NCBI RefSeq assembly: GCF_900187985.1
Contig: NZ_FZOA01000003.1
Span: 186,001 to 250,000, forward strand
Length of the DNA: 64,000 nt
Direction: 5' to 3'
DNA from: Methylobacillus rhizosphaerae
GTDB lineage: Bacteria; Pseudomonadota; Gammaproteobacteria; Burkholderiales; Methylophilaceae
Positions 1-64,000 of this stretch are shown piece by piece. The position numbers and the translations under genes were made by a program. Under the pieces are notes generated by a model, which was given only the letters and a program-made list of their open reading frames with translations, did not search any database and was not told where the DNA came from. Numbering within the stretch: the first letter of the stretch is position 1; each line of letters opens with the position of its first letter.

Positions 1-1199
1 TTCACAAAGTAACTTCCAGATAACTGAAACTGCCACAGTCGATTATCCGTAGTATCCGGAGAAGTAAAAACTCCATTTCTATCCTGCTTATACATTTCAT
101 TGGGCAATAAACCATTCCCCACAAGATCGTTCCAGGCAACAAGGGTACTCAAGTTGAGGTCTAGCTTATCTCCGCGATAACTTGCCTTGCCAAATACTTG
201 GTTAACCCGGCTTGGTGAATTGGTACGCCAGCCATCTTCAAGAAATATGTTAGCGGCAGCAAATCCTGCCACTGTGCCATTATTCCAGCCACCTGATGCT
301 TGAAGTTGCCGTCTCCCAAAAGAACCAGTTAACACTTCAGCTTCAACTCCAGGGTTATTGAAACCATCTTTTGTTTTCATTGATAATGCGCCACCTAGTG
401 TTCCCAGGCCAAAAACTGGATTAGACCCAGGAAATACATCGAAAGTCGCTAGCGCATTCATGGGAATCATGTCCCAGTTGACGACATCACCGAAAGGCTC
501 ATTCACTCGGATACCATCAAAAAATGCAGATAATCCCTGAGGTGTACCAATCTGTGGTCCCGCTGTGAATCCACGATAGGTCACATCCATCTGAAAAGGG
601 TTACCCTGATAGTCATTCACATTGACTGATTGTAATTTGGAGTTCATTAACTCTGTCAGGCTCAAGGAATGCGCCTCCTTGATATCCTTGGCGGTCAGGC
701 TTTGGACATTGCCGGGAATTTCCTCTTTGGTCAGCCCCAATCCAGGTAATGGCCCGACTTCGTAGAAGCGTTTGGCGCGAACTTCGACGGCATCCACGTT
801 GAAATTAATGAAAGATTGCTGTCCTGGCAATTTATCCGCTTCAGGATCTGCCTTTTTCAACTGGTACCTGCCCTGTTCATCCTGCACCGCCTCCAGGCCA
901 CTGTCCCGGAGCAGGTTGGCAAACCCTTCGTTGGTGCTGAACTGCCCACGGAGGGAATGGCTGCGTTTGCCTTTGGTCAAGGCGGGATCAAACCCCAGCA
1001 AGATGCCGGACTCGGCAGCGTAGCTGGGCAAGGTGTCACTGAGATCGCCTGCTGGGATGTCGTAGGTTTTTTTGGGGATGGTTTTATCCAGCGGTTCTGC
1101 CGCCCATAACGGCATGTTCCCCAACATCATGCACATGAGCACAATGGGTTTGACCTTGTAACCGTGTTTCCCCTTTACGCCAGCAACCACCTTGTTCAT
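1..1199 (-). CDS. TonB-dependent receptor with STN signalling domain (FecA-like), C-terminus beyond the left edge
   Basis: Outer-membrane receptor for an iron chelate or similar ligand that also signals to a FecR/FecI pair. I read the frame directly: ATG at 1199 preceded by AAGGGAGAAATTGA, a signal peptide ending near residue 33 (PLWAAEP), then an STN domain at about residues 45-115 (KTYDIPAGDL, SGILLGFDP, LRGQFS). A plug domain follows, with FDGIRVNEPFGDV, then FGLGTLGGALSMKTK and the first barrel strands. No stop codon occurs before position 1, so the C-terminal part of the barrel is missing. The gene lies directly downstream of fecR- and fecI-like genes on the same strand, the standard arrangement of a cell-surface signalling unit. 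The ligand cannot be told from the sequence. Confidence 0.9.
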   Translation of the reverse strand, partial: MNKVVAGVKGKHGYKVKPIVLMCMMLGNMPLWAAEPLDKTIPKKTYDIPAGDLSDTLPSYAAESGILLGFDPALTKGKRSHSLRGQFSTNEGFANLLRDSGLEAVQDEQGRYQLKKADPEADKLPGQQSFINFNVDAVEVRAKRFYEVGPLPGLGLTKEEIPGNVQSLTAKDIKEAHSLSLTELMNSKLQSVNVNDYQGNPFQMDVTYRGFTAGPQIGTPQGLSAFFDGIRVNEPFGDVVNWDMIPMNALATFDVFPGSNPVFGLGTLGGALSMKTKDGFNNPGVEAEVLTGSFGRRQLQASGGWNNGTVAGFAAANIFLEDGWRTNSPSRVNQVFGKASYRGDKLDLNLSTLVAWNDLVGNGLLPNEMYKQDRNGVFTSPDTTDNRLWQFQLSGSYFV

Positions 1200-1320
1200 T
1201 CAATTTCTCCCTTATGCAGCAAAGTTTATTTTTTGTATTGCCTTGCTGCTATGCCGAATGAAATTGAAAATCCGGAAAACGTTGATGAATATTTTTTCAG
1301 CGGTGACTTTTTATCTCATC

Positions 1321-2280
1321 TCATGCTGGTGTCAGGGTGACCCAGAAGCGGGTGAAGCGTTGTACTTTGATTGGCAGGATATTTTCCAGGGTGTGCAGGA
1401 CAGATTCCATATCTCCTGTTGGGAATGAGCCGGAGATACGCAGCTCTGCCACGGCTGGGTCGCAGCGCAACATACCACTCTTGTAACGGGACAATTCTTC
1501 GACAAAATCCTGCAGGCGCATGGCATAGGCCACAATCATGCCGTTTGTCCAGGCTGCATCGCTGGTTTGTGCCTTGCCTTTGGCTGACAGCTGGCTGGAG
1601 GTAAATTCCACAGATTCCCCGGCCTGCACGTAAAGCGCCTCGGCACCTTGTCTTGGCAGCACTGCCACGGTACCTTCGAATACGCTGACTTTGCTACGCT
1701 GGGGCTGATAACGCACAGTAAACTTGGTGCCCATGGCTGTGGCTGTACCATGGCGGGTTTCAACACGCAAAGGCCGGTATGGCATGTTGGCTTCTTGCGC
1801 GGTCTCGATGAATATTTCGCCACGAATCAGTTCTATCCGGCGTTCAGTATCCGTGTAACGGATGTTGACGGCTGTGTCCGTATTCATGTGCAGTTGGCTG
1901 CCATCTGCCAATGCCAACTGATGATGCTCCCCTACTCTGGTGCTGTAATCAGCGAGCATTTCACGCCAGGGTTGCTCGCGGTAGGCGTAAGTACCCAATG
2001 CGCCGACACTGAGCAGCAAGGTAAGGTGTTTGATGACGTAGCGGCGATCGGTGGATGGCGGCAATTGCAGGGTTGCCATGCCGACTTCACGCGGGACTTT
2101 GCCGAATTGCTGCGTGACCTGTTCAAGTTTCTGCCAGGCATGTCGATGTTCTGGATCGGCCTCCAGCCATGCCAACCAGGCGCGTTGCTCATGCTCAGTA
2201 TTTTCTCCGGAAGCCAGCCTGGCGTACCATTCGCTGGCGGCGCGCATGGCGGCACCCGGATGGCTCTGCTGATCACTCAT
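1321..2280 (-). CDS. FecR-family anti-sigma factor / signal transducer
   Basis: Inner-membrane protein that relays ligand occupancy of the receptor to the ECF sigma factor. The 319 residues show an N-terminal DUF4880-type cytoplasmic segment (ASEWYARLASGE, WLAWLEADPEHRHAW), one membrane span at about residues 84-100 (HLTLLLSVGALGTYAY), and a periplasmic FecR domain (LADGSQLHMNTDTAVNIRY, RGEIFIET, GTKFTVRY, VFEGTVAV). The C-terminal region would contact the receptor STN domain. It sits between the fecI-like gene (30 bp gap) and the receptor (121 bp gap) on one strand, so co-transcription is likely. Whether it acts as an inhibitor or an activator of its sigma factor cannot be decided from sequence. 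Confidence 0.9.
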   Translation of the reverse strand: MSDQQSHPGAAMRAASEWYARLASGENTEHEQRAWLAWLEADPEHRHAWQKLEQVTQQFGKVPREVGMATLQLPPSTDRRYVIKHLTLLLSVGALGTYAYREQPWREMLADYSTRVGEHHQLALADGSQLHMNTDTAVNIRYTDTERRIELIRGEIFIETAQEANMPYRPLRVETRHGTATAMGTKFTVRYQPQRSKVSVFEGTVAVLPRQGAEALYVQAGESVEFTSSQLSAKGKAQTSDAAWTNGMIVAYAMRLQDFVEELSRYKSGMLRCDPAVAELRISGSFPTGDMESVLHTLENILPIKVQRFTRFWVTLTPA

Positions 2281-2310
2281 GGGGAAACTCCAGGGTCATG
2301 GACAAGCGCA

Positions 2311-2820
2311 TCACTCCTCAAGCAGCAGCATGCATTGCAGCATGGCCTTGGCGATATAATTGCCCACGGTGCGCGTGGAGACATTGAGTTGCGCTGCAAT
2401 TTCCGTATAACTCAAACCTTCAAGTTGTAACAACAGGAATGCAGTGCGTACCTTGGCAGGCAAGCCATCCAGCATGACATCAATGCGTATCAGCAATTCC
2501 AGCATCAATGCCCTGCTCTCCGGAGAGCCTGCTTCCGGCTGGGAGAAATGTGCCAGCGCTTCCAGATAGGCTCGCTCGAAATCGCGCCGGCGCAGGTGAT
2601 CTACCAACAGGCCATGCGCCACGCGGCTCAGATAGGCACGTGGCTCCTGTAGTGCTGGCAGTTCTGCTTTCAGCAACAGGCTGAGAAAAGTATCCTGAGC
2701 CAGGTCTGCCGCACCGCTTGTACAGCCAAGTTTTTTGTTGATCCAGTTGCGCAGCCAGGCATGATGCTCCTGGTACAGTAACTGGATGATTCCTTCCCTG
2801 CTGAAATGATCTTGTGTCAT
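2311..2820 (-). CDS. FecI-type ECF sigma-70 factor
   Basis: RNA polymerase sigma factor of the iron-starvation ECF group, expected to transcribe the adjacent receptor gene. It has 169 residues with only regions 2 and 4. Region 2 carries AADLAQDTFLSLL and RAYLSRVAHGLLVDHLRRRD. Region 4 carries PAKVRTAFLLLQLEGLS followed by the helix-turn-helix EIAAQLNVSTRTVGNYI. ATG at 2820. A Fur-box-like site (2893-2911) lies about 73 bp upstream of the start, consistent with Fur control of fecI in other bacteria. Farther upstream lies a cluster of palindromes (2919-2987). Confidence 0.93.
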   Translation of the reverse strand: MTQDHFSREGIIQLLYQEHHAWLRNWINKKLGCTSGAADLAQDTFLSLLLKAELPALQEPRAYLSRVAHGLLVDHLRRRDFERAYLEALAHFSQPEAGSPESRALMLELLIRIDVMLDGLPAKVRTAFLLLQLEGLSYTEIAAQLNVSTRTVGNYIAKAMLQCMLLLEE

Positions 2821-2892
2821 ATCGTTGGCAATGAGTCGTTTTGCAGAAAAACATGCAAAATTAATGCCAATTTATAACTCATTGTTTTTATT

Positions 2893-2911
2893 GAAAATAA
2901 AAATCATGATT
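2893..2911. promoter_or_regulatory. Fur-box-like site upstream of the fecI-like gene
   Basis: GAAAATAAAAATCATGATT matches 14 of 19 positions of the classical Fur consensus GATAATGATAATCATTATC by my own alignment. It overlaps a perfect AAAAATCATGATTTTT palindrome. It lies in the upstream region of the iron-signalling unit, where Fur sites are expected. Binding is inferred. Confidence 0.5.
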
Positions 2912-2918
2912 TTTCAAA

Positions 2919-2987
2919 TTGGCTATATACAGCCAATTTTGCAACCATCTGTTGGCTATATATAGCCAATTGGCTGTATACAACCAA
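2919..2987. repeat. Cluster of three 18-bp palindromes (TTGGCTATATATAGCCAA type)
   Basis: Three related palindromic units occur at 2919-2936 (TTGGCTATATACAGCCAA), 2952-2969 (TTGGCTATATATAGCCAA, perfect) and 2970-2987 (TTGGCTGTATACAACCAA). Units two and three abut with no spacer; units one and two are offset by 33 bp. They lie in the 200-bp gap upstream of the fecI-like gene and downstream of the 3033-3431 gene. The symmetry and the tandem order suggest binding of a dimeric regulator. No known operator is recognised. Confidence 0.8.
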
Positions 2988-3032
2988 CTGAAGGAGGGAA
3001 ATGAAGGCGATGAGTATTCACCGCCCACAATT

Positions 3033-3431
3033 TCAGTTCAATTGCCAGAGTTTCCAGCCCACTACCAGGACGGCAATCAACAGCACTACTACGATACGCT
3101 GCAGGCGGGTAATGCGCCGGCGATTGTCCTCGATGTTCACAACCAGTTGCGCATTCTGGTCTGCCATGGATTTGATCAGTTGCGAGGTTTCCACCATCTG
3201 CCCGCGCAGTTCCGCGACCCGTTTTTCCAGTGCATGGATACGTGCTGCCTTGTCGTCATCGTCCATATAAGGTGTCGCGTCAGCCTGCTCATACGCGACT
3301 GGTGCCTCCTGCTGTTTCCCGGAAACGTTCTGCCAGAGTTTGCGCGCACCATCTGCAATTTCCGGCGCGCGGCGTATCACTTCACCCCAGGGAACATTCC
3401 TCAAGACTACAGCCAACCAGGGAGCTGCCAT
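3033..3431 (-). CDS. Conserved hypothetical coiled-coil protein with C-terminal membrane anchor
   Basis: Function not recognised. From the ATG at 3431 the product is about 132 residues: an amphipathic N-terminus (MAAPWLAVVLRNVPWGEVIR), a charged middle (YMDDDDKAARIHALEKRVAELRG) that looks like a coiled coil and runs to NIEDNRRRITRLQ, and one hydrophobic C-terminal segment (IVVVLLIAVLVVGWKLW), so it is probably a tail-anchored inner-membrane protein. I chose this start rather than the in-frame ATG at 3452 because AAAGGAAA lies just upstream of 3431. It is on the same strand as the EmrE-like gene 105 bp upstream. Confidence 0.7.
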   Translation of the reverse strand: MAAPWLAVVLRNVPWGEVIRRAPEIADGARKLWQNVSGKQQEAPVAYEQADATPYMDDDDKAARIHALEKRVAELRGQMVETSQLIKSMADQNAQLVVNIEDNRRRITRLQRIVVVLLIAVLVVGWKLWQLN

Positions 3432-3536
3432 ATGTTTTCCTTTCCAATTCATTTTGATACCGGTTCACGGACAAAGCCGTGCTCCATGATAGCCCACAAG
3501 CCTCTGCTATCCCGGTATGGCACATTGCAAGTACGC

Positions 3537-3872
3537 TCAATGCGACAGTGACTTGGTAGACAGGTTCATGATGATGACTCCTGCAATGATGAATTCCATG
3601 CCAAGAATGGCAGCAAAATCCAGTTTTTGTCCATACAGCACCAGGGAAATCACGGATACCAGCACCATTCCCAATCCAGACCAGATGGCATAGGCAACAC
3701 CAACCGGAATGCACCTCAACGTCAGGGAAAGGAAATAAAAAGCCAGGATATAACCAACGACGACAATGATGGTGGGCACAGGCCGGGTGAATCCATCACT
3801 GAGTTTGAGTGCTGAAGTGGCAATCACTTCATTGACAATGGCGATAGCAAGAAACAGCCAGCTCTGCATCAT
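3537..3872 (-). CDS. Small multidrug resistance exporter, EmrE-like
   Basis: Four-helix proton-coupled antiporter of the SMR family that works as a dimer in the inner membrane and exports cationic, lipophilic compounds. The 111 residues match the family size. It has the essential acidic residue in the first helix (Glu in AIVNEVIATSALK), the GFTRPVPT loop, and AYAIWSGLGMVL in helix 3, which is closer to EmrE than to the guanidine exporter Gdx/SugE. A good ribosome-binding site (GGAGG) precedes the ATG. I looked for a guanidine riboswitch upstream and saw none. Confidence 0.9.
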   Translation of the reverse strand: MMQSWLFLAIAIVNEVIATSALKLSDGFTRPVPTIIVVVGYILAFYFLSLTLRCIPVGVAYAIWSGLGMVLVSVISLVLYGQKLDFAAILGMEFIIAGVIIMNLSTKSLSH

Positions 3873-3977
3873 TCTACTCTGCCTCCGTGCAAAATCGGTA
3901 TTTTAATATCGGCCGCACGACTGCACCGCAACAAAATACGGGCAAAATGGTAGAGCAATCAATTGTTTACATTCCAC

Positions 3978-4018
3978 ATAAAAAAGCCGGGGCAAGTGGA
4001 ATGCTCCACGGCCCCGGC
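3978..4018 (-). terminator. Rho-independent terminator after the DUF4197 gene
   Basis: GCCGGGGC (3986-3993) pairs with GCCCCGGC (4011-4018), with an inner GTGGA/TCCAC pairing. On the minus strand it is followed by a run of T. It lies just after the stop at 4036. Confidence 0.85.
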
Positions 4019-4035
4019 CATATGTGGCAGGACAG

Positions 4036-4716
4036 TTATTTCACTGCGCCAAATACTGTTTTCAGCAGGCTGCTGGCCTGGCCCATCGGGTCACTACGGA
4101 TGGCTTTTTCTTCTTCTGCCATCATGAGGTAAACCCCGTCCAGTGTCTTCTGGGTCACATACTGCTCCAGGCTGGCCTGATCCTTACCTACCAAGCCATA
4201 TTTGCTGCCCATGTCTGCAAACTTGTTGTACTGCTGAGCCAGGTTGACATTTTCTGTAGCCTTTTTCACGATAGGCAGGAATTTCTCTGCCATCGGACCG
4301 GAAGTGGTCTTACGGAAATACTGTGTGGCTGAGTCCTGTCCGCCCGTCAGGATATCCTTGGCATCCTGCACGCTCATCTGCTTCACAGAGTTGACCAGTA
4401 GCTCCTTGGCCTCGGGCACTGCCGCTTCAGCCGCCTGGTTCATCTTGAGCACCAGTTCATCTGCCTGAGCGCCCATGCCGAACATGCGCATGGCTTTCTC
4501 GGCCTTTTTCATGGTGTCCGGCAGCGGTATCTTGACTTTTGAATTGTTGAGGAAGCCACCCGCAGCCCCCAGCTTGCTGACCGCGTGTTCCGCACCTTGT
4601 GTCAGTGCCTCTTTCAGGCCCTGGCTGGCATCCGTGTTGCTGATGTCACTCAGGCTCACGGCAGCAGCATGTGTAGCCACCAATGCAAAACCCAGTGCTG
4701 TAATTAATTGACGCAT
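4036..4716 (-). CDS. DUF4197 family exported protein
   Basis: Predicted periplasmic protein of unknown function, 226 residues. A signal peptide (MRQLITALGFALVATHAAA) is followed by a helical DUF4197-type domain with GLKEALTQGAEHAV, IPLPDTMKKAEKAMR, MNQAAEAAVPEAKELL, DAKDILTGG and the C-terminal LDGVYLMMAEEEKAIR. The start at 4716 is preceded by GGAGGAG; the longer in-frame ORF to 4767 lacks the signal-peptide form. The gene follows glgP at about 50 bp on the same strand, but I see no functional link. Confidence 0.85.
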   Translation of the reverse strand: MRQLITALGFALVATHAAAVSLSDISNTDASQGLKEALTQGAEHAVSKLGAAGGFLNNSKVKIPLPDTMKKAEKAMRMFGMGAQADELVLKMNQAAEAAVPEAKELLVNSVKQMSVQDAKDILTGGQDSATQYFRKTTSGPMAEKFLPIVKKATENVNLAQQYNKFADMGSKYGLVGKDQASLEQYVTQKTLDGVYLMMAEEEKAIRSDPMGQASSLLKTVFGAVK

Positions 4717-4766
4717 AAATCTCCTCCAAACAGTAAATGTTATTATCCCCGATGCAGTATAGTCCA

Positions 4767-7253
4767 TCAGCTGTGTACAGGTTCTACCTTCCAGATTTCG
4801 CTGATGTATTCCCCGATGGTGCGGTCACTGGAAAATTTACCCATGCGCGCCACATTGAGGATGGCGCGGCGGCTCCACTCTTCCTGGTCCTTGTATAGTT
4901 GTGCCACGGCATCCTGAGTTTCAATATAGCTGGCGTAATCTGCCAGCAGCAGATAATGATCGCCATTATTGAGCAGGGTTTCACCGATTTCCTGGTAGCG
5001 GTCTGGCTCATCCACGGAGAAGAAACCGTTGGTAATCATGTCGATGGCCTGCTTCAGCTCAAAATTGCCATGGTAATAATCCCAGGGATTGTAGTGATTG
5101 GCTTTGAGTTCCGCTACTTGCGGTGTGGTCAGGCCGAAGATAAAGATATTTTCAGCGCCAACCTCTTCGCGGATTTCCACATTGGCACCGTCCAGCGTGC
5201 CTATGGTCAGCGCGCCATTCAAGGCCATTTTCATGTTACCGGTGCCTGATGCTTCCGTCCCTGCGGTCGATATCTGCTCTGACAAGTCACTGCCCGGGAA
5301 CAGTAATTCCGCTGCCGAGACTTCGTAATTGGGATAGAACACAACCTTGAGCTTGTCACCGACTGCCGGGTCTTCATTGACAATGGAGGCCACATCATTG
5401 ATCAGGCGGATAATGAGTTTGGCAAGCTTGTAGCCGGGGGCTGCCTTGCCGCCGAAGATCACCACTCTCGGTGTTGCATCCCGGACATGGCCGCCGCGAA
5501 TGCGGTTATAGAGCGTGATGATGTGCAGCACATTGAGCAACTGGCGCTTGTATTCATGAATGCGTTTAATCTGCACATCAAACAAGGCATCAGGGTTCAG
5601 CTGCACCCCGGTCAACTGCGCAATGCGCTTGGCCAGCCGTGCCTTGTTGGTATGCTTGATCTTGCGAAAGGTCTGGCGGAATTCCGCATCATTGGCCAAT
5701 GGTTCCAGCGCACGCAGTTTACTGAGGTCATGATGAAAACCTTTGCCGATCACGGTTTCAAGCAAGTGTGTCAGGCCGGGATTACACTGGTTGAGCCAGC
5801 GTCGCGGCGTAATGCCATTGGTGATATTGATGAAGCGTCCCGGAAAGATGCGGTTGAAGTCCGCGAACAGGGTAGTACGTAGCAGTTCGCTGTGCAATGC
5901 GGCCACGCCGTTGACGGTATGGCTGCCAACAACCGCCAGATGGGCCATGCGCACCCGGCGACCATGTTCTTCGTCAATGATGGATACCCGGGTCAGCAGA
6001 CCTGTATCTCCCGGGAATTTATGATTCACCATCTGCAGAAAATCAAAATTGATGCGATAAATGATCTTGAGATGACGCGGCAGCAGTTTCTGGAACATTT
6101 CCACTGACCATGTTTCCAGTGCTTCCGGCATCAGGGTGTGATTGGTATAGGCAAATACCTTGTTGCTGATTTTCCAGGCCTGCTCCCAGCTCAGGTGATG
6201 CACATCCACCAGCTGGTACATCAGCTCGGCAACGGCAATGGCAGGATGGGTGTCGTTGAGCTGGATGGCAACCTTATCCGGCAATGCATTCCAGTCGTCA
6301 TGCTTGGCGAGGAAACGGCGCAAGATATCCTGGATGGAAGCCGAGACAAAAAAGTATTGTTGCTTCAGGCGCAGCTCGCGTCCCAGCACGGATGTATCGT
6401 TGGGATACAGGACTTTGGAGATGTTTTCGTAGGCATTACGCTCTTCTACTGCCTTCTCGTAATTACCATCATTGAAATGCGCCAGGTCAAACTCCCGCGC
6501 CGCCTTGGCTGACCACAAGCGCAGGGTGTTGACGGTTTCAGTATCATAGCCCGGCACCGGCATATCATAGGCCACCGCCAGCACGCTCTCAGCATCCACC
6601 CAGTGACACTCCGTGCCTTTGGAGGTGGGAAATTCAACCACGCGCCCATAGAATTTGACCGGGTACTGGCTTTCAGGCCGCTGGAATTCCCAGAGATTTC
6701 CATAACGTAACCAGTTATCCGGGTTTTCTATTTGTTGCCCCTGGTTGATGGATTGGCGGAACATGCCATATTCATAGCGGATACCATAACCGGTTCCCGG
6801 GATATTCATGCTCGCCATGGAATCAAGGAAACACGCCGCCAGACGGCCCAGGCCACCATTACCCAGCGCAGCGTCGCTTTCCAGCTCGACGACATCCTCA
6901 AATTTATGTCCCAATGCCTTCAGGCCATCGCGGACTTCATCCTCGACGCCCAGATTCAGTGCAGCATTCTGCAACATGCGCCCAATGAGGAATTCCAGGG
7001 ACAAGTAATACACCCGTTTCGGGTCCTGGCTGTTATAGGCTTCTGCGGTCTTGGCCCAGCGCTCCACTACGTGGTCGCGTACGGTATGACCAGTCGCGAC
7101 ATACCAGTCACGAGGCGTGGAGGTTTCACTGGTCTTGAATGCGGAAAATATCAGGTGATTCTGCAAAGCCTGAGCAATGGGTGTTTGCTCAGTGGTGATC
7201 ACTGGTGTCGAAGTTTTGGTTTTTCGGGATTCATTATTATTGGCAGCAGTCAT
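4767..7253 (-). CDS. glgP: Glycogen/starch/alpha-glucan phosphorylase
   Basis: Pyridoxal-phosphate enzyme that phosphorolyses alpha-1,4-glucans to glucose 1-phosphate in the cytoplasm. The family signature is complete: YYLSLEFLIGR near the N-terminus, ALGNGGLGRLAACFLDS, YGIRYEYGMF, NGITPRRWL, FDVQIKRIHEYKRQ, and the PLP-lysine motif EASGTGNMKMALNG followed by GTLDGANVEI. From ATG 7253 it has 828 residues, near the usual 800-830. The frame stays open to a GTG at 7340, but those extra residues are not family-like and no start has a strong ribosome-binding site, so the exact start is uncertain. No other glycogen genes are adjacent. Confidence 0.94.
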   Translation of the reverse strand: MTAANNNESRKTKTSTPVITTEQTPIAQALQNHLIFSAFKTSETSTPRDWYVATGHTVRDHVVERWAKTAEAYNSQDPKRVYYLSLEFLIGRMLQNAALNLGVEDEVRDGLKALGHKFEDVVELESDAALGNGGLGRLAACFLDSMASMNIPGTGYGIRYEYGMFRQSINQGQQIENPDNWLRYGNLWEFQRPESQYPVKFYGRVVEFPTSKGTECHWVDAESVLAVAYDMPVPGYDTETVNTLRLWSAKAAREFDLAHFNDGNYEKAVEERNAYENISKVLYPNDTSVLGRELRLKQQYFFVSASIQDILRRFLAKHDDWNALPDKVAIQLNDTHPAIAVAELMYQLVDVHHLSWEQAWKISNKVFAYTNHTLMPEALETWSVEMFQKLLPRHLKIIYRINFDFLQMVNHKFPGDTGLLTRVSIIDEEHGRRVRMAHLAVVGSHTVNGVAALHSELLRTTLFADFNRIFPGRFINITNGITPRRWLNQCNPGLTHLLETVIGKGFHHDLSKLRALEPLANDAEFRQTFRKIKHTNKARLAKRIAQLTGVQLNPDALFDVQIKRIHEYKRQLLNVLHIITLYNRIRGGHVRDATPRVVIFGGKAAPGYKLAKLIIRLINDVASIVNEDPAVGDKLKVVFYPNYEVSAAELLFPGSDLSEQISTAGTEASGTGNMKMALNGALTIGTLDGANVEIREEVGAENIFIFGLTTPQVAELKANHYNPWDYYHGNFELKQAIDMITNGFFSVDEPDRYQEIGETLLNNGDHYLLLADYASYIETQDAVAQLYKDQEEWSRRAILNVARMGKFSSDRTIGEYISEIWKVEPVHS

Positions 7254-7556
7254 CGGCGTCTTTCTGTATTGAAATTGCAAATTTCCAGGCATGTGTTCAC
7301 ATGCTTTCCCAAACATCATCCTGAACGGTATGTATGACACTCTTGCGAAACTGGTAATATTTCATCAGCAAAAATCAGGCCACTTTTCATGCCATCGTGG
7401 GTACTTACCACGCTTCGCTTCATTCCTTCAACGATGATCCCCCCTTACAAGACTACAACAGCATCAGGAACTTGAACAGGAAAAAGCTGGCTCCAGGCAT
7501 CACAAATATGATGCCAATGTGGAGTAGTCTCTACCATGACGTGATGCTCCAGAATG
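7254..7556. other. Intergenic region between glgP and the exbD terminator, with possible structured RNA
   Basis: No convincing gene. The plus strand carries two hairpins in series (GGCATCA/TGATGCC at 7496-7515 and TGGAG/CTCCA at 7520-7551) just ahead of a two-way terminator. A weak promoter-like pair (ATGACA, TAATAT) lies at 7334-7358. The minus strand must hold the glgP promoter, which I could not place. Confidence 0.4.
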
Positions 7557-7584
7557 CAAAAAGCCGGGAAATCCCGGCTTTTTT
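7557..7584. terminator. Two-way terminator after exbD
   Basis: AGCCGGGA (7562-7569) pairs with TCCCGGCT (7572-7579), flanked by A and T runs on both sides, so it can stop transcription in both directions. It lies 19 bp past the exbD stop codon. Confidence 0.85.
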
Positions 7585-7602
7585 CATGATGCAATCGTTG
7601 TA

Positions 7603-8028
7603 TTACTGAGGAGTTGGATCGCTGACAAATCCCAGTTTCTGCACTCCGGCATTCTGGGCATAAGCCATGACTTCAGCCAGTATCTGGTAACGAGTTTCCT
7701 TATCAGCACGAATATGCAACTCAGGTTGTGGTTCCTTGTCTGCCACTTCGTGCAGTTTCACATTCATCTCATCCATGTTGATGGTCTGGTCATTCCAGTA
7801 AATAACGCCTGCTCCGTCAATTGCCACGTCAATGATGTCCGGCTTTTCCGGAGATGGCTGGCTGGTTGCCTGCGGCAGGTCAATCTTGACCGCATGAGTC
7901 AGCAAGGGCGCTGTAATGATAAAGATCACCAACAATACCAGCATCACGTCGACGAGAGGCGTGGTATTGATTTCGGACATGGGGCTGCTATTGCCGCCCC
8001 CGCCGCCGATTCCGCCTCCCACTATCAT
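7603..8028 (-). CDS. exbD: ExbD/TolR-family biopolymer transport protein
   Basis: Part of the inner-membrane proton-driven motor that powers TonB. The 141 residues hold a short Gly-rich N-terminus, one membrane span (LVDVMLVLLVIFIITAPLL) containing the essential Asp, then a periplasmic domain (IRADKETRYQILAEVMAYAQNAGVQKLGFV). The start overlaps the exbB stop by 4 bp (ATGA). Its place in an operon with tonB points to ExbD rather than TolR. Confidence 0.93.
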   Translation of the reverse strand: MIVGGGIGGGGGNSSPMSEINTTPLVDVMLVLLVIFIITAPLLTHAVKIDLPQATSQPSPEKPDIIDVAIDGAGVIYWNDQTINMDEMNVKLHEVADKEPQPELHIRADKETRYQILAEVMAYAQNAGVQKLGFVSDPTPQ

Positions 8029-8774
8029 GCTGTCACCTCTTGCAACTTGGCACCAGCACGCATCGTGACTACGCCAGCAGTGGTCTTGCTACTCGGGTTC
8101 AGCGTGGAACCAGTGGTCAGCAGGATGTGCAGGTCATTGGCAAAACCTTCCACCTCACCCAGGATCACGCGGTTGCGGCGCACCAGGGCGTTGTACACCA
8201 GCACGGCAGGGATCGCTACTGCCAGACCAAGCGCTGTCATGATCAAGGCTTCACCCACTGGGCCAGCCACCTTGTCCAGAGTTGCCTGGCCGCTTTGGCT
8301 GATACTTGCCAATGCGTGATAAATACCCCACACGGTACCAAACAGGCCCACAAACGGCGCCACACTGCCGACTGAAGCCAGCACAGTCAGGCCGTAGTCC
8401 AGATGCTCGCTTTCCACAGCGATCTGGCGGCGCATAGCACGCGCAATGAACTCATCCTTGTTGCAGATATCTTCGTTCTTGCCAGGCACATGTGTTTGAT
8501 AATGCTCGGCAGCATCCACTGCCTGGTTGGCAACGCGGGACACCAGTGACTCGCCATTATGGTGACGCAAGCCAGCCTCAATGGAAGGTGCCTGCCAGAA
8601 ATGGTTGTTGTATTCGCGTCCAGCACTGCGAATGGTCAGCGCCTGATAAAACTTGACGATCATGAGATACCAACTGATCACGGACATGACAAGAAGTATC
8701 ACCGCAACCAGAATGGATACGGGGCCACCAGCGAGAATAAAGTCAAGGCTGTTAAATTCGTATGAATTTTCCAT
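8025..8774 (-). CDS. exbB: ExbB/TolQ-family proton channel protein
   Basis: Inner-membrane subunit that forms the proton-conducting pentamer around ExbD and energises TonB. It has 249 residues, an N-terminal span (ILVAVILLVMSVISWYLMIV), a cytoplasmic stretch, then the conserved MotA/TolQ/ExbB region LTVLASVGSVAPFVGLFGTVWGIYHAL and GPVGEALIMTALGLAVAIPAVLVYN. It lies 56 bp after tonB and overlaps exbD by 4 bp, all on one strand downstream of a Fur box, which supports the ExbB reading. Confidence 0.94.
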   Translation of the reverse strand: MENSYEFNSLDFILAGGPVSILVAVILLVMSVISWYLMIVKFYQALTIRSAGREYNNHFWQAPSIEAGLRHHNGESLVSRVANQAVDAAEHYQTHVPGKNEDICNKDEFIARAMRRQIAVESEHLDYGLTVLASVGSVAPFVGLFGTVWGIYHALASISQSGQATLDKVAGPVGEALIMTALGLAVAIPAVLVYNALVRRNRVILGEVEGFANDLHILLTTGSTLNPSSKTTAGVVTMRAGAKLQEVTA

Positions 8775-8830
8775 AGTGCATTAAATCCTATATATAAAAG
8801 TATGTATGGCTAATCTGATAAAACAACTGG

Positions 8831-9670
8831 TTAATCCGAAATAGTAAATCTGACCGGTGCGATCACAGATACCTTCATCGGCTTGTTATCACGCTTGTAA
8901 GGATTGAACCTGGACTTCTTGGCTGCTTCCATCGCTGCCTTGTCCAGCCGCTCAGACCCACTGCTTTTCTCGATCTGGATCGTTTCCGGCACACCGGTTT
9001 CTGAAATCAGCATCCGCAGCATCACGATCCCCTGCTCGCCCAACCTCCTGGACATGGCAGGATATACAGGTATTTCCTGATGCAGATATGAAACACCACT
9101 GATCGGGATTTCGGGAATCGCCTGTTCCTTCGGTTCAGGTGGCTTGACTTCTTCAACCCTCTCCGCCACAACTGGCGTGTCCTGTACAGGAGCCTGGGCA
9201 GGAGCCTGCTTCATTTCCTGAGGTGGCGGTTCAGAAATCTCTTCCTGCACTTCTGGTTCCGGCTCCACAGGCTGCGGCGCTTCAATTGGTACCGGCTTAT
9301 CTACCACCTTGGGCTTTGGTTTGGGTTTAGGCTTCGGTTTTGGTTCCGGTGGTTTTGGCGTTGGTTCCGGCTCAGGCTCAGTAATGGCAACTTCCGGGAT
9401 TGGTTCCGGACTCTTGACAATACTGACCATGATAGGCGGCGCAGCATTTTCCTGTAGTGGCTCACGGGTAGAAGCCACGATCAAGGCTGCAAAAACAGCA
9501 ATGTGCATGACCACTGTACCTGCCAGGGCTTTGCCAGAAAAATCGCTATTATCTTGTACTCGAAAAACCCGGGTAGGTTTTAAGCTACGAGTTGGTTGTT
9601 GACTCACTTGCCCTCCATAGTGCGCTTTTGAAAGGCGTGCAAACTGAGTATCAATGGACATTTTTGACAC
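8831..9670 (-). CDS. tonB: Energy transducer TonB
   Basis: Spans the periplasm and passes proton-motive energy to outer-membrane receptors, two of which are in this window. The 279 residues show a long N-terminal cytoplasmic segment (about 46 residues), one membrane span (ALAGTVVMHIAVFAALIVA), a Pro/Glu/Lys-rich rigid linker with a (KP)n tract at about residues 113-122, and the C-terminal TonB domain (YPAMSRRLGEQGIVMLRMLI, AMEAAKKSRFNPYKRD). The first 20 bp overlap the end of the upstream 79-aa gene, suggesting translational coupling. Confidence 0.94.
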   Translation of the reverse strand: MSKMSIDTQFARLSKAHYGGQVSQQPTRSLKPTRVFRVQDNSDFSGKALAGTVVMHIAVFAALIVASTREPLQENAAPPIMVSIVKSPEPIPEVAITEPEPEPTPKPPEPKPKPKPKPKPKVVDKPVPIEAPQPVEPEPEVQEEISEPPPQEMKQAPAQAPVQDTPVVAERVEEVKPPEPKEQAIPEIPISGVSYLHQEIPVYPAMSRRLGEQGIVMLRMLISETGVPETIQIEKSSGSERLDKAAMEAAKKSRFNPYKRDNKPMKVSVIAPVRFTISD

Positions 9671-9890
9671 TGGCGGTGAATTGACTATGGGAGTTGTTTG
9701 CGTAATGGATAGCCAACCGGGCAGCGGCTTCCTGCATCATTTCAGCAAGTGAATTAAAGGCATGTGCCTCCAGGCGTAGACTTAGTGCCCCAACTTCCAC
9801 TTCTGCCACATTACATTCTTCACAATACAGCACCCTGCACCCTTCGCCTCCTGCAAGTACTACACGCTTACAATTGTTCGCTGTTTTCAT
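9651..9890 (-). CDS. Small Cys-containing protein, first gene of the tonB operon
   Basis: Function not recognised. The 79 residues include CKRVVLAGGEGCRVLYCEEC, that is Cys followed by a C-x5-CxxC group, then a compact alpha/beta-looking stretch (VAEVEVGALSLRLEAHAFNSLAEMMQEAAARL). No signal peptide or membrane span is visible. It is the first gene after a Fur box and its end overlaps the tonB start by 20 bp, so it should be co-expressed with tonB-exbB-exbD in iron limitation. The cysteines could bind iron, zinc or a cluster, but this is inference. Confidence 0.7.
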   Translation of the reverse strand: MKTANNCKRVVLAGGEGCRVLYCEECNVAEVEVGALSLRLEAHAFNSLAEMMQEAAARLAIHYANNSHSQFTASVKNVH

Positions 9891-9968
9891 CGTTATCCGC
9901 TCATAGTTCGACTTAACATCTGCAAGATGTCGTCAATATTAACGCAGAAATGATTCTGCGAATAAGCA

Positions 9969-9987
9969 GAAAATGATAACTATTCTC
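9969..9987. promoter_or_regulatory. Fur box upstream of the tonB operon
   Basis: GAAAATGATAACTATTCTC matches 15 of 19 positions of the Fur consensus by my alignment. It lies 79 bp upstream of the first gene of the operon. A second similar half (AAGAATAGTTACCATTCT) follows at 10000-10017. Confidence 0.65.
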
Positions 9988-10086
9988 AGTTACTTCGTCA
10001 AGAATAGTTACCATTCTAGCAGCTAATTGAACACGATTCTTGTTATTTTTAGCGTACGCAGATCGTTCTCATCCTGTGAAATGGCC

Positions 10087-10117
10087 AAAAAAAAGACCGC
10101 ATATAGCGGTCTTTTTT
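10087..10117. terminator. Terminator after the S4 paralogue gene
   Basis: AAGACCGC (10093-10100) pairs with GCGGTCTT (10106-10113), with A and T runs on both sides. It follows the minus-strand stop at 10131. Confidence 0.9.
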
Positions 10118-10130
10118 ATGTTCCTGAAAA

Positions 10131-10748
10131 TTACAGGCGGTTGGCGTAGTATTCAACCACTTGCTGTACATCTACCGGGAACGGTACATCTTCAGCAGCT
10201 GGAAGATGGGCAACCTTGGCTTGTTGGCCTTGCTCAGCCCATGACAACCACTCAGGGCGAACCAATGGCATGTTAGCCAATGTTTCCACGACGATAGGCA
10301 GCTTGGTGCTGCTGGACTTCATGGAAATCTCATCACCCACGCGCAGGCGGATGGACGGGATGTTCACGGACTTGCCGTTCAGCAATACGTGGCGGTGGGA
10401 AACCAGCTGACGAGCTGCAGCAATCGTCGGTGCGAAACCAGCGCGGAATACCACGTTGTCCAGACGACGTTCCAGCAGTTGCAGCAATGTTTCGCCGGTA
10501 GGGGATTTACCCTTACGTGCATCAACCACCAGACGGCGCAGTTGCTTTTCGGACAAACCATAGTTGAAACGCAGCTTTTGCTTTTCCTGCAGCTTGACGC
10601 CGAAGTCAGACTTCTTGCGACGTGTGTTCTTGGCACCATGTTGGCCAGGAGGGGTTGGACGTGCCTCGATGGTCTTGCGGGACAAGCCAGGCAGATCAAT
10701 ACCAAGTGCGCGCATTACTTTAAGACGTGGGCCGGTGAATCTAGACAT
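10131..10748 (-). CDS. rpsD: Ribosomal protein S4, cysteine-free paralogue
   Basis: S4-family small-subunit protein that binds 16S rRNA. From ATG 10748 (AAGGAG upstream) it has 205 residues, with the S4 N-terminal region (RPTPPGQHG, RKKSDFGVKLQEKQKLRFNYGLSEKQ) and the S4 RNA-binding domain (LLERRLDNVVFRAGFAPTIAAARQLVSHRHVLLNGK). The N-terminus (MSRFTGPRLKVMRALG) differs from the usual MARYLGP form, the zinc-binding cysteines are absent and the whole protein has no cysteine. It is a lone gene with its own terminator, not beside rpsM, rpsK and rpoA, so it is probably a second, zinc-independent S4. A main rpsD would lie elsewhere in the genome (inferred). Confidence 0.9.
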   Translation of the reverse strand: MSRFTGPRLKVMRALGIDLPGLSRKTIEARPTPPGQHGAKNTRRKKSDFGVKLQEKQKLRFNYGLSEKQLRRLVVDARKGKSPTGETLLQLLERRLDNVVFRAGFAPTIAAARQLVSHRHVLLNGKSVNIPSIRLRVGDEISMKSSSTKLPIVVETLANMPLVRPEWLSWAEQGQQAKVAHLPAAEDVPFPVDVQQVVEYYANRL

Positions 10749-10931
10749 TCTGTAAAACTCCTTCAATAGTTGGATTGATCAGGCTGACCTGACAAAATAG
10801 CTTCCTGCATCCCAACACTGCCTCGGGATGGATAGCTTGACGCTATCACCATGTTCATACATGGCATACCTGCACACTACATTTCCGCACAAACAGCAAA
10901 ATCCTTTGCACGAAGGCGCGGATTATACAAT

Positions 10932-10965
10932 AAAAACCGGCATTGACCAAGTCAAAATGCCGGTT
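10932..10965 (-). terminator. Rho-independent terminator after htpG
   Basis: AACCGGCATT (10935-10944) pairs with AATGCCGGTT (10956-10965), with inner GAC/GTC pairing. The T run is on the minus-strand side. It starts 19 bp past the htpG stop. Confidence 0.88.
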
Positions 10966-10983
10966 GTTCACACTATGTCAATA

Positions 10984-12870
10984 TCAGGCCAGCATGCTGT
11001 TCACCCTGCGTACGAAAGCGGCAGGGTCTTCAAGCTGCCCACCCTCGGCAAGCAAGGCCTGATCGAACAGGAGATGTGCCCAATCCGTAAATTTTGCATC
11101 ATCTTCCACTGCCTTGAGGCGCTGGACAATGCCATGTTCCGGATTGATTTCCAGAATAGGTTTGCTATCCGGTGTCTTCTGTCCGGCGGCCTTGAGCAAT
11201 CGCTCCAGATTACCTGACAGATCATGTTTCCCTGCCACGAGGCAGGCCGGCGAGTCTGTCAGGCGGTGTGTCACCCGAACTTCCTTGACACTTTCACCCA
11301 GCACAGTCTGAACCCGCTCAACCAATGGTTTGTATTCATCCTCGGTTTTCTTCTGCTGTTCTTTTTCCGCTTCGTCTTCCAGCTTGCCCAGGTCCAGGTC
11401 ACCCTTGGCGACGGATTGCAGTTTCTTGCCCTCGAACTCGGTGAGGCTGCCCAGCAGCCATTCATCCACTCGGTCTGACAACAACAGGACTTCGATACCC
11501 TTCTTACGGAAGATTTCCAGGTGCGGACTGTGCTGCGCAGCAGCGAAACTATCTGCCGTGATGTAGTAAATAGCGTCCTGCCCATCTTTCATACGACTGA
11601 TGTAATCCTTGAAGGACACAATTTGGTCGGCATCATCGGCATGGGTGCTGGCAAAACGCAGCAGCCCGGCAATTTTATCCTTGTTGGAGAAGTCTTCACC
11701 CGGACCTTCCTTAAGTACACGCCCGAATTCCTTCCAGAAGCTGGCATATTCTTCCGGCTTGTTTTCAGCCAGGTCTTCCAGCAGGCCCAGTACCTTTTTC
11801 ACGGAACCAGCCTTGATCGCATCAATATCCTTGGAGTGCTGCAGGATTTCACGCGATACATTCAGCGGCAGGTCTGCGCTATCGATCACGCCACGCACAA
11901 AACGCAGGTATTGCGGCATGAGTTGTTCGGTATCATCCATGATGAAGACACGCTTCACATACAGCTTGATACCATGCTGGCGGTCACGCTCATATAGATC
12001 GAACGGAGCCTTGGATGGCAGGTAGAGCAAGGAAATATATTCCTGCTTGCCTTCGACGCGATTGTGGCTCCAGGCCAGAGGGTTCTCGAAATCATGAGAA
12101 ACATGTTTGTAGAACTCTTGATACTCTTCTTCCGTGATGTCATTCCTGCTACGCGCCCACAGCGCAGATGCGCGATTGACGGTTTCATCTTCATCGGTTG
12201 CGACCTGTTCACCCTCATTCCATTCGGATTTTTTCATCACAATCGGCAAGGTGATGTGGTCAGAATATTTGCGGATGATGGTCTTGAGCTTCCAGTCATT
12301 GAGGAACTCGTCCTCACCTTCCCGCAAGTGCAGCACGATATCCGTGCCACGGCTGGGCTTATCAACGCTTTCCAGTGTGTAGTCACCCTCGCCTGCTGAC
12401 TCCCAGCGCACAGCATCAGTACTACCGGCACGGCGCGTAATCAGCGTCACTTTGTCAGCCAGGATAAAGGCAGAATAAAAGCCCACACCGAATTGGCCAA
12501 TCAGGTTCGCATCCTTGGCCTGATCACCAGTCAGTGATTGGAAAAATTCCTTGGTACCAGACTTGGCGATGGTGCCAATGTTGTTGATCACTTCGTCACG
12601 GCCCATGCCTATCCCATTGTCGGAGATAGTGACAGTGCGAGCCTCTTTGTCGAAACTCACACGAATCTTGAGATCGCTGTCATTTTCATACAAGCTGTTG
12701 TCCGCCAGTGCTGCAAAACGCAATTTGTCGGCAGCGTCACTCGCATTGGAAATCAACTCCCGCAACACAATTTCCTTGTTGCTGTAGAGTGAATGAATCA
12801 TCAGTTGTAAAAGCTGTTTGACCTCAGCCTGAAAACCCAGTGTTTCTTTTTTCACGTTTTCCGTGGACAT
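10984..12870 (-). CDS. htpG: Molecular chaperone HtpG (Hsp90)
   Basis: ATP-dependent cytoplasmic chaperone. From ATG 12870 (CAGGAG upstream) it has 628 residues. GHKL ATPase motifs are intact: [44 protein letters not shown] and GTDIVLHL. The middle domain ([29 protein letters not shown]) and dimerisation domain ([26 protein letters not shown]) follow. It is a single-gene unit bounded by a sigma-32-type promoter (12909-12937) and a strong terminator, which fits heat-shock control. Confidence 0.97.
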
Positions 12871-12908
12871 TACTTGGCTCCTGTTACTCGTTGATGCAAT
12901 ATTTTGCG

Positions 12909-12937
12909 CATATGGGGTTGGTGCTACGGATTTCAAG
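12909..12937 (-). promoter_or_regulatory. Sigma-32 (heat-shock) promoter of htpG
   Basis: Reading the minus strand: CTTGAAA, a 13-nt spacer, then CCCCATAT. This equals the RpoH consensus at nearly every position. It lies 40-67 nt upstream of the htpG ATG. Confidence 0.85.
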
Positions 12938-13058
12938 CGGCGATGCTGAATCTCTCGGCATCATCAACGCGCATGCGATTGAAAACGCTGCGGTAATTTA
13001 TCTTGCCATGGAGGATTTGCGCTAGACTATGTCCTTTCTGGCAGCATGGGGATGCAAG

Positions 13059-13322
13059 ATGGCGAATATCACAATCAGCAAACTGCATGCGCAGGCTTTT
13101 GAAGTAGCCGTTGATGCCCGCGCTTCCACCATTCACCGTGTGACAGTCGATCCCGAATATGCGCAAAGACTCAGCCGGGGACGATTTGAAACTGAGGAGT
13201 TGATCAGGCGGTCTTTTGAGTTTCTGCTTGAGCGGGAATCCAATACCAGCATACTGCGCAGTTTTGACCTTGCGGTCATTGCACGCTACTTTCCGGAATA
13301 TGAGAAAAGCATGACCAATTAA
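13059..13322 (+). CDS. Small conserved hypothetical protein
   Basis: Function not recognised. From ATG 13059 (GGGGATGCAAG upstream) it has 87 residues: MANITISKLHAQAFEVAVDA, TIHRVTVDPEYAQRLSRGRF, EELIRRSFEFLLERESNTSI, FDLAVIARYFPEYEK. It is acidic and basic in balance, soluble, and has no signal peptide. The pattern EELIRRSFEFLLERE suggests a helical end. It is divergent from htpG and convergent with tcdA. The antisense frame over the same stretch looks like a shadow. Confidence 0.7.
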   Translation: MANITISKLHAQAFEVAVDARASTIHRVTVDPEYAQRLSRGRFETEELIRRSFEFLLERESNTSILRSFDLAVIARYFPEYEKSMTN

Positions 13323-13330
13323 TACTGCAC

Positions 13331-14128
13331 TTAAGCCGCCAGCAGATTCAGTATTAAAGAGGCTGCTGTCATGCCGCACGGTGCCGTCACCGCGACAGAT
13401 GAGCCATAGCCAGCACAGTTCAGGCCAGTAATACCTGCAGATTCCGCCTCACAGCTTGCATCCGGTTGCCGGATGGGTTCATCAGAATAAACACAGCTAA
13501 TACCAAATTTCTGTACTTTTTTCCTACCATCAGCGCCCCGGGGGAAAGCATGGTCCCGGCGCAACTGATTACGCACCTTGGCAAGTAAACGGTCACCATG
13601 GACCTCTGCCATATCCGCAACCCTGATTCTGGTCGGATCAACACGTCCACCCGCCCCTCCGGCCACTACCAACGGCATGCGGTGCTGGCGACACCATGCA
13701 GCCAGCGCCACTTTGGCACGGGCATCATCAATCGCATCCAGAACAGCATCATAATGCCCAGACAATAGTTCACCCAGATTGTGCGGTGTGATGAAATCCT
13801 CGATTTCTTCAATTTCAGCCAATGGGTTGATGGCTCGGATGCGCTCAGCCATTGCAGTCACCTTGGCCTGTCCCAGGGTTGCTTCCAGCGCATGCAGCTG
13901 GCGGTTGATATTGGACTCGGCAATATGATCCAGGTCTATCAGGGTGAGCTTGCCAATGGCATTACGGGCCAATGCCTCCACTGCCCACGAGCCGACCCCT
14001 CCCATACCGATCACGCAGACATGTGCTGCACTGAAGCGCTGCAAGGCAGAGGCGCCATACAGCCTGCGCACACCACCGAAGCGACGCTCCCAGTCAATGT
14101 CAGCCTGATTGTTGGGATAATCAGTCAT
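13331..14128 (-). CDS. tcdA: tRNA threonylcarbamoyladenosine dehydratase
   Basis: E1-like ATP-dependent enzyme that cyclises t6A37 of tRNA to ct6A. From ATG 14128 (AAGGAAG upstream) it has 265 residues: RFGGVRRLYG near the start, nucleotide loop CVIGMGGVGSWAVEALARNAIG, DLDHIAESNINRQ, AINPLAEI, DAIDDARAKVAL, and a C-terminal region with the Cys motif YSDEP...CEAES. The start overlaps the end of the upstream periplasmic-protein gene by 8 bp, so it is the last gene of the acpS-side operon. Confidence 0.92.
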   Translation of the reverse strand: MTDYPNNQADIDWERRFGGVRRLYGASALQRFSAAHVCVIGMGGVGSWAVEALARNAIGKLTLIDLDHIAESNINRQLHALEATLGQAKVTAMAERIRAINPLAEIEEIEDFITPHNLGELLSGHYDAVLDAIDDARAKVALAAWCRQHRMPLVVAGGAGGRVDPTRIRVADMAEVHGDRLLAKVRNQLRRDHAFPRGADGRKKVQKFGISCVYSDEPIRQPDASCEAESAGITGLNCAGYGSSVAVTAPCGMTAASLILNLLAA

Positions 14129-15050
14129 CCAGGCTTCCTTCACATCCGGCTGCGCGTATCTGGCGTTGATATTGATCCAGGTTATGGATGGCACAATGAT
14201 TCTTTTCTACTTTATCTGCAATATCCGCCAGCTGATCCAGATATTTCTGCATAGCATCACAATACAAAGCATTAGCATCCACATCCGCCTGCACTTTTCC
14301 CTCCAGGGCCTGCAACTCCGTCAGGATCTCCTTGCAGCTATCCTCCTGAAAAGGGTTGCGCGCCTGCTTCCCTGCCGGGCTGCACACCGCCTTGGCAAGC
14401 TGCTGGGCAGTTGCAGATTTGGCAAGAGGTGCTGATGGCTGTGGCTTGTCAAAAATCGGCGTGGTTTTACCCGCATGTATTTTTTGCGCTTGCAGCAGCC
14501 TGAAAGTACCCTGATCGCAATTCAGCTGCAGCGTGCTCAGCATCTGTTCATCATTCCTGAATGATTTCACGCGGGCATTGACTGTCAATTCATGGGCTGC
14601 CGATTGTTGCAATGAAGCACGGTCAAGCGCCACTTCACCACTATTGCTGTTGCTGATCACTTCCCATTGTGGAGACTTCACTACTGGGGCCGCCTTTTTC
14701 ATGCAATATTGTTGCTGCAATTGATCCGGTAGGGAGCCGGGGTTGATAGCTTCCGCCGCACGTGGCACATCGAACCTGACAACCTGCTGACCATTCCTGA
14801 TCTGATATCCCTGCAAATAACTGAACCGGCTGGACTTGCAGTCCACCTGCATCGTCGTGATCCAGACACTGCCATCAGGCTGCTCCACCTTGGTTTGTGC
14901 GGTGAAGCGCTGCTCAGCCATATCACGCACCACACTGCTGTGATCAACAAAATGCTTGCCAGCACTACTCTCGCCCGACAGCTCCCATTGATCTGCCGCC
15001 ATCGCAGTCATTGCCAGCATGAGCCCCGCGGCCAATCCTATCCCCCGCAT
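14121..15050 (-). CDS. Exported protein with two repeated surface-adhesin-E-like domains
   Basis: Predicted periplasmic protein of unknown role, about 309 residues. A signal peptide (RGIGLAAGLMLAMTAMAA) is followed by two similar units. Unit 1 (about residues 22-115) runs WELSGESSAGKHFVDHSSV to the Cys-containing LQGYQI part. Unit 2 (about 129-225) runs WEVISNSNSGEVALDRASL, NARVKSFRN, LQLNCDQGTFRLLQAQKI. A Cys-rich helical tail follows (CKEILTELQALEGKVQ, YCDAMQKYLDQLADIADKVEKNHC). The W-x-G-x-V-D-x-x-S pattern resembles the surface-adhesin protein E fold. The start overlaps the acpS stop (TGATG). Confidence 0.75.
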   Translation of the reverse strand: MRGIGLAAGLMLAMTAMAADQWELSGESSAGKHFVDHSSVVRDMAEQRFTAQTKVEQPDGSVWITTMQVDCKSSRFSYLQGYQIRNGQQVVRFDVPRAAEAINPGSLPDQLQQQYCMKKAAPVVKSPQWEVISNSNSGEVALDRASLQQSAAHELTVNARVKSFRNDEQMLSTLQLNCDQGTFRLLQAQKIHAGKTTPIFDKPQPSAPLAKSATAQQLAKAVCSPAGKQARNPFQEDSCKEILTELQALEGKVQADVDANALYCDAMQKYLDQLADIADKVEKNHCAIHNLDQYQRQIRAAGCEGSLDD

Positions 15051-15433
15051 CACGCAGATTTTTCCAGTACCACGAATGCCACTGCCAGCGCCTTCTCATC
15101 ACTGATAGACAAGTGGAAGCTGTTGATATCCTTGTCCTGCAGGTATTGCTGCAAAACTGGCGCAAGCTGGAAGACAGGCTTCCCCAGGGCGTCATGGCCT
15201 ATGCCGATATTCTCAAAACTGGCTGCGCCACGGATACCGGTTCCCAATGCCTTGGCAAATGCTTCCTTGGCAGCAAACCGCTTGGCAAGAAATCTGGCCT
15301 TGACCCGGATGGTGGCATATTCCTGCCATTCATCCTGCGTCAGGATGCGCTGTGCAAATGCATCGCCAAAACGGCTGAGGGATTCCTCTATGCGCACGAC
15401 TTCGACGATATCGGTACCTATTCCGTAAATCAT
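15050..15433 (-). CDS. acpS: Holo-[acyl-carrier-protein] synthase
   Basis: Transfers 4'-phosphopantetheine from CoA to acyl carrier protein. From ATG 15433 it has 127 residues, the standard AcpS size: MIYGIGTDIVEVVRI with metal ligand Asp8, and RFLAKRFAAKEAFAKALGTG with Glu57. It begins 8 bp after the pdxJ stop. The pdxJ-acpS order is common in proteobacteria. Confidence 0.95.
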   Translation of the reverse strand: MIYGIGTDIVEVVRIEESLSRFGDAFAQRILTQDEWQEYATIRVKARFLAKRFAAKEAFAKALGTGIRGAASFENIGIGHDALGKPVFQLAPVLQQYLQDKDINSFHLSISDEKALAVAFVVLEKSA

Positions 15434-15441
15434 GGGCAGAC

Positions 15442-16164
15442 TTAATTCGCCTTCTGTACGATCAGCGCCTTCATTTCGCGCACTGCGTATTCCCAACCTA
15501 CGAACAAGGCATGGGCCACAATCGCGTGACCGATATTGAGCTCTTCAATACCTGGAATCCCGACGATTTCATGCACGTTGTGAATATTGAGGCCATGCCC
15601 GGCATTCACGGTCAGCCCCAAGGATAACCCATGATCCACAGCCATGCGGATACGCTGCAACTCAACCGCCTTTTCAATCTCGCTCTTTGCATCGGCAAAT
15701 GCCCCGGTATGTATTTCAATCACTGGAGCGCCTGCCGCCTTGGCGGCTTCAACCTGCTCAAGGTCAGGCCCGATAAACAGGGATACGCGAATCCCCGCGT
15801 CAGCCAGGGTCTTGCAGGCTGCCTTAATGGTTCCCAGTTTGCCAGCCACATCTAGGCCGCCCTCTGTCGTGCGCTCCTCGCGCCGCTCGGGCACCAGGCA
15901 GACATCCTGCGGCCTGACCTGTAATGCAATGCCCACCATTTCATCGGTCACGGCCATTTCCAGGTTCATTTTGGTTTGCAGCAATGGACGCAGTGCAAAT
16001 ACGTCTGCATCCTGGATATGGCGCCTGTCTTCGCGCAGGTGAATGGTAATGCTGTCGGCACCAGCCTCTTCCGCACGCAATGCGGCCTGCACTACGCTGG
16101 GATATTGCGTGCCACGCGCCTGGCGCAATGTGGCTACATGATCGATATTGACGCCTAGTTTCAT
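15442..16164 (-). CDS. pdxJ: Pyridoxine 5'-phosphate synthase
   Basis: Condenses 3-amino-2-oxopropyl phosphate with deoxyxylulose 5-phosphate to make pyridoxine 5'-phosphate. The 240 residues form a TIM barrel with the N-terminal signature [51 protein letters not shown], and [14 protein letters not shown]. It overlaps the end of recO by 4 bp (ATGA). Confidence 0.96.
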
Positions 16165-16892
16165 AATGCCTGCAGATCCATGAGTAATTGTCGGGTATGT
16201 AAGGGCTTCTCGCCCAGATAATATGCCAGCAAGGTACGCATCAGTTGCTTGCTCTGCTGCTGGGTGAGTACATCGCTGTAATCGTCCTGCACCATATCCA
16301 GCAACGTCTTGCCCATCAATTGTACGCCATTTGCCTCCGTCATATACTGACCTACGGGCTGGGCGCCCTGCTCCACCATGTAAATATATTGCTGCCCTGT
16401 CTGGATGAGGTTGGAGTAGGCATCATGCTCAAGCGGTACGGCATAACCCAGCTCTTGCAACATGCGGAGTTCAAAGCGACGCAAGGTGGTCGCGGGAGAG
16501 ACTTGCCCCTGGGCCAGGATACGCAGTGTCTGATGATAATAATCGAACAATACATCATGACTGTCTTCACGTGGAAGCAGGCGTAACAACAGTTCATTGA
16601 GGTAAAAGCCACACATCAATGCCTCACCGTGCAGCAGCATTAAACCAGCGTTCCACTCCATGCTGTGCAGATTCTTGAGCTCGGCCTTCCCAGACCAGGT
16701 TGCCTGCAGCGGCTGAAATGCCTGCAACATGCCTCGCATGACAGAGCGTGGACGCCGCGCTCCTTTGGCTACTGCTGCTATACGACCGAACTCCCGGCTG
16801 AACAATTCGACAACCAGGCTGGTTTCCTTGAAAGGATAGGTATGCAGGACAAAAACCGGCTGATTATCCTGGCGATTGATGGGAGCGGCCAT
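16161..16892 (-). CDS. recO: DNA repair protein RecO
   Basis: Works with RecF and RecR to load RecA at single-strand gaps. The 243 residues show the OB-fold start ([37 protein letters not shown]), then [28 protein letters not shown] and a helical C-terminus ([24 protein letters not shown]). It lies downstream of era with a 136-bp gap in which I see no gene, and overlaps pdxJ by 4 bp. Confidence 0.93.
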
Positions 16893-17028
16893 ATGGGACG
16901 GTAAGAAATCTAAAGCTGGATACTTTTCATGTGGACTAGGGAATGAAGAGCATCCATTACTTCAACAAACATATTGTAAAGACAAGATACAGACATGCCC
17001 TGGATCAGTAACTATACCGCCATCATAT

Positions 17029-17919
17029 TCAGTAACCCAGGCTTTTAAGGGCACGCTCATCATCTGCCCAGCCGCCCTTGACCTTGACCCAGGTTTCGAG
17101 CCAGACCTTGCCGCCAAACAGTTTTTCCATATCCTGGCGGGCCTCTGTCGAAATGCGCTTGAGTTTTTCACCGCCCTTGCCGATCAGCATGGGTTTCTGG
17201 CTGTCCTTATCGACGATAATCGCCGCATGAATACGCCGCAGGTTGCCTTCCTGCTCAAATTTCTCGATTTCCACCGCCACGGAATACGGGACTTCGTCGC
17301 CCAGCAGACGGAAAATTTTCTCGCGCAGCATTTCAGCAGCAAGGAAACGCTCATTGCGATCCGTCAGTTCATCCTCGCCATAAATCGCAGGCTGCTCAGG
17401 CAAGTGCTCACGAACAGCCGCCAGCAACTCATCAAGGTAAAGATTTTTCTTGGCGCTGACAGGGATGATGCCGGTAAACGGAAATTCCAGATCAAAATCC
17501 TGGATCAGCGGCAATAAATTACCTTTATCGCCCATCAGGTCTGCTTTGTTCACGACCAGAAATACCGGTTGATTCTTTGGCAGTAGCTCCAGCACTTTGC
17601 GGTCTGCGTCGCCCAGATGCATGGGTTCAATCACAAACAGTACGACATCCACTTCACTCAGCACCTGAGTCACTGTGCGATTCAGATTGCGATTGAGCGC
17701 ATTGATATGTTTCTGCTGGAAACCAGGCGTATCCACGAACAGGTATTGGGTATCGTCAGTGGTATGAATACCGAGCAGACGGTGGCGCGTGGTTTGTGCC
17801 TTGCGCGAAGTAATGCTGAGCTTCAGGCCCAGAATATGATTAAGCAAGGTGGACTTGCCAACATTGGGACGGCCGACAATGGCAACCGTGCCACAACGGA
17901 ATGCTGATGATGAATTCAT
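17029..17919 (-). CDS. era: GTPase Era
   Basis: Essential GTPase that binds 16S rRNA during 30S assembly. The 296 residues contain G1 [12 protein letters not shown], the switch region [11 protein letters not shown]3 DTPGFQ, G4 NKADL, G5 VSAKK, and a C-terminal KH domain with [21 protein letters not shown]. It overlaps rnc by 4 bp, the usual rnc-era coupling. Confidence 0.97.
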
Positions 17920-18596
17920 TTCTTACCTTTTTTGGCAATTTTTTCGTATGCCAGCTGCGCAGCCTGTTGTTCTGCTGCACGCCGACTGGAGCCCTTGCCT
18001 TCTGTTGTCACTTCCAGCTCGGGAATATGGCAACTCACCCGGAAAATCTGGCAGTGTGCCTCCCCTTCAATTGCCAGCACAGCATATTCCGGCAAATTCA
18101 ATTTCTGCGCCTGCAGGCATTCCTGCAGCAATGACTTGGCATCCTTGCCGATAGATTTCGGGTTGATGTTTTCCAGACGCCGCTGGAGCAGACGGCCAAC
18201 AAGTTCGGCAGCCGCTGGATACCCCCCGTCAAGGAACACTGCGCCAATAATCGCTTCCATGGCGTCAGCCAGCACGGATGGGCGCCGCCAGCCGCCACTC
18301 TTCAACTCACCCTCGCCCAGATTCAGGAATTCGCCAACGCTCAGCCCGGTCGCAATTTCACTGAGCGTTTGCTCCTTGACCAGTTCAGCACGCAAACGAC
18401 TGAGATCGCCTTCCGGCAAATTAGGGAACCGTTGGTAGAGCTGGTGTGCAACAAGGAAATTCAGTACCCCGTCACCAAGAAACTCCAGCCTCTCATTATT
18501 ATTGCCAGAATAACTGCGGTGCGTCAGGGCACGCGCCAGGAGATTCTTATCCTTGAACTTATATGCAAGCTGTCGTACCAGACCAGTCTCACTCAT
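17916..18596 (-). CDS. rnc: Ribonuclease III
   Basis: Double-strand RNA endonuclease for rRNA and mRNA processing. The 226 residues have the catalytic signature [31 protein letters not shown] with the second acidic site, and a C-terminal double-strand RNA-binding domain ([39 protein letters not shown]). The gene lies between the DUF4845 gene and era on one strand. Confidence 0.97.
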
Positions 18597-18674
18597 GATC
18601 GCAGCCTACCATCCATCTTACTATTCACTAATAAAACCACTCTGCCATCCACGGCTCTCTGATAACTCTGACAA

Positions 18675-19034
18675 TCAACGAACGTCATCGGTTGATGCCT
18701 CAAAATCCAGCAATATACTGACATTGGAAATAACGGGAACACTGACCTGGTAATCTACGGAAAGCGCCGTCCTGCCATCCTCGTCACGCAGAAAAGCAAG
18801 GTCTTTCACTTCAACACTACGGATATCAACGCTATCTGCCCGTTTCTGAAAAGTCGTGATCATGTCTGCCCGGCTCATCCGGGGAAAGGCAGCATCATGT
18901 GCCATAAGCACCATGATGCGCTTGACTGCAAAATATTCTAGATAGGCAGGCGTTAACCTGATTGCGAGCATGGCTAGCAACATCCCGGTTGCGAGCAGAA
19001 AGCCAAGGAGTAGCATGCCATACTGCTTTTTCAT
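18675..19034 (-). CDS. DUF4845 membrane protein
   Basis: Small inner-membrane protein of unknown function, usually found between lepB and rnc in beta- and gammaproteobacteria, as here. The 119 residues have one N-terminal span (YGMLLLGFLLATGMLLAMLA) and a periplasmic part (TPAYLEYFAVKRIMVLM, KDLAFLRDEDGRTALSVDYQVSVPVI). It lies 9 bp after lepB. Confidence 0.88.
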   Translation of the reverse strand: MKKQYGMLLLGFLLATGMLLAMLAIRLTPAYLEYFAVKRIMVLMAHDAAFPRMSRADMITTFQKRADSVDIRSVEVKDLAFLRDEDGRTALSVDYQVSVPVISNVSILLDFEASTDDVR

Positions 19035-19043
19035 GTAGGATTC

Positions 19044-19790
19044 CTACTTGATTTTAGTGCCAATTCTACCAAAATCGTCAAAATTCCACCAAATCAAGAA
19101 TGCCTTGCCCACCAGGTTGCCTTCAGGTACGAACCCCCAGACACGACTATCCTTGCTGTTGTCACGATTATCTCCCATGGCAAAGTAATGTCCCGCTGGC
19201 ACTTCCACTTCACCATCAAAGGCAAGTCCATTCTCTTCAATCAGTATATCGTGCTTCGCTTCGCCCAACTGCTCTGCATAGCGTTTTGTCACGATCATAT
19301 TGAGGCCTGAACCCACATATTTGTAATCATCAACATAATCTGTCTTCACAGGCTGTCCATTGACGTACACACGCTTGTTTCTATAAGCAATACGATCGCC
19401 CGGCAAACCGACTACACGCTTGATGTAATCAATGGATGGATCTGGCGGGTAATGAAATACAAAGACATCGCCACGCTCAGGTTGCCCGACTTCAAGAAAT
19501 GTCTTATTCAGGATAGGCACACGCAGTCCATAAGTGAATTTGTTCACCAGGATGAAATCCCCTGCGAGCAGGGTCGGCATCATTGAGCCTGAAGGGATCT
19601 TGAAGGGCTCGATAATAAATGAGCGGATCACGAATACAGCCAGGATGACGGGAAAGAAACTCTTGGAGTATTCGACAATCACCGGATCAGCAGCATCTGC
19701 ATCGCGCTTTTTGCGCCAGATCAGGCTGTCCAGCAACCAGATCATGCCGGTAATGACCAAGACAGCCACCATGAACAATGCAAACATCAT
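19044..19790 (-). CDS. lepB: Signal peptidase I
   Basis: Inner-membrane serine protease that removes signal peptides from exported proteins. The 248 residues begin with a membrane span and a charged loop. Then come the catalytic Ser69 in [14 protein letters not shown] and Lys124 in [13 protein letters not shown], box D ([21 protein letters not shown]), and [14 protein letters not shown] near the end. The start overlaps the lepA stop by 4 bp, the standard lepA-lepB pair. Confidence 0.96.
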
Positions 19791-21580
19791 TTATCTTCAA
19801 CCCTTAAAATAGCCAGGAACGCTTCCTGTGGAATTTCAACATTACCTACCTGTTTCATGCGCTTTTTACCCTCTTTTTGCTTCTCGAGGAGCTTCTTCTT
19901 ACGCGTGATATCCCCACCATAACACTTGGCCAGCACGTTTTTGCGCATGGCTTTCACCGTTTCACGGGCAATGATATTGGCTCCGATAGACGCCTGGACA
20001 GCAATGTCAAACATCTGGCGAGGAATCAGTTCACGCATTTTGGAGACCAGCTCACGTCCTCGATGAATACTGGTCGTGCGATGCACAATCAACGACAACG
20101 CATCAACACGCTCGCCGTTGACCAGAATGTCCAACTTGACCAGGTCAGCAGCACGGAATTCCAGGAATTCATAGTCCATGGAGGCGTAACCACGAGATAC
20201 CGATTTCAACCGGTCAAAGAAATCCAGCACGACTTCATTGAGCGGCATTTCATAAGTAAGCATGACCTGACGGCCCATATATTGCATATTACGCTGCACA
20301 CCACGCTTGTTATTACACAGTGTCATGACCGGCCCGACATAGTCCTGGGGCATCAGCAGGTTAATGGTGATGATAGGCTCACGGATTTCCGCTACGCGGG
20401 ATGGTTCTGGCAAACGTGATGGATTCTCGATCTGCACGACTTCATCGGTCTTGAGCAGCAACTCATACACCACAGTCGGGGCAGTGGTAATGAGGTCCAT
20501 ATCATACTCACGCTCCAGCCGCTCTTGTACGATTTCCATATGCAGCAGGCCCAGGAAGCCACAACGGAAACCAAAGCCCAGCGCGCTCGAGTTTTCAGGC
20601 TCGAACTGCAGCGAAGCATCGTTGAGCCGCAGTTTTTCCAGTGCTTCGCGCAATGCTTCGAACTGGTTGGATTCAACCGGGTACAAGCCTGCAAACACCT
20701 GCGGCTTCACTTCCTTGAAACCAGGCAATGGCTCAGTGGCAGCTTTGTCTGCCAGAGTAATCGTATCGCCCACTTTGGCACTGGTCAGCTCTTTGATGCC
20801 GGCGATGATAAACCCCACCTCACCAGCCGATAACGCACTACGCTGCCGCGATTTTGGCGTAAATACGCCTACCTGCTCACAAAGATAAGTGGCCTTGGTC
20901 GCCATCATGCGGATCTTGTCCTTGGGCTTGAGCACGCCATCCACCACGCGTACCAGCATGATGACACCGACATAGTTATCAAACCAGGAGTCAATAATCA
21001 GGGCTTTCAATGGCTTATCAGGATCACCAACTGGGGCGGGAATCTTGGCGATCATGGCTTCCAGCACATCCTGCACACCCACGCCTGTCTTGGCAGAGCA
21101 ACGTACGGCTTCGGAAGCATCGACACCGATGACATCCTCGATTTCCTGCATTACGCGCTCAGGATCAGCAGCAGGCAAATCAATCTTGTTGAGCACGGGC
21201 ACCACTTCAACACCCTGATCGATTGCGGTATAGCAGTTCGCCACACTTTGCGCTTCAACGCCCTGTGAGGCATCCACCACCAGCAGTGCCCCTTCACAGG
21301 CCGCCAGCGACCGGCTGACCTCATAGGAAAAGTCAACGTGGCCTGGAGTATCAATCAGATTGAGGTTGTAGATCTGTCCATCCAGTGCCTTGTATTCCAG
21401 GGCAGCTGTCTGCGCCTTGATCGTAATGCCACGTTCACGCTCAATATCCATGGAGTCCAGCACCTGGGCCTCCATTTCACGGTCAGAAAGCCCGCCACAC
21501 AACTGGATGATACGGTCTGCAAGCGTAGATTTGCCGTGGTCGATATGGGCGATGATAGAAAAGTTACGGATGTTTTTCAT
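19787..21580 (-). CDS. lepA: Elongation factor 4 (LepA)
   Basis: Ribosome-associated GTPase acting in translation and initiation-complex quality control. The 597 residues show G1 [12 protein letters not shown], the switch [15 protein letters not shown]3 DTPGHVDF, G4 LNKIDLP, and the characteristic C-terminal domain ([28 protein letters not shown] split by the usual Lys-rich loop). It is the first gene of the leftward lepA-lepB-DUF4845-rnc-era series. Confidence 0.97.
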
Positions 21581-21607
21581 GTAATGTCGAGATTAAGCCA
21601 AGTAAAG

Positions 21608-21628
21608 AAGGGCGCCGCAGCGCCCTTT
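21608..21628 (-). terminator. Hairpin terminator after mucD
   Basis: AAGGGCG pairs with CGCCCTT across a 6-nt loop, with a weak T-rich stretch on the minus-strand side. It separates mucD from lepA. Confidence 0.6.
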
Positions 21629-21682
21629 CATAACACACTAATTAGGACCGGATTTTACAGCAAACCCAGCCGCTTAGCATAT

Positions 21683-23113
21683 TTACTTGCCGATCTTGAC
21701 CGGCACATACAATGTATTGTCTCCACGCTGCACCAATAACGCTACGGTCTTGCCTGCGGGTACTGCGTTGACCTGCTTGGCAAATTGTTCCAGGCTTTGC
21801 ACCTCGGTGTTATTCAACGCCAGAATCAGGTCACCGCGACGAATACCCGCCTGCGCAGCAGACCCTTGCGCATCCACCACCACAAATGCATTACGCCCAT
21901 TGAGGTCCCGGCGCTGTTGCGGGCTCACTTCGCGCAATGTCAATCCAAGACGGTTATCTTCCGACTTGGTACTGGATGGGGCTGAAGTACTGACTTCATC
22001 CTTGTCTACAGGCATTTCACCCAGCGCAATATGCAGAACCTTGTTAGAGCCTTTACGCAATACTTCCACAGGAACCTGTTTGCCTGGTTTGGTGGCACCC
22101 ACAATCCGTGGCAGGTCTGCAGACGCAACAACTGGCTTGCCGTCAAACTTGGTCACTACATCACCAGGTTCCAGGCCACCCTTTTCTGCCGGGCTACCCT
22201 TCTCTACCCCGGCAACCAGTGCGCCTTCCGTATTTTTCATCCCGAACGAGTCAGCCAGGTCCTTAGTCATCTCTTGAATGCCGATGCCAAGCCATCCACG
22301 TGCAACACGACCGGAAACCTTGAGCTGGTTTGATACTTCGATGGCCACATCAATAGGAATCGAGAAGGACAAACCCATGTATCCACCGGTACGGCTGTAA
22401 ATCTGGGAGTTCACACCGACCACCTCACCCTTGAGGTTGAACAAAGGACCTCCGGAGTTACCGGGGTTGATGGCAACATCAGTCTGGATAAAAGGCACAA
22501 AATTCTCTTGCGGCAAGGCACGCCCTTTAGCGCTGACCACCCCTGCCGTCAAGGTGCTTTCCAGGCCAAAAGGTGAACCAATCGCTACCACCCATTCCCC
22601 CACCCGGAGTTGCTCAGGATTGCCAATGACCACCTTGGGCAAGCCTGTTGCATCGATCTTGAGCAAGGCCACATCCGTACGGCGGTCCGCGCCAATGATT
22701 TTGGCCTTGAACTCGCGCTTGTCATTCAGTTTGACAATGACTTCATCTGCTTCACGCACTACATGGGCATTGGTCAGGATATAGCCATCATTGCTGATAA
22801 TGAACCCTGAGCCCAGCGATTGCGACTTGTATTCAGGCTGCTGGGAATTGCCCGGGCCACGTGGTCCGCCTGGAAAACCAGGAATCCCGAAACGGCGAAA
22901 GAATTCACTTAACGCCTCATCGTCCGGCATGCCCTGGAATGGAGAGCCGGAACCGGCCTGCACTACCTGCGTCACACTGATATTAACAACTGCATCACCC
23001 TGTTTTTCAGCAAGCTCCGTGAAATCCGGCAATTCTTTCGCCAGAACCGGCGTTGCGACAGATAATCCTAAAGATAAACAAATTGCGGAAACGGCAATCA
23101 GTTTCTTAACCAT
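21683..23113 (-). CDS. mucD: Periplasmic serine protease, DegP/MucD type
   Basis: Periplasmic Do-like protease/chaperone that removes misfolded proteins under envelope stress. From ATG 23113 (GAGGTG upstream) it has 476 residues: signal peptide (LIAVSAICLSLGLSVATPVLA), trypsin-like domain with His in TNAHVV, Asp in RRTDVALLKI and Ser in NPGNSGGPLF, then two PDZ domains (GWLGIGIQEM...GSPAEKGGLEPGDVV and LGLTLREVS...AAQAGIRRGDLIL). It ends the rpoE-rseA-rseB-mucD series, separated from rseB by about 160 bp. Confidence 0.95.
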   Translation of the reverse strand: MVKKLIAVSAICLSLGLSVATPVLAKELPDFTELAEKQGDAVVNISVTQVVQAGSGSPFQGMPDDEALSEFFRRFGIPGFPGGPRGPGNSQQPEYKSQSLGSGFIISNDGYILTNAHVVREADEVIVKLNDKREFKAKIIGADRRTDVALLKIDATGLPKVVIGNPEQLRVGEWVVAIGSPFGLESTLTAGVVSAKGRALPQENFVPFIQTDVAINPGNSGGPLFNLKGEVVGVNSQIYSRTGGYMGLSFSIPIDVAIEVSNQLKVSGRVARGWLGIGIQEMTKDLADSFGMKNTEGALVAGVEKGSPAEKGGLEPGDVVTKFDGKPVVASADLPRIVGATKPGKQVPVEVLRKGSNKVLHIALGEMPVDKDEVSTSAPSSTKSEDNRLGLTLREVSPQQRRDLNGRNAFVVVDAQGSAAQAGIRRGDLILALNNTEVQSLEQFAKQVNAVPAGKTVALLVQRGDNTLYVPVKIGK

Positions 23114-23273
23114 TGATTCACCTCGTTCATACGTCAAACTCTTGCGCCATCCAGCTGAACAGCGCACCCATGCACTATTTACTACAATGCCTGCACCTCA
23201 CAGCCACTACGCTGCATGGTCCAGGCATAAATACGATGCAAACATCCAATACCTAAACTTGTACTATCAAGAT

Positions 23274-24230
23274 TTACTTATCGTTGAAACTGACTGCACT
23301 GCCGATCTGAGCCACAGTAGCTGCCGGCACTTCGCCAACGACCAGAATCTGGTAGCCCTTGCTGACATTAGCATAAAAATTGGTAGTGCCTTTTGATGTC
23401 TGCCCGATTTTTGGACGGATACCTTTGGATAAAGGTTCAATGAAAAGTGAGACAGAAGCCAGGCCGTCAGTAAAAATCACCTGTGTCACCGGCGCCGGTT
23501 TTCCAGGCACAAGGCGGGTAAGCTGCTCTACCTTGCGATAACCCACTGGTAATGTACCGATAGCCCATCCGCTCACTTCATCAATCGGCTGGGCACTTGC
23601 CTCTTCCAATATGTAATGCTTATCGTGATCCACATTGGGATGGAACCAGTCCATGCCCTGGTCCTCCAGCATATTGACCTGGCTGAAAGTCATCTGCTCC
23701 AGCATTTGCTTCTGCTCGCTCAACATCAATGATTTGAGCAACAGACCATATTCACGGTCTGCCCAGAATTTATAGGCATAGCGCAAATTGTCCCGTGGGT
23801 CGAGAAAAACCACACGGCCATCCCGGCCAGCCACACGCTCTATCCCGCCGACCCTGGCCTTGTAACTGGTTTTCAGGTATTCAATATCGTCAGGCAGCAC
23901 AGCTGGAAACATATTGTGTGCCCGTCGTTTTTCCATCACGACTTTTTCATTTTTTGAGCTGAAGATGACGACATCGCCACCCTGGCTCAACATTTCACGC
24001 GGCGTACCATCCAGCACAACCACACGCGCATACTCTCCCTGCCTGGAATTCGTATGCGTAATCTGGACTGACTTGATGTTGTCACCCGACTGGTAAATGA
24101 ACACTCCCTTGTAGCTAAGATCGTGAGCTGCCTGGGCTGCTTTTTGCAGCACTAGCCAAGGGTCTTCTGATTCAGCATGCACTGTTGCAATTGGAGTCAC
24201 CAGCAGAATTGCCAGCAGGAAGCGCTTCAT
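23274..24230 (-). CDS. rseB: RseB/MucB, periplasmic regulator of sigma-E
   Basis: Binds the periplasmic part of RseA and shields it from proteolysis until mislocalised lipoproteins or LPS are sensed. The 318 residues have a signal peptide (FLLAILLVTPIATVHA), the N-terminal LolA-like domain (DLSYKGVFIYQSGDNIKSVQI, DGTPREML) and the smaller C-terminal domain (WAIGTLPVGYRKVEQL, VIFTDGLASVSLFIEPL). It lies 7 bp after rseA. Confidence 0.92.
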   Translation of the reverse strand: MKRFLLAILLVTPIATVHAESEDPWLVLQKAAQAAHDLSYKGVFIYQSGDNIKSVQITHTNSRQGEYARVVVLDGTPREMLSQGGDVVIFSSKNEKVVMEKRRAHNMFPAVLPDDIEYLKTSYKARVGGIERVAGRDGRVVFLDPRDNLRYAYKFWADREYGLLLKSLMLSEQKQMLEQMTFSQVNMLEDQGMDWFHPNVDHDKHYILEEASAQPIDEVSGWAIGTLPVGYRKVEQLTRLVPGKPAPVTQVIFTDGLASVSLFIEPLSKGIRPKIGQTSKGTTNFYANVSKGYQILVVGEVPAATVAQIGSAVSFNDK

Positions 24231-24237
24231 CTAACTA

Positions 24238-24702
24238 CTACTCCGCATAGTTGGCAGGCTGTATATAGTACGCAGAGTTGTTTGAGGCCTGGGACTGGTG
24301 CGCCAGCCAGTAATCAGCAGGCAGGTTCTGCGCTATTTCCATCGGGGAAGTATCGTCTTCGATATCTGTTTGTACCTGCTGTTGCAATACTACCCAACCT
24401 ACAAATGCCACGGCAGACACCGATGCCGCCACTGACCACAGCCTGCTGTTTCGCAGCAATGCGCGCTTTCGCTTGGCCGCAGCAGCTGGCACCAGGACAA
24501 CAGGCTCTGCATCAAGGCGTGCCATCAGGCGCTCGGTGAAATCGGCGCTGAAAACAGGATTGCCACGCATGGCATCGCCAATCAAATGATAATCAGACCA
24601 AGTCCGGGTGGACTCTCCACCTGACTTCAAAGTCGTATACAGGTATTCTGCATCCTCAAGCGCAATATCTCCATCGATCAGCGCTGAAACTTGACTTTTC
24701 AT
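24238..24702 (-). CDS. rseA: RseA/MucA anti-sigma-E factor
   Basis: Single-pass inner-membrane protein that holds the envelope-stress sigma factor inactive. From ATG 24702 it has 154 residues: the cytoplasmic sigma-binding domain (SQVSALIDGDIALEDAEYL, WSDYHLIGDAMRG), one membrane span (LWSVAASVSAVAFVGWVVL) and a short periplasmic tail. I prefer ATG 24702 over 24708 because AGGAG is correctly spaced for it, and it overlaps the rpoE stop as TAATG, implying coupled translation. Confidence 0.9.
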   Translation of the reverse strand: MKSQVSALIDGDIALEDAEYLYTTLKSGGESTRTWSDYHLIGDAMRGNPVFSADFTERLMARLDAEPVVLVPAAAAKRKRALLRNSRLWSVAASVSAVAFVGWVVLQQQVQTDIEDDTSPMEIAQNLPADYWLAHQSQASNNSAYYIQPANYAE

Positions 24703-25328
24703 TACCATCTCCTGTTTTCGGGGGTGTCCAGTAACGGACGCAATTTCTGGGCAATTGTTTCACGTGCACGGAAAATACGCGACCGTACAGTACCGATAGG
24801 GCAATCCATCATGGTCGCAATCTCTTCGTAACTTAAACCTTCGATTTCGCGCAATGTAATAGCCGTTCTCAACTCTTCCGGCAAACTGGCTACCGTGTCA
24901 TTCACCGTCTGAGCAATTTCCTTGCTCATCAATTCGGTTTCCGGGGTATCCATGGTGCGCAACTCATCACCGTCATCAAAATTCTCGGCATCTTCAATTT
25001 CGATATCCCCAGTTGCCTGCGGCCTACGACCCATGGCAACCAAGTAATTCTTGGCTGTATTGATACCGATACGATACAACCAGGTATAAAAAGCACTATC
25101 GCCGCGGAAGCTGGGTAATGCCCGGTAAGCCTTGATAAAAGACTCCTGCACGACATCCTCGACTTCCGCCGGATCACGAATCAAGCGCGAAAGCAAACGA
25201 CCAAGCTTACGCTGGTATTTCTCCACCAGCAGGCCAAAAGCGCGCTTGTCACCACTTTGCGCGCGCTCTACCAATTGCTGGTCAATTTCCCGATTACCCG
25301 CTGGAGGACTCCCTGCCATCGCGGTCAT
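24702..25328 (-). CDS. rpoE: Envelope-stress sigma factor RpoE/AlgU
   Basis: ECF sigma factor of the RpoE group. From ATG 25328 (CAGGGAGC upstream) it has 208 residues: region 2 (KRAFGLLVEKYQRKLGRLLSRLIRD, VEDVVQESFIKAYRALPSF, FYTWLYRIGINTAKNYL) and region 4 (SLPEELRTAITLREIEGLSYEEIATMMDCPIGTVRSRIFRARE, given here in parts of the family signature). A sigma-E-like promoter lies at 25470-25497, so the operon is likely self-activated. Partners rseA, rseB and mucD follow on the same strand. Confidence 0.95.
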   Translation of the reverse strand: MTAMAGSPPAGNREIDQQLVERAQSGDKRAFGLLVEKYQRKLGRLLSRLIRDPAEVEDVVQESFIKAYRALPSFRGDSAFYTWLYRIGINTAKNYLVAMGRRPQATGDIEIEDAENFDDGDELRTMDTPETELMSKEIAQTVNDTVASLPEELRTAITLREIEGLSYEEIATMMDCPIGTVRSRIFRARETIAQKLRPLLDTPENRRW

Positions 25329-25469
25329 GCTCCCTGCCTGTATGTTCTTGACAGACGGAGTATACCCGCGCATACCAGAATCAACGAAGCTCAAGCGAGA
25401 AAATCTTTCAAAATTATTTGTCTTGATCATGACCTGCCCTTAATAAATTTTCATGACTAGCTTAGTGTT

Positions 25470-25497
25470 GAAGACAGCGCTACACTCGCGAAAGTTC
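25470..25497 (-). promoter_or_regulatory. Sigma-E-type promoter upstream of rpoE
   Basis: On the minus strand GAACTT (25492-25497) is followed by a 16-nt spacer and GTCTTC (25470-25475). The -35 matches the sigma-E consensus GGAACTT closely; the -10 fits less well. It implies a leader of about 140 nt before the ATG. Confidence 0.55.
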
Positions 25498-25516
25498 ATC
25501 CAACTACGGATTCTTG

Positions 25517-27142
25517 ATGCAGCAATATGATGTCCTTATTATCGGCAGCGGCCTGGCAGGTCTAACACTGGCACTCAAAGTCGGCACAGACCGGAAGGTC
25601 TGCCTGATCAGCAAGCGAGGTATCAATGATGGTGCCAGCAACTGGGCGCAAGGAGGCATTGCTGCAGTACTGACAGATGATGACTCGACAGAAGCGCATA
25701 TACAAGACACCCTGATCGCAGGCGCCGGCTTGTGTGATGCGGCTGTCACGCGACTGGTCGCCGAGCATGGCAGGGAAACTGTTGAGTGGCTGATTGAAGC
25801 AGGCGTACCTTTCACACGCGAAGATGACAACAGTGGCTTCCACCTGACCCGCGAAGGTGGGCATAGCCACCGCCGCATCATCCATGCCGCAGATGCAACC
25901 GGGCATGCCGTGCAGAAGACCCTGGCGGAAAAAGTACGCCAACATCCGAATATTACGGTACTGGAAGAACATATCGCGGTTGATCTCATTACAGCAGGCA
26001 AAGTCAATATGGAAGGCAGTGCCTGCCTGGGTGCCTATGTGCTTGACAACACGACAGGCGAGGTACTCACCGTAGGTGCCCAACAGACAGTGCTGGCCAC
26101 AGGAGGTACTGGCAAGGTATATCTCTATACGACCAATCCCGATGTCGCCTCCGGAGATGGTGTTGCCATGGGCTGGCGTGCCGGCTGCAGGGTAGCCAAT
26201 ATGGAGTTCATCCAGTTCCATCCGACCTGCCTGTTCCACCCCGAAGCCAAGTCATTCCTGATTAGTGAGGCCGTCCGCGGCGAAGGCGGAATATTGAAAC
26301 TGCCAGATGGGTCACGCTTCATGACCTGGCATGACGAACGTGCGGAATTGGCGCCTCGTGATATCGTCGCACGCGCCATTGATTTTGAAATGAAAAAACG
26401 CGGCCTGGATTGCGTATACCTGGATATTTCCCATCAACCTGCAGATTTCATCCTGTCGCATTTTCCGACTATTTATCGCACATGCTTTGAGTTGGGCATC
26501 GATATTACCCGCGAACCGATACCCGTGGTTCCGGCTGCACATTACAGCTGTGGCGGCATCATGACGGATCATATCGGCCGTACTGATATACCCCGCCTGT
26601 ATGCCATTGGTGAAACCGCATGCACAGGATTGCATGGCGCCAACCGCCTTGCCAGCAACTCATTGCTGGAGTGCCTGGTATTTGGCCAGGCCGTTGCCAA
26701 TGACATTATCAGCCAGCCCCGGATGCCGGAAATCACCCTGCCATATTGGGATGAAAGCCGGGTCACCGATGCGGATGAGGAAATCATCATTACCCATAAC
26801 TGGAGTGAGCTGAGGCGTACCATGTGGAACTACGTGGGTATCGTCCGCACTAATAAACGCCTCACCCGTGCCATGCACCGCATTCATCTGCTACGCGATG
26901 AAGTACATGAGTTCTACAGCAACTTCCGCATCAGCAACAACCTGATCGAGCTGCGCAATCTACTGCAAGTAGCCGAGCTGATCGTGAAAAGCGCCATGGA
27001 GCGCAAGGAAAGCAGAGGCCTGCATTACAGCAAGGACTATCCGCTCCTGGCAGAAGAGGCTGTCCCTACCGTGCTCGAACCTTCAAACTATTACAGTCTG
27101 CTGGACAGGCATCACGGCCATCACCACCGCGAAACATCCTAG
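25517..27142 (+). CDS. nadB: L-aspartate oxidase
   Basis: FAD enzyme that oxidises aspartate to iminoaspartate, the first step of NAD synthesis. The 541 residues start at ATG 25517 (a TTG lies one codon upstream). Motifs are the dinucleotide-binding [29 protein letters not shown], the substrate loop [46 protein letters not shown] and [17 protein letters not shown]. It is divergent from rpoE. No nadA or nadC is next to it. Confidence 0.96.
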
Positions 27143-27220
27143 CCATTGCACGCAGCACAAAAAAACTCAGCAGATCAAGATCAAGTACGGCTGCATGTTT
27201 TGCCTGCAGATAGACAGGCA

Positions 27221-27658
27221 CTATTCACTCGCTTTCGCACCGACACAAGCAGCATAGGCCTCGGCATCCAACCCACCTCCGGTGCGCTGTGCCTGCCAGA
27301 TAGTCTCGGCCAGACACTCCATCAGTACATGTTGCGCCTCACAGGCATCCCCGTGCTTACTCCATAGGCGATGGTAGGCCGTCTTGATTCCCGGCGGCTG
27401 GTCTATCGATACCTGTTCAAGGACAGAAAGGTGCAAACTCATGTGCAGAAAAGGATTGGTTTCACCCAGTTCCGGGAAATAAGCCTGATCCATGTAGGTT
27501 TCAGGGGCATCCAGCACATGATGATATTCTGGGTGCTGCTGCATGATATCGACGGCCAACTGCTCCAGAGCCGTCAATGCCTGTCTTGCCTTGCATTTGG
27601 ACCAACTGTCAAAAAAGAACTGGCGCACCTGATCGCGGCTGGGGTTGAATAATGCCAT
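27221..27658 (-). CDS. DUF1841 family protein
   Basis: Cytoplasmic protein of unknown function, 145 residues, of a family common in beta- and gammaproteobacteria. It has the conserved start MALFNPSRDQVRQFFFDSW, LEQLAVDIMQQHPEYH, GETNPFLHMSLHLSVLEQVSIDQP, and the C-terminal HVLMECLAETIWQAQRTG. The conserved His residues in HMSLHL could bind metal (inferred). It adjoins thiD with a 1-bp overlap. Confidence 0.85.
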   Translation of the reverse strand: MALFNPSRDQVRQFFFDSWSKCKARQALTALEQLAVDIMQQHPEYHHVLDAPETYMDQAYFPELGETNPFLHMSLHLSVLEQVSIDQPPGIKTAYHRLWSKHGDACEAQHVLMECLAETIWQAQRTGGGLDAEAYAACVGAKASE

Positions 27659-28527
27659 TATGCTGCTCGCACCTGCATGGCCTGCGGGGCAAACCCATGA
27701 TTCAATGGGCCGATTCCTGCTCCTGTCCGCACATGGGATCCGGCATCCAGTGCAGATCGCACATAAATTCGCGCCGCCTGCACGGCATCAGGCAAGCTAA
27801 AACCAAGCGCCAAATAAGCCGCAATCGCCGAGGACAAGGTACATCCAGTGCCATGCAGGTTATGGGTAGATATCCGCAGTGAATGTAATCTGTGCAATTC
27901 AGCCAGCTGCCCTGCCACACTTTCCTGTACCAGGATATCCACCACATCATGCCCAGGGAGGTGTCCTCCCTTGAGCAGCACGGCATGGGCGCCTTGTTTG
28001 AGTAACTCCTCTGCCGCCAGCTCCAGCTCATCCGCAGCGGTCAGCTTTCTGCCAAGCAACAGCATGGCTTCATCCAGGTTCGGGGTTACTACCAGTGCTC
28101 GAGGAAATAATTCGCTGACCACCACGGCAACCGCTTCATCAGAAATCAGCTTGGCACCATTGGCTGACACCATCACTGGATCAAGCACAACCTGCGTCAG
28201 TCTGTGTGCATCCAGCGCTTCTGCCACGGTCATGACAACCTCAGGAGAATGCAGCATGCCAATTTTGACAGCATCCACACCGATATCCTCCACAACGGCA
28301 TCAATCTGGTCTCGCAACATTTGGGGTGGAATACTATGAATTGAACGCACGCCCTGTGTATTCTGCGCGGTCAACGCCGTGATGGCAGTCATGCCATAAC
28401 AACCCAATGCAGAAAATGTTTTGAGATCCGCCTGGATGCCCGCCCCGCCACTACTGTCCGAACCTGCAATCGACAGCACGCGTGGATAGCGGTTAGTTAA
28501 ATTCAACGCTGTATTCATTTCACTCAT
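27658..28527 (-). CDS. thiD: Hydroxymethylpyrimidine/phosphomethylpyrimidine kinase
   Basis: Phosphorylates HMP and HMP-phosphate for thiamine synthesis. The 289 residues show VLSIAGSDSSGGAGIQADLKTF, the switch loop GCYGMTAITALTAQNTQGV, GMLHSPEVV, DPVMVSANGAKLI, TPNLDEA, VLLKGGHLPG and the anion-hole motif HGTGCTLSSAIAAYLALG. No TPP riboswitch was seen upstream. ATG 28527 and 28518 are both possible starts. Confidence 0.94.
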   Translation of the reverse strand: MSEMNTALNLTNRYPRVLSIAGSDSSGGAGIQADLKTFSALGCYGMTAITALTAQNTQGVRSIHSIPPQMLRDQIDAVVEDIGVDAVKIGMLHSPEVVMTVAEALDAHRLTQVVLDPVMVSANGAKLISDEAVAVVVSELFPRALVVTPNLDEAMLLLGRKLTAADELELAAEELLKQGAHAVLLKGGHLPGHDVVDILVQESVAGQLAELHRLHSLRISTHNLHGTGCTLSSAIAAYLALGFSLPDAVQAARIYVRSALDAGSHVRTGAGIGPLNHGFAPQAMQVRAA

Positions 28528-28555
28528 TTCCGCTTAACCATTCTATCAACCCTCA

Positions 28556-29212
28556 CTACACGGCTACTGGTACAGGTCCCATTGTCGGCTTGGCCCCGTA
28601 TTCGCATAAATCGTAAATGACACACGCTTCACATTTCGGCCTGCGTGCCACACATACATAACGCCCGTGCAGAATCAACAAATGATGGGCGTCATGTAAA
28701 TACTCTTTGGGCACTGCTTTCATCAGCTTGGTTTCCACTTCCAGCGGCGTTTTCCCCGGCGCAATCCCAATACGGTTTCCCAAGCGGAAAATATGGGTAT
28801 CCACTGCAATGGTAGGTTGTCCGAATGCAGTATTCAAAATGACATTGGCAGTTTTGCGGCCAACACCAGGCAGGCTTTCCAGTCCCTCGCGCGTATCCGG
28901 AACCTGGCCATCATAATGCTCCACCAGCATGCGGCAAGTCGCTATCACGTTCTTTGCCTTACTACGGTACAAGCCTATGGTTTTGATATAGTCTTCCAGC
29001 CCTTCTACGCCAAGATTAAAGATTGCCTGTGGTGTATTGGCCACCGGAAACAGTTTGGCCGTCGCAATATTCACGCCTTTATCGGTTGCCTGCGCAGACA
29101 GGATCACGGCGATCAACAACTCGAATGTGCTGTGGTGCACCAGTTCAGTGGTTGGCTCCGGGATGGCAATACTGAGCCGCCGGAACAGCTCCTGGCGTTT
29201 TTTTGCGTTCAT
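28556..29212 (-). CDS. nth: Endonuclease III
   Basis: DNA glycosylase/AP lyase that removes oxidised pyrimidines. The 218 residues align in position with the E. coli enzyme: helix-hairpin-helix [11 protein letters not shown] with catalytic Lys120, Asp138 in [13 protein letters not shown], and the [4Fe-4S] ligands Cys187, Cys194, Cys197 and Cys203. Its start overlaps the rnfB-like stop by 4 bp, the usual neighbour of nth. Confidence 0.97.
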
Positions 29213-29874
29213 GTTTTTTGCGATATATTGGAAGGTGACATTCCCTGCTCACGAAGAGCGCGGGCACGCGCCATTGCAGCAGCAATGGCGGCTTTTTTCG
29301 CAGCGACAGTATCGCCTACGACTTGTGGTTTTGCAGGCACTACATTCTTGCTTGCACTCTCCTGGCGCTGCAACCGGAACATATGCCGCGCACGTGCTGC
29401 ATCAGCCATTTGGCGCGCCTGGCTGCCTGCCTCGGCATAATGCCAATCCTGCTCTTCCAGAGCCTGCATGCTGATGCAATCAACCGGGCATGGCGCAATG
29501 CACAACTCACATCCCGTACATTCGTCCGCAATGACAGTATGCATCTGCTTATGTGCCCCCAGAATGGCATCCACAGGACATGCCTTGATACACAAGGTGC
29601 AACCGATACAGGTGGACTCATCAATCACGGCCATTGATCGGGGCTTTTCCACTCCATGTGCCGGGTCCAGGGAAATATACGGCAGGCCCAGCATATGCGC
29701 GAGCACATGAATACCAGCCTCGCCTCCCGGCGGACATTGATTGATACGGGCTTCGCCCCTGGCAAGCGCATCCGCATAAGGGCGGCAACCTGCATATCCG
29801 CATTGCGTACACTGCGTTTGCGGCAATATCGCATCAATCTGTTCGGCTAATGCTGTGATGGAAGAATCGCTCAT
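29209..29874 (-). CDS. rnfB: RnfB-like electron-transport ferredoxin
   Basis: Iron-sulfur protein with about 221 residues. The N-terminal cluster motif is [16 protein letters not shown]...CPPGG, followed by two [4Fe-4S] ferredoxin motifs ([16 protein letters not shown] and [16 protein letters not shown]) and an Ala/Arg-rich tail. It lacks the N-terminal membrane helix of classical RnfB, and no rnfA, C, D, G or E genes are nearby, so it is a stand-alone soluble form whose partner is unknown. The start at 29874 was chosen by family length. It overlaps nth by 4 bp. Confidence 0.88.
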
Positions 29875-30011
29875 GGCATCATTGACTATATTCAAGCTCC
29901 TGATTATATCCTGACAGCCAGGCAGATTCCGTGCATTGCACAATTTAGCTCACGTAATCCATCTCTGTCGCAGAGAAGGCTTTTCATTTGCAATAACCCT
30001 ACTTTAATTAT

Positions 30012-30050
30012 GTGTTAACACTGAAATTCAGGTATGCTTGCGCTGTTAAC
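30012..30050. promoter_or_regulatory. Pair of GTTAAC palindromes upstream of the heme protein
   Basis: GTGTTAACAC at 30012-30021 and a second GTTAAC core at 30045-30050 are spaced 31 bp apart, about three helical turns, just upstream of the ATG at 30068. They may bind a dimeric regulator; none is recognised. Confidence 0.35.
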
Positions 30051-30067
30051 GCACGATTGAGATTATC

Positions 30068-30844
30068 ATGAAAGACACATCCTCCAGCCTACCCTGGCTG
30101 AACCTTCCCAACTTACCCACTTCAATCAAGGCATTGTTTGTCGGCTACCTGCTGGTGATTGGCGTCGGGCTGTGCATGGCAGGCCTGCAAATCATGCTGA
30201 CGCACGGCATGGCTGACGGGAAACTGGGGCTGTCCAAGGATGACATTGTTTACAGTTATTACGGTGATCGTAGTGGTAGCAAGCTGGAAAGCAAGCTCAA
30301 TGGCTCAATGAAGCCTCATGCACCTCCCGAGGTACGCCTGGATATCATCAAATGGGTACGCAATGGTGCACCAGAATCCCAGTGGGAAAACCATTTCAAG
30401 AGCGTATTTGCAGAACGCTGTGTCATGTGCCACAGCGTCATTCCCGGCATTCCTGACTACAGAACGTATGAAGGCATCAAACAAGTATCGGCTGTGAATG
30501 AAGGTGCCAGCATCCAGAGCCTGACCCGTGTTTCCCATATCCACTTGTTCGGCATCTGTTTTATCTTTTTCCTCATGGCATTTATTTTCAGCTTCGCTGT
30601 CAACGTGCCCCGCGTACTGAAAGTGCTGGCAATTGCTTTCCCGTTTGCCTTTCTGATTCTGGATGTATTGTCCTGGTGGCTGACAAAATTGAATCCCGGC
30701 TTTGCCTGGTTGACCATCATTGGTGGCATTGGCTACAGCCTGGCGTCTACTTTCATGTGGGTGACCAGTATGTACCAGATGCTCATCATGTCCCGCAAGG
30801 GTAAAATCTACGGCAACGCCTGGGAAGCAGACCTGAAGGGCTGA
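30068..30844 (+). CDS. Membrane-anchored c-type heme protein
   Basis: Inner-membrane protein of 258 residues with one N-terminal span (about 22-44, ALFVGYLLVIGVGLCMAGL), a periplasmic loop with a single heme-c site ERCVMCHSV (Cys118, Cys121, His122), and three C-terminal spans (about 155-178, 182-203, 208-232). His residues near the spans (RVSHIHLFG) could be further heme ligands. It resembles the cytochrome part of PuuD-like proteins without their full N-terminal membrane domain. Relatives carry a misleading elongation-factor-1-alpha name, as I recall. Likely an electron carrier in an unknown respiratory route. It forms a single-gene unit ended by its own terminator. Confidence 0.75.
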   Translation: MKDTSSSLPWLNLPNLPTSIKALFVGYLLVIGVGLCMAGLQIMLTHGMADGKLGLSKDDIVYSYYGDRSGSKLESKLNGSMKPHAPPEVRLDIIKWVRNGAPESQWENHFKSVFAERCVMCHSVIPGIPDYRTYEGIKQVSAVNEGASIQSLTRVSHIHLFGICFIFFLMAFIFSFAVNVPRVLKVLAIAFPFAFLILDVLSWWLTKLNPGFAWLTIIGGIGYSLASTFMWVTSMYQMLIMSRKGKIYGNAWEADLKG

Positions 30845-30868
30845 GTCCTGATATCATCAAGACATACT

Positions 30869-30902
30869 GCAAAAGGGCCATACACAGGCCCTTTGCTTTT
30901 TT
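30869..30902 (+). terminator. Rho-independent terminator after the heme-protein gene
   Basis: GCAAAAGGGCC pairs with GGCCCTTTGC and is followed by six T. Confidence 0.9.
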
Positions 30903-30947
30903 GGGCACAAGGTTTGCTTGATAGCAAAGACATGTAAGGAGGTTGAT

Positions 30948-31751
30948 ATGAACACTTCATCAGTCAATGCCATTCTGTTTGATCTGGACGGTGTACTCCA
31001 TGTTGGCAAGAGTCCACTCCCTGGCGCAATAGAAACAATTGACCAATTGCGCATTCAAGGCATCAGCTGCCGCTTTGTCACCAATACCAGCACCCTTTCC
31101 CGTGCTTCATTGCACAAAAGAATCCTGGATATGGGGTTTTACGTCACGCCGGAAGAAATCATCAGTGCGCCGGAAGCGGCATTAAAATACCTGGAACAAC
31201 TAGGCAATCCGCTATGCCGATTCCTGCTGGCAGATGATGTGAAGAAGGATTTCTCCCACTTCCGCCAATCTAATACCGCGGCTGACTACATCGTGGTGGG
31301 CGATATTGGCAAGTCATGGTCTTACACCATCATGAATGAAGTATTCAACTGCCTGAAACAAGGCGCAAAACTCATTGCCATCCATAAAAACCGCTTCTGG
31401 CAAACTGAGCATGGGTTACAACTGGACATCGGTTGCTTTATTGATGGACTGGAATACGCTTCTGGCACTGAAGCCATGATCATAGGCAAACCTTCGGTGG
31501 ATTTTTTCAAGATCGCACTTGCCGATCTCAAGCTACCACCATCAGAAGTCATGGTGATTGGCGATGATATCGATTCGGATATTGATGGCGCACAAAAAGC
31601 AGGCATGCGCGGTGTACTGGTGCGCACAGGGAAATTCCGCCAGGAATACTTTGATACTTCCACCATCAAACCGCATGCAGTGATAGACTCCATCGCCGAT
31701 CTTCCCGGCTTGCTGCAATTGTCAACCACAGCCGAAGGAACACCGGACTGA
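30948..31751 (+). CDS. HAD-superfamily phosphatase, NagD/HDHD2-like
   Basis: Predicted cytoplasmic phosphatase of the HAD IIA group. From ATG 30948 (AAGGAGGTTGAT upstream) it has 267 residues: motif I FDLDGVLHVGKSPLPG with the nucleophile Asp, motif II FVTNTS, a C2 cap in the middle, motif III Lys in IGKPS, and motif IV VIGDDIDSDIDGAQKAGMRGVLV. The substrate is not known. The stop overlaps the start of the esterase gene by 1 bp. Confidence 0.88.
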   Translation: MNTSSVNAILFDLDGVLHVGKSPLPGAIETIDQLRIQGISCRFVTNTSTLSRASLHKRILDMGFYVTPEEIISAPEAALKYLEQLGNPLCRFLLADDVKKDFSHFRQSNTAADYIVVGDIGKSWSYTIMNEVFNCLKQGAKLIAIHKNRFWQTEHGLQLDIGCFIDGLEYASGTEAMIIGKPSVDFFKIALADLKLPPSEVMVIGDDIDSDIDGAQKAGMRGVLVRTGKFRQEYFDTSTIKPHAVIDSIADLPGLLQLSTTAEGTPD

Positions 31752-32362
31752 TGAGTATCGTCTATATGCCAGGCTTCAACTCCAGCCCGGCCAGTGAGAA
31801 ATCATGCCTGCTCAGACAGCATTTCCCGCATATCGTGGTGCCGGAATACAATACCTGGGATCCTGATATTTCCTATACTCAGCTCGACCAGACCATCCGT
31901 CCACTAGCAACATCGGGGGCACTTCTCACCGGATCATCACTCGGCGGTTTCTGGGCTTATCATTTTGCCTGCCGCTATCGCCTGCCATGCTTGCTGATCA
32001 ACCCCTGTATGTATCCAGAAAAAAGCCTGCACCGCTATCTGGGTACCGTAGAGAATTTCTACACCCACGAACGTGGCACACTGACGCAGGCCAATCTGGA
32101 CAGGTATGCCCACTACCAGCCTGTAGGACAGCCGCGCCATACCTGTGTACTGCATGAACAAGGTGATGAGTTGATTCCCTACCAGGAAAGCATCAGAAAC
32201 TTCATGGGCAGGGCCAGGTTGTTGCTGCCAGGCGGCGGCAATCATCGTTTCGTTCGTACCGAGCTGATCATCAGCAGTATCAAGGATATGCTTTCACATC
32301 AGCATGGGAGCGGCGCACCCACTCATGCAATCCACTCCCCTGTACCTACAGCATTGAAATAG
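31751..32362 (+). CDS. YqiA/YcfP-type alpha/beta hydrolase
   Basis: Predicted small esterase, 203 residues: MSIVYMPGFNSSPASEKS at the start, nucleophile elbow LTGSSLGGFWAYHFA, Asp in LHEQGDELIPY and His in GGGNHRF form a plausible Ser-Asp-His triad. It is coupled to the HAD gene by TGATG. The natural substrate is unknown. Confidence 0.85.
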   Translation: MSIVYMPGFNSSPASEKSCLLRQHFPHIVVPEYNTWDPDISYTQLDQTIRPLATSGALLTGSSLGGFWAYHFACRYRLPCLLINPCMYPEKSLHRYLGTVENFYTHERGTLTQANLDRYAHYQPVGQPRHTCVLHEQGDELIPYQESIRNFMGRARLLLPGGGNHRFVRTELIISSIKDMLSHQHGSGAPTHAIHSPVPTALK

Positions 32363-32435
32363 CACAAAATCATGTAATGATCGTGCAAGTTTCGGTTAAA
32401 ATGGCTAAGTTTAATCATTATCAGGTCGTATAACC

Positions 32436-33308
32436 ATGTTGCAAGGCAGTCTTGTTGCCATCGCTACCCCCATGCACGACGATGGCAGCCTGGATATCCA
32501 GGCGCTACGTTCGCTTATAGATTTCCATGTCGCACAGAACACTGATGGCATTGTGATCGTGGGTACCACCGGCGAATCTCCCACTGTTGACTTCGATGAA
32601 CACGCCCTGCTGATCAAAACCACTGTCGAACACAGTGCCGGTCGTGTTCCTGTCATCGCAGGTACTGGCGCCAACTCGACCAATGAAGCGATCTCCCTGA
32701 CGCAAAAGGCAAAAGAACTCGGGGCAGATGCCTGCCTGCTGGTTGCCCCCTACTACAACAAGCCGACACAAGAGGGTTTGTACCAGCATTTCCGTGCTGT
32801 GGCAGAAGCAGTAGATATTCCACAAATCCTGTACAACGTGCCAGGACGTACTGGCTGCGACATCAGCAACGAGACGGTGCTGCGCCTCGCAGCCATCGAG
32901 AATATTGTCGGCATCAAGGATGCAACCGGCAATATTGAGCGTGCTACGGACCTGATCCTGCGCGCGCCAGCAGATTTTGCCATTTACAGTGGTGATGATG
33001 CCAGTAGTCTCGCCCTGCTTATGCTGGGCGGACATGGCGTGATTTCAGTCACGGCCAATGTAGCGCCACGGCTCATGCACGAAATGTGTACTGCGACCCT
33101 GAACGGGAACTTTACCGCTGCGCGTGAGATCAATGCCAAACTGTTTGCGCTGCACCAGAAATTGTTTGTTGAAGCAAACCCGATCCCGGTTAAATGGGTA
33201 TTACAGCAAATGGGGCTGATCAAGGGAGGTATCCGCCTGCCCCTGGTACCGCTTTCCGGGCAATACCATGAGATATTACGCCATGCCATGCAGCAAGCTG
33301 GCCTTTAA
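32436..33308 (+). CDS. dapA: 4-Hydroxy-tetrahydrodipicolinate synthase
   Basis: Condenses pyruvate with aspartate semialdehyde in the lysine and diaminopimelate pathway. The 290 residues have Thr44/Thr45 in GTTGESPT, Tyr133 in YNVPGRTG and the Schiff-base Lys161 in GIKDATGN, in the same positions as the E. coli enzyme. It is followed at 30 bp by bamC, the usual pair. Confidence 0.96.
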
Positions 33309-33338
33309 TATTATCGTTTACCAGCCAAGATAGAGACC

Positions 33339-34553
33339 ATGAATCAATTCGCACTGAAACCTGTTTTACTGGCCACATTACTGACCCTGTCCGCGAGCGG
33401 TTGCTCCCTGCCTTTTCTTGACTCAGATTCAGACTACAAGGCTGCGGGACGTGCTCGTCCGCTGGAAGTGCCTCCTGACCTGACTAATATTTCTGCCAGT
33501 GATGCCTATGCCATTCCTGGCGCTGCCACCAACTACTCAGATTACAGCCAGACACTCAATGAAAGCGGGCAACAAGAAAACGAGCAGGACAAACTGCTAC
33601 CAAATGCAGACGGTGTACGCATGGAGCGTGCAGGTGCCCAGCGCTGGCTGGTAGTGAACGCCGCGCCGGAAAAGGTCTGGCCAGTCATTCGTGAGTTCTG
33701 GACTGACTTGGGCTTTGCTGTACAAGTGGAAAATCCACAGACAGGCGTCATGGAAACAGAATGGGTTGACCCCAGTTCACTGGATACAGCGACAGACAAA
33801 AGCTACCTGGAGAAATTCCAGGGCTGGCTGGACAAGCTGAATGCATTGCAAAGTCGACAAAAATTCCGTACCCGTATTGATCGTGGTCTCGATACAGGTA
33901 CTACTGAGATTTATATGAGTCACCGTGCGGTCAGCGAGACCGTTGATGACGGCAAGATCAAGGTACGTACCCTCGCCGGTGAGGTCGATATGGGCTATGC
34001 GCCAACAAAAACCAAGCGTGCAGGAGCCGATGAATCCCGCGCCATGGCAGAAGATATCGATGCCGAACTGCTGCGCCGCCTCATGGTACGCCTAGGCGTG
34101 GAAGAAAAGAAATCTCGCGAAATTGTTGCCAACCCAGCACAAGAGCTTCGTGCCAGCATCAACAAAGAGTCTGATGGCACACTCAGCCTCAGCACCAATG
34201 ATGCTTTTGATCGTGCCTGGCGTCGTGTTGGCCTTGCACTGGATCGTATCGGCTTCGTGGTTGAGGATCGGGATCGCTCTGCTGGCGTATTCTATGTACG
34301 TTATTCTGATACCGACATTGATGAAGCACCAAAAGAGAAGAAGGGCCTGCTGGCAAGCCTGAAGTTCTGGGGTGACGACAAAGACAAGGATGGCATCAAG
34401 AAGCGTAAGGCTGGAGACACCCAATATCAGGTCAAGGTTGAAGGTTCCGGTTCAGATAACTCTATCGTGACAATCACCGACAATGATGGTCAACGTGAGC
34501 GCTCCAGCACGGCCAACCGTATTATCAACCTGCTATTCGAACAACTGAAATAG
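33339..34553 (+). CDS. bamC: Outer-membrane assembly lipoprotein BamC
   Basis: Lipoprotein of the BAM complex that inserts outer-membrane barrels. The 404 residues start with a lipoprotein signal (LLATLLTLSASGC, lipid-modified Cys22), then the BamD-contact tail (RPLEVPPDLTNIS) and two helix-grip domains (RWLVVNAAPEKVWPVIREFW and FDRAWRRVGLALDRIGFVVEDRDRSAGVFYVRY). It is longer than E. coli BamC (344). A charged insertion (KEKKGLLASLKFWGDDKDKDGIKKRK, here abbreviated to KEKKG...KKRK) lies in the second domain. Confidence 0.92.
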   Translation: MNQFALKPVLLATLLTLSASGCSLPFLDSDSDYKAAGRARPLEVPPDLTNISASDAYAIPGAATNYSDYSQTLNESGQQENEQDKLLPNADGVRMERAGAQRWLVVNAAPEKVWPVIREFWTDLGFAVQVENPQTGVMETEWVDPSSLDTATDKSYLEKFQGWLDKLNALQSRQKFRTRIDRGLDTGTTEIYMSHRAVSETVDDGKIKVRTLAGEVDMGYAPTKTKRAGADESRAMAEDIDAELLRRLMVRLGVEEKKSREIVANPAQELRASINKESDGTLSLSTNDAFDRAWRRVGLALDRIGFVVEDRDRSAGVFYVRYSDTDIDEAPKEKKGLLASLKFWGDDKDKDGIKKRKAGDTQYQVKVEGSGSDNSIVTITDNDGQRERSSTANRIINLLFEQLK

Positions 34554-34581
34554 TCATGACAACCAGCCCGCGCTGCTTAGC

Positions 34582-35355
34582 ATGAGGTTTGCTTCACTCG
34601 GAAGTGGCAGCGCAGGCAACGGTCTGATTATAGAGCACAGTGCCACCCGCTTATTGCTGGACTGTGGATTTGGCTTGCGTGATGCCATTAAACGTATCGC
34701 CAGGCTGAGCCTGGAGCCTGACACCATTGACGGGATTCTGGTCACTCATGAACACGATGACCATACCCATGGTGTTTTCAAGCTTGCCAATAAATATCGT
34801 ATCCCTGTCTGGCTGACCCATGGCACTTATGCCTCGAGCCAGAAATTCCTACCAAAACAGCAGGATTTCAAGCTGCACATCATCGACAGTCACCAGGCAT
34901 TCAGCATTGGCGATTTACACGTTCAGCCTTATCCTGTCCCGCATGATGCACGTGAACCTGTGCAATATATCTTCGAGAATGGCTCACATAAACTTGGGGT
35001 GCTGACAGACGCAGGCATATCCACCCCTCATATCGAAGCCATGCTGAGTGGCTCAGATGCCTTGATTCTGGAATGTAACCATGATCTGGAAATGCTACGC
35101 AAAGGTCCTTACGTACATTCATTGAAACAACGTGTTGGTGGCCGTTTGGGACATCTGGATAATGACAGTGCCGCCAGGCTGCTGCAAGTGCTGGATAACC
35201 GTAAACTACAGCATATCGTGGCAGCCCATTTAAGCGAAAAAAACAATCAGCCGGCATTAGTCAGTGCAGCCTTAAGCCAAAGCCTCAACTGTGAGGAACA
35301 CTGGATTGGCATTGCGCAGCAAGCCGAAGGATTTGACTGGCGAGAAATAAAATAA
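34582..35355 (+). CDS. Metallo-beta-lactamase-fold hydrolase, YycJ/WalJ-like
   Basis: Cytoplasmic metal hydrolase of 257 residues, close to the YycJ/WalJ group of predicted nucleases. The start MRFASLGSGSAGNG is followed by the metal site THEHDDHTHG, then PVPHDAREPVQY, GVLTDAGIS, LECNHD and AAHLSEKNN as later ligand motifs. It lies 28 bp after bamC and is ended by the terminator at 35372. Confidence 0.88.
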   Translation: MRFASLGSGSAGNGLIIEHSATRLLLDCGFGLRDAIKRIARLSLEPDTIDGILVTHEHDDHTHGVFKLANKYRIPVWLTHGTYASSQKFLPKQQDFKLHIIDSHQAFSIGDLHVQPYPVPHDAREPVQYIFENGSHKLGVLTDAGISTPHIEAMLSGSDALILECNHDLEMLRKGPYVHSLKQRVGGRLGHLDNDSAARLLQVLDNRKLQHIVAAHLSEKNNQPALVSAALSQSLNCEEHWIGIAQQAEGFDWREIK

Positions 35356-35371
35356 CCTTGCTACAGTCATG

Positions 35372-35399
35372 AAAAAAGCCGACATCAGTCGGCTTTTTT
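35372..35399. terminator. Two-way terminator between the metallo-hydrolase and lipoprotein genes
   Basis: GCCGAC (35378-35383) pairs with GTCGGC (35388-35393), flanked by six A and six T. It serves the converging genes on both sides. Confidence 0.9.
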
Positions 35400-35433
35400 C
35401 GTCAATCAAGACTGGCAGAAAGCCAGTACTCAA

Positions 35434-35646
35434 TTATTCTGCAGGAGCTTCAGCAGGTGCAGCTTCTTCAGCTGGAGCAGCTTCTTCAACAGGTGCAGCT
35501 TCTTCTGCAGGAGCTTCAGCAGGTGCTTCTTCAACAGCTGGAGCAGCTTCTTCAACAACAGGAGCTTCAGCAGGTGCTTCTTCCTTTTGACCACAAGCAG
35601 TCAGAGCAAGTGCGAGCAGAGCGGCAAGCAGAGCGGAACGTGTCAT
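35434..35646 (-). CDS. Small Ala/Glu/Pro-repeat lipoprotein
   Basis: Function unknown. The 70 residues begin with a lipoprotein signal (SALLAALLALALTACGQ, lipobox LTAC), after which nearly all residues are Ala, Glu, Pro or Val in imperfect repeats such as EEAAPVEEAAPAEEAAPAE. The DNA over 35450-35585 is a tandem array of short related units. It is likely a periplasm-facing lipoprotein with an extended acidic tail. It has its own terminator and no close partner. Confidence 0.8.
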   Translation of the reverse strand: MTRSALLAALLALALTACGQKEEAPAEAPVVEEAAPAVEEAPAEAPAEEAAPVEEAAPAEEAAPAEAPAE

Positions 35647-35831
35647 TTTGTATCCCTATTTAATATGTAGACAAATAAATAATTAAAACCAGTTACGGCC
35701 AGCCCTCAAGGCTAACCGAGTGTCAAAAATTCTACCATCTCCGACAGAAAATACCACTGTTTTTTAGACTTAATTCTCGATTTTGCCTAATTCCGTTTAA
35801 TTGTTGTAGCTCTGTATCTTTTGTAAATAAG

Positions 35832-36617
35832 CTAATCCACTTTGATTTGCAGAGGCTTATTTCTGCTTTCAGCATACTGATGCTGGAACAATATTTCACG
35901 GCTCATCTGGTCATGGTTCCACATCACGGCATTGATATCCAACCACTGTCCCCTCCCAACTCTAACAACAGATGAAAGATGTTCAAAATCAATATCATGA
36001 TCATCATATTGACGTACAATACGTGGTGTCACTTCCACCTCTATCTCGTTACCAATATAGCGAAACCGCACCGCAAAACCTGTTGCGAATTTATCAAGTG
36101 CAACAGTTTGTTCTTCAGTAAGATATTGCGTCATCAATTCCTCCCACTGCGGATTGAGCGTGGTCTGCTCATTGACGCAAATAAAAATTTGCTCTCCATC
36201 CTGCACAGTGAGAAATCGCTCGCTTTTGTGTATGTCCATTGAGTGAGACTCAATCGGTGCAGATCCAATTTCGTCTTTCTCAGCCACTTGTGACACATCA
36301 ACATCGTTCACTGTGTCGTTTTCAGTGACACCCATACCAGGAGAGTGCTCCTCATGGCTGATGGTAATGTACATATTCCGTTGTATCGCATCCAGCCTCT
36401 CCACCAGAGCCTCTACTACTGCCATATCTTCCGGAGTTGCACGCACAACCAAGTGATAGTCCATGGTGCTGACAGACCCCTCAGGACCAACCACTTGCTG
36501 GATTGCTAGCAGGATATCCTGCGGAAAACGGTGTTGAAGCGGGATCATGCGGAAATCCAGCTCTGCCGCCTGCAAAGAAAAGCTCACCAGATATATACTG
36601 ATTAACAAACTCCGCAT
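35832..36617 (-). CDS. Small exported protein with secretin-type domains
   Basis: Function not established. The 261 residues start with a signal peptide (LLISIYLVSFSLQAA). Residues about 20-88 look like a secretin N-domain (RMIPLQHRFPQDILLAIQQV, LVVRATPEDMAVVEALVERLDAIQRNMYITIS). A variable acidic linker follows. The C-terminal part (FAVRFRYIGNEIEVEVTPRIV) resembles the beta segment of a secretin, but it is far too short to build a full pore. No type II secretion or pilus genes are adjacent. It lies about 45 bp downstream of the RoxA-like gene on the same strand. Confidence 0.65.
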   Translation of the reverse strand: MRSLLISIYLVSFSLQAAELDFRMIPLQHRFPQDILLAIQQVVGPEGSVSTMDYHLVVRATPEDMAVVEALVERLDAIQRNMYITISHEEHSPGMGVTENDTVNDVDVSQVAEKDEIGSAPIESHSMDIHKSERFLTVQDGEQIFICVNEQTTLNPQWEELMTQYLTEEQTVALDKFATGFAVRFRYIGNEIEVEVTPRIVRQYDDHDIDFEHLSSVVRVGRGQWLDINAVMWNHDQMSREILFQHQYAESRNKPLQIKVD

Positions 36618-36663
36618 TTTTGTCCCTGCAAGATTCGAAAGTGCCGGATGGCAAAATACTGCT

Positions 36664-37833
36664 TCACTTATTCAAGTACAAATACCCAGCCAGGTACCAG
36701 TCATATAATTGTTGTATCAGGATATCATCTTGCAATACTGACTGATCAAAACAATATGCAGGTAACTGGCGCTGATCCGCCAACATTGTCCACAGATGTT
36801 GTGTTTGCTTGGCAGGAGTGAACTGTTCTCCATTCATGAAAAACTGAGCTTCATGAAATAACATCTGGCTTTTACCCGACATCACAATACCGTGTTTTGG
36901 CAATTGCTGCCTGAATGTCTTCAGGCTGATATGGTCTGCGGCATCGAAGATCACGTGAGGTTTCGGCTCAGAAAGATAACGCCCGAGAAAAGCCGCCACG
37001 TCCTGCGGCTGCCATCTCACCTGATTCAACATGGTGCTTACCTTTTCCAGCATGGTATTGCTGATTTCCGCCGGATGTTCCTGGTATTGCAGTTCAGGGT
37101 CCGCATACATGCCCTCCACCTTCAATTTATCCTGAAGATAATTGAGAAACTCACCGGCAAGCTCCTGGGCAGCAGGAGCACGGAAACCGATGGAATACGT
37201 CATTGCACTGCCGACTGCAATCCCCCAGTGTGCCACATGAGGTGGCAAATAGAGCATATCTCCGGGCTCCAGCACCCACTCCTGCTCCATACTGAAGTTC
37301 TGCAATATGCGTAACGGAGCACCTTCGACCAGACTCAAATCCTCCTGCTCACTGATCCGCCATAAACGCTTGCCCTCTCCTTGCAGAAGGAATACATCAT
37401 ACGAGTCAAAGTGCGGCCCTACCCCGCCCATATCAGGCGCAAAACTCACCATCAAATCATCCAGCCTGGCATGCGGTATAAAAGAAAATTGTTGCAGCAA
37501 TGCTGCTGCTTCAGACATGTGGTGATTGACCCCTTGCACAAGCAGAGTCCAATCCCGTTCTGGTAATTGGCTGAAACGTGCCTCGTCAAATGGACCACTT
37601 TCCATATGCCAACGCTTGCTCTTGAATGAAATCAACCGGGACTGCACCTCTTCCTCACAGGCAAGACCTGCCAGTTCATCTGGGCTCAGCAGCCCGCTAA
37701 ACCCAGGGATCGCCTGCCTGATCAACAAGGGCTTTTTTTGCCAATACTCAGCCAGGAACTGTTCAACGCTCAAACCACCAAGCAAACTCAAGGATTGATT
37801 GGGGAGGATATGTGAAGAATTAGTGTTTTTCAT
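36664..37833 (-). CDS. roxA: Ribosomal oxygenase RoxA/YcfD-like (JmjC/cupin)
   Basis: 2-oxoglutarate and Fe(II)-dependent hydroxylase; E. coli YcfD modifies an Arg of ribosomal protein L16. The 389 residues have the YcfD-type start (SVEQFLAEYWQKKPLLIRQAIPGF), the iron site GPHFDSYDVFLLQ (HxD), the distal His in LYLPPHVAHWGIAV, and a C-terminal winged-helix part. It is divergent from slyD. Family assignment is firm; the L16 target is by homology. Confidence 0.9.
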   Translation of the reverse strand: MKNTNSSHILPNQSLSLLGGLSVEQFLAEYWQKKPLLIRQAIPGFSGLLSPDELAGLACEEEVQSRLISFKSKRWHMESGPFDEARFSQLPERDWTLLVQGVNHHMSEAAALLQQFSFIPHARLDDLMVSFAPDMGGVGPHFDSYDVFLLQGEGKRLWRISEQEDLSLVEGAPLRILQNFSMEQEWVLEPGDMLYLPPHVAHWGIAVGSAMTYSIGFRAPAAQELAGEFLNYLQDKLKVEGMYADPELQYQEHPAEISNTMLEKVSTMLNQVRWQPQDVAAFLGRYLSEPKPHVIFDAADHISLKTFRQQLPKHGIVMSGKSQMLFHEAQFFMNGEQFTPAKQTQHLWTMLADQRQLPAYCFDQSVLQDDILIQQLYDWYLAGYLYLNK

Positions 37834-37998
37834 GTGTGCATCATAGCGTATTGCTTACCTTGAAAAGAAATTAGGTTAGAATCTTTTGCAAGTTCCAACA
37901 ACACAGTCATGTTGCAGGCAACCGCACCGGGTTGTATGCTGCATCTTGTTGCATTAATAACACTAGCCTTATCCCATTATTTTAAAGAAGGATCTTTC

Positions 37999-38478
37999 AT
38001 GCAGATTGCCATGAACACCGTTGTCACCATCACTTATGAATTACGCGACAGTGATGGAAATATCCTGGAGTCCAGTAAAGACCCAGTCAGCTACCTGCAT
38101 GGTGGTTATGACAATATTTTTCCACGCGTGGAGGAAGAACTTCACGGCAAGTCCACCGGTGACTCGATCGAACTAAGCCTTGAGCCTGCTGATGCCTTCG
38201 GTGATTACGATGAAGAGCTGGTACAAATTGAGCCAGCTTCAGCCTTTCCTACGGAAGAATTGAAAGTAGGCATGCAGTTCGAAGGCGAAGATGAAACCGG
38301 GGATGTCATACTGTATACAGTTACCAATATCGAGGATGGCAAAGTCATTGTGGATGGCAACCACCCATGGGCTGGCGAGCGCGTATTGTTCAAGGCGACC
38401 ATTACTGCAGTACGTGAAGCAGGTAAGGAAGAAGTTGAGCATGGCCATGTACACGGTGCTGGCGGCCACCATCATTAA
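37999..38478 (+). CDS. slyD: FKBP-type peptidyl-prolyl isomerase, SlyD-like
   Basis: Proline isomerase and chaperone with a metal-binding tail. From ATG 37999 (AAGAAGGAT upstream) it has 159 residues: FKBP part (VTITYELRDSDGNILESS, DPVSYLHGGYDNIFPRVEEEL), the inserted-flap chaperone domain (VQIEPASAFPTEELKVGMQFE), return to FKBP (VIVDGNHPWAGERVLFKATI) and a short His tail (HGHVHGAGGHHH). In E. coli SlyD helps nickel enzymes; the short tail here could still bind metal. Confidence 0.94.
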   Translation: MQIAMNTVVTITYELRDSDGNILESSKDPVSYLHGGYDNIFPRVEEELHGKSTGDSIELSLEPADAFGDYDEELVQIEPASAFPTEELKVGMQFEGEDETGDVILYTVTNIEDGKVIVDGNHPWAGERVLFKATITAVREAGKEEVEHGHVHGAGGHHH

Positions 38479-38501
38479 AACACCATGGGCGCATGCCCAA
38501 T

Positions 38502-38530
38502 AAAAAAGGCAGCCTGTTGGCTGCCTTTTT
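38502..38530. terminator. Two-way terminator after slyD
   Basis: GGCAGCC pairs with GGCTGCC, with A and T runs on the two sides. It lies between the converging slyD and 38573 genes. Confidence 0.9.
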
Positions 38531-38572
38531 CGTATCCGGTGGCGACTCTGGAAAGCCGCCAGACTATTTATT

Positions 38573-38821
38573 TCATGCACAAGACACTGTGCGGCCAAGC
38601 TTTTTCGCACGGACTTTCTTGCGTTTTGCCAGGCGCTCACTGACGCGTGACTGCCTGATGGAAAGTGCCCAGTTGTAACTGGTCCAGGCAATGGATACTG
38701 CCAACGCCACACCACCAGCCACCATGGCACCTATTTCTTCGTCAGCAAACCAGCCGATCATGGCCACAAATGAGGCAAAGACTACTGGGATGACAATCTT
38801 GATAAAATACTCGACAACCAT
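38573..38821 (-). CDS. Small two-helix inner-membrane protein
   Basis: Function unknown. The 82 residues have two predicted membrane spans (FIKIVIPVVFASFVAMIGWFA and IGAMVAGGVALAVSIAWTSY) and a strongly basic cytoplasmic tail (RQSRVSERLAKRKKVRAKKLGR). A good ribosome-binding site (AAAAGGAA) precedes the ATG. It is a single gene upstream of mutS in map order but on the same strand, with about 95 bp between. Confidence 0.7.
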   Translation of the reverse strand: MVVEYFIKIVIPVVFASFVAMIGWFADEEIGAMVAGGVALAVSIAWTSYNWALSIRQSRVSERLAKRKKVRAKKLGRTVSCA

Positions 38822-38917
38822 ATATTCCTTTTGGGATTAACGTTATTAAACTGCAGTCCCGGTAAGGACTACAGTTCATATTCTGACAGCGAGTTGTTTC
38901 AGAATTATGTCGGTTTT

Positions 38918-41485
38918 CTATAGTAATTTTTTCAATTTGTACAATACATCCAATGCCTGCCGGGGAGTCAGCTCATCCGGGTCAACCACTTCCAGCTCCG
39001 CCACTGCAGGATGCATTACAGCTTCAGGCTCAACTTCGGCCGCAATAAACATATCTCCCTGCCATGCAGTAGCCTGTTGTGCCACCTGGCTTTGTTCAAG
39101 CTGAACCAGCTTGCGTCTGGCAGCATTGACCACTGATCGGGGAATACCTGCCAGTTGTGCGACCTGCAGGCCGTAGCTCTGGCTTGCCGGGCCGTCTTCC
39201 ACGTTGTGCAGAAAGACAATGCCGTTTCCATGTTCCACAGCATCCAGGTGCACATTGACTGCGTGCTTGAATTCGTCACTGATTCTGGTCAGTTCGAAGT
39301 AATGCGTTGCAAACAAGGTATAACTGCGATTCTTTTCCAATAATTGGCGCGCCACGGCCCAGGCCAGCGACAGACCATCGAATGTAGATGTGCCCCGACC
39401 AATCTCATCTAGCAATACCAGGCTCTGCTCGGTTGCGTTATGGAGAATATTGGCAGTTTCCGTCATCTCCACCATGAATGTAGATCGCCCACCAGCCAGA
39501 TCATCAGAAGCGCCGATGCGCGTGAAAATCCTGTCGATTGGGCCGATCCTGGCAGATTTTGCCGGGACAAAGCATCCGCAATGCGCAAGCAACACGATCA
39601 ATGCAGTCTGCCGCATATAGGTCGATTTCCCCCCCATATTTGGCCCGGTGATCAGCAACAATTGACGGTATGGCGACAACGATACGCTGTTGGCGATAAA
39701 GGGTTGCGTCAATTGCTCCACCACGGGATGGCGCCCCTCCTCGATACTCAGTCCAGGCTCACAGCTGAACTGCGGCGACACATATTTCAGCACTTCTGCC
39801 CGCTCGGTAAAGGTTGCCAGTACATCCAGCTGCGCTACAGCTCCGGCATTCCGCTGCAGTACCGCCAATGCAGGCTGCAACTCCTCCAGCACAGTCTCGA
39901 ACAATATTTTTTCACGCGCCAAGGCACGCTCATTCGCTGATAATACTTTATCCTCGAACGTCTTGAGCTCAGGGGTAATGTAGCGTTCTACATTCTTGAG
40001 TGTCTGCCGTCTGCGATATTCAGCAGGCACGTGTTCTGATTGTGCACGACTGACTTCAATATAAAAGCCATGCACACTGTTATATTCCACCTTGAGGTTA
40101 TTGATACCACTGCGCTCACGTTCCTGCGCTTCAAACTTGAGGAGGAACTCGCCACAATTGGCTTGAATATTACGCAACTCGTCCAATTCTGCGTCAAACC
40201 CATCGGCAATCACCCCGCCTTCGCGCAATACTGCTGCAGGCTCATCCTGGACCGCTGCAAGCAGCAGCTCAAGTGCGGCCTGTGGCACCTCCAGCTCATG
40301 CTGCAAGGATTGCAGCAAGGCAGAATCATCCGCCATGATAGTCTGCTGCAATATCGGCAATTGCCGCAGACTATCGCGCAAACCAGACAAATCCCTTGGC
40401 CGTGCCGTTTTCAAGGCAATTCTTGCGGTAATGCGCTCAATATCCCCCACATTACGCAACACCGGACGCAACGCCTCATACTGGGGCTGCAATCTGGCCA
40501 CGGCCTGTAATCGTGCCTGGATATCCGGTTGGTGCTGCAGGGGATGATGCAACCAGTTCCTGAGCAGGCGCGCGCCCATCGCTGTCACCGTCGTATTCAG
40601 AAGTGAATACAATGTCGGCGCAGCCTCTCCCCGTAAAGTCTGGTCTATTTCCAGGTTGCGTCGTGTTGCCGCATCCAGCTGGATAAACTGATTGCCCTGC
40701 TCCACCAGCAGGCCCTGGATGTGCGGCAGGCTGGTACGCTGCGTATGCTTGACATAATCGAGCAGAGCGCCGGCAGCCATGATCGCTGCTGACATGTCGG
40801 CACAACCGAAACCGTCCAGATCATATGTATTAAACTGCTTGGTCAACCCCTGCATGGCGGAATCAAGGTCAAACTGCCAGGGCGCCAGGCGTTTCTTGGA
40901 GCACTTCACGGCCTCGAGGGCGGGATGAGCATCATCATCGGCATAAATGACTTCTGCGGGGCTGATGCGCTCCAGCTCTTGCGCCAGCAGTCCCGGCGCA
41001 ATTTCACTTAATACGAATCTCCCTGAAGCAAGACTGATACGTGCCAGGCCCAGCACACCGTCACCTCGTGCAATCGCAAGCAATAGATTGTCACGTGTAT
41101 CATCCAGCAACGCTGCATCCGTCAGGGTTCCTGGCGTCAGGATACGTGTGACCTGGCGCTCTACAGGCCCTTTGCTTTTTGCCGGATCACCCACTTGTTC
41201 ACAGATGGCAACGGCCTCACCCATTTTTGCCAGTTTGGCCAAATATTGTTCAGCCGCATGGTAAGGCACACCTGCCATGCGGATAGGCTCACCATTGGAA
41301 CTGCCGCGCTTTGTCAGCGTGATACCGAGCAACCGCGCCGCCTTTTCCGCATCATCGTGAAATAACTCGTAGAAATCTCCCATGCGGTAAAACACCAGCA
41401 TATCGGGATATTGCGCCTTGATGCCGAGATACTGGCGCATCATGGGGGTGTGCTGCTCTAGGGAAACATTTTCTGTATTACTCAA
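38918..41485 (-). CDS. mutS: DNA mismatch repair protein MutS
   Basis: Recognises mismatches and starts repair. The 855 residues cover the mismatch-binding domain ([21 protein letters not shown] with the Phe-x-Glu wedge), connector, lever and clamp, then the ATPase with Walker [30 protein letters not shown], Walker [17 protein letters not shown], and FATHYFELT. The C-terminal helical end ([17 protein letters not shown]) is present, so it appears complete. It is a single gene. Confidence 0.98.
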
Positions 41486-41572
41486 ACCATTGCCTATTCA
41501 TATGCGTTTGCCAGGATACAAACATCGCGATCACAAACTTTCATTATAGCGCTGCCCCCTTGATCGCCATGC

Positions 41573-41601
41573 AAAAAAAAACGCCTCGCGAAACGAGGCG
41601 T
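41573..41601 (-). terminator. Rho-independent terminator after the TonB-dependent receptor
   Basis: ACGCCTCG pairs with CGAGGCGT and is followed on the minus strand by nine T. Confidence 0.92.
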
Positions 41602-41647
41602 GTGATTACAATGCCAGCAAAATCTGGCGGAAGGATGCAGTCAGTGT

Positions 41648-43840
41648 TTAGAAGTCGTAGCGTACCCCCCCGAATACCTGGCGTTGACGGCCTGCCGCCA
41701 TACCATCTACCCGGCTTGCCAGATACTCTTTGTCACCGAGGTTATGCCCACTGACAAAGAAAGTTGCCTTGCTGCCTATTGGCCGGTAACTGACCGAGGC
41801 ATTCACCAACGTATAGGATGGAATCTGGCCGCTCATTCCACTCAAAGGATCATAATCTGCACGACCGGCACGGAAAATTACATCCTCGCTCTGGGCACTG
41901 ACATAATCCACACCAATACGGGCATTGAAGCCGACTGGATGCTCATAACCAAAGTTCAGGGATGCAACATGCTTGGGAGCATAAGCCAGGCGATCACCAC
42001 TGTGGATACCTTCTGCCGCGCTGTCCTTCTTGAATTTGGCAGTGAACAGATTGGTATAAGTACCAGAGATATAGAAATTATGGGAAGTATCATAAATAGT
42101 GCCGAAATCCACACGTCCAGCAAACTCAATACCGCTGTGTTGTGACTTGCCACCATTTACAAACCGGCCAAAACCGTTGCTGACCACAATTTCATCAAAG
42201 TCGGTATGGAACAGAGTTGTTTCAAATGCAATGCCCTTGAAATAATTGGATCGCAAACCCAGTTCCCAGTTGGTGCTCTCTTCTGGCTTGGTCTTGGAAA
42301 CCACTGCAGTATTGGCTGCACTCGCCTCAATATCGCGATCAGGCCTTGGAGGTGCAAACCCCTTATGCACACCAGCAAATAGAGTAGTATTGGCAATACC
42401 ATTCCAGGCCACACCCAGTCCCGGCAAAACCTTGCTCTGATGATTGGTCAGCTCGGATTCAGGATTATTCTGCACAGCCCCTTCCGCACGCTTCACATTG
42501 GTGGAAATACGCAAATCCTCAATCCGCAGCCCCGGTGTCAGGGACCAATCTCCCAGATAGAAAGTGTTCTGGGCATAGTAGGACTTGGCTTCAACATTGA
42601 TCGCAATATCTTCGCGATGACTGCCATTGGCCTTCGCCCACCCCAAGCTCTGTGCCAGCGGGTTGCCATCCCGGTACTGGTCGCGCTGAATATCTTCCTT
42701 GTGATAACGGAAACCAATCACCGCATCACTGGCAATGCCGAACAGGTTGTGGCTGATATCCAGGCGTGGCTCAATACCCCAATATTCATACTCACGCGGA
42801 CGCCAGCGACCACCACAGGCAGCCGAATTGGTTTCAGTCGCTACCACACCTGGACAACGGTCCATCTCCGACCTGCCACCCAGGCTACCAGGCTCATTGA
42901 TCTGCCGGAAAGAAGCCCTGTCCGACTGGGCATAATAAAACTGCGTGCTGAGTTTGGCAGCATCAGTGATCTGGAAAATATGCTGTAGCTGCAGGGACTT
43001 ACGAGTATGGTTGAAAGAATCCTGCCGACCAGTGGGTGCCTGATACTTATCTTCCGCATACTCCACGGTACCGAGCCCAGTTTCAGAAATACTGGAATTC
43101 TCTTCATACCACCCCATCTTGGCAATCAGCGTATTACGTTCATCAAGATTCAACTGACCTTTCAGGGTCAGCTCATTGATTTCGAAATCATGATTGTCAC
43201 GAATGCCATCCCCTTTACGATTGACAGCATCCAGCATCACACCACCCCAGTCTCCACCAGTGCCGATGTTGACATGACCACCGCTGAAATTATTGTTGCC
43301 GATCACAGCCATTACACTAGCTTGGAACTCCTTGGGCACAGGCTTGGTAACGAAATTGATCATGCCACCTACGGTCTGTGGGCCATACAAAGTCTGTCCT
43401 GATCCCTTCACCACTTCAATTCTGCTCACGCGATCCAAAGGCGTTGAGTAATGCGCAGAAGGATCTCCGTAGGGAGCCAGGAACAATGGAACACCATCCT
43501 CCATCAACAAGGTACGTGATGTACGACGCGGATTTAAGCCACGAATACCAATATTGGGTGCCAGTACAAATGCGTCCTCGCCAACGATATTGATACCCGG
43601 TGTTTGATTCAACGCTTCACGCACACTGAATGGTTGGCGAGATTTCAGCTCCTTCTCATCCACGACATCAAATGAACCGGGTACAGCCTCCAGCCGATCC
43701 GGCAAGATGCCCGTCACATTAACCTTATCAGCGACAACACTTTCTCCATTTTCCGTGTGCTCTTGCTGGCTTGCCTGCTCAGCTGCAAATGCCGGCATGA
43801 TCAGGATCATGGCTGCCATTCCCATTATTGGTTTTCTCAT
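41648..43840 (-). CDS. TonB-dependent outer-membrane receptor, FecA-like without STN domain
   Basis: Ligand-gated barrel for uptake of an iron chelate or similar substrate. From ATG 43840 it has about 730 residues: signal peptide (GMAAMILIMPAFAAEQ), plug (PFSVREALNQTPGINIVGED, IGIRGLNPRRTSRTLLMEDGVPLFLAPYGDPSAHY, IEVVKGSGQTLYGPQTVGGMINFVTK, each part of the plug), and a 22-strand barrel ending in the usual aromatic VRYDF. The plug is close to that of FecA-type receptors, but there is no STN domain, so it is not expected to signal. It has no adjacent transporter and ends with a strong terminator. I saw no clear Fur box upstream. Confidence 0.9.
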   Translation of the reverse strand: MRKPIMGMAAMILIMPAFAAEQASQQEHTENGESVVADKVNVTGILPDRLEAVPGSFDVVDEKELKSRQPFSVREALNQTPGINIVGEDAFVLAPNIGIRGLNPRRTSRTLLMEDGVPLFLAPYGDPSAHYSTPLDRVSRIEVVKGSGQTLYGPQTVGGMINFVTKPVPKEFQASVMAVIGNNNFSGGHVNIGTGGDWGGVMLDAVNRKGDGIRDNHDFEINELTLKGQLNLDERNTLIAKMGWYEENSSISETGLGTVEYAEDKYQAPTGRQDSFNHTRKSLQLQHIFQITDAAKLSTQFYYAQSDRASFRQINEPGSLGGRSEMDRCPGVVATETNSAACGGRWRPREYEYWGIEPRLDISHNLFGIASDAVIGFRYHKEDIQRDQYRDGNPLAQSLGWAKANGSHREDIAINVEAKSYYAQNTFYLGDWSLTPGLRIEDLRISTNVKRAEGAVQNNPESELTNHQSKVLPGLGVAWNGIANTTLFAGVHKGFAPPRPDRDIEASAANTAVVSKTKPEESTNWELGLRSNYFKGIAFETTLFHTDFDEIVVSNGFGRFVNGGKSQHSGIEFAGRVDFGTIYDTSHNFYISGTYTNLFTAKFKKDSAAEGIHSGDRLAYAPKHVASLNFGYEHPVGFNARIGVDYVSAQSEDVIFRAGRADYDPLSGMSGQIPSYTLVNASVSYRPIGSKATFFVSGHNLGDKEYLASRVDGMAAGRQRQVFGGVRYDF

Positions 43841-44167
43841 CACTTGTGCGTTCCCTCTAAATGTCATTAATGCCGGAACCACTTCCTGCTCCGGCGCTTC
43901 TCCATAAACATTGTCAATATTATTTAATTGTAAAAATATGTAATCAACAACAAGCGAGAGTTTCCAAGGATTAACCTGATCAAAGAAGAGGAGTTATTCA
44001 CAAATAATTCTGGGAATAACTCCTAAATATGTGTTGAATATACTTCCATGTTAAATAACTTTACTCATGCCCAAAATCGGGAAAAAGTCATAAATGCAGG
44101 CATAGCAAGCGATTTCAGGAAAAAATCACTTCCTCAAGATGAATCATGTCTGCACAATGCCCGCACA
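43841..44167. other. Divergent intergenic region with a 10-bp inverted repeat
   Basis: Between the receptor gene and the first sensor kinase. GGAGTTATTC (43990-43999) and GAATAACTCC (44014-44023) form a perfect 10-bp inverted repeat with a 14-bp spacer. The frame of the kinase is open from 44048, so part of this stretch may be coding if an upstream start is used. I could place no clear promoter. Confidence 0.45.
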
Positions 44168-45505
44168 ATGAGCATCAATTCACCCAACACGGCAGTCACT
44201 CCAATCTGGTCGCGTATGTCCCAGTCCTCGCGCGACATCCTCATTGCCTTGTTTGTCATTACCAGCGTTTTTCTTCTTTCTGCAACACTGGATCTTTCAG
44301 AAAAATTTATTGAATGGGCACTGACACACGAGTCCTTGCAGCTGGATGAATTCCCCCTGGTACTATTTTCCGCAGCTCTGGTTTCCATCTGGTTCTCACG
44401 GCGCCGCATGCGTGAAGTTGTCTCGGAGGCAAATCGCAGAATCGCGGCAGAACATCTGTCCATCAAAAATCAACATATGTTCAAGACCTTGTTTGATCAA
44501 GGGTTGTGTGGCAATTTCGTCGCCGATCTGAAAGGTCATATCCTGCTATGCAATCAGGCTTTCAGCACAATGTGTGGCAGAAATGAGGCGACTCTCAATC
44601 TCAAGGACGCCATTGGCAACCCGTGGAATAACTTATGTAAGAAGTTGCTCACTGCAGAGAAAGTGGATATTGCTGAACTGGTTGTCAAAAGACCCGATGG
44701 CGCACCATGGATTGTCGCTGCCAGATTGACACGCTCTATCAGCGGCCAAGAGCCTCTGGACAATACTATTCACGGATTCTTCATCGATATCACTGAACAG
44801 TATCTGGCTGAAAGGGAACTGGCTGCGCTGTTCAAGGAAAACCAGGCGCTGGCCCGCCACGCAATGCAGGTTCAAGAAGAAGAACGACGCCATATTGCTC
44901 GGGAGATTCATGATGAAATGGGGCAATACCTGACCGCAATACGGCTGGAACTCGCCACGCCACCCAAGAATGATATTCAACTGATGACAGCATTTGCACA
45001 ACGCATCAGCTCACACGTAGAACATATCCAGCAGGCTGTCCGTGGCCTGATCCACCAGCTACGTCCTACGGCACTTGACTCACATGGCTTGGTGGAAGCC
45101 GTACAACAATTGGTTGCAGAATGGAAGAAACAGCATACAGAGATCGACTGCCAGCTGTCATTGGATCAAAGCTGCCATCAGCTACCCGAGAAAACCAATA
45201 TTGTTGCCTACCGCATTGTGCAGGAATCACTGACCAATATTGCACGCCATGCACATGCCCGGAATGTATCCATCAAGCTGATGCGCACGCGCGGCATTCT
45301 GACAGATACACTGACCATTGAAATACGAGATGATGGTGTCGGTTTCAACCCACACACTCCAAGAACTGGCTTTGGCTTATCTGGAATGCGTGAGCGTGTG
45401 GAATCTGAGGGTGGTGTTTTCAACCTGCATAGCCAAGGCAAAGGTGTCGTGATTTCAGCCAGCATTCCGCTTAATACCGCATTACAAGCAATTCAGGAAA
45501 GTTAA
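44168..45505 (+). CDS. NarX-type sensor histidine kinase with PAS domain
   Basis: Membrane sensor kinase of the HisKA_3 group. From ATG 44168 it has about 445 residues: two membrane spans around a short periplasmic loop (DILIALFVITSVFLLSATL and LVLFSAALVSIWF), a PAS domain (MFKTLFDQGLCGNFVADLKGHILLCNQAF in part), the phospho-acceptor motif RRHIAREIHDEMGQYL, and a GHKL ATPase (YRIVQESLTNIARHAHA, IRDDGVGF, GLSGMRERVESEGG). No ribosome-binding site settles the start; the frame opens at 44048. The response regulator follows 1 bp later. The signal is not known. Confidence 0.88.
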   Translation: MSINSPNTAVTPIWSRMSQSSRDILIALFVITSVFLLSATLDLSEKFIEWALTHESLQLDEFPLVLFSAALVSIWFSRRRMREVVSEANRRIAAEHLSIKNQHMFKTLFDQGLCGNFVADLKGHILLCNQAFSTMCGRNEATLNLKDAIGNPWNNLCKKLLTAEKVDIAELVVKRPDGAPWIVAARLTRSISGQEPLDNTIHGFFIDITEQYLAERELAALFKENQALARHAMQVQEEERRHIAREIHDEMGQYLTAIRLELATPPKNDIQLMTAFAQRISSHVEHIQQAVRGLIHQLRPTALDSHGLVEAVQQLVAEWKKQHTEIDCQLSLDQSCHQLPEKTNIVAYRIVQESLTNIARHAHARNVSIKLMRTRGILTDTLTIEIRDDGVGFNPHTPRTGFGLSGMRERVESEGGVFNLHSQGKGVVISASIPLNTALQAIQES

Positions 45506-45506
45506 T

Positions 45507-46145
45507 ATGGCTCAGAAAATATTATTGGCAGATGACCACGCCGTAGTCCGCAGCGGCTTGCGTACGCTATTGGAAAATGTGGGTTACCAGATCATCGCCG
45601 AGGCAGAAAATGGAGAACGCGCCTGCATTCTGTGGCAGGAGCATCATCCAGACCTTGGCATCCTTGATCTTGATATGCCAGGCATAGGAGGGCTGGAAAG
45701 CCTGAACCGCATTATCGCCCGGGATGCCAATGCCCGCCTGATCATTTTCAGTATGCATAATGACAATATTTATGCCGCTCGTGCCATGCAGGCTGGCGCC
45801 AAAGGTTATGTGGTCAAGACTGATGCACCTGAAGTATTACTCGAAGCAGTGAAACAAGTCCTGCGTGGTGGCCGTTATATTGGTCACGAGCTGGCACAGC
45901 ACCTGGCCATGGACAGGTTCTCCCCGACAGAGAACCCACTGGAAAAACTTTCGCCTCGCGAATTTGAAGTATTCCGCCGTATTGCCGAAGGTGTTTCACT
46001 TTCAGGCATTGCCGAGCAATTGCACATCGGCTATAAAACCGCCGCCAATATCCAAACCCAGGTGAGACAGAAACTCAACGTCCAGACTACAGGGCAGCTG
46101 GTACACCTTGCCATACGCTTTGGCATCACCCAGCAACGCGATTGA
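45507..46145 (+). CDS. NarL/FixJ-type response regulator
   Basis: Transcription regulator, 212 residues. The receiver domain has the acidic pair in LADDHAVVRSGLR, phospho-acceptor Asp in LGILDLDMPGIGGLE, and Lys in KGYVVKTDA. The LuxR-type helix-turn-helix is LSPREFEVFRRIAEGVSLSG...LHIGYKTAANIQTQVRQKL. It is paired with the upstream kinase (1-bp gap). Its C-terminal HTH is like that of the regulator at 46383, which suggests the two systems came from one duplication. Confidence 0.92.
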   Translation: MAQKILLADDHAVVRSGLRTLLENVGYQIIAEAENGERACILWQEHHPDLGILDLDMPGIGGLESLNRIIARDANARLIIFSMHNDNIYAARAMQAGAKGYVVKTDAPEVLLEAVKQVLRGGRYIGHELAQHLAMDRFSPTENPLEKLSPREFEVFRRIAEGVSLSGIAEQLHIGYKTAANIQTQVRQKLNVQTTGQLVHLAIRFGITQQRD

Positions 46146-46150
46146 TGGAT

Positions 46151-46174
46151 AAAAAAAACCAGGCAATTGCCTGG
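46151..46174. terminator. Terminator between converging response-regulator genes
   Basis: CCAGGC pairs with GCCTGG across AATT. Eight T follow on the minus strand and a shorter T run on the plus strand, so it can serve both genes. The 46175-46382 stretch holds no gene that I can see. Confidence 0.75.
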
Positions 46175-46382
46175 TTTGAAAAATCCTTAGCGGTAATGGA
46201 GTGTGAACAACAGGCTTGGTGGTTTGAAACTCATACTAAATCACCAGTCGTTGAATAGCATCGTATGCTTAAGCACCTCAACCAGCCATGAATTAATTCC
46301 CAAATTCATCCGGGATTTATTCCTGAAAATGAAAAATATCATCAATTATCGGGAATTTGACTATCCCGCGTAGCAATCCCTA

Positions 46383-47024
46383 CTACCCCTCGATCACACC
46401 ATGCTTGATTGCCAAGCGCACCAGTTCAATCGGGCTGGTAATGCCCAATTTCTGTTTCAGCAAAGTCTGGTAGTTTGCGACTGTTTTCTGGCTGATTTTC
46501 AAGATGGTGGAAATTTCTTCGATACCTTTACCGGCTGCCAATAAGCGGAAAACCTCAAACTCCCGGGCAGAAAGCAATCGGGTAGGATCATCACTGCCAG
46601 AAAGGGTCTGTAATGCAATTTGCTGGGCAATTCCCGGACTTAAATATCCTTTGCCCTGCGCCACTTCGCGAACAGCTTGCACCAAGTCATCTGCAGCACC
46701 TGACTTGGCAACATATGCCCTGGCTCCCGCACCCAGCGCTTGAGAGGCAAATGCTGCATTTTCATGCATTGAGAAAATAATGACGCGCGCCTGTGGATAG
46801 CGGGCAATGATCCTGCGCAGAGCCTCCAACCCACCCATGCCCGGCATGGACATATCCATCACCACGACATCAGGTAGATATTCTCCATAGTGTTGATATG
46901 CCTGCTCCCCGCTGCCAGCCTCCGCAGTCACTTCCACACCGTCGTTCTGCTCCAGCAAGCGTCGCAAACCGGAACGAACCACCTCATGGTCATCTACGAG
47001 CATGACATTAATCTTGGTACTCAT
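46383..47024 (-). CDS. NarL-type response regulator (MoxX-like position)
   Basis: Transcription regulator of 213 residues. Receiver domain: VDDHEVVRSGLRRLLEQ, phospho-acceptor Asp in VVMDMSMPGMGGLE, Lys in ARAYVAKSGA. LuxR-type HTH: LLSAREFEVFRLLAAGKGIEEI, ISQKTVANYQTLLKQKLGI. Its start overlaps the kinase stop by 4 bp. By comparison with MoxXY of Paracoccus it could control a methylotrophy gene, but no target is visible in this window. Confidence 0.92.
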   Translation of the reverse strand: MSTKINVMLVDDHEVVRSGLRRLLEQNDGVEVTAEAGSGEQAYQHYGEYLPDVVVMDMSMPGMGGLEALRRIIARYPQARVIIFSMHENAAFASQALGAGARAYVAKSGAADDLVQAVREVAQGKGYLSPGIAQQIALQTLSGSDDPTRLLSAREFEVFRLLAAGKGIEEISTILKISQKTVANYQTLLKQKLGITSPIELVRLAIKHGVIEG

Positions 47025-48379
47025 TGTGTTTCCTTTGATGATTCTTGTAGTGGTAACTCGACACGAATGCGCGCACCTGCTGCCAGCGCACTTTCCAGCG
47101 AGAATCGCCCTCCCAGCCCTTCTACACGCTCACGCATTCCAGCCAGTCCGAACCCTGACGGAAGTTGTGTCATATTGAACCCACGCCCGTCATCAGTCAC
47201 CTCGATACTGAGCATGGCATCCACAATATAAATACGGATATCCACCTGGTTTGCATGTGCATGCCGGGTAATATTGGTCAAGCATTCCTGCACAATACGA
47301 TAGACAGCCACTGCCATGGTTTCATCCTGCACATGATCAAGGTTGTCAGGTATGTCCAGATTGACCTGCACTTTCCGGTTACGCTGTTTCCAGGTATTCA
47401 CCAGGTCCGTCACTGCCGTTGCCAGGCCAAACGCATCCAACCCGGATGGACGCAAACGTTGCAACATATCATGCACAATATCCATCATCTGCCGCGCCAC
47501 AACGCTGATGGCCTGCGCACTGTCCTTGGCACCTTCAATATCTTTGGCATTAATGATGGCAGAAGCATCAACATGCACAGCTGTCAGGTACTGTCCTATT
47601 TCATCATGCAGGTCTCGTGCCAGATTCTTGCGCTCATCCTCCTGCAAGCGAATCATCTGCTGGGTCAGCTTATGATTGTTATGGATACTTTTCTCCAGCG
47701 TTTCCGCCATCGCATTGAACTTCCGGCTAATCCCTGTGAGCTCTGGCAGTTCAAACTCAGGCAACCTGGCCTTGAGGTTTCCCTGCTCCAGCTCATTCAA
47801 CGCAGTCATCACACTATCCACAGGCCGCATGGCACGGCCAACAGCCCAGTACACCAATGCATTCACGGCAACAAAGAAAATAGCAACCAACATCAGTAAA
47901 CTCAGAATATCGCCCAGCACCTCCTGGATTTCATAGCTAGGATCTGGCGTCACCACGAGCTCCCCTATCATACGACCATTGGCAAATATCTTGCGACGGA
48001 TTTCCGGCATGGCGGGTGAAAGCAAATCCATGGCCTGTATCAGCCAGGATGAAGACAGCTGATGCTCCGCTTCGATATTACTGTCCCGCAACCGGCCCTG
48101 TGCATCGAAAAATTCAATGCGTAAATGACGTACATTACCCAGGCTGTGCAAGCGGAATATGGAATTGGAGTTCTGGCCTTCTGCTTCGCGCATCCAGCCA
48201 AAATCCGAGGTGTAGTGCAGGATTTCGGCATCCAGCAAATGCATCGCCAATGTTGCCGTTGACTGCACCTCGGCACGCACATCATCACGTGCGTTATGAA
48301 CCATCAATACAGCCGCCAGCAACAATACTGAAGCCAGCAGCAAAGTAATGATCAAATTTAGACGTAGCTTGAGGTTCAT
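47021..48379 (-). CDS. MoxY/NarX-type sensor histidine kinase with LapD_MoxY_N-like domain
   Basis: Inner-membrane sensor kinase. From ATG 48379 it has about 452 residues: N-terminal span (LIITLLLASVLLLAAVLMV), a periplasmic domain of the LapD/MoxY type (LAMHLLDAEILHYTS, LRIEFFDAQGRLRDSN, GELVVTPDPSYEI), second span (LLMLVAIFFVAVNALVYWAV), HAMP, the phospho-acceptor EDERKNLARDLHDEIGQYL and the ATPase (YRIVQECLTNITRHAHA, VTDDGRGFNM, GLAGMRERVEGLGG). The frame opens from TTG 48421, but ATG 48379 fits the signal-anchor better. Paired with the regulator downstream (4-bp overlap). Confidence 0.9.
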   Translation of the reverse strand: MNLKLRLNLIITLLLASVLLLAAVLMVHNARDDVRAEVQSTATLAMHLLDAEILHYTSDFGWMREAEGQNSNSIFRLHSLGNVRHLRIEFFDAQGRLRDSNIEAEHQLSSSWLIQAMDLLSPAMPEIRRKIFANGRMIGELVVTPDPSYEIQEVLGDILSLLMLVAIFFVAVNALVYWAVGRAMRPVDSVMTALNELEQGNLKARLPEFELPELTGISRKFNAMAETLEKSIHNNHKLTQQMIRLQEDERKNLARDLHDEIGQYLTAVHVDASAIINAKDIEGAKDSAQAISVVARQMMDIVHDMLQRLRPSGLDAFGLATAVTDLVNTWKQRNRKVQVNLDIPDNLDHVQDETMAVAVYRIVQECLTNITRHAHANQVDIRIYIVDAMLSIEVTDDGRGFNMTQLPSGFGLAGMRERVEGLGGRFSLESALAAGARIRVELPLQESSKETQ

Positions 48380-48550
48380 CGGTGAACTGGATTGAGCTGT
48401 CCGTTGCGAGTGATTGCGCAATTTAAATCAGTTCTCCGAAAACAGAAACGGGAGAAAGTCCCGACACTTGTATTGATGCCACAAAATATTGATGAACATT
48501 TCCTCTCTCTCTAATGAGACATTCCTACAGCATGAACCGGTCTGCTCTCT

Positions 48551-48643
48551 TAGAATGAGCACCAGAAGTTAAGAGTTCACTCCATGTTCTTTGCAACTTC
48601 TCCATAGTGTTATGCCAGCGTGAGATTCACGCTGGCTTTTTTT
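48551..48643 (+). ncRNA. Candidate small RNA ending in a strong terminator
   Basis: A gene-free plus-strand stretch between the divergent kinase gene and suhB. A hairpin forms from AGAAGTTAAGA (48564-48574) with TCTT and AACTTCT (48588-48601), leaving a 13-nt loop and a 3-nt bulge. It is followed at 12 nt by a 10-bp terminator stem GCCAGCGTGA/TCACGCTGGC (48614-48636) and seven T on the plus strand only. No plus-strand gene ends here, so the terminator must belong to a non-coding transcript or a very short ORF. The 5' end is a guess based on a TAGAAT sequence at 48551. Confidence 0.5.
48614..48643 (+). terminator. Rho-independent terminator without an upstream plus-strand gene
   Basis: A 10-bp perfect stem with a 3-nt loop and seven T. 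The opposite strand has no T run, so it does not serve suhB. Confidence 0.9.
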
Positions 48644-48689
48644 ACGCATGGAACAAACAATAAAAACCGGTGGCAGGGATTGCCTGAAT

Positions 48690-49499
48690 TTATCGAGTTT
48701 TCTGTGTTTTCAATTCATCAGTCAGGTGGGGAGACAATACCTGCAGCATCTGGGCAAAAACCTTGGGGTTCGCTGCCACAATGTTACCGCTCTCGAGAAA
48801 GCCTTCATTGCCTTGAAAATCCCCCACCAGGCCGCCTGCCTCATGCACCAGCAAGGATCCTGCAGCAATATCCCAGGTGGACAAGCCGATTTCCCAGAAA
48901 CCATCGAACCAACCTGCAGCCACATAAGCCAGGTCCAGCGCGGCAGAGCCGGGACGACGCAAACCAGCAGATTTTTTCACCATATCCTTGAACATGCCCA
49001 GATAGGTTTCAAAATGTGTGAAATCCCGGAATGGAAAACCTGTCCCGATCAATGAATCCTGCAATTTTGGACGGTTTGTGACACGAATACGCTTGTTATT
49101 CAGGAAGGCACCGCCACCACGAATGGCAGTGAACAGGTCATTGCGGCTGGGATCATAAATCACGGCACGCGTAATCTGGCCTTTTTGCTTCAATGCGATG
49201 GATACGGAGTATTGCTGGAAACCATGCAGAAAATTGGTCGTACCATCCAGAGGATCAATAATCCAGACATTCTCCGCATCCGCGTCCTGCTTACCACTTT
49301 CTTCGCCAAAGAACCCATGGTCAGGATATGCATCCTTGAGGATGGCAATAATCGCCTCCTCTGCAGCATGATCGATTTCACTGACGAAATCATTGTAATC
49401 CTTGCTGCGTACGGTCAACGCACCAATATCCATAGAGCCACGATTAATAATATCGCCAGCACGGCGAGCGGCCTTGACCGCATTATTCAATAAATGCAT
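48690..49499 (-). CDS. suhB: Inositol-1-monophosphatase family protein SuhB
   Basis: Mg-dependent phosphatase; in E. coli SuhB also takes part in rRNA antitermination. The 269 residues carry GFFGEESG, the metal site [15 protein letters not shown] and the C-terminal [18 protein letters not shown]. It is divergent from trmJ, a common neighbour. Confidence 0.93.
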
Positions 49500-49624
49500 A
49501 GAATCTTTCTATTATGATTTCCCGACACACTGGGCCGGCTTTTAAAGAACAGACAGTGATGGCAGTACAATAATCAAGTACATACCGCAAAACTGGTAAA
49601 ATGCCATTTTAATGCTTTATTGCC

Positions 49625-50380
49625 ATGACCTCCACACCAAACCTGTTACAACATGTACGCATCGTCCTCTGCCAAACCAGCCATCCTGGCAATATAGGGG
49701 CCGCAGCACGCGCCATGAAGACAATGGGCTTATCCCAACTCGTCCTGGTCAATCCAAAATCCTTCCCCCACGCGGATGCCATCGCCATGGCATCCGGCGC
49801 TTCAGATATCCTGGATAACGCCCGGGTATGCAGCAGCCTGACAGAAGCGCTAAGCGACACCACACTTGCCATTGGCATGAGTGCACGCCGGCGTGAACTT
49901 TCTCATGAACTCGTTTCCGCACATACCAGCGTGCAGCGCGCCATCGCGACCGCACACCAGGCAGCTGTCGCATTTGTATTTGGCACAGAGATGAGCGGCC
50001 TGTCCAATGCCGAGCTTGATCATTGCCAGCTACTTGCCATGATTCCGGCCAATCCGGAATACTCCTCCTTGAACCTTGCTGCTGCAGTACAAATCATCAG
50101 CTACGAACTGCGTATGGCAGCCCTGGACAATCCACAACCTGCCCACTCAGAAACCACGCAACCATTAGCTACCAATGAAGATGTTGAGCGACTTTACTCC
50201 CACCTGGAACAAACACTGATTGAAATCGGCTTCCTCAACCCGGATCAGCCCAAACGCTTGATGCAGCGCCTACGGCGTCTGTATGGGCGCACCGCCCTGG
50301 AGCAAGAGGAAGTCAATATCCTGCGCGGCATCCTGAGTGCCACACAATCTCCAAGACCACCTGAATCTACCAACTCCTGA
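49625..50380 (+). CDS. trmJ: tRNA (cytidine/uridine-2'-O-)-methyltransferase TrmJ
   Basis: SPOUT methyltransferase acting on tRNA position 32. The 251 residues show VRIVLCQTSHPGNIGAAARAMKTMGLSQLVLVNPK, FVFGTEMSGLSNAELDHCQ, IPANPEYSSLNLAAAVQIISYELR (the knot motifs) and a C-terminal helical extension (HLEQTLIEIGFLNPDQPKRLMQRLRRLYGR in part). It leads the cysE-isc series. Confidence 0.94.
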   Translation: MTSTPNLLQHVRIVLCQTSHPGNIGAAARAMKTMGLSQLVLVNPKSFPHADAIAMASGASDILDNARVCSSLTEALSDTTLAIGMSARRRELSHELVSAHTSVQRAIATAHQAAVAFVFGTEMSGLSNAELDHCQLLAMIPANPEYSSLNLAAAVQIISYELRMAALDNPQPAHSETTQPLATNEDVERLYSHLEQTLIEIGFLNPDQPKRLMQRLRRLYGRTALEQEEVNILRGILSATQSPRPPESTNS

Positions 50381-50418
50381 ACGTATTGTTTGCCATCAAT
50401 TCAGGGTAAAATAGTAAG

Positions 50419-51171
50419 ATGTTCAGCCATATCAAAGAAGACATCAGCGTTGTTTTTGAACGCGATCCCGCTGCCCGCACCCGCTGGGAAATCCTGACAA
50501 CCTATCCCGGCGTGCATGCCCTGTTGACGCATCGCTTCTCGCACTGGTTGTGGACACACCGCCTTTATTGGTCAGCAAGAGTATGTTCGCATATCGCCCG
50601 CTGGCTGACGGGCATAGAAATCCATCCTGGCGCTGTCATTGGCCGCCGTGTATTCATTGATCACGGCATGGGCGTCGTTATCGGTGAAACAGCGGTCATT
50701 GGAGATGACTGCACTCTTTACCATGGCGTTACGCTAGGCGGCACCTCATGGAACAAGGGCAAACGTCACCCTACATTGCTGGAAGGCGTGGTCATTGGCG
50801 CAGGCGCAAAAATCCTGGGGCCAATCACCATAGGAGCAAAAGCCAAAATAGGCTCCAACGCCGTAGTCGTCAAGGATATTCCGGACAATGCCACAGCTGT
50901 AGGTATTCCGGCGCGTCTTGTCGACCAGGAAAAGTCCCGCCAACAGGATCGCATGGCAGACAAAATCGGCTTTTCTGCCTACGCAGTCAGCGACAATATG
51001 AATGACCCCATGACCAAGGCCATACACACCCTGCTTGAGCACATTTCAAACCAGGATATCCAGTTACAGGAAATCAAGGAACAGCTGGTAAAGCTTGGTG
51101 CTGACGTGGAAACAGACACGGAAGTGGGTCAGGCATTCGACGTGAACTACATCAACAAAATAGTTGACTAA
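50419..51171 (+). CDS. cysE: Serine O-acetyltransferase
   Basis: Makes O-acetylserine, the precursor of cysteine, which then feeds the desulfurases downstream. The 250 residues start with an N-terminal helical part ([23 protein letters not shown]), then left-handed beta-helix hexapeptides ([43 protein letters not shown]) with the catalytic His in IDHGMG. The position between trmJ and iscR links cysteine supply to Fe-S assembly. Confidence 0.94.
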
Positions 51172-51271
51172 AGTATTCAAGTATTCTAGAATTTGTACGA
51201 GTGAGAGTGATGGAAAAAGTAGCGTCAACCTCAATAGTGGCGCGTCATCCGAACAATTTTAGGAACTGAAT

Positions 51272-51745
51272 ATGCGATTAACCACAAAAGGTCGTTTTGC
51301 AGTGACCGCAATGCTGGATTTAGCCCTCAACGAAGAGGAAAAACCAGTCACCCTTGCTGGCATCAGCGAGCGCCAAGGCATCTCCCTTTCCTATCTCGAG
51401 CAGCTTTTCAGCCGCTTGCGTCGCAATGGGCTGGTAAAGAGCGTGCGTGGCCCAGGTGGTGGCTATCGTTTGGCAAAAGTCCAGACTGATATTTCCGTAT
51501 CCGACATTATCACTGCAGTAGACGAGCTGATAGATGCGACACAATGTGGCGGCAAGGAGAACTGTCATGAGGGCAAGCCCTGCATGACACATGACCTGTG
51601 GTCCAGCCTCAACACCAAAATCCTGGAGTATCTCTCCGGTGTAGCACTAGCCGACCTGGTCGCTTCACAACGCGAAGGCAAGGAAATCCGCTTTACTGTA
51701 CGTCGTGAAAGCCAGCGTCCCCAGCCCGTGCAGGTTGCAGCCTGA
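51272..51745 (+). CDS. iscR: Fe-S cluster regulator IscR
   Basis: Rrf2-family repressor that binds a [2Fe-2S] cluster and sets isc expression. The 157 residues begin with the winged helix-turn-helix ([47 protein letters not shown]). The cluster ligands Cys92, Cys98 and Cys104 are in E. coli positions ([13 protein letters not shown]), with His107. The 100 bp upstream should hold its promoter; I did not find a clear type 1 IscR site. Confidence 0.96.
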
Positions 51746-51757
51746 CAGGATTGCATC

Positions 51758-52906
51758 ATGAACCGGGCGGTCTATTTCGACAACAATGGCACTACAGCAC
51801 TAAACCCAAAAGTGTTGCAGGCGATGTTGCCATACCTGTCGCAACAGCAAGGCAATGCCACCAGCCGTCATATTTTCGGCCGTGCTGCCCGCAATGCTGT
51901 AGACCAGGCTCGTGAACAAGTAGCTGACGCCGTCGGGGCACATCCATCGCAGGTGATTTTCACCGGTGGCGGCACCGAGGCGGATAACCTGGCAATTACC
52001 GGCGTGGCAAACGCATTAGGCTCCGGCAAGATTGCCATCAGCAATATAGAACACCCTGCAGTATCACGCCCTGCTCTTGCATTGAAATGGCAGGGCTGGG
52101 CTGTCGAGCAGATCGCGACCAACCAATACGGTCAGGTTGAGAAAAACACGCTGGAAACCGTATTACAGAAACAGGTCGACATGGTATCCATCATGTTGGC
52201 CAACAATGAAACCGGCGTTATTCAGGATATTGCCGCACTGGGTGAGATCGCCCGGCAACACAAGGTATACATGCATACCGATGCAGTGCAGGCCCTGGGG
52301 AAAATACCCGTTGATTTTGCGGACCTGAATGTCCATGCCATGACACTGTCATCGCACAAGATCAATGGCCCACAAGGTGCTGGAGCACTGATTCTGGACA
52401 AGCGCATTGATATTCGACCGGTGCTGTACGGTGGTGGTCAGGAAAAAGGCCTACGCAGCGGCAGTGAAAATATTGCCGCCATTGTGGGGTTTGGCGCGGC
52501 CTGCCAACTGATCGCAGCAGAACAACCCGCTCGCCATGCAGCACTGTTGGGATTGCGTCAGCGCCTTGAGCAAGGTCTCAGCACATTAGGTGCCGTGATT
52601 TTTGCCAGTGATGCGGAGCGCCTGCCCAATACCAGTTTTTTTGCCTTCGATGGCATTGAGGGTGAAACTCTGGTCATGGCACTCGACAGGCAAGGATTTG
52701 CAGTCGCCAGTGGCTCAGCCTGCTCCAGCGACAGCACTGAACCCAGCCACGTATTGCTGGCCATGGGCGTACAGCCGGACCTGGCCCGCGGTGCCATCCG
52801 GGTGAGCCTGGGTAATGACAATGACATACATGAGGTCGATGCTTTCCTGCAGGCGCTGGAAATCGAGCTCTCAAGATTGAGAAAATTAACTGCAGTTGCA
52901 ATTTAG
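51758..52906 (+). CDS. Second cysteine desulfurase (NifS/IscS-like)
   Basis: PLP enzyme that takes sulfur from cysteine. The 382 residues share the fold and motifs of IscS but are clearly distinct: MNRAVYFDNNGTTALNP, TGGGTEADNLAI, PLP-lysine Lys201 in LSSHKINGPQGAGAL, GGGQEKGLRSGSENI, and active Cys322 in ASGSACSSDSTEPS. It lies between iscR and iscS (12-bp gap on each side). Having two desulfurase genes in one isc operon is unusual; it may serve another sulfur acceptor (tRNA thiolation, cofactors) or oxidative conditions. Confidence 0.93.
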   Translation: MNRAVYFDNNGTTALNPKVLQAMLPYLSQQQGNATSRHIFGRAARNAVDQAREQVADAVGAHPSQVIFTGGGTEADNLAITGVANALGSGKIAISNIEHPAVSRPALALKWQGWAVEQIATNQYGQVEKNTLETVLQKQVDMVSIMLANNETGVIQDIAALGEIARQHKVYMHTDAVQALGKIPVDFADLNVHAMTLSSHKINGPQGAGALILDKRIDIRPVLYGGGQEKGLRSGSENIAAIVGFGAACQLIAAEQPARHAALLGLRQRLEQGLSTLGAVIFASDAERLPNTSFFAFDGIEGETLVMALDRQGFAVASGSACSSDSTEPSHVLLAMGVQPDLARGAIRVSLGNDNDIHEVDAFLQALEIELSRLRKLTAVAI

Positions 52907-52918
52907 GAAAACGGAAAT

Positions 52919-54136
52919 ATGACAGTACGTACGCCGATTTATCTGGATTATTCAGCCACTACCCCGATTGATCCACGAGTGGCGGAAAAAATGATCCCTT
53001 ACCTTACCGAGCATTTTGGTAATCCGGCATCGCGCAGCCACAGTTTTGGCTGGACTGCTGAAAAAGCCGTGGAGAATGCACGTGAGGAAGTGGCCAAGCT
53101 GGTGAACGCTGATCCGCGTGAAATCGTCTGGACATCAGGTGCCACGGAATCTAATAACCTGGCCATCAAGGGAGCTGCAAATTTCTACAGCCCCAACAAG
53201 GGCAAACATATTGTGACTGTTCAGACAGAACACAAGGCAGTGATTGATACCGTACGCGAACTGGAACGCCTGGGTTACGAAGCCACCTATCTGGTTCCTG
53301 AGCCTGATGGCCTGATTGATCTCGAAAAATTCAAGGCAGCGCTGCGTCCAGACACTGTCTTGGCCTCTGTCATGCTGGTCAACAATGAAATCGGAGTGAT
53401 TCAGGATATCGAGGCGCTGGGTAACATCTGCCGCGACCAAGGTATTATTTTCCACGTTGACGCCGCACAGGCCACCGGCAAGGTGCATATCGATCTGCAG
53501 AAACTGCCTGTCGACCTGATGAGTTTTTCTGCCCATAAAACCTATGGCCCCAAAGGCATAGGCGCGCTGTATGTACGCCGCAAGCCACGCGTACGCATTG
53601 AGGCACAAATGCATGGTGGCGGTCATGAACGCGGCATGCGTTCCGGCACGCTGGCAACCCACCAGATTGTGGGGATGGGAGAAGCCTTCCGCATCGCGCG
53701 TGAGGAAATGGACATTGAAAACCCACGTATCCTGGCATTGCGCAACCGCCTGCTCAATGGCTTGCAGGATATCGATGAGGTATATGTAAATGGCGACCTG
53801 GAACACCGCGTTGCACACAATCTGAATATCAGTTTCAACTTTGTAGAAGGTGAATCCCTGATCATGGCGGTGAAGGATATTGCGGTATCCAGTGGATCGG
53901 CGTGCACATCTGCAAGCCTGGAGCCGTCCTATGTCCTGCGCGCACTGGGCCGCTCTGATGAGCTTGCGCACAGCTCCATCCGCTTCTCTATCGGGCGTTT
54001 CACCACTGAAGAGGATATTGACTACGCGATAGAGCTCATGAAGAGCAAGATTGGTAAATTGCGTGAATTATCCCCACTCTGGGAAATGCATCTGGATGGA
54101 GTGGACTTGAATACTGTGGCATGGGCTGCACATTAA
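52919..54136 (+). CDS. iscS: Cysteine desulfurase IscS
   Basis: Main housekeeping desulfurase that gives sulfur to IscU. The 405 residues align with E. coli IscS by one residue: start [35 protein letters not shown], Lys207 in [29 protein letters not shown], and active Cys329 in [15 protein letters not shown]. The C-terminal end ([22 protein letters not shown] in part) is the IscU-binding type. Confidence 0.97.
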
Positions 54137-54196
54137 CAGTAGTTGGGTACCAATTGCGACTGCGGCTCTTGGTGCCAATTTTGAGGAGTAATAAAC

Positions 54197-54598
54197 ATGG
54201 CTTATTCAGACAAAGTACTCGATCACTATGAAAATCCACGTAACGTGGGCTCTCTGGACAAAAACGATCCGTCAGTAGGTACCGGCATGGTCGGCGCTCC
54301 GGCTTGCGGCGACGTGATGAAGCTACAGATCAAGGTCAATGAAGAGGGCATCATCGAAGATGCAAAATTCAAGACCTATGGTTGTGGTTCGGCGATTGCC
54401 TCCAGCTCACTGGTCACGGAACTGATCAAAGGTAAATCCCTTGATCAGGCAATGGAAATCAAGAATTCTGACATTGCAGAAGAGCTGGCATTGCCACCGG
54501 TCAAGATTCACTGCTCCGTACTGGCAGAGGACGCCATTCGTGCCGCCATTACTGACTTACGGACTAAGCAGGGTATCAAGGACGAACAAGTAGCTTAA
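54197..54598 (+). CDS. iscU: Fe-S scaffold protein IscU
   Basis: Scaffold on which [2Fe-2S] and [4Fe-4S] clusters are built. The 133 residues have the start MAYSDKVLDHYENPRNVGS, ligands Cys37 (GAPACGDV), Cys63 (YGCGSAIAS) and Cys106 (KIHCSVLAE), with Asp39, and the HscA-binding LPPVK motif at residues 99-103. Confidence 0.98.
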   Translation: MAYSDKVLDHYENPRNVGSLDKNDPSVGTGMVGAPACGDVMKLQIKVNEEGIIEDAKFKTYGCGSAIASSSLVTELIKGKSLDQAMEIKNSDIAEELALPPVKIHCSVLAEDAIRAAITDLRTKQGIKDEQVA

Positions 54599-54607
54599 AG
54601 GACAGGC

Positions 54608-54931
54608 ATGGCAATCACGTTGACTGAAACTGCAGCAAACCGCGTGCGGAAGTTTCTTGCCAACCGAGGCAAAGGCATAGGCCTGCGCCTTGGCGTCAAG
54701 ACTACCGGCTGCTCGGGCATGGCTTACACACTGGAATTTGTTGATGATCTCAACACCGAGGATATGGTGTTTGAAAGCCATGATGTCAAAGTGATCGTGG
54801 ATCCCAAGAGCCTGGTTTACATTGATGGTACGGAATTGGACTTTACCAAGGAAGGTCTCAATGAAGGGTTCAAGTTCAACAACCCGAATGTCAAGGATGA
54901 ATGCGGATGCGGTGAAAGCTTCACCGTCTAG
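54608..54931 (+). CDS. iscA: Fe-S assembly protein IscA
   Basis: A-type carrier that passes clusters or iron to target proteins. The 107 residues have the three conserved cysteines, Cys35 (TTGCSGMAY), Cys99 and Cys101 (DECGCGESF). It lies 9 bp after iscU. Confidence 0.97.
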
Positions 54932-54991
54932 CTTGTCCGTATCAAACCTGGGCAGTCGGCACCCGGCTGCCTCTCCTGCATATGAACCCTT

Positions 54992-55525
54992 ATGTCCAAT
55001 CTGCACAAGAACCATTTTGAACTACTCGGCCTGACAGCACAATTTGCGCTGGATACACAATTACTGGATCAGCACTACCGTCAACTGCAGGCTGAAGTTC
55101 ACCCGGACCGCTTTGCTGCGGCATCGTCCACTGAACGTATGCAATCCATGCAATGGGCAACCCAGGTCAATGAGGCATACCAGACACTCAAGCAGCCCAC
55201 TGCACGAGCCCGCTATATCCTCGCACTCAAGGGTGTAGACACTGAGGAAGAAAATAATACGTCCATGCCGGCAGATTTCCTCATGCTGCAAATGGAATGG
55301 CGTGAAGCAGTGGAAGAAGCATACGACGCCCGCGACCTTGCGGCACTCGACAAGTTGTTAGGTGATATGCGGCAGGAATCCCAAGATTTGCAGGACATGC
55401 TGGCAGCTACATTGGACCAGCAGCAAGCATGGCAGGAAGCGGCTGGCATGGTGCGAAAATTAAGCTTCATTGACAAGATCCGCGCAGATGTTGCGCACAA
55501 GATAAGCAAACTGGAAGACGAATAA
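54992..55525 (+). CDS. hscB: Co-chaperone HscB
   Basis: J-domain protein that brings IscU to HscA. The 177 residues hold an N-terminal J domain with the HPD motif (EVHPDRFA, NEAYQTLKQPTARARYIL) and a C-terminal three-helix domain that binds IscU (ADFLMLQMEWREAVEEA). The 60-bp gap after iscA has no gene. Confidence 0.95.
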   Translation: MSNLHKNHFELLGLTAQFALDTQLLDQHYRQLQAEVHPDRFAAASSTERMQSMQWATQVNEAYQTLKQPTARARYILALKGVDTEEENNTSMPADFLMLQMEWREAVEEAYDARDLAALDKLLGDMRQESQDLQDMLAATLDQQQAWQEAAGMVRKLSFIDKIRADVAHKISKLEDE

Positions 55526-55534
55526 ACTCAAGTC

Positions 55535-57403
55535 ATGGCGTTATTACAGATATCAGAACCGGGTATGAGCAGTGCACCGCACCAGCACAAGCTGGCAGTG
55601 GGCATAGACCTGGGCACGACCAACTCACTGGTGGCTACCGTACGTAGCGGCCTGGCGGCTGTGCTACTCGATGACACCGGGCATGCCCTACTTCCATCCA
55701 TCGTGCATTATGCTGCTGATGGTCAGATAGATGTGGGCCACAGTGCGCAACTACAACAAACCCAGGACCCGCAGAATACCCTGCTATCAGTGAAGCGTCT
55801 CCTGGGACGTGGCCTGTTAGACATTGGCAACATTGAGCACCTGCCGTATCACTTTGTTGAGACCCCAGGCATGGTGCAAGTCAAGACGCGAGCCGGGATC
55901 AAAAGCCCGGTCGAAGTGTCCGCAGAAATTCTCAAGGCGCTGAAGTTCCGTGCAGAACAAGCACTGGGAGGAGAACTGACCGGTGCTGTCATTACCGTCC
56001 CCGCCTATTTTGATGATGCACAACGGCAGGCCACAAAAGATGCGGCACGCCTTGCCGGCATCAATGTACTACGCCTGCTAAATGAACCTACAGCAGCAGC
56101 CGTGGCCTATGGCCTGGAGAACGCCGCAGAAGGCATTTATGTCATCTACGATCTGGGAGGCGGGACTTTTGATGTTTCAATCCTGCGATTGGCGAAAGGT
56201 ATTTTTGAAGTACTTGCCACCAACGGCGACTCAGCGCTGGGTGGCGATGACTTCGACAGGCGCATTTTCTGCTGGATACTGGAACAAGCCGGATTACAGC
56301 CTCTTGAGCCTGCAGACACCCGCCTGCTGACCACCAAGGCACGCGAAGCAAAGGAATGGCTGACCGATCATGCCAGCGCCAATATCACGGCTGTGTTGAG
56401 CCAGGGTGAAGTGATTGACCTGCACCTGAGCCAGTCTGATTTTCATGCCATGTGCCAACAGCTCATCAACAAAACCCTCCTTCCCATTCGCAAGGCATTA
56501 CGCGATGCAGAGCTGAATGTTGAAGAAGTCCAGGGCATTGTCCTGGTCGGTGGCGCCACACGCATGCCTCAAGTGCGCCATGCAGTCAGCAGTTTTTTTG
56601 GCCGGGAACCCCTGACCAACCTGGATCCTGACCAGGTGGTGGCGCTAGGTGCCGCCATACAAGCCAACGTCCTTGCCGGCAACCGCAATGATAATGACCT
56701 GCTGCTGCTAGATGTCATTCCGCTCTCCCTTGGCCTAGAAACCATGGGCGGGCTGGTGGAAAGAATCATTCCGCGCAATGCCACACTCCCTATCGCACGC
56801 GCACAGGACTTCACTACATTCAAGGATGGCCAGACTGCCATGAGCATTCACGTCCTGCAGGGTGAGCGTGAGCTGGTCGCAGATTGTCGCTCACTGGGGC
56901 GTTTTGAGTTGCGCGGCATTCCTCCCATGGCTGCCGGTGCCGCACGTATTCGCGTCACCTTCCAGGTGGATGCCGATGGCCTGCTTTCCGTCTCGGCCCA
57001 GGAGCAAACCAGTGGCGCCCATGCGGATATCGTGATCAAACCGTCATACGGATTGAGTGAAGAGCAGATCGTCGACATGCTGCAATCCTCATTCAGCGCT
57101 GCAGAAACCGATAAGCGTGCGCGCATGCTGCAAGAGGCGCGCGTCGATGCGGCCCGTCTGCTGGAGGCAATAGAGGCAGCCCTGAGACAGGATGGAGAAG
57201 CGTTACTGGACGCCAATGAAAAAGCGGCCATCACCACTCACATGGAAAACCTGCGCCAATTGACGCAGCAAGAAGACAGCGATGCCATCAACAAGGCCGT
57301 TGAAACACTCAATCACGCGACAGAACATTTTGCTGCGCGCCGTATGGATGCTTCTGTCAGAAAAGCACTGGCTGGGCAGGCATTGAATACTTTGGAACTT
57401 TAA
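55535..57403 (+). CDS. hscA: Fe-S assembly chaperone HscA
   Basis: Hsp70-type ATPase specialised for cluster release from IscU. The 622 residues start with [20 protein letters not shown], very close to the E. coli N-terminus, so ATG 55535 is kept. ATPase motifs are [48 protein letters not shown] and [12 protein letters not shown]. The substrate-binding domain follows. Confidence 0.97.
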
Positions 57404-57406
57404 ATC

Positions 57407-57748
57407 ATGGCAAAAATTACTGTGCTGCCCCATCCGGAATACTGTCCCGAAGGCAAAACCTTCGAGGCCCAGCCCGAACGCTCCATCTGCCATAACCTGC
57501 ATAAACAGGATATTGACATCGACAGCGCCTGTGGTGGCGTTTGTGCCTGCACCACGTGTCACATCTACGTGCAGAAAGGCTACAACTCCCTGTCAGAACC
57601 AGATGAAAATGAAGAAGACATGCTGGATCAGGCCTGGGGACTCAAACCCAATTCCCGCTTATCCTGTCAGGCCATCATTGGTGATGAGGACGTAGTGGTT
57701 GAAATCCCCATTTACTCCCTTAACCTCGCCAAAGAGCCTCCACACTAG
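57407..57748 (+). CDS. fdx: Isc-type [2Fe-2S] ferredoxin
   Basis: Electron donor for cluster assembly. The 113 residues have the ligands Cys42, Cys48, Cys51 and Cys87 plus the semi-conserved Cys46 (ACGGVCACTTCH, RLSCQAI), in the E. coli Fdx positions. It begins 3 bp after hscA. No iscX follows, which differs from the E. coli operon. Confidence 0.97.
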   Translation: MAKITVLPHPEYCPEGKTFEAQPERSICHNLHKQDIDIDSACGGVCACTTCHIYVQKGYNSLSEPDENEEDMLDQAWGLKPNSRLSCQAIIGDEDVVVEIPIYSLNLAKEPPH

Positions 57749-57776
57749 ATTCATCAGCCATTAGGTTTACAGGCAA

Positions 57777-57800
57777 TAAAAAGCCCGCATCAAGCGGGCT
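57777..57800 (-). terminator. Terminator after the porin gene
   Basis: AGCCCGC pairs with GCGGGCT and five T follow on the minus strand. It can also slow plus-strand reading from fdx. Confidence 0.82.
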
Positions 57801-57823
57801 GGAGTCCTTGTTGAATCGCTAAC

Positions 57824-59257
57824 TTAGAAATTATATTGCAGCTGTAACCGCAAAATATCAGTGTTATATTTTGCATACGGTACAGTTGCCAGATTATTCC
57901 GGTCGAGCTTGGAATAATAAGCAGTAAATTCGATCTCTGGCATAGGCTGCCACTCGAAACCAGCTTCCCAGTCACTGACGCTGTTCTGCGGCGCATTGGT
58001 CTCGAACTTCTGGGCGCCATCAAAGTATTGCCATTTGATGAATGGCGTCATGATGCCATATCCATAGAAATCCTTGATACGATACATTGCCTGGATATAT
58101 CCACCGTTCAAAGAAGCTTCTTCAACCACCGTGCCTGCATCGTTCAAAGAAGGTCCCCTGCCCCAGTTCCACTCCGCCTGCAATCCGAAAGGTTGAGGGT
58201 ACAGCACGGCATGCAGGCCGATACGTTGATCCTTGAAGCCATCAGTCCTGGAGTCGGCAACCACCCCGCCACTGAGGCTCGGTTTGAATGTACCGTAAAT
58301 CCCTGCGATACCTGCTTCAAATATCTGTCCATTCTCAAACTTGACCGGGTAAGTAAAGCGGGACACCAGATGCAGGTTGTCATTATTTTCAGAGCGGTTG
58401 GCCCCGGTACCATTATAGGCACCGAATGCAAACATACCGTAGTTGCCCGAACCTTTCAGGCCACTATCTACAAGGTATTTGAACATGTCTTGTTTATCTG
58501 CGGGCGTATAGTAGTAGAACACACCGAGATCACGCTCATCCTTACAGCAGCTATTCATCGCATCTGCACGATCCAGCGCGATACGATTCTGGCTGGACTG
58601 CAGGTTTTCAAAACCATAAGGAATCTTGGATTGACCAATTCGCAAGCGATGCACCTTGTCCTTGGTCAGGTAGATATCACCGTAGGCATCACGCAGCTGG
58701 GCAATATTCCCTGTGCCATCTCCCGACCGGCTGGCAAAATCCGGCTGGATGTAATAAGACAGACGTTCACCAATATCGCCGGAAAACACCAGGCGCATAC
58801 GGCGGATAAGGAAATTGGTATTGTCACCGATTGAACGATCTGCCTGGTGCGCAATCTGCTTATCTCCACCCAGGATGGAGTTACTACGCACCTGCATATA
58901 ACCACGAACCTTCATGGTATCTGCCCAGCTCTTGCCCGACCCACCCTGTTTCGGCGCAGGTGCCATGGCAATCTTGTCCAGTTTTTCCTCGAGCTCACGT
59001 TGCTTGAGCTCCAGCGATTGCCTTAATTCAGCCAACTCTATACTGGCAGGATTCTCACTCTTGGCCTCAGTCTCGGTATCCACTGACCTGAATATCCCCA
59101 TTTTTACTCTATTCGGGCCAGGCTCAGAAAATATTTGTTTGGTGGCAGAGTCCACATATAATTCTAGTACCTGGGTTTCTGCCGTAGCAGTGGCGGAAAC
59201 TGCAGTCAGCATCATTGCAGCCACCATTGTTTTGTGTGTCATCTTCCCTGTTGTCAT
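57824..59257 (-). CDS. Outer-membrane porin of the OprO/OprP (phosphate-selective) family
   Basis: Trimeric porin likely selective for phosphate or polyphosphate. From ATG 59257 it has about 477 residues: signal peptide (MVAAMMLTAVSATATAE), an N-terminal coiled-coil (AELRQSLELKQRELEEKLDKIA), then the barrel (FLIRRMRLVFSGDIGERLSYYIQPDFA, LRDAYGDIYL, HRLRIGQSKIPYGFENLQSSQNR) ending in the aromatic LQLQYNF. The Pho-box-like direct repeats at 59411-59440 upstream support phosphate-starvation control. Start choice is uncertain (ATG 59257, 59242). Confidence 0.87.
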   Translation of the reverse strand: MTTGKMTHKTMVAAMMLTAVSATATAETQVLELYVDSATKQIFSEPGPNRVKMGIFRSVDTETEAKSENPASIELAELRQSLELKQRELEEKLDKIAMAPAPKQGGSGKSWADTMKVRGYMQVRSNSILGGDKQIAHQADRSIGDNTNFLIRRMRLVFSGDIGERLSYYIQPDFASRSGDGTGNIAQLRDAYGDIYLTKDKVHRLRIGQSKIPYGFENLQSSQNRIALDRADAMNSCCKDERDLGVFYYYTPADKQDMFKYLVDSGLKGSGNYGMFAFGAYNGTGANRSENNDNLHLVSRFTYPVKFENGQIFEAGIAGIYGTFKPSLSGGVVADSRTDGFKDQRIGLHAVLYPQPFGLQAEWNWGRGPSLNDAGTVVEEASLNGGYIQAMYRIKDFYGYGIMTPFIKWQYFDGAQKFETNAPQNSVSDWEAGFEWQPMPEIEFTAYYSKLDRNNLATVPYAKYNTDILRLQLQYNF

Positions 59258-59291
59258 CACAATCACTTTTAATTTGGACTTAATTAAAATT

Positions 59292-59316
59292 AAGTATCAA
59301 GATCAAGTTGATACTT
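59292..59316. repeat. 9-bp perfect inverted repeat in the porin leader
   Basis: AAGTATCAA and TTGATACTT are separated by GATCAAG. It lies 35-60 bp upstream of the porin ATG, so it is either an operator or a leader hairpin. Confidence 0.6.
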
Positions 59317-59410
59317 GCCCCATGGCGGCTACCAACGTCTGCCCTATCTATCTAGGAACAGATTCTGTAGGCAGCCAGGCACGTAGTATGTGATTGCAAT
59401 GTGACTGAAA

Positions 59411-59440
59411 GATGTACACAAAATGACACTTTTATGACAA
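59411..59440 (-). promoter_or_regulatory. Pho box (PhoB-binding site) upstream of the porin
   Basis: On the minus strand TTGTCATAAAAGTGTCATT matches 16 of 19 positions of the Pho-box consensus CTGTCATAAAACTGTCATA by my count. A further weaker TGTACAT half-site follows about 10 bp on, so the site looks like a tandem direct repeat with helical spacing. Confidence 0.7.
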
Positions 59441-59710
59441 GAGGTTAGATCTTCACCAATAATCAAATGCTTACATCGGGCTTCATCAAACTGACACGAA
59501 TTAAGGACATGCTAGATTGCCGGTTTACATTTCCATTTCAAATATTTACATATATTTACAATAAGTTATTTATAGAAATACAAAAAATTACCTATAATAA
59601 TCATATCAATACTGAACAAAATCATTCACCATCTGTCTTTATTAAAGACTACTGATGCAGAAATTCCCATAAAATGTGTTAATTTTTAACTTAGAAGGAG
59701 AATTGGATAT

Positions 59711-60376
59711 ATGTATAAGCATCCATTAAAAGACCGTGACAAAATGTCCCCTCAAGAAGCACTCGCCATTCTGATAGAAGGCAATACACGTTTTACACAA
59801 AATATTTCAGCACACCGTGATTTACTTAATGTCGTCAACATCATCAAAGATAAGCAACATCCTTTTGCTGCCATTCTCAGCTGCAGCGATTCCCGTACAG
59901 CAACAGAACTGATTTTCGATCAAGGCCTGGGCGATTTGTTCAGTGTGCGCCTGGCTGGCAACATTGCTTCACGCAAGGCTATCGGCAGTTTGGAATATTC
60001 CTGCAAATACCTGGGCAGCAAATTGATCGTGGTATTGGGCCATTCGAATTGTGGTGCAGTAAAAGCAGCCTGCGATGGTTATTCTGGTGGCCATATCGGT
60101 GAAATCACCAAAATGATTTTCCCTGCAGTGGAAGCAGAATCCGCGATAAAAGAAAACCGGGATTCATCCAATGCTACCTTTGTCAGTCACGTATGTGACC
60201 TCAACGTCAAAACCCAGATCGACAACATCTGGAATTCCAGTGAAATTCTGCGTGACCTGCTGAACAAAGGTGAGATTGGCATAGTAGGCGGCATCTATGA
60301 TGTAGGGACAGCGGAAGTCACCTTCCCGCAAAGCTACCAAATATTTAGTGCAGACCATCCCTTGGTGCAGAACTAA
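59711..60376 (+). CDS. Beta-class carbonic anhydrase
   Basis: Zinc enzyme that interconverts CO2 and bicarbonate. The 221 residues have zinc ligands Cys58, His111 and Cys114 and the Asp60-Arg62 dyad (SCSDSR, GHSNCGAVKAA), plus LAGNIASRKAIGSLEYS. No signal peptide, so it is cytoplasmic. It is followed 41 bp later by a SulP transporter, a pair that suggests bicarbonate handling for carboxylation reactions. Confidence 0.95.
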   Translation: MYKHPLKDRDKMSPQEALAILIEGNTRFTQNISAHRDLLNVVNIIKDKQHPFAAILSCSDSRTATELIFDQGLGDLFSVRLAGNIASRKAIGSLEYSCKYLGSKLIVVLGHSNCGAVKAACDGYSGGHIGEITKMIFPAVEAESAIKENRDSSNATFVSHVCDLNVKTQIDNIWNSSEILRDLLNKGEIGIVGGIYDVGTAEVTFPQSYQIFSADHPLVQN

Positions 60377-60417
60377 GGCAGCACTGAATCATTTCCCTCA
60401 TTAAATAGATTTCACAT

Positions 60418-61974
60418 ATGACAGCTCAAACTACTACGGCCGCAGCAAGCTCCGGCGGTCTCAGCAAGGATTTCTTCGCTTCCATTGTTGTATTCCTGGT
60501 AGCAGTGCCCTTATGCCTGGGCATCGCTATTGCATCAGGTCTCCCTCCAACAGCTGGCATCATTACAGGCATCATCGGCGGCCTCGTCGTTGGCTCGATC
60601 TCAGGCTCCCCCCTCACTGTCAGTGGCCCAGCAGCTGGGTTGGTAGTGATTGTGGCTGATATTGTGGCAGAGTTCGGCATTGCCATTTACGGCATAATTG
60701 TATTGTTGGCTGGCCTTGTGCAAGTTCTGGCCGGCATCTTCAAGCTTGGCGTGTGGTTTCGCGCCATTTCGCCTGCCGTGATCCATGGCATGCTGGGCGG
60801 TATTGGCATCCTGATTATCGGATCCCAGTTCCACATCATGCTGGACAGGGATCCTTTGTCCAGTGGCATCCAGAACCTGATGGATATTCCCAGTGGCTTG
60901 ATTGAAACTTTTGCTTCGCATGGAGGTAATATCTATGCCGCCATTACCGGACTGATAACCATTGTTTCCATCGTCTTGTGGACACGCTATGCACCTGCCA
61001 GGCTCAAGCTTATCCCGGGTGCATTGATTGGTGTGGTACTGGCAGTCATCGTCGCCAATGTATTCAGTTTTGACGTCAAATATCTCACTGACTTGTTTGA
61101 TGGCCCGACTAACCTGCAAAATATCCTGGGCACTATCATTACCCCCACACTGAGCACCGCCGAAGCATCGATGACTGCAGGTGTGCTGCTTGCCGTCATT
61201 TCATTGGCATTCATTGCCAGTGCCGAATCATTGTTATCTTGTGCAGCAGTGGATCAAATGCATCATGGCGCCCGCACCAAATATGATCGTGAATTGATGG
61301 CGCAAGGCCTGGGCAACACCATTTGTGGTTTCCTGAGCGCCCTGCCGATGACAGGCGTGATAGTTCGCTCCAGTGCCAATGTGGAAGCTGGCGCAACATC
61401 TCGCGCCTCCACCATCCTGCATGGTATCTGGCTGTTGCTTTTCATCAGCGTGTTCCTGTTCACGCTGGAATACATCCCGGTTGCCACCCTGGCTGGCGTC
61501 CTGGTCTACACTGGATATAAACTGGCCTATCCCAAAGTAGCCAAGCAACTCTTGAGTTACGGCAAAGCCGAGCTGGGCATTTACATTATTACCATTGTGA
61601 CCATTGTCAGTTTCAATCTGCTGGCAGGGGTCGTCACCGGCCTGCTACTGTCCGTTGCCAAACTTTTATATGTGTTTTCCCATGTCTCCATCCGGGCCGA
61701 GCATAAAACCCACAGTGACAGAACCATCCTCCACCTCAAGGGTTCTGCCACCCTGCTCGGCATTCCCAAGTTGGTAGCCGTACTCGATAGGCTGATCGCC
61801 GGCCGTGATGTGCATGTGCAATTCGACGATCTTGAGTATATTGACCATGCCTGCATCGAGTTACTGAGCGGCTGGCAAAAGCAGTATCAGTTGACTGGCG
61901 GCAAGGTCACTATCGAGTGGGACAGCCTCATAGGCAAATACCACTCCAAGGAAGCAATGGCTGCCAGCAGTTAA
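60418..61974 (+). CDS. SulP-family anion transporter, possible bicarbonate importer
   Basis: Inner-membrane transporter with about 12-14 spans, 518 residues. The N-terminal part is FFASIVVFLVAVPLCLGIAIASG and GSPLTVSGPAAGLVVIV. Later regions are SAESLLSCAAVDQMHHGARTKYDRELMAQGLGN and LPMTGVIVRSSANVEAGATSR, typical of SulP proteins. A C-terminal STAS-like domain (VHVQFDDLEYIDHACIELLSGWQKQY in part) is present. The adjacent carbonic anhydrase favours bicarbonate rather than sulfate as cargo, but sulfate cannot be ruled out. Confidence 0.88.
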   Translation: MTAQTTTAAASSGGLSKDFFASIVVFLVAVPLCLGIAIASGLPPTAGIITGIIGGLVVGSISGSPLTVSGPAAGLVVIVADIVAEFGIAIYGIIVLLAGLVQVLAGIFKLGVWFRAISPAVIHGMLGGIGILIIGSQFHIMLDRDPLSSGIQNLMDIPSGLIETFASHGGNIYAAITGLITIVSIVLWTRYAPARLKLIPGALIGVVLAVIVANVFSFDVKYLTDLFDGPTNLQNILGTIITPTLSTAEASMTAGVLLAVISLAFIASAESLLSCAAVDQMHHGARTKYDRELMAQGLGNTICGFLSALPMTGVIVRSSANVEAGATSRASTILHGIWLLLFISVFLFTLEYIPVATLAGVLVYTGYKLAYPKVAKQLLSYGKAELGIYIITIVTIVSFNLLAGVVTGLLLSVAKLLYVFSHVSIRAEHKTHSDRTILHLKGSATLLGIPKLVAVLDRLIAGRDVHVQFDDLEYIDHACIELLSGWQKQYQLTGGKVTIEWDSLIGKYHSKEAMAASS

Positions 61975-61992
61975 AGCATCTTCATCAACAAC

Positions 61993-62018
61993 AAAAAAGC
62001 CCCATCCGGGGCTTTTTT
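61993..62018. terminator. Two-way terminator between the SulP and bactofilin genes
   Basis: AGCCCC pairs with GGGGCT, with A and T runs on both sides. The converging genes end at 61974 and 62037. Confidence 0.9.
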
Positions 62019-62036
62019 GCTATCTCCGCTTCCCTA

Positions 62037-62588
62037 TCAAGATGCTGCAGACTGGATGCGCTTGACCTTGCCTGCATTATCTTCTGCAGAAATTGATGCA
62101 ATATCACCAGACAGCTCTCCGCCCTCTTCAATTAGTATCTTGCCATAACGTATCTTGCCACTGACACGCCCGGTCGAGTGAATGATCAGCTGGCTGCGTG
62201 CAGTCAATTCACCCTCAAAATGCCCGCGCACTTCAGCTACATCAATCCCTACCTTGCCGGAGAATGCGCCATTCTCGGCAATCTGGATCACACGACTATC
62301 CATGGTGGCTTCAACTCGGCCTTCGACTACAAGAATGTCACAGTCCTGGATTTCAGCGCCTTTCAATTTGACATCAGGCCCCACAATCAGGCGACTTCCT
62401 GTTTGGGTATCCAGTTGTGTACCAGCTGCTTCCGTCTTCACTGGAGTAGCAACACTACTTGCAGTGGCAACATGATGTGTCGGGCTTACTTCAGGCTTGC
62501 TGTTCAAAGATGCGGAAGTAGCGGGATTGACACTGCTGCTGCCTTGAGGAGTGGGAGTACGACTGAATAGACCTTGCTTGTTCAACAT
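62037..62588 (-). CDS. Bactofilin (DUF583) cytoskeletal protein
   Basis: Polymer-forming protein of the bactofilin family used in cell shape or polar positioning. From ATG 62588 (GAGAGG upstream) it has 183 residues: a Ser/Thr/Pro/Ala-rich disordered N-terminus (about residues 10-65), then the right-handed beta-helix domain of repeated strands (RLIVGPDVKLKGAEIQDCDILVVEGRVEA, FSGKVGIDVAEVRGHFEGELTARSQLII, VSGKIRYGKILIEEGGELSGDI, in parts). The partner peptidase often seen beside bactofilins is absent here. Confidence 0.9.
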   Translation of the reverse strand: MLNKQGLFSRTPTPQGSSSVNPATSASLNSKPEVSPTHHVATASSVATPVKTEAAGTQLDTQTGSRLIVGPDVKLKGAEIQDCDILVVEGRVEATMDSRVIQIAENGAFSGKVGIDVAEVRGHFEGELTARSQLIIHSTGRVSGKIRYGKILIEEGGELSGDIASISAEDNAGKVKRIQSAAS

Positions 62589-62967
62589 GAATGAAACCTC
62601 TCGTTTGGCTATGACAAATAGACTCACCCTTTACAGGATAAATCGAGACCATACATAGATAGCAAAGTATGTGCCGTAAAAATATATTCATTAATAATCA
62701 ATGCAATAATGAATACAATTCACTTTTCACAAGAGATTTTCCAGAAAAACGTCGTTAATCTACGACGATCCCTGTCCCCAGCAGGCATTTCCTCTCCCCG
62801 CTCCAACCGTGAATCAGCAATCCATATCCGACGCAAACACCGTTATATGGTCGGATAGCCAACATGGTAGCGTTCGACATCATGACCATATCACTCTGTC
62901 GTTCATGAGCAACAAAAAGAAAGGCCGGAAAATATTCCGGCCTGGTCAGTATTTAAATGCTGGGAGA
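62589..62967. other. Intergenic region between bactofilin and lysS
   Basis: No convincing gene. It carries the bactofilin upstream region, a small CGTCGT/ACGACG inverted repeat (62750-62767), a TCCGAC/GTCGGA hairpin (62827-62855) and the lysS terminator (62913-62943). Confidence 0.5.
62913..62943 (-). terminator. Rho-independent terminator after lysS
   Basis: AGGCCGGAA pairs with TTCCGGCCT across AATA, with a T-rich stretch on the minus-strand side. Confidence 0.85.
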
Positions 62968-64000
62968 TTAACTTTCTGGCCGCATGTGCGGGAACAGAAT
63001 CACATCCCGTATGCTTGGACTATCAGTCAACAACATCACCAAACGGTCTATACCAATACCGCATCCACCCGTGGGAGGCATGCCATATTCCAGCGCGCGG
63101 ATGAAATCAGCATCGTAATACATGGCCTCATCATCTCCGGCCTCCTTGGCGGCTACCTGGGCCTGGAAACGCGCAGCCTGGTCTTCCGCATCATTTAACT
63201 CAGAGAAACCATTAGCAATCTCGCGTCCTGTAATGAACAACTCATAACGCTCAGTGATTGCCGGATTGCTATCTGAAGCCCGTGCCAATGGAGAAACCTC
63301 TACCGGGTAATCGATAATGTACGTCGGGTTCCATAGCTGGCTCTCGGCAGTTTCCTCGAATAATGCCAGTTGCAACGCGCCCAGTCCGGCATGCGCAAAC
63401 GCCTCTACGCCAAACTTCTTGAGCTCGGCGCGCAGGAAGACCGCATCATCCAACTGCTCCAGCGTGTATTGCGGCGCATATTTCTGGATGGCGCCCACAA
63501 TGGTCAGGCGCTCGAATGGCTTGCCCAGGTCAAGCTCACGACCCTGATACTGCACAACGGCAGAACCACATGCGGCAATGGCTGCAGCACGGATACAGTG
63601 CTCTGTGAAATCCATCAGCCACTTGTAATCCGTGTACGCCGCATAGAATTCCATCATGGTGAACTCAGGATTGTGACGTACACTCAGCCCTTCGTTACGG
63701 AAATTACGATTGATCTCGAACACGCGCTCGAACCCGCCCACGATCAGGCGCTTGAGGTAAAGTTCCGGCGCAATACGCATATACATCTGCATATCCAGCG
63801 CGTTGTGGTGCGTGATGAATGGCTTGGCTGAAGCGCCGCCCGGGATCGGGTGCAACATTGGCGTTTCCACTTCCAGGAACTCGTGGCTGAGCATGAAGGC
63901 ACGGATAGCTGCCACAATCTTGCTGCGCGCAATAAAAGTAGCGCGGGTTTCCTCAGAAACAATCAAGTCGACATAACGTTGACGGTACTTGGTTTCCTGG
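62968..64000 (-). CDS. lysS: Lysyl-tRNA synthetase class II, N-terminus beyond the right edge
   Basis: Charges tRNA-Lys with lysine. The frame runs off the right edge; the visible part (about 344 residues) starts in the [12 protein letters not shown] region, so the N-terminal anticodon-binding OB fold is missing. Class II motifs are motif 1 ([28 protein letters not shown] in part), motif 2 ([26 protein letters not shown] in part) and motif 3 at the end ([24 protein letters not shown], in part). The stop is at 62968. Confidence 0.97.

Follow-up and report, generated by a model that had tools for sequence, protein, structure and literature searches.

We analysed a window of 64,000 nucleotides from Methylobacillus rhizosphaerae, in which a plus-strand gene for a predicted RNA of ~80 nt (48564-48643) has a sensor-kinase gene on one side and a phosphatase gene on the other. 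These two neighbours are on the minus strand, so the earlier note was right that no plus-strand gene stands just upstream. We saw no gene in the interval from the kinase HK2 to the phosphatase (48380-48690), and on the plus strand the annotated layout has its next gene at 49625, behind an opposing gene. The start given earlier for the candidate, 48551, marks where the -10 box begins and not where the predicted RNA does. The features to which we refer are these:

46383..47024, minus strand: response regulator RR2 (receiver and LuxR-type domain), the proposed regulator
47021..48379, minus strand: sensor kinase HK2 (HAMP, HisKA_3, HATPase_c), divergent from the sRNA
48448..48464, no strand: palindrome ACGGGAGAAAGTCCCGA, a candidate response-regulator site that recurs at kinase and dehydrogenase loci
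48490..48503, no strand: conserved box TGATGAACATTTCC, a possible activator site
48516..48529, no strand: conserved box GAGACATTCCTACA upstream of the -10 box, a possible activator site
48551..48556, plus strand: -10 promoter box TAGAAT (TAGAATG is identical in 6/6 genus genomes)
48564..48643, plus strand: predicted sRNA of ~80 nt, its 5′ end placed from the -10 box and the hairpin foot
48564..48601, plus strand: 5′ hairpin, AGAAGUU/AACUUCU and then AGAG/CUUU (from the fold and pair counts)
48580..48584, plus strand: CUCCA in the hairpin loop, kept in 8/8 aligned sequences
48597..48609, plus strand: linker CUUCUCCAUAGUG, the proposed pairing region, with the core CUCCAUAG kept in 8/8 aligned sequences
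48614..48643, plus strand: intrinsic terminator and seven T (from the terminator scan)
48690..49499, minus strand: inositol-monophosphatase-family gene, flanking the sRNA on the other side from HK2

Two kinase/regulator pairs of the same type lie face to face here, HK1-RR1 (plus strand, 44048-46145) and RR2-HK2 (minus strand, 46383-48379), and beside the kinases is a gene for a TonB-dependent receptor (41648-43882), whose counterpart in genome G051 (L203, 64% identical) adjoins HK2. Near the start of the receptor gene stands TATGGAGAAG, complementary to the sRNA over 10 nt, and the receptor frames of G010 and G030 begin MEK; that this receptor has a role in lanthanide uptake is a guess. Inside the coding sequence of RR2 (L300), CACTATGGAGAA at 46880-46892 matches the complement of the sRNA linker exactly over 12 nt. 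Farther along, 51272-57748 hold what we take to be an isc-like iron-sulfur cluster, in which two cysteine-desulfurase-like genes follow one another (51758 and 52919).

The two structural elements described earlier were both recovered, namely the plus-strand terminator (48614-48636; a 10-bp stem with 7 G-C pairs, a loop of 3 and then seven T) and, directly before it, the long hairpin (AGAAGUU..AACUUCU, 48564-48601). The 84 nt from 48560 to 48643 fold at -27.8 kcal/mol (z -4.9) and the 80-nt RNA (48564-48643) at -27.3 (z -4.9), with 0/200 shuffles as good in either case, and the U tail of seven after the terminator stem is of the kind looked for in Hfq-dependent sRNAs. A simple terminator scan was, taken alone, at chance level (3 found vs. 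2.0 expected), and it is because the element is conserved that we regard the sRNA gene as more than chance. At its threshold, a sigma-70 scan returned no promoter-like site on the plus strand of the sRNA, and no -35 consensus was seen upstream of the -10 box (TAGAAT, 48551-48556).

Several known kinds of element were considered and rejected. When the window was scanned with Rfam 15, 0 families reached their gathering score, and a relaxed threshold gave four matches of 13.5-19.4 bits, all far below gathering (best 19.4 vs. 72); we therefore rejected a housekeeping RNA or Rfam family, and the earlier judgement by eye that the RNA is not 6S, tmRNA, RNase P or SRP RNA is supported for the window. 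RsmY/RsmZ and CsrB are sRNAs under a LuxR-type response regulator whose GGA motifs bind CsrA; the present RNA differs from them in that 48564-48643 contain no GGA, and a CsrA-sequestering sRNA of the RsmY/CsrB type, with repeated GGA in its loops, was rejected. A cis attenuator or riboswitch was rejected for want of a downstream gene on the same strand, the next being the one at 49625, and a terminator of the phosphatase gene was rejected because the minus strand has no T run after the stem.

Every Methylobacillus genome examined (6/6) has the sRNA, as a single strong match. In the genus the hairpin varies at two positions, both in G062 and jointly keeping a pair (A-U to U-G); the remaining changes affect the RNA ends, the terminator loop and the linker, into which 11 nt are inserted in G062. 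Upstream, TAGAATG is invariant (6/6), unlike the five bases that follow it and a good part of the ~20 that precede it; the boxes TGATGAACATTTCC and GAGACATTCCTACA and the palindrome ACGGGAGAAAGTCCCGA (in the letters of the window) are largely conserved across the genus, the palindrome being imperfect in G043. The six genus sequences taken alone gave no significant covariation (one pair; 92/500 shuffles as high).

Relatives were sought with the covariance model R1, which matched in 20/187 family genomes (E<=0.1). Outside the genus it scored 37 bits in G016 and 30 bits in G021, and the RNAs of these two retain the loop motif CUCCA and the linker motif CUCCAUAGU on different stems. Three other R1 matches, in G008 (33.0 bits), at a second place in G062 (31.6) and in G055 (28.7), were set aside because they are without the CUCC motifs. 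A second model, R2, which includes the G021 and G016 sequences, gave 64 and 61 bits for these two and at most 28.6 for the other non-genus genomes among the 187, and G008 was absent from its matches. Across 399 genomes of the order, nothing outside Methylobacillus rose above 31.8 bits, and the two best non-genus matches did not show the double motif. Applied to loci outside the genus, R1 had no match at E<=1 over 37 phosphatase-gene loci and found G021 only among 24 HK2 loci. As far as these searches reach, the RNA family does not extend beyond Methylobacillus and near genera.

The lack of base-pair covariation had been named beforehand as a finding that would speak against the candidate, and covariation was found. 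We aligned eight sequences (six Methylobacillus, G016 and G021) by fitting them to the model structure, because MAFFT misaligned the distant RNAs, and in this alignment, which favours the structure by its making, 11/20 pairs changed on both sides and 97.8% of cells pair; 0/500 shuffles reached either value, and slid structures gave at most 2 such pairs. Presence in 6/6 genus genomes, the invariant -10 box and relatives with covarying stems thus support the candidate sRNA proposed in the earlier note, and we infer that the RNA is transcribed.

The note had also suggested a tie to the adjacent kinase, and linkage in other genera speaks for it. Homologues of HK2 occur in 132/187 family genomes (E<=1e-60), and among the 66 HK2 upstream regions that we examined (720 nt each), terminator-bearing RNAs were present in 12: those of the six genus genomes, G001, G021, G051, G069, G116 and G148. 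The G021 RNA, too, is divergent from the HK2 homologue (61-63% identical), and the gene on its other side differs. G001 has the gene order HK2 - phosphatase - TrmJ - CysE, as in the window, and at the same place a two-hairpin RNA whose loop contains CUCUCUCCA and whose terminator is preceded by CUCCCUCCA; R2 does not match this RNA (within L201), and for that reason we call it a positional analogue. In four genomes of genus g7 (G051, G069, G116 and G148), a terminator-ended RNA in the opposite orientation lies upstream of HK2, with CUCC in three of the four and CACC in G148, and GGGATAAAATCCC ends 13 nt before a TATAAC, CATAAC or TATTAC box. The linkage is not universal: in G016, the RNA lies between homologues of the window's two regulator genes, beside a methyltransferase-like gene, and does not adjoin HK2 (the second kinase gene of this genome and a PQQ dehydrogenase gene from the MxaF clade point away from each other), and in G083 and G178 the RNA lies away from HK2.

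What might such an RNA pair with? The hairpin loop had been put forward as the informative pairing region; in this role we replace it with the linker CUUCUCCAUAGUG (48597-48609). Target prediction with the loop complement, the check suggested at that stage, yielded no shared target that we recognised among matches that were not individually annotated. XoxF-type genes have ribosome-binding sites similar to CACTATGGAGAAG, the reverse complement of the linker; we noticed this target after the fact, during inspection of the palindrome. At the main xoxF site of the genus, CACTATGGAGATTTATAAAAATG, the match is 11 nt exact in 6/6 genomes, these orthologous sites not being independent, and in G062 the frame behind the site is broken. 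Further xoxF paralogues have 10-13 nt of complementarity. In all, 16/29 Methylobacillus PQQ-dehydrogenase loci carry an exact complement of 10-13 nt at the ribosome-binding site (L240 and L257 are one gene, counted at 11 nt), and the 12 of these 16 dehydrogenases that were translated in full are all XoxF-type, with D-x-D (PHDEWDYD or PHDEWDFD), the form present in a solved lanthanide enzyme; calcium enzymes have D-x-A at this place. Six MxaF-type loci among the 29 have 8 nt (GGAGAAGT), and discrimination between mxaF and xoxF may therefore be incomplete. At the remaining seven loci the match is 4-8 nt long and never runs through the linker, and four of these loci belong to a separate PHDLYDYDG clade; the D-x-D dehydrogenase L325/L416 of the window's own genome has no match. 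Note that three Methylobacillus dehydrogenase fragments stand outside the 29: one in G062 (C27) has the same xoxF site and then a broken frame, another in G062 (C17) is without the site, and that of G030 (C1:73973) has the site only before a 176-residue gene ~2 kb upstream. The main xoxF of G062 (L418) is apparently split in two frames, by mutation or assembly error.

We compared these matches with a background drawn from the window and twenty unselected 20-kb stretches of its own genome, where 181/434 frames have a Shine-Dalgarno-like motif; loci picked by pattern were kept out of this background. Only 3/181 of these starts reach 10 nt and 0/181 reach 11, so that the Methylobacillus xoxF matches of 11-13 nt exceed the background maximum of 10 (181 starts). 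Duplex energy separates the sites more weakly than match length does (2 and 8 of the 181 background starts are at least as strong as the two own-genome xoxF sites, and 34/181 as mxaF). In G010, the 13-mer at <=2 mismatches occurs 56 times, including the sRNA gene itself, and 4 of these places are at starts of dehydrogenase genes, of which this genome has 6. Starts of secreted-protein genes (L294, L289, L306 and L290) also have 12-14 nt of exact sRNA complementarity, and L294 (own genome) and L289 (G010) look orthologous.

The letters of the site differ between genera. The main xoxF site of g7 is AACTTTGGAGATTAA, which the G069 and G051 RNAs match with 12 nt (TTTGGAGATTAA), the G083 RNA with 10 nt (ACTTTGGAGA) and the G148 RNA with 10 nt, one mismatch and 6 more; in G083 and G178 the RNA is at another locus, has the linker UCUCCAAAGUG and reaches only 26 bits with R2. 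We compared RNAs with sites in a 7 x 7 matrix without G051 (its 12 nt are counted separately). The RNAs of Methylobacillus, G016 and G021 match CTATGGAG sites with 8-12 nt, and the g7 RNAs match CTTTGGAG sites with 10-12 nt and the others with 5-8, while the Methylobacillus and G021 RNAs match g7 sites with 7 nt. Three RNAs are less clear: that of G016 has 9 nt with both site types and does not discriminate, that of G021 has 8 nt with its own xoxF site, and that of G001, with only 7 nt at its own main xoxF site, does not fit. We read this as sRNA and target apparently evolving together, with G001, G016 and G021 as exceptions.

The palindrome recurs at both kinase and dehydrogenase loci. In its strict form, GGGA-N4..6-TCCC, it was found in 37/66 upstream regions of homologous kinases, and GGGA-N5-TCCC precedes 12/50 dehydrogenase loci (600 nt upstream of the matched domain; related loci in this count are not independent), vs. 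0/50 for each of seven control motifs with other spacings or rearranged half-sites. Genome-wide, at <=2 mismatches, it is not enriched (54 vs. 63 for the control in the own genome, and below the control in all six genomes). Eight sites, mostly AT-centred and picked by eye from the listed places, were fetched from G010 and G030; they lie near HK2, HK1 and the TonB receptor and upstream of PQQ dehydrogenase and PepSY genes, except for one G010 site (L244) with none of those neighbours. One gene so preceded is MxaF (1134 bits to 1g72, a methanol dehydrogenase heavy subunit), followed by a MoxJ-like gene, and another is closest to 6oc5, a solved lanthanide-dependent XoxF. The PepSY gene encodes 175 residues with two PepSY stretches; M. 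flagellatus has a periplasmic protein of 19 kDa, LanP, which binds lanthanides and contains two PepSY domains (PMC11845868, PMC12482762), and by its likeness to what these sources describe the PepSY gene product may be LanP. The window's palindrome is closer to the kinase start than to the predicted RNA 5′ end, from which ~100 bp separate it, and in G083 and G178 a TCGGGA-N5-TCCCAT palindrome precedes the RNA; by eye, the sRNA candidates there (L250 and L251) come after small secreted-protein genes and before a YVTN-like protein gene.

Taking these sequence comparisons together, we consider it probable that the RNA is a trans-acting sRNA tied to HK2/RR2 whose linker would block translation of XoxF-type mRNAs, as a post-transcriptional arm of the lanthanide switch. 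RR2, the linked response regulator, would control the sRNA (as is most directly suggested in g7 and least in the window); the open linker CUUCUCCAUAGUG would pair with the Shine-Dalgarno region of XoxF-type methanol dehydrogenase mRNAs; pairing over GGAGA would prevent ribosome binding and lower XoxF; and the signal may be the lanthanide state. If HK2 acts like the kinase MxaY, the sRNA would further repress XoxF, at the level of translation, in the absence of lanthanides, and the opposite sign of regulation is possible. For the family as a whole, we give about equal weight to and against a broader proposition, that Methylophilaceae possess an RNA arm in which a lanthanide-responsive two-component system drives a XoxF-silencing sRNA, with strongly diverged or unrelated sRNAs in shifted places and orientations having kept or regained complementarity to a drifting site.

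The strongest rival, which we hold to be unlikely, is that this is a genuine kinase-linked anti-Shine-Dalgarno sRNA whose main targets are other mRNAs, xoxF being minor or coincidental. Secreted proteins of ~160 and ~97 residues, the PepSY protein and the TonB receptor beside the kinases are the candidates, and two secreted-protein gene starts in the own genome do match with 12 nt (L294) and 14 nt (L306), scores that are selected because both were found by pattern search, with the PepSY gene at 9 nt and the TonB receptor at 10 nt. The xoxF match, however, recurs in paralogues, in 6/6 genus genomes and, with altered letters, in g7. It is less probable still, and rather doubtful in our view, that a real sRNA pairs with xoxF and is not controlled by HK2/RR2, their closeness being accidental. 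The position of the window palindrome, nearer the kinase start than the sRNA, would agree with this, as would the RNAs of G016, G083 and G178 that do not adjoin the kinase; yet RNAs with terminators upstream of HK2 in 12/66 regions argue against accident, and so does the palindrome of the same kind that precedes the RNA in G083 and G178. A 7-codon frame, MFFATSP (48584-48607, within the RNA), ends CCA TAG in the window, as does its counterpart at the same place in G021, MLLITAP, so a tiny reading frame or a cis-acting leader or attenuator might be imagined in place of a trans-acting RNA, but the G016 RNA has no ATG there and the nearest annotated plus-strand gene downstream begins at 49625, behind the opposing gene, and we regard this reading as very improbable. 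A stray terminator or DNA-level repeat with no RNA function, for which the chance-level terminator scan might speak, is scarcely credible given the conservation and covariation.

The choice between methanol dehydrogenases has so far been described via kinases, regulators and transcripts, and a review states of the MxaY/MxaB-type switch of PedH/PedE, in the part available to us, that the exact mechanism remains unknown (PMC11845868). A conserved sRNA beside the kinase, with a seed matching xoxF ribosome-binding sites, would offer a concrete mechanism that is testable in cultivable Methylobacillus species, and copies of the kinase-side palindrome stand before mxaF, xoxF and a PepSY gene similar to that of lanthanide-binding LanP. 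In Methylomicrobium buryatense without lanthanum, the kinase MxaY increases mxaF transcripts and decreases those of xoxF (PMC5018670). The likeness to our proposal is that a histidine kinase is tied to the control of mxaF and xoxF in opposite directions; the difference is that the MxaY/MxaB switch is described at the transcript level, the words 'small RNA' being absent from the text of that source as available to us (PMC5018670).

A literature search, mostly at the level of abstracts, found no sRNA for Methylobacillus, Methylophilaceae, xoxF or methanol dehydrogenase. As far as the accessible parts of the sources go, a methanotroph transcript map reports EcpR1 and alpha-r45 (PMC12403871), and the Neisseria sibling sRNAs (PMC5362039) and rhizobial NfeR1 (PMC10746234) are associated with the subjects of anti-Shine-Dalgarno sRNAs and two-component systems, and both concern metabolic control; the latter two were compared by Rfam only, with no match. 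Closest in mode are the LhrC sRNAs of Listeria, which in the available part of their description are LisRK-dependent and present in five copies (PMC4132741). Like our candidate, they are linked to a two-component system and have a CU-rich motif both in a loop and in the unpaired stretch that joins two stem-loops, the linker being predicted to cover a Shine-Dalgarno site (PMC4132741). In the sRNA described here, the CU-rich motif is in loop and linker in 8/8 aligned sequences. The two are likened by mode and not by sequence, as LhrC has five copies, other targets and another host, and we rejected membership of the LhrC family proper, with its several copies per genome, given the one strong match in each genus genome. 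The kind is thus known from LhrC (PMC4132741), a two-component-linked sRNA covering Shine-Dalgarno sites through a CU-rich loop and linker, and the RNA family, the host group and the target are new as far as we have searched.
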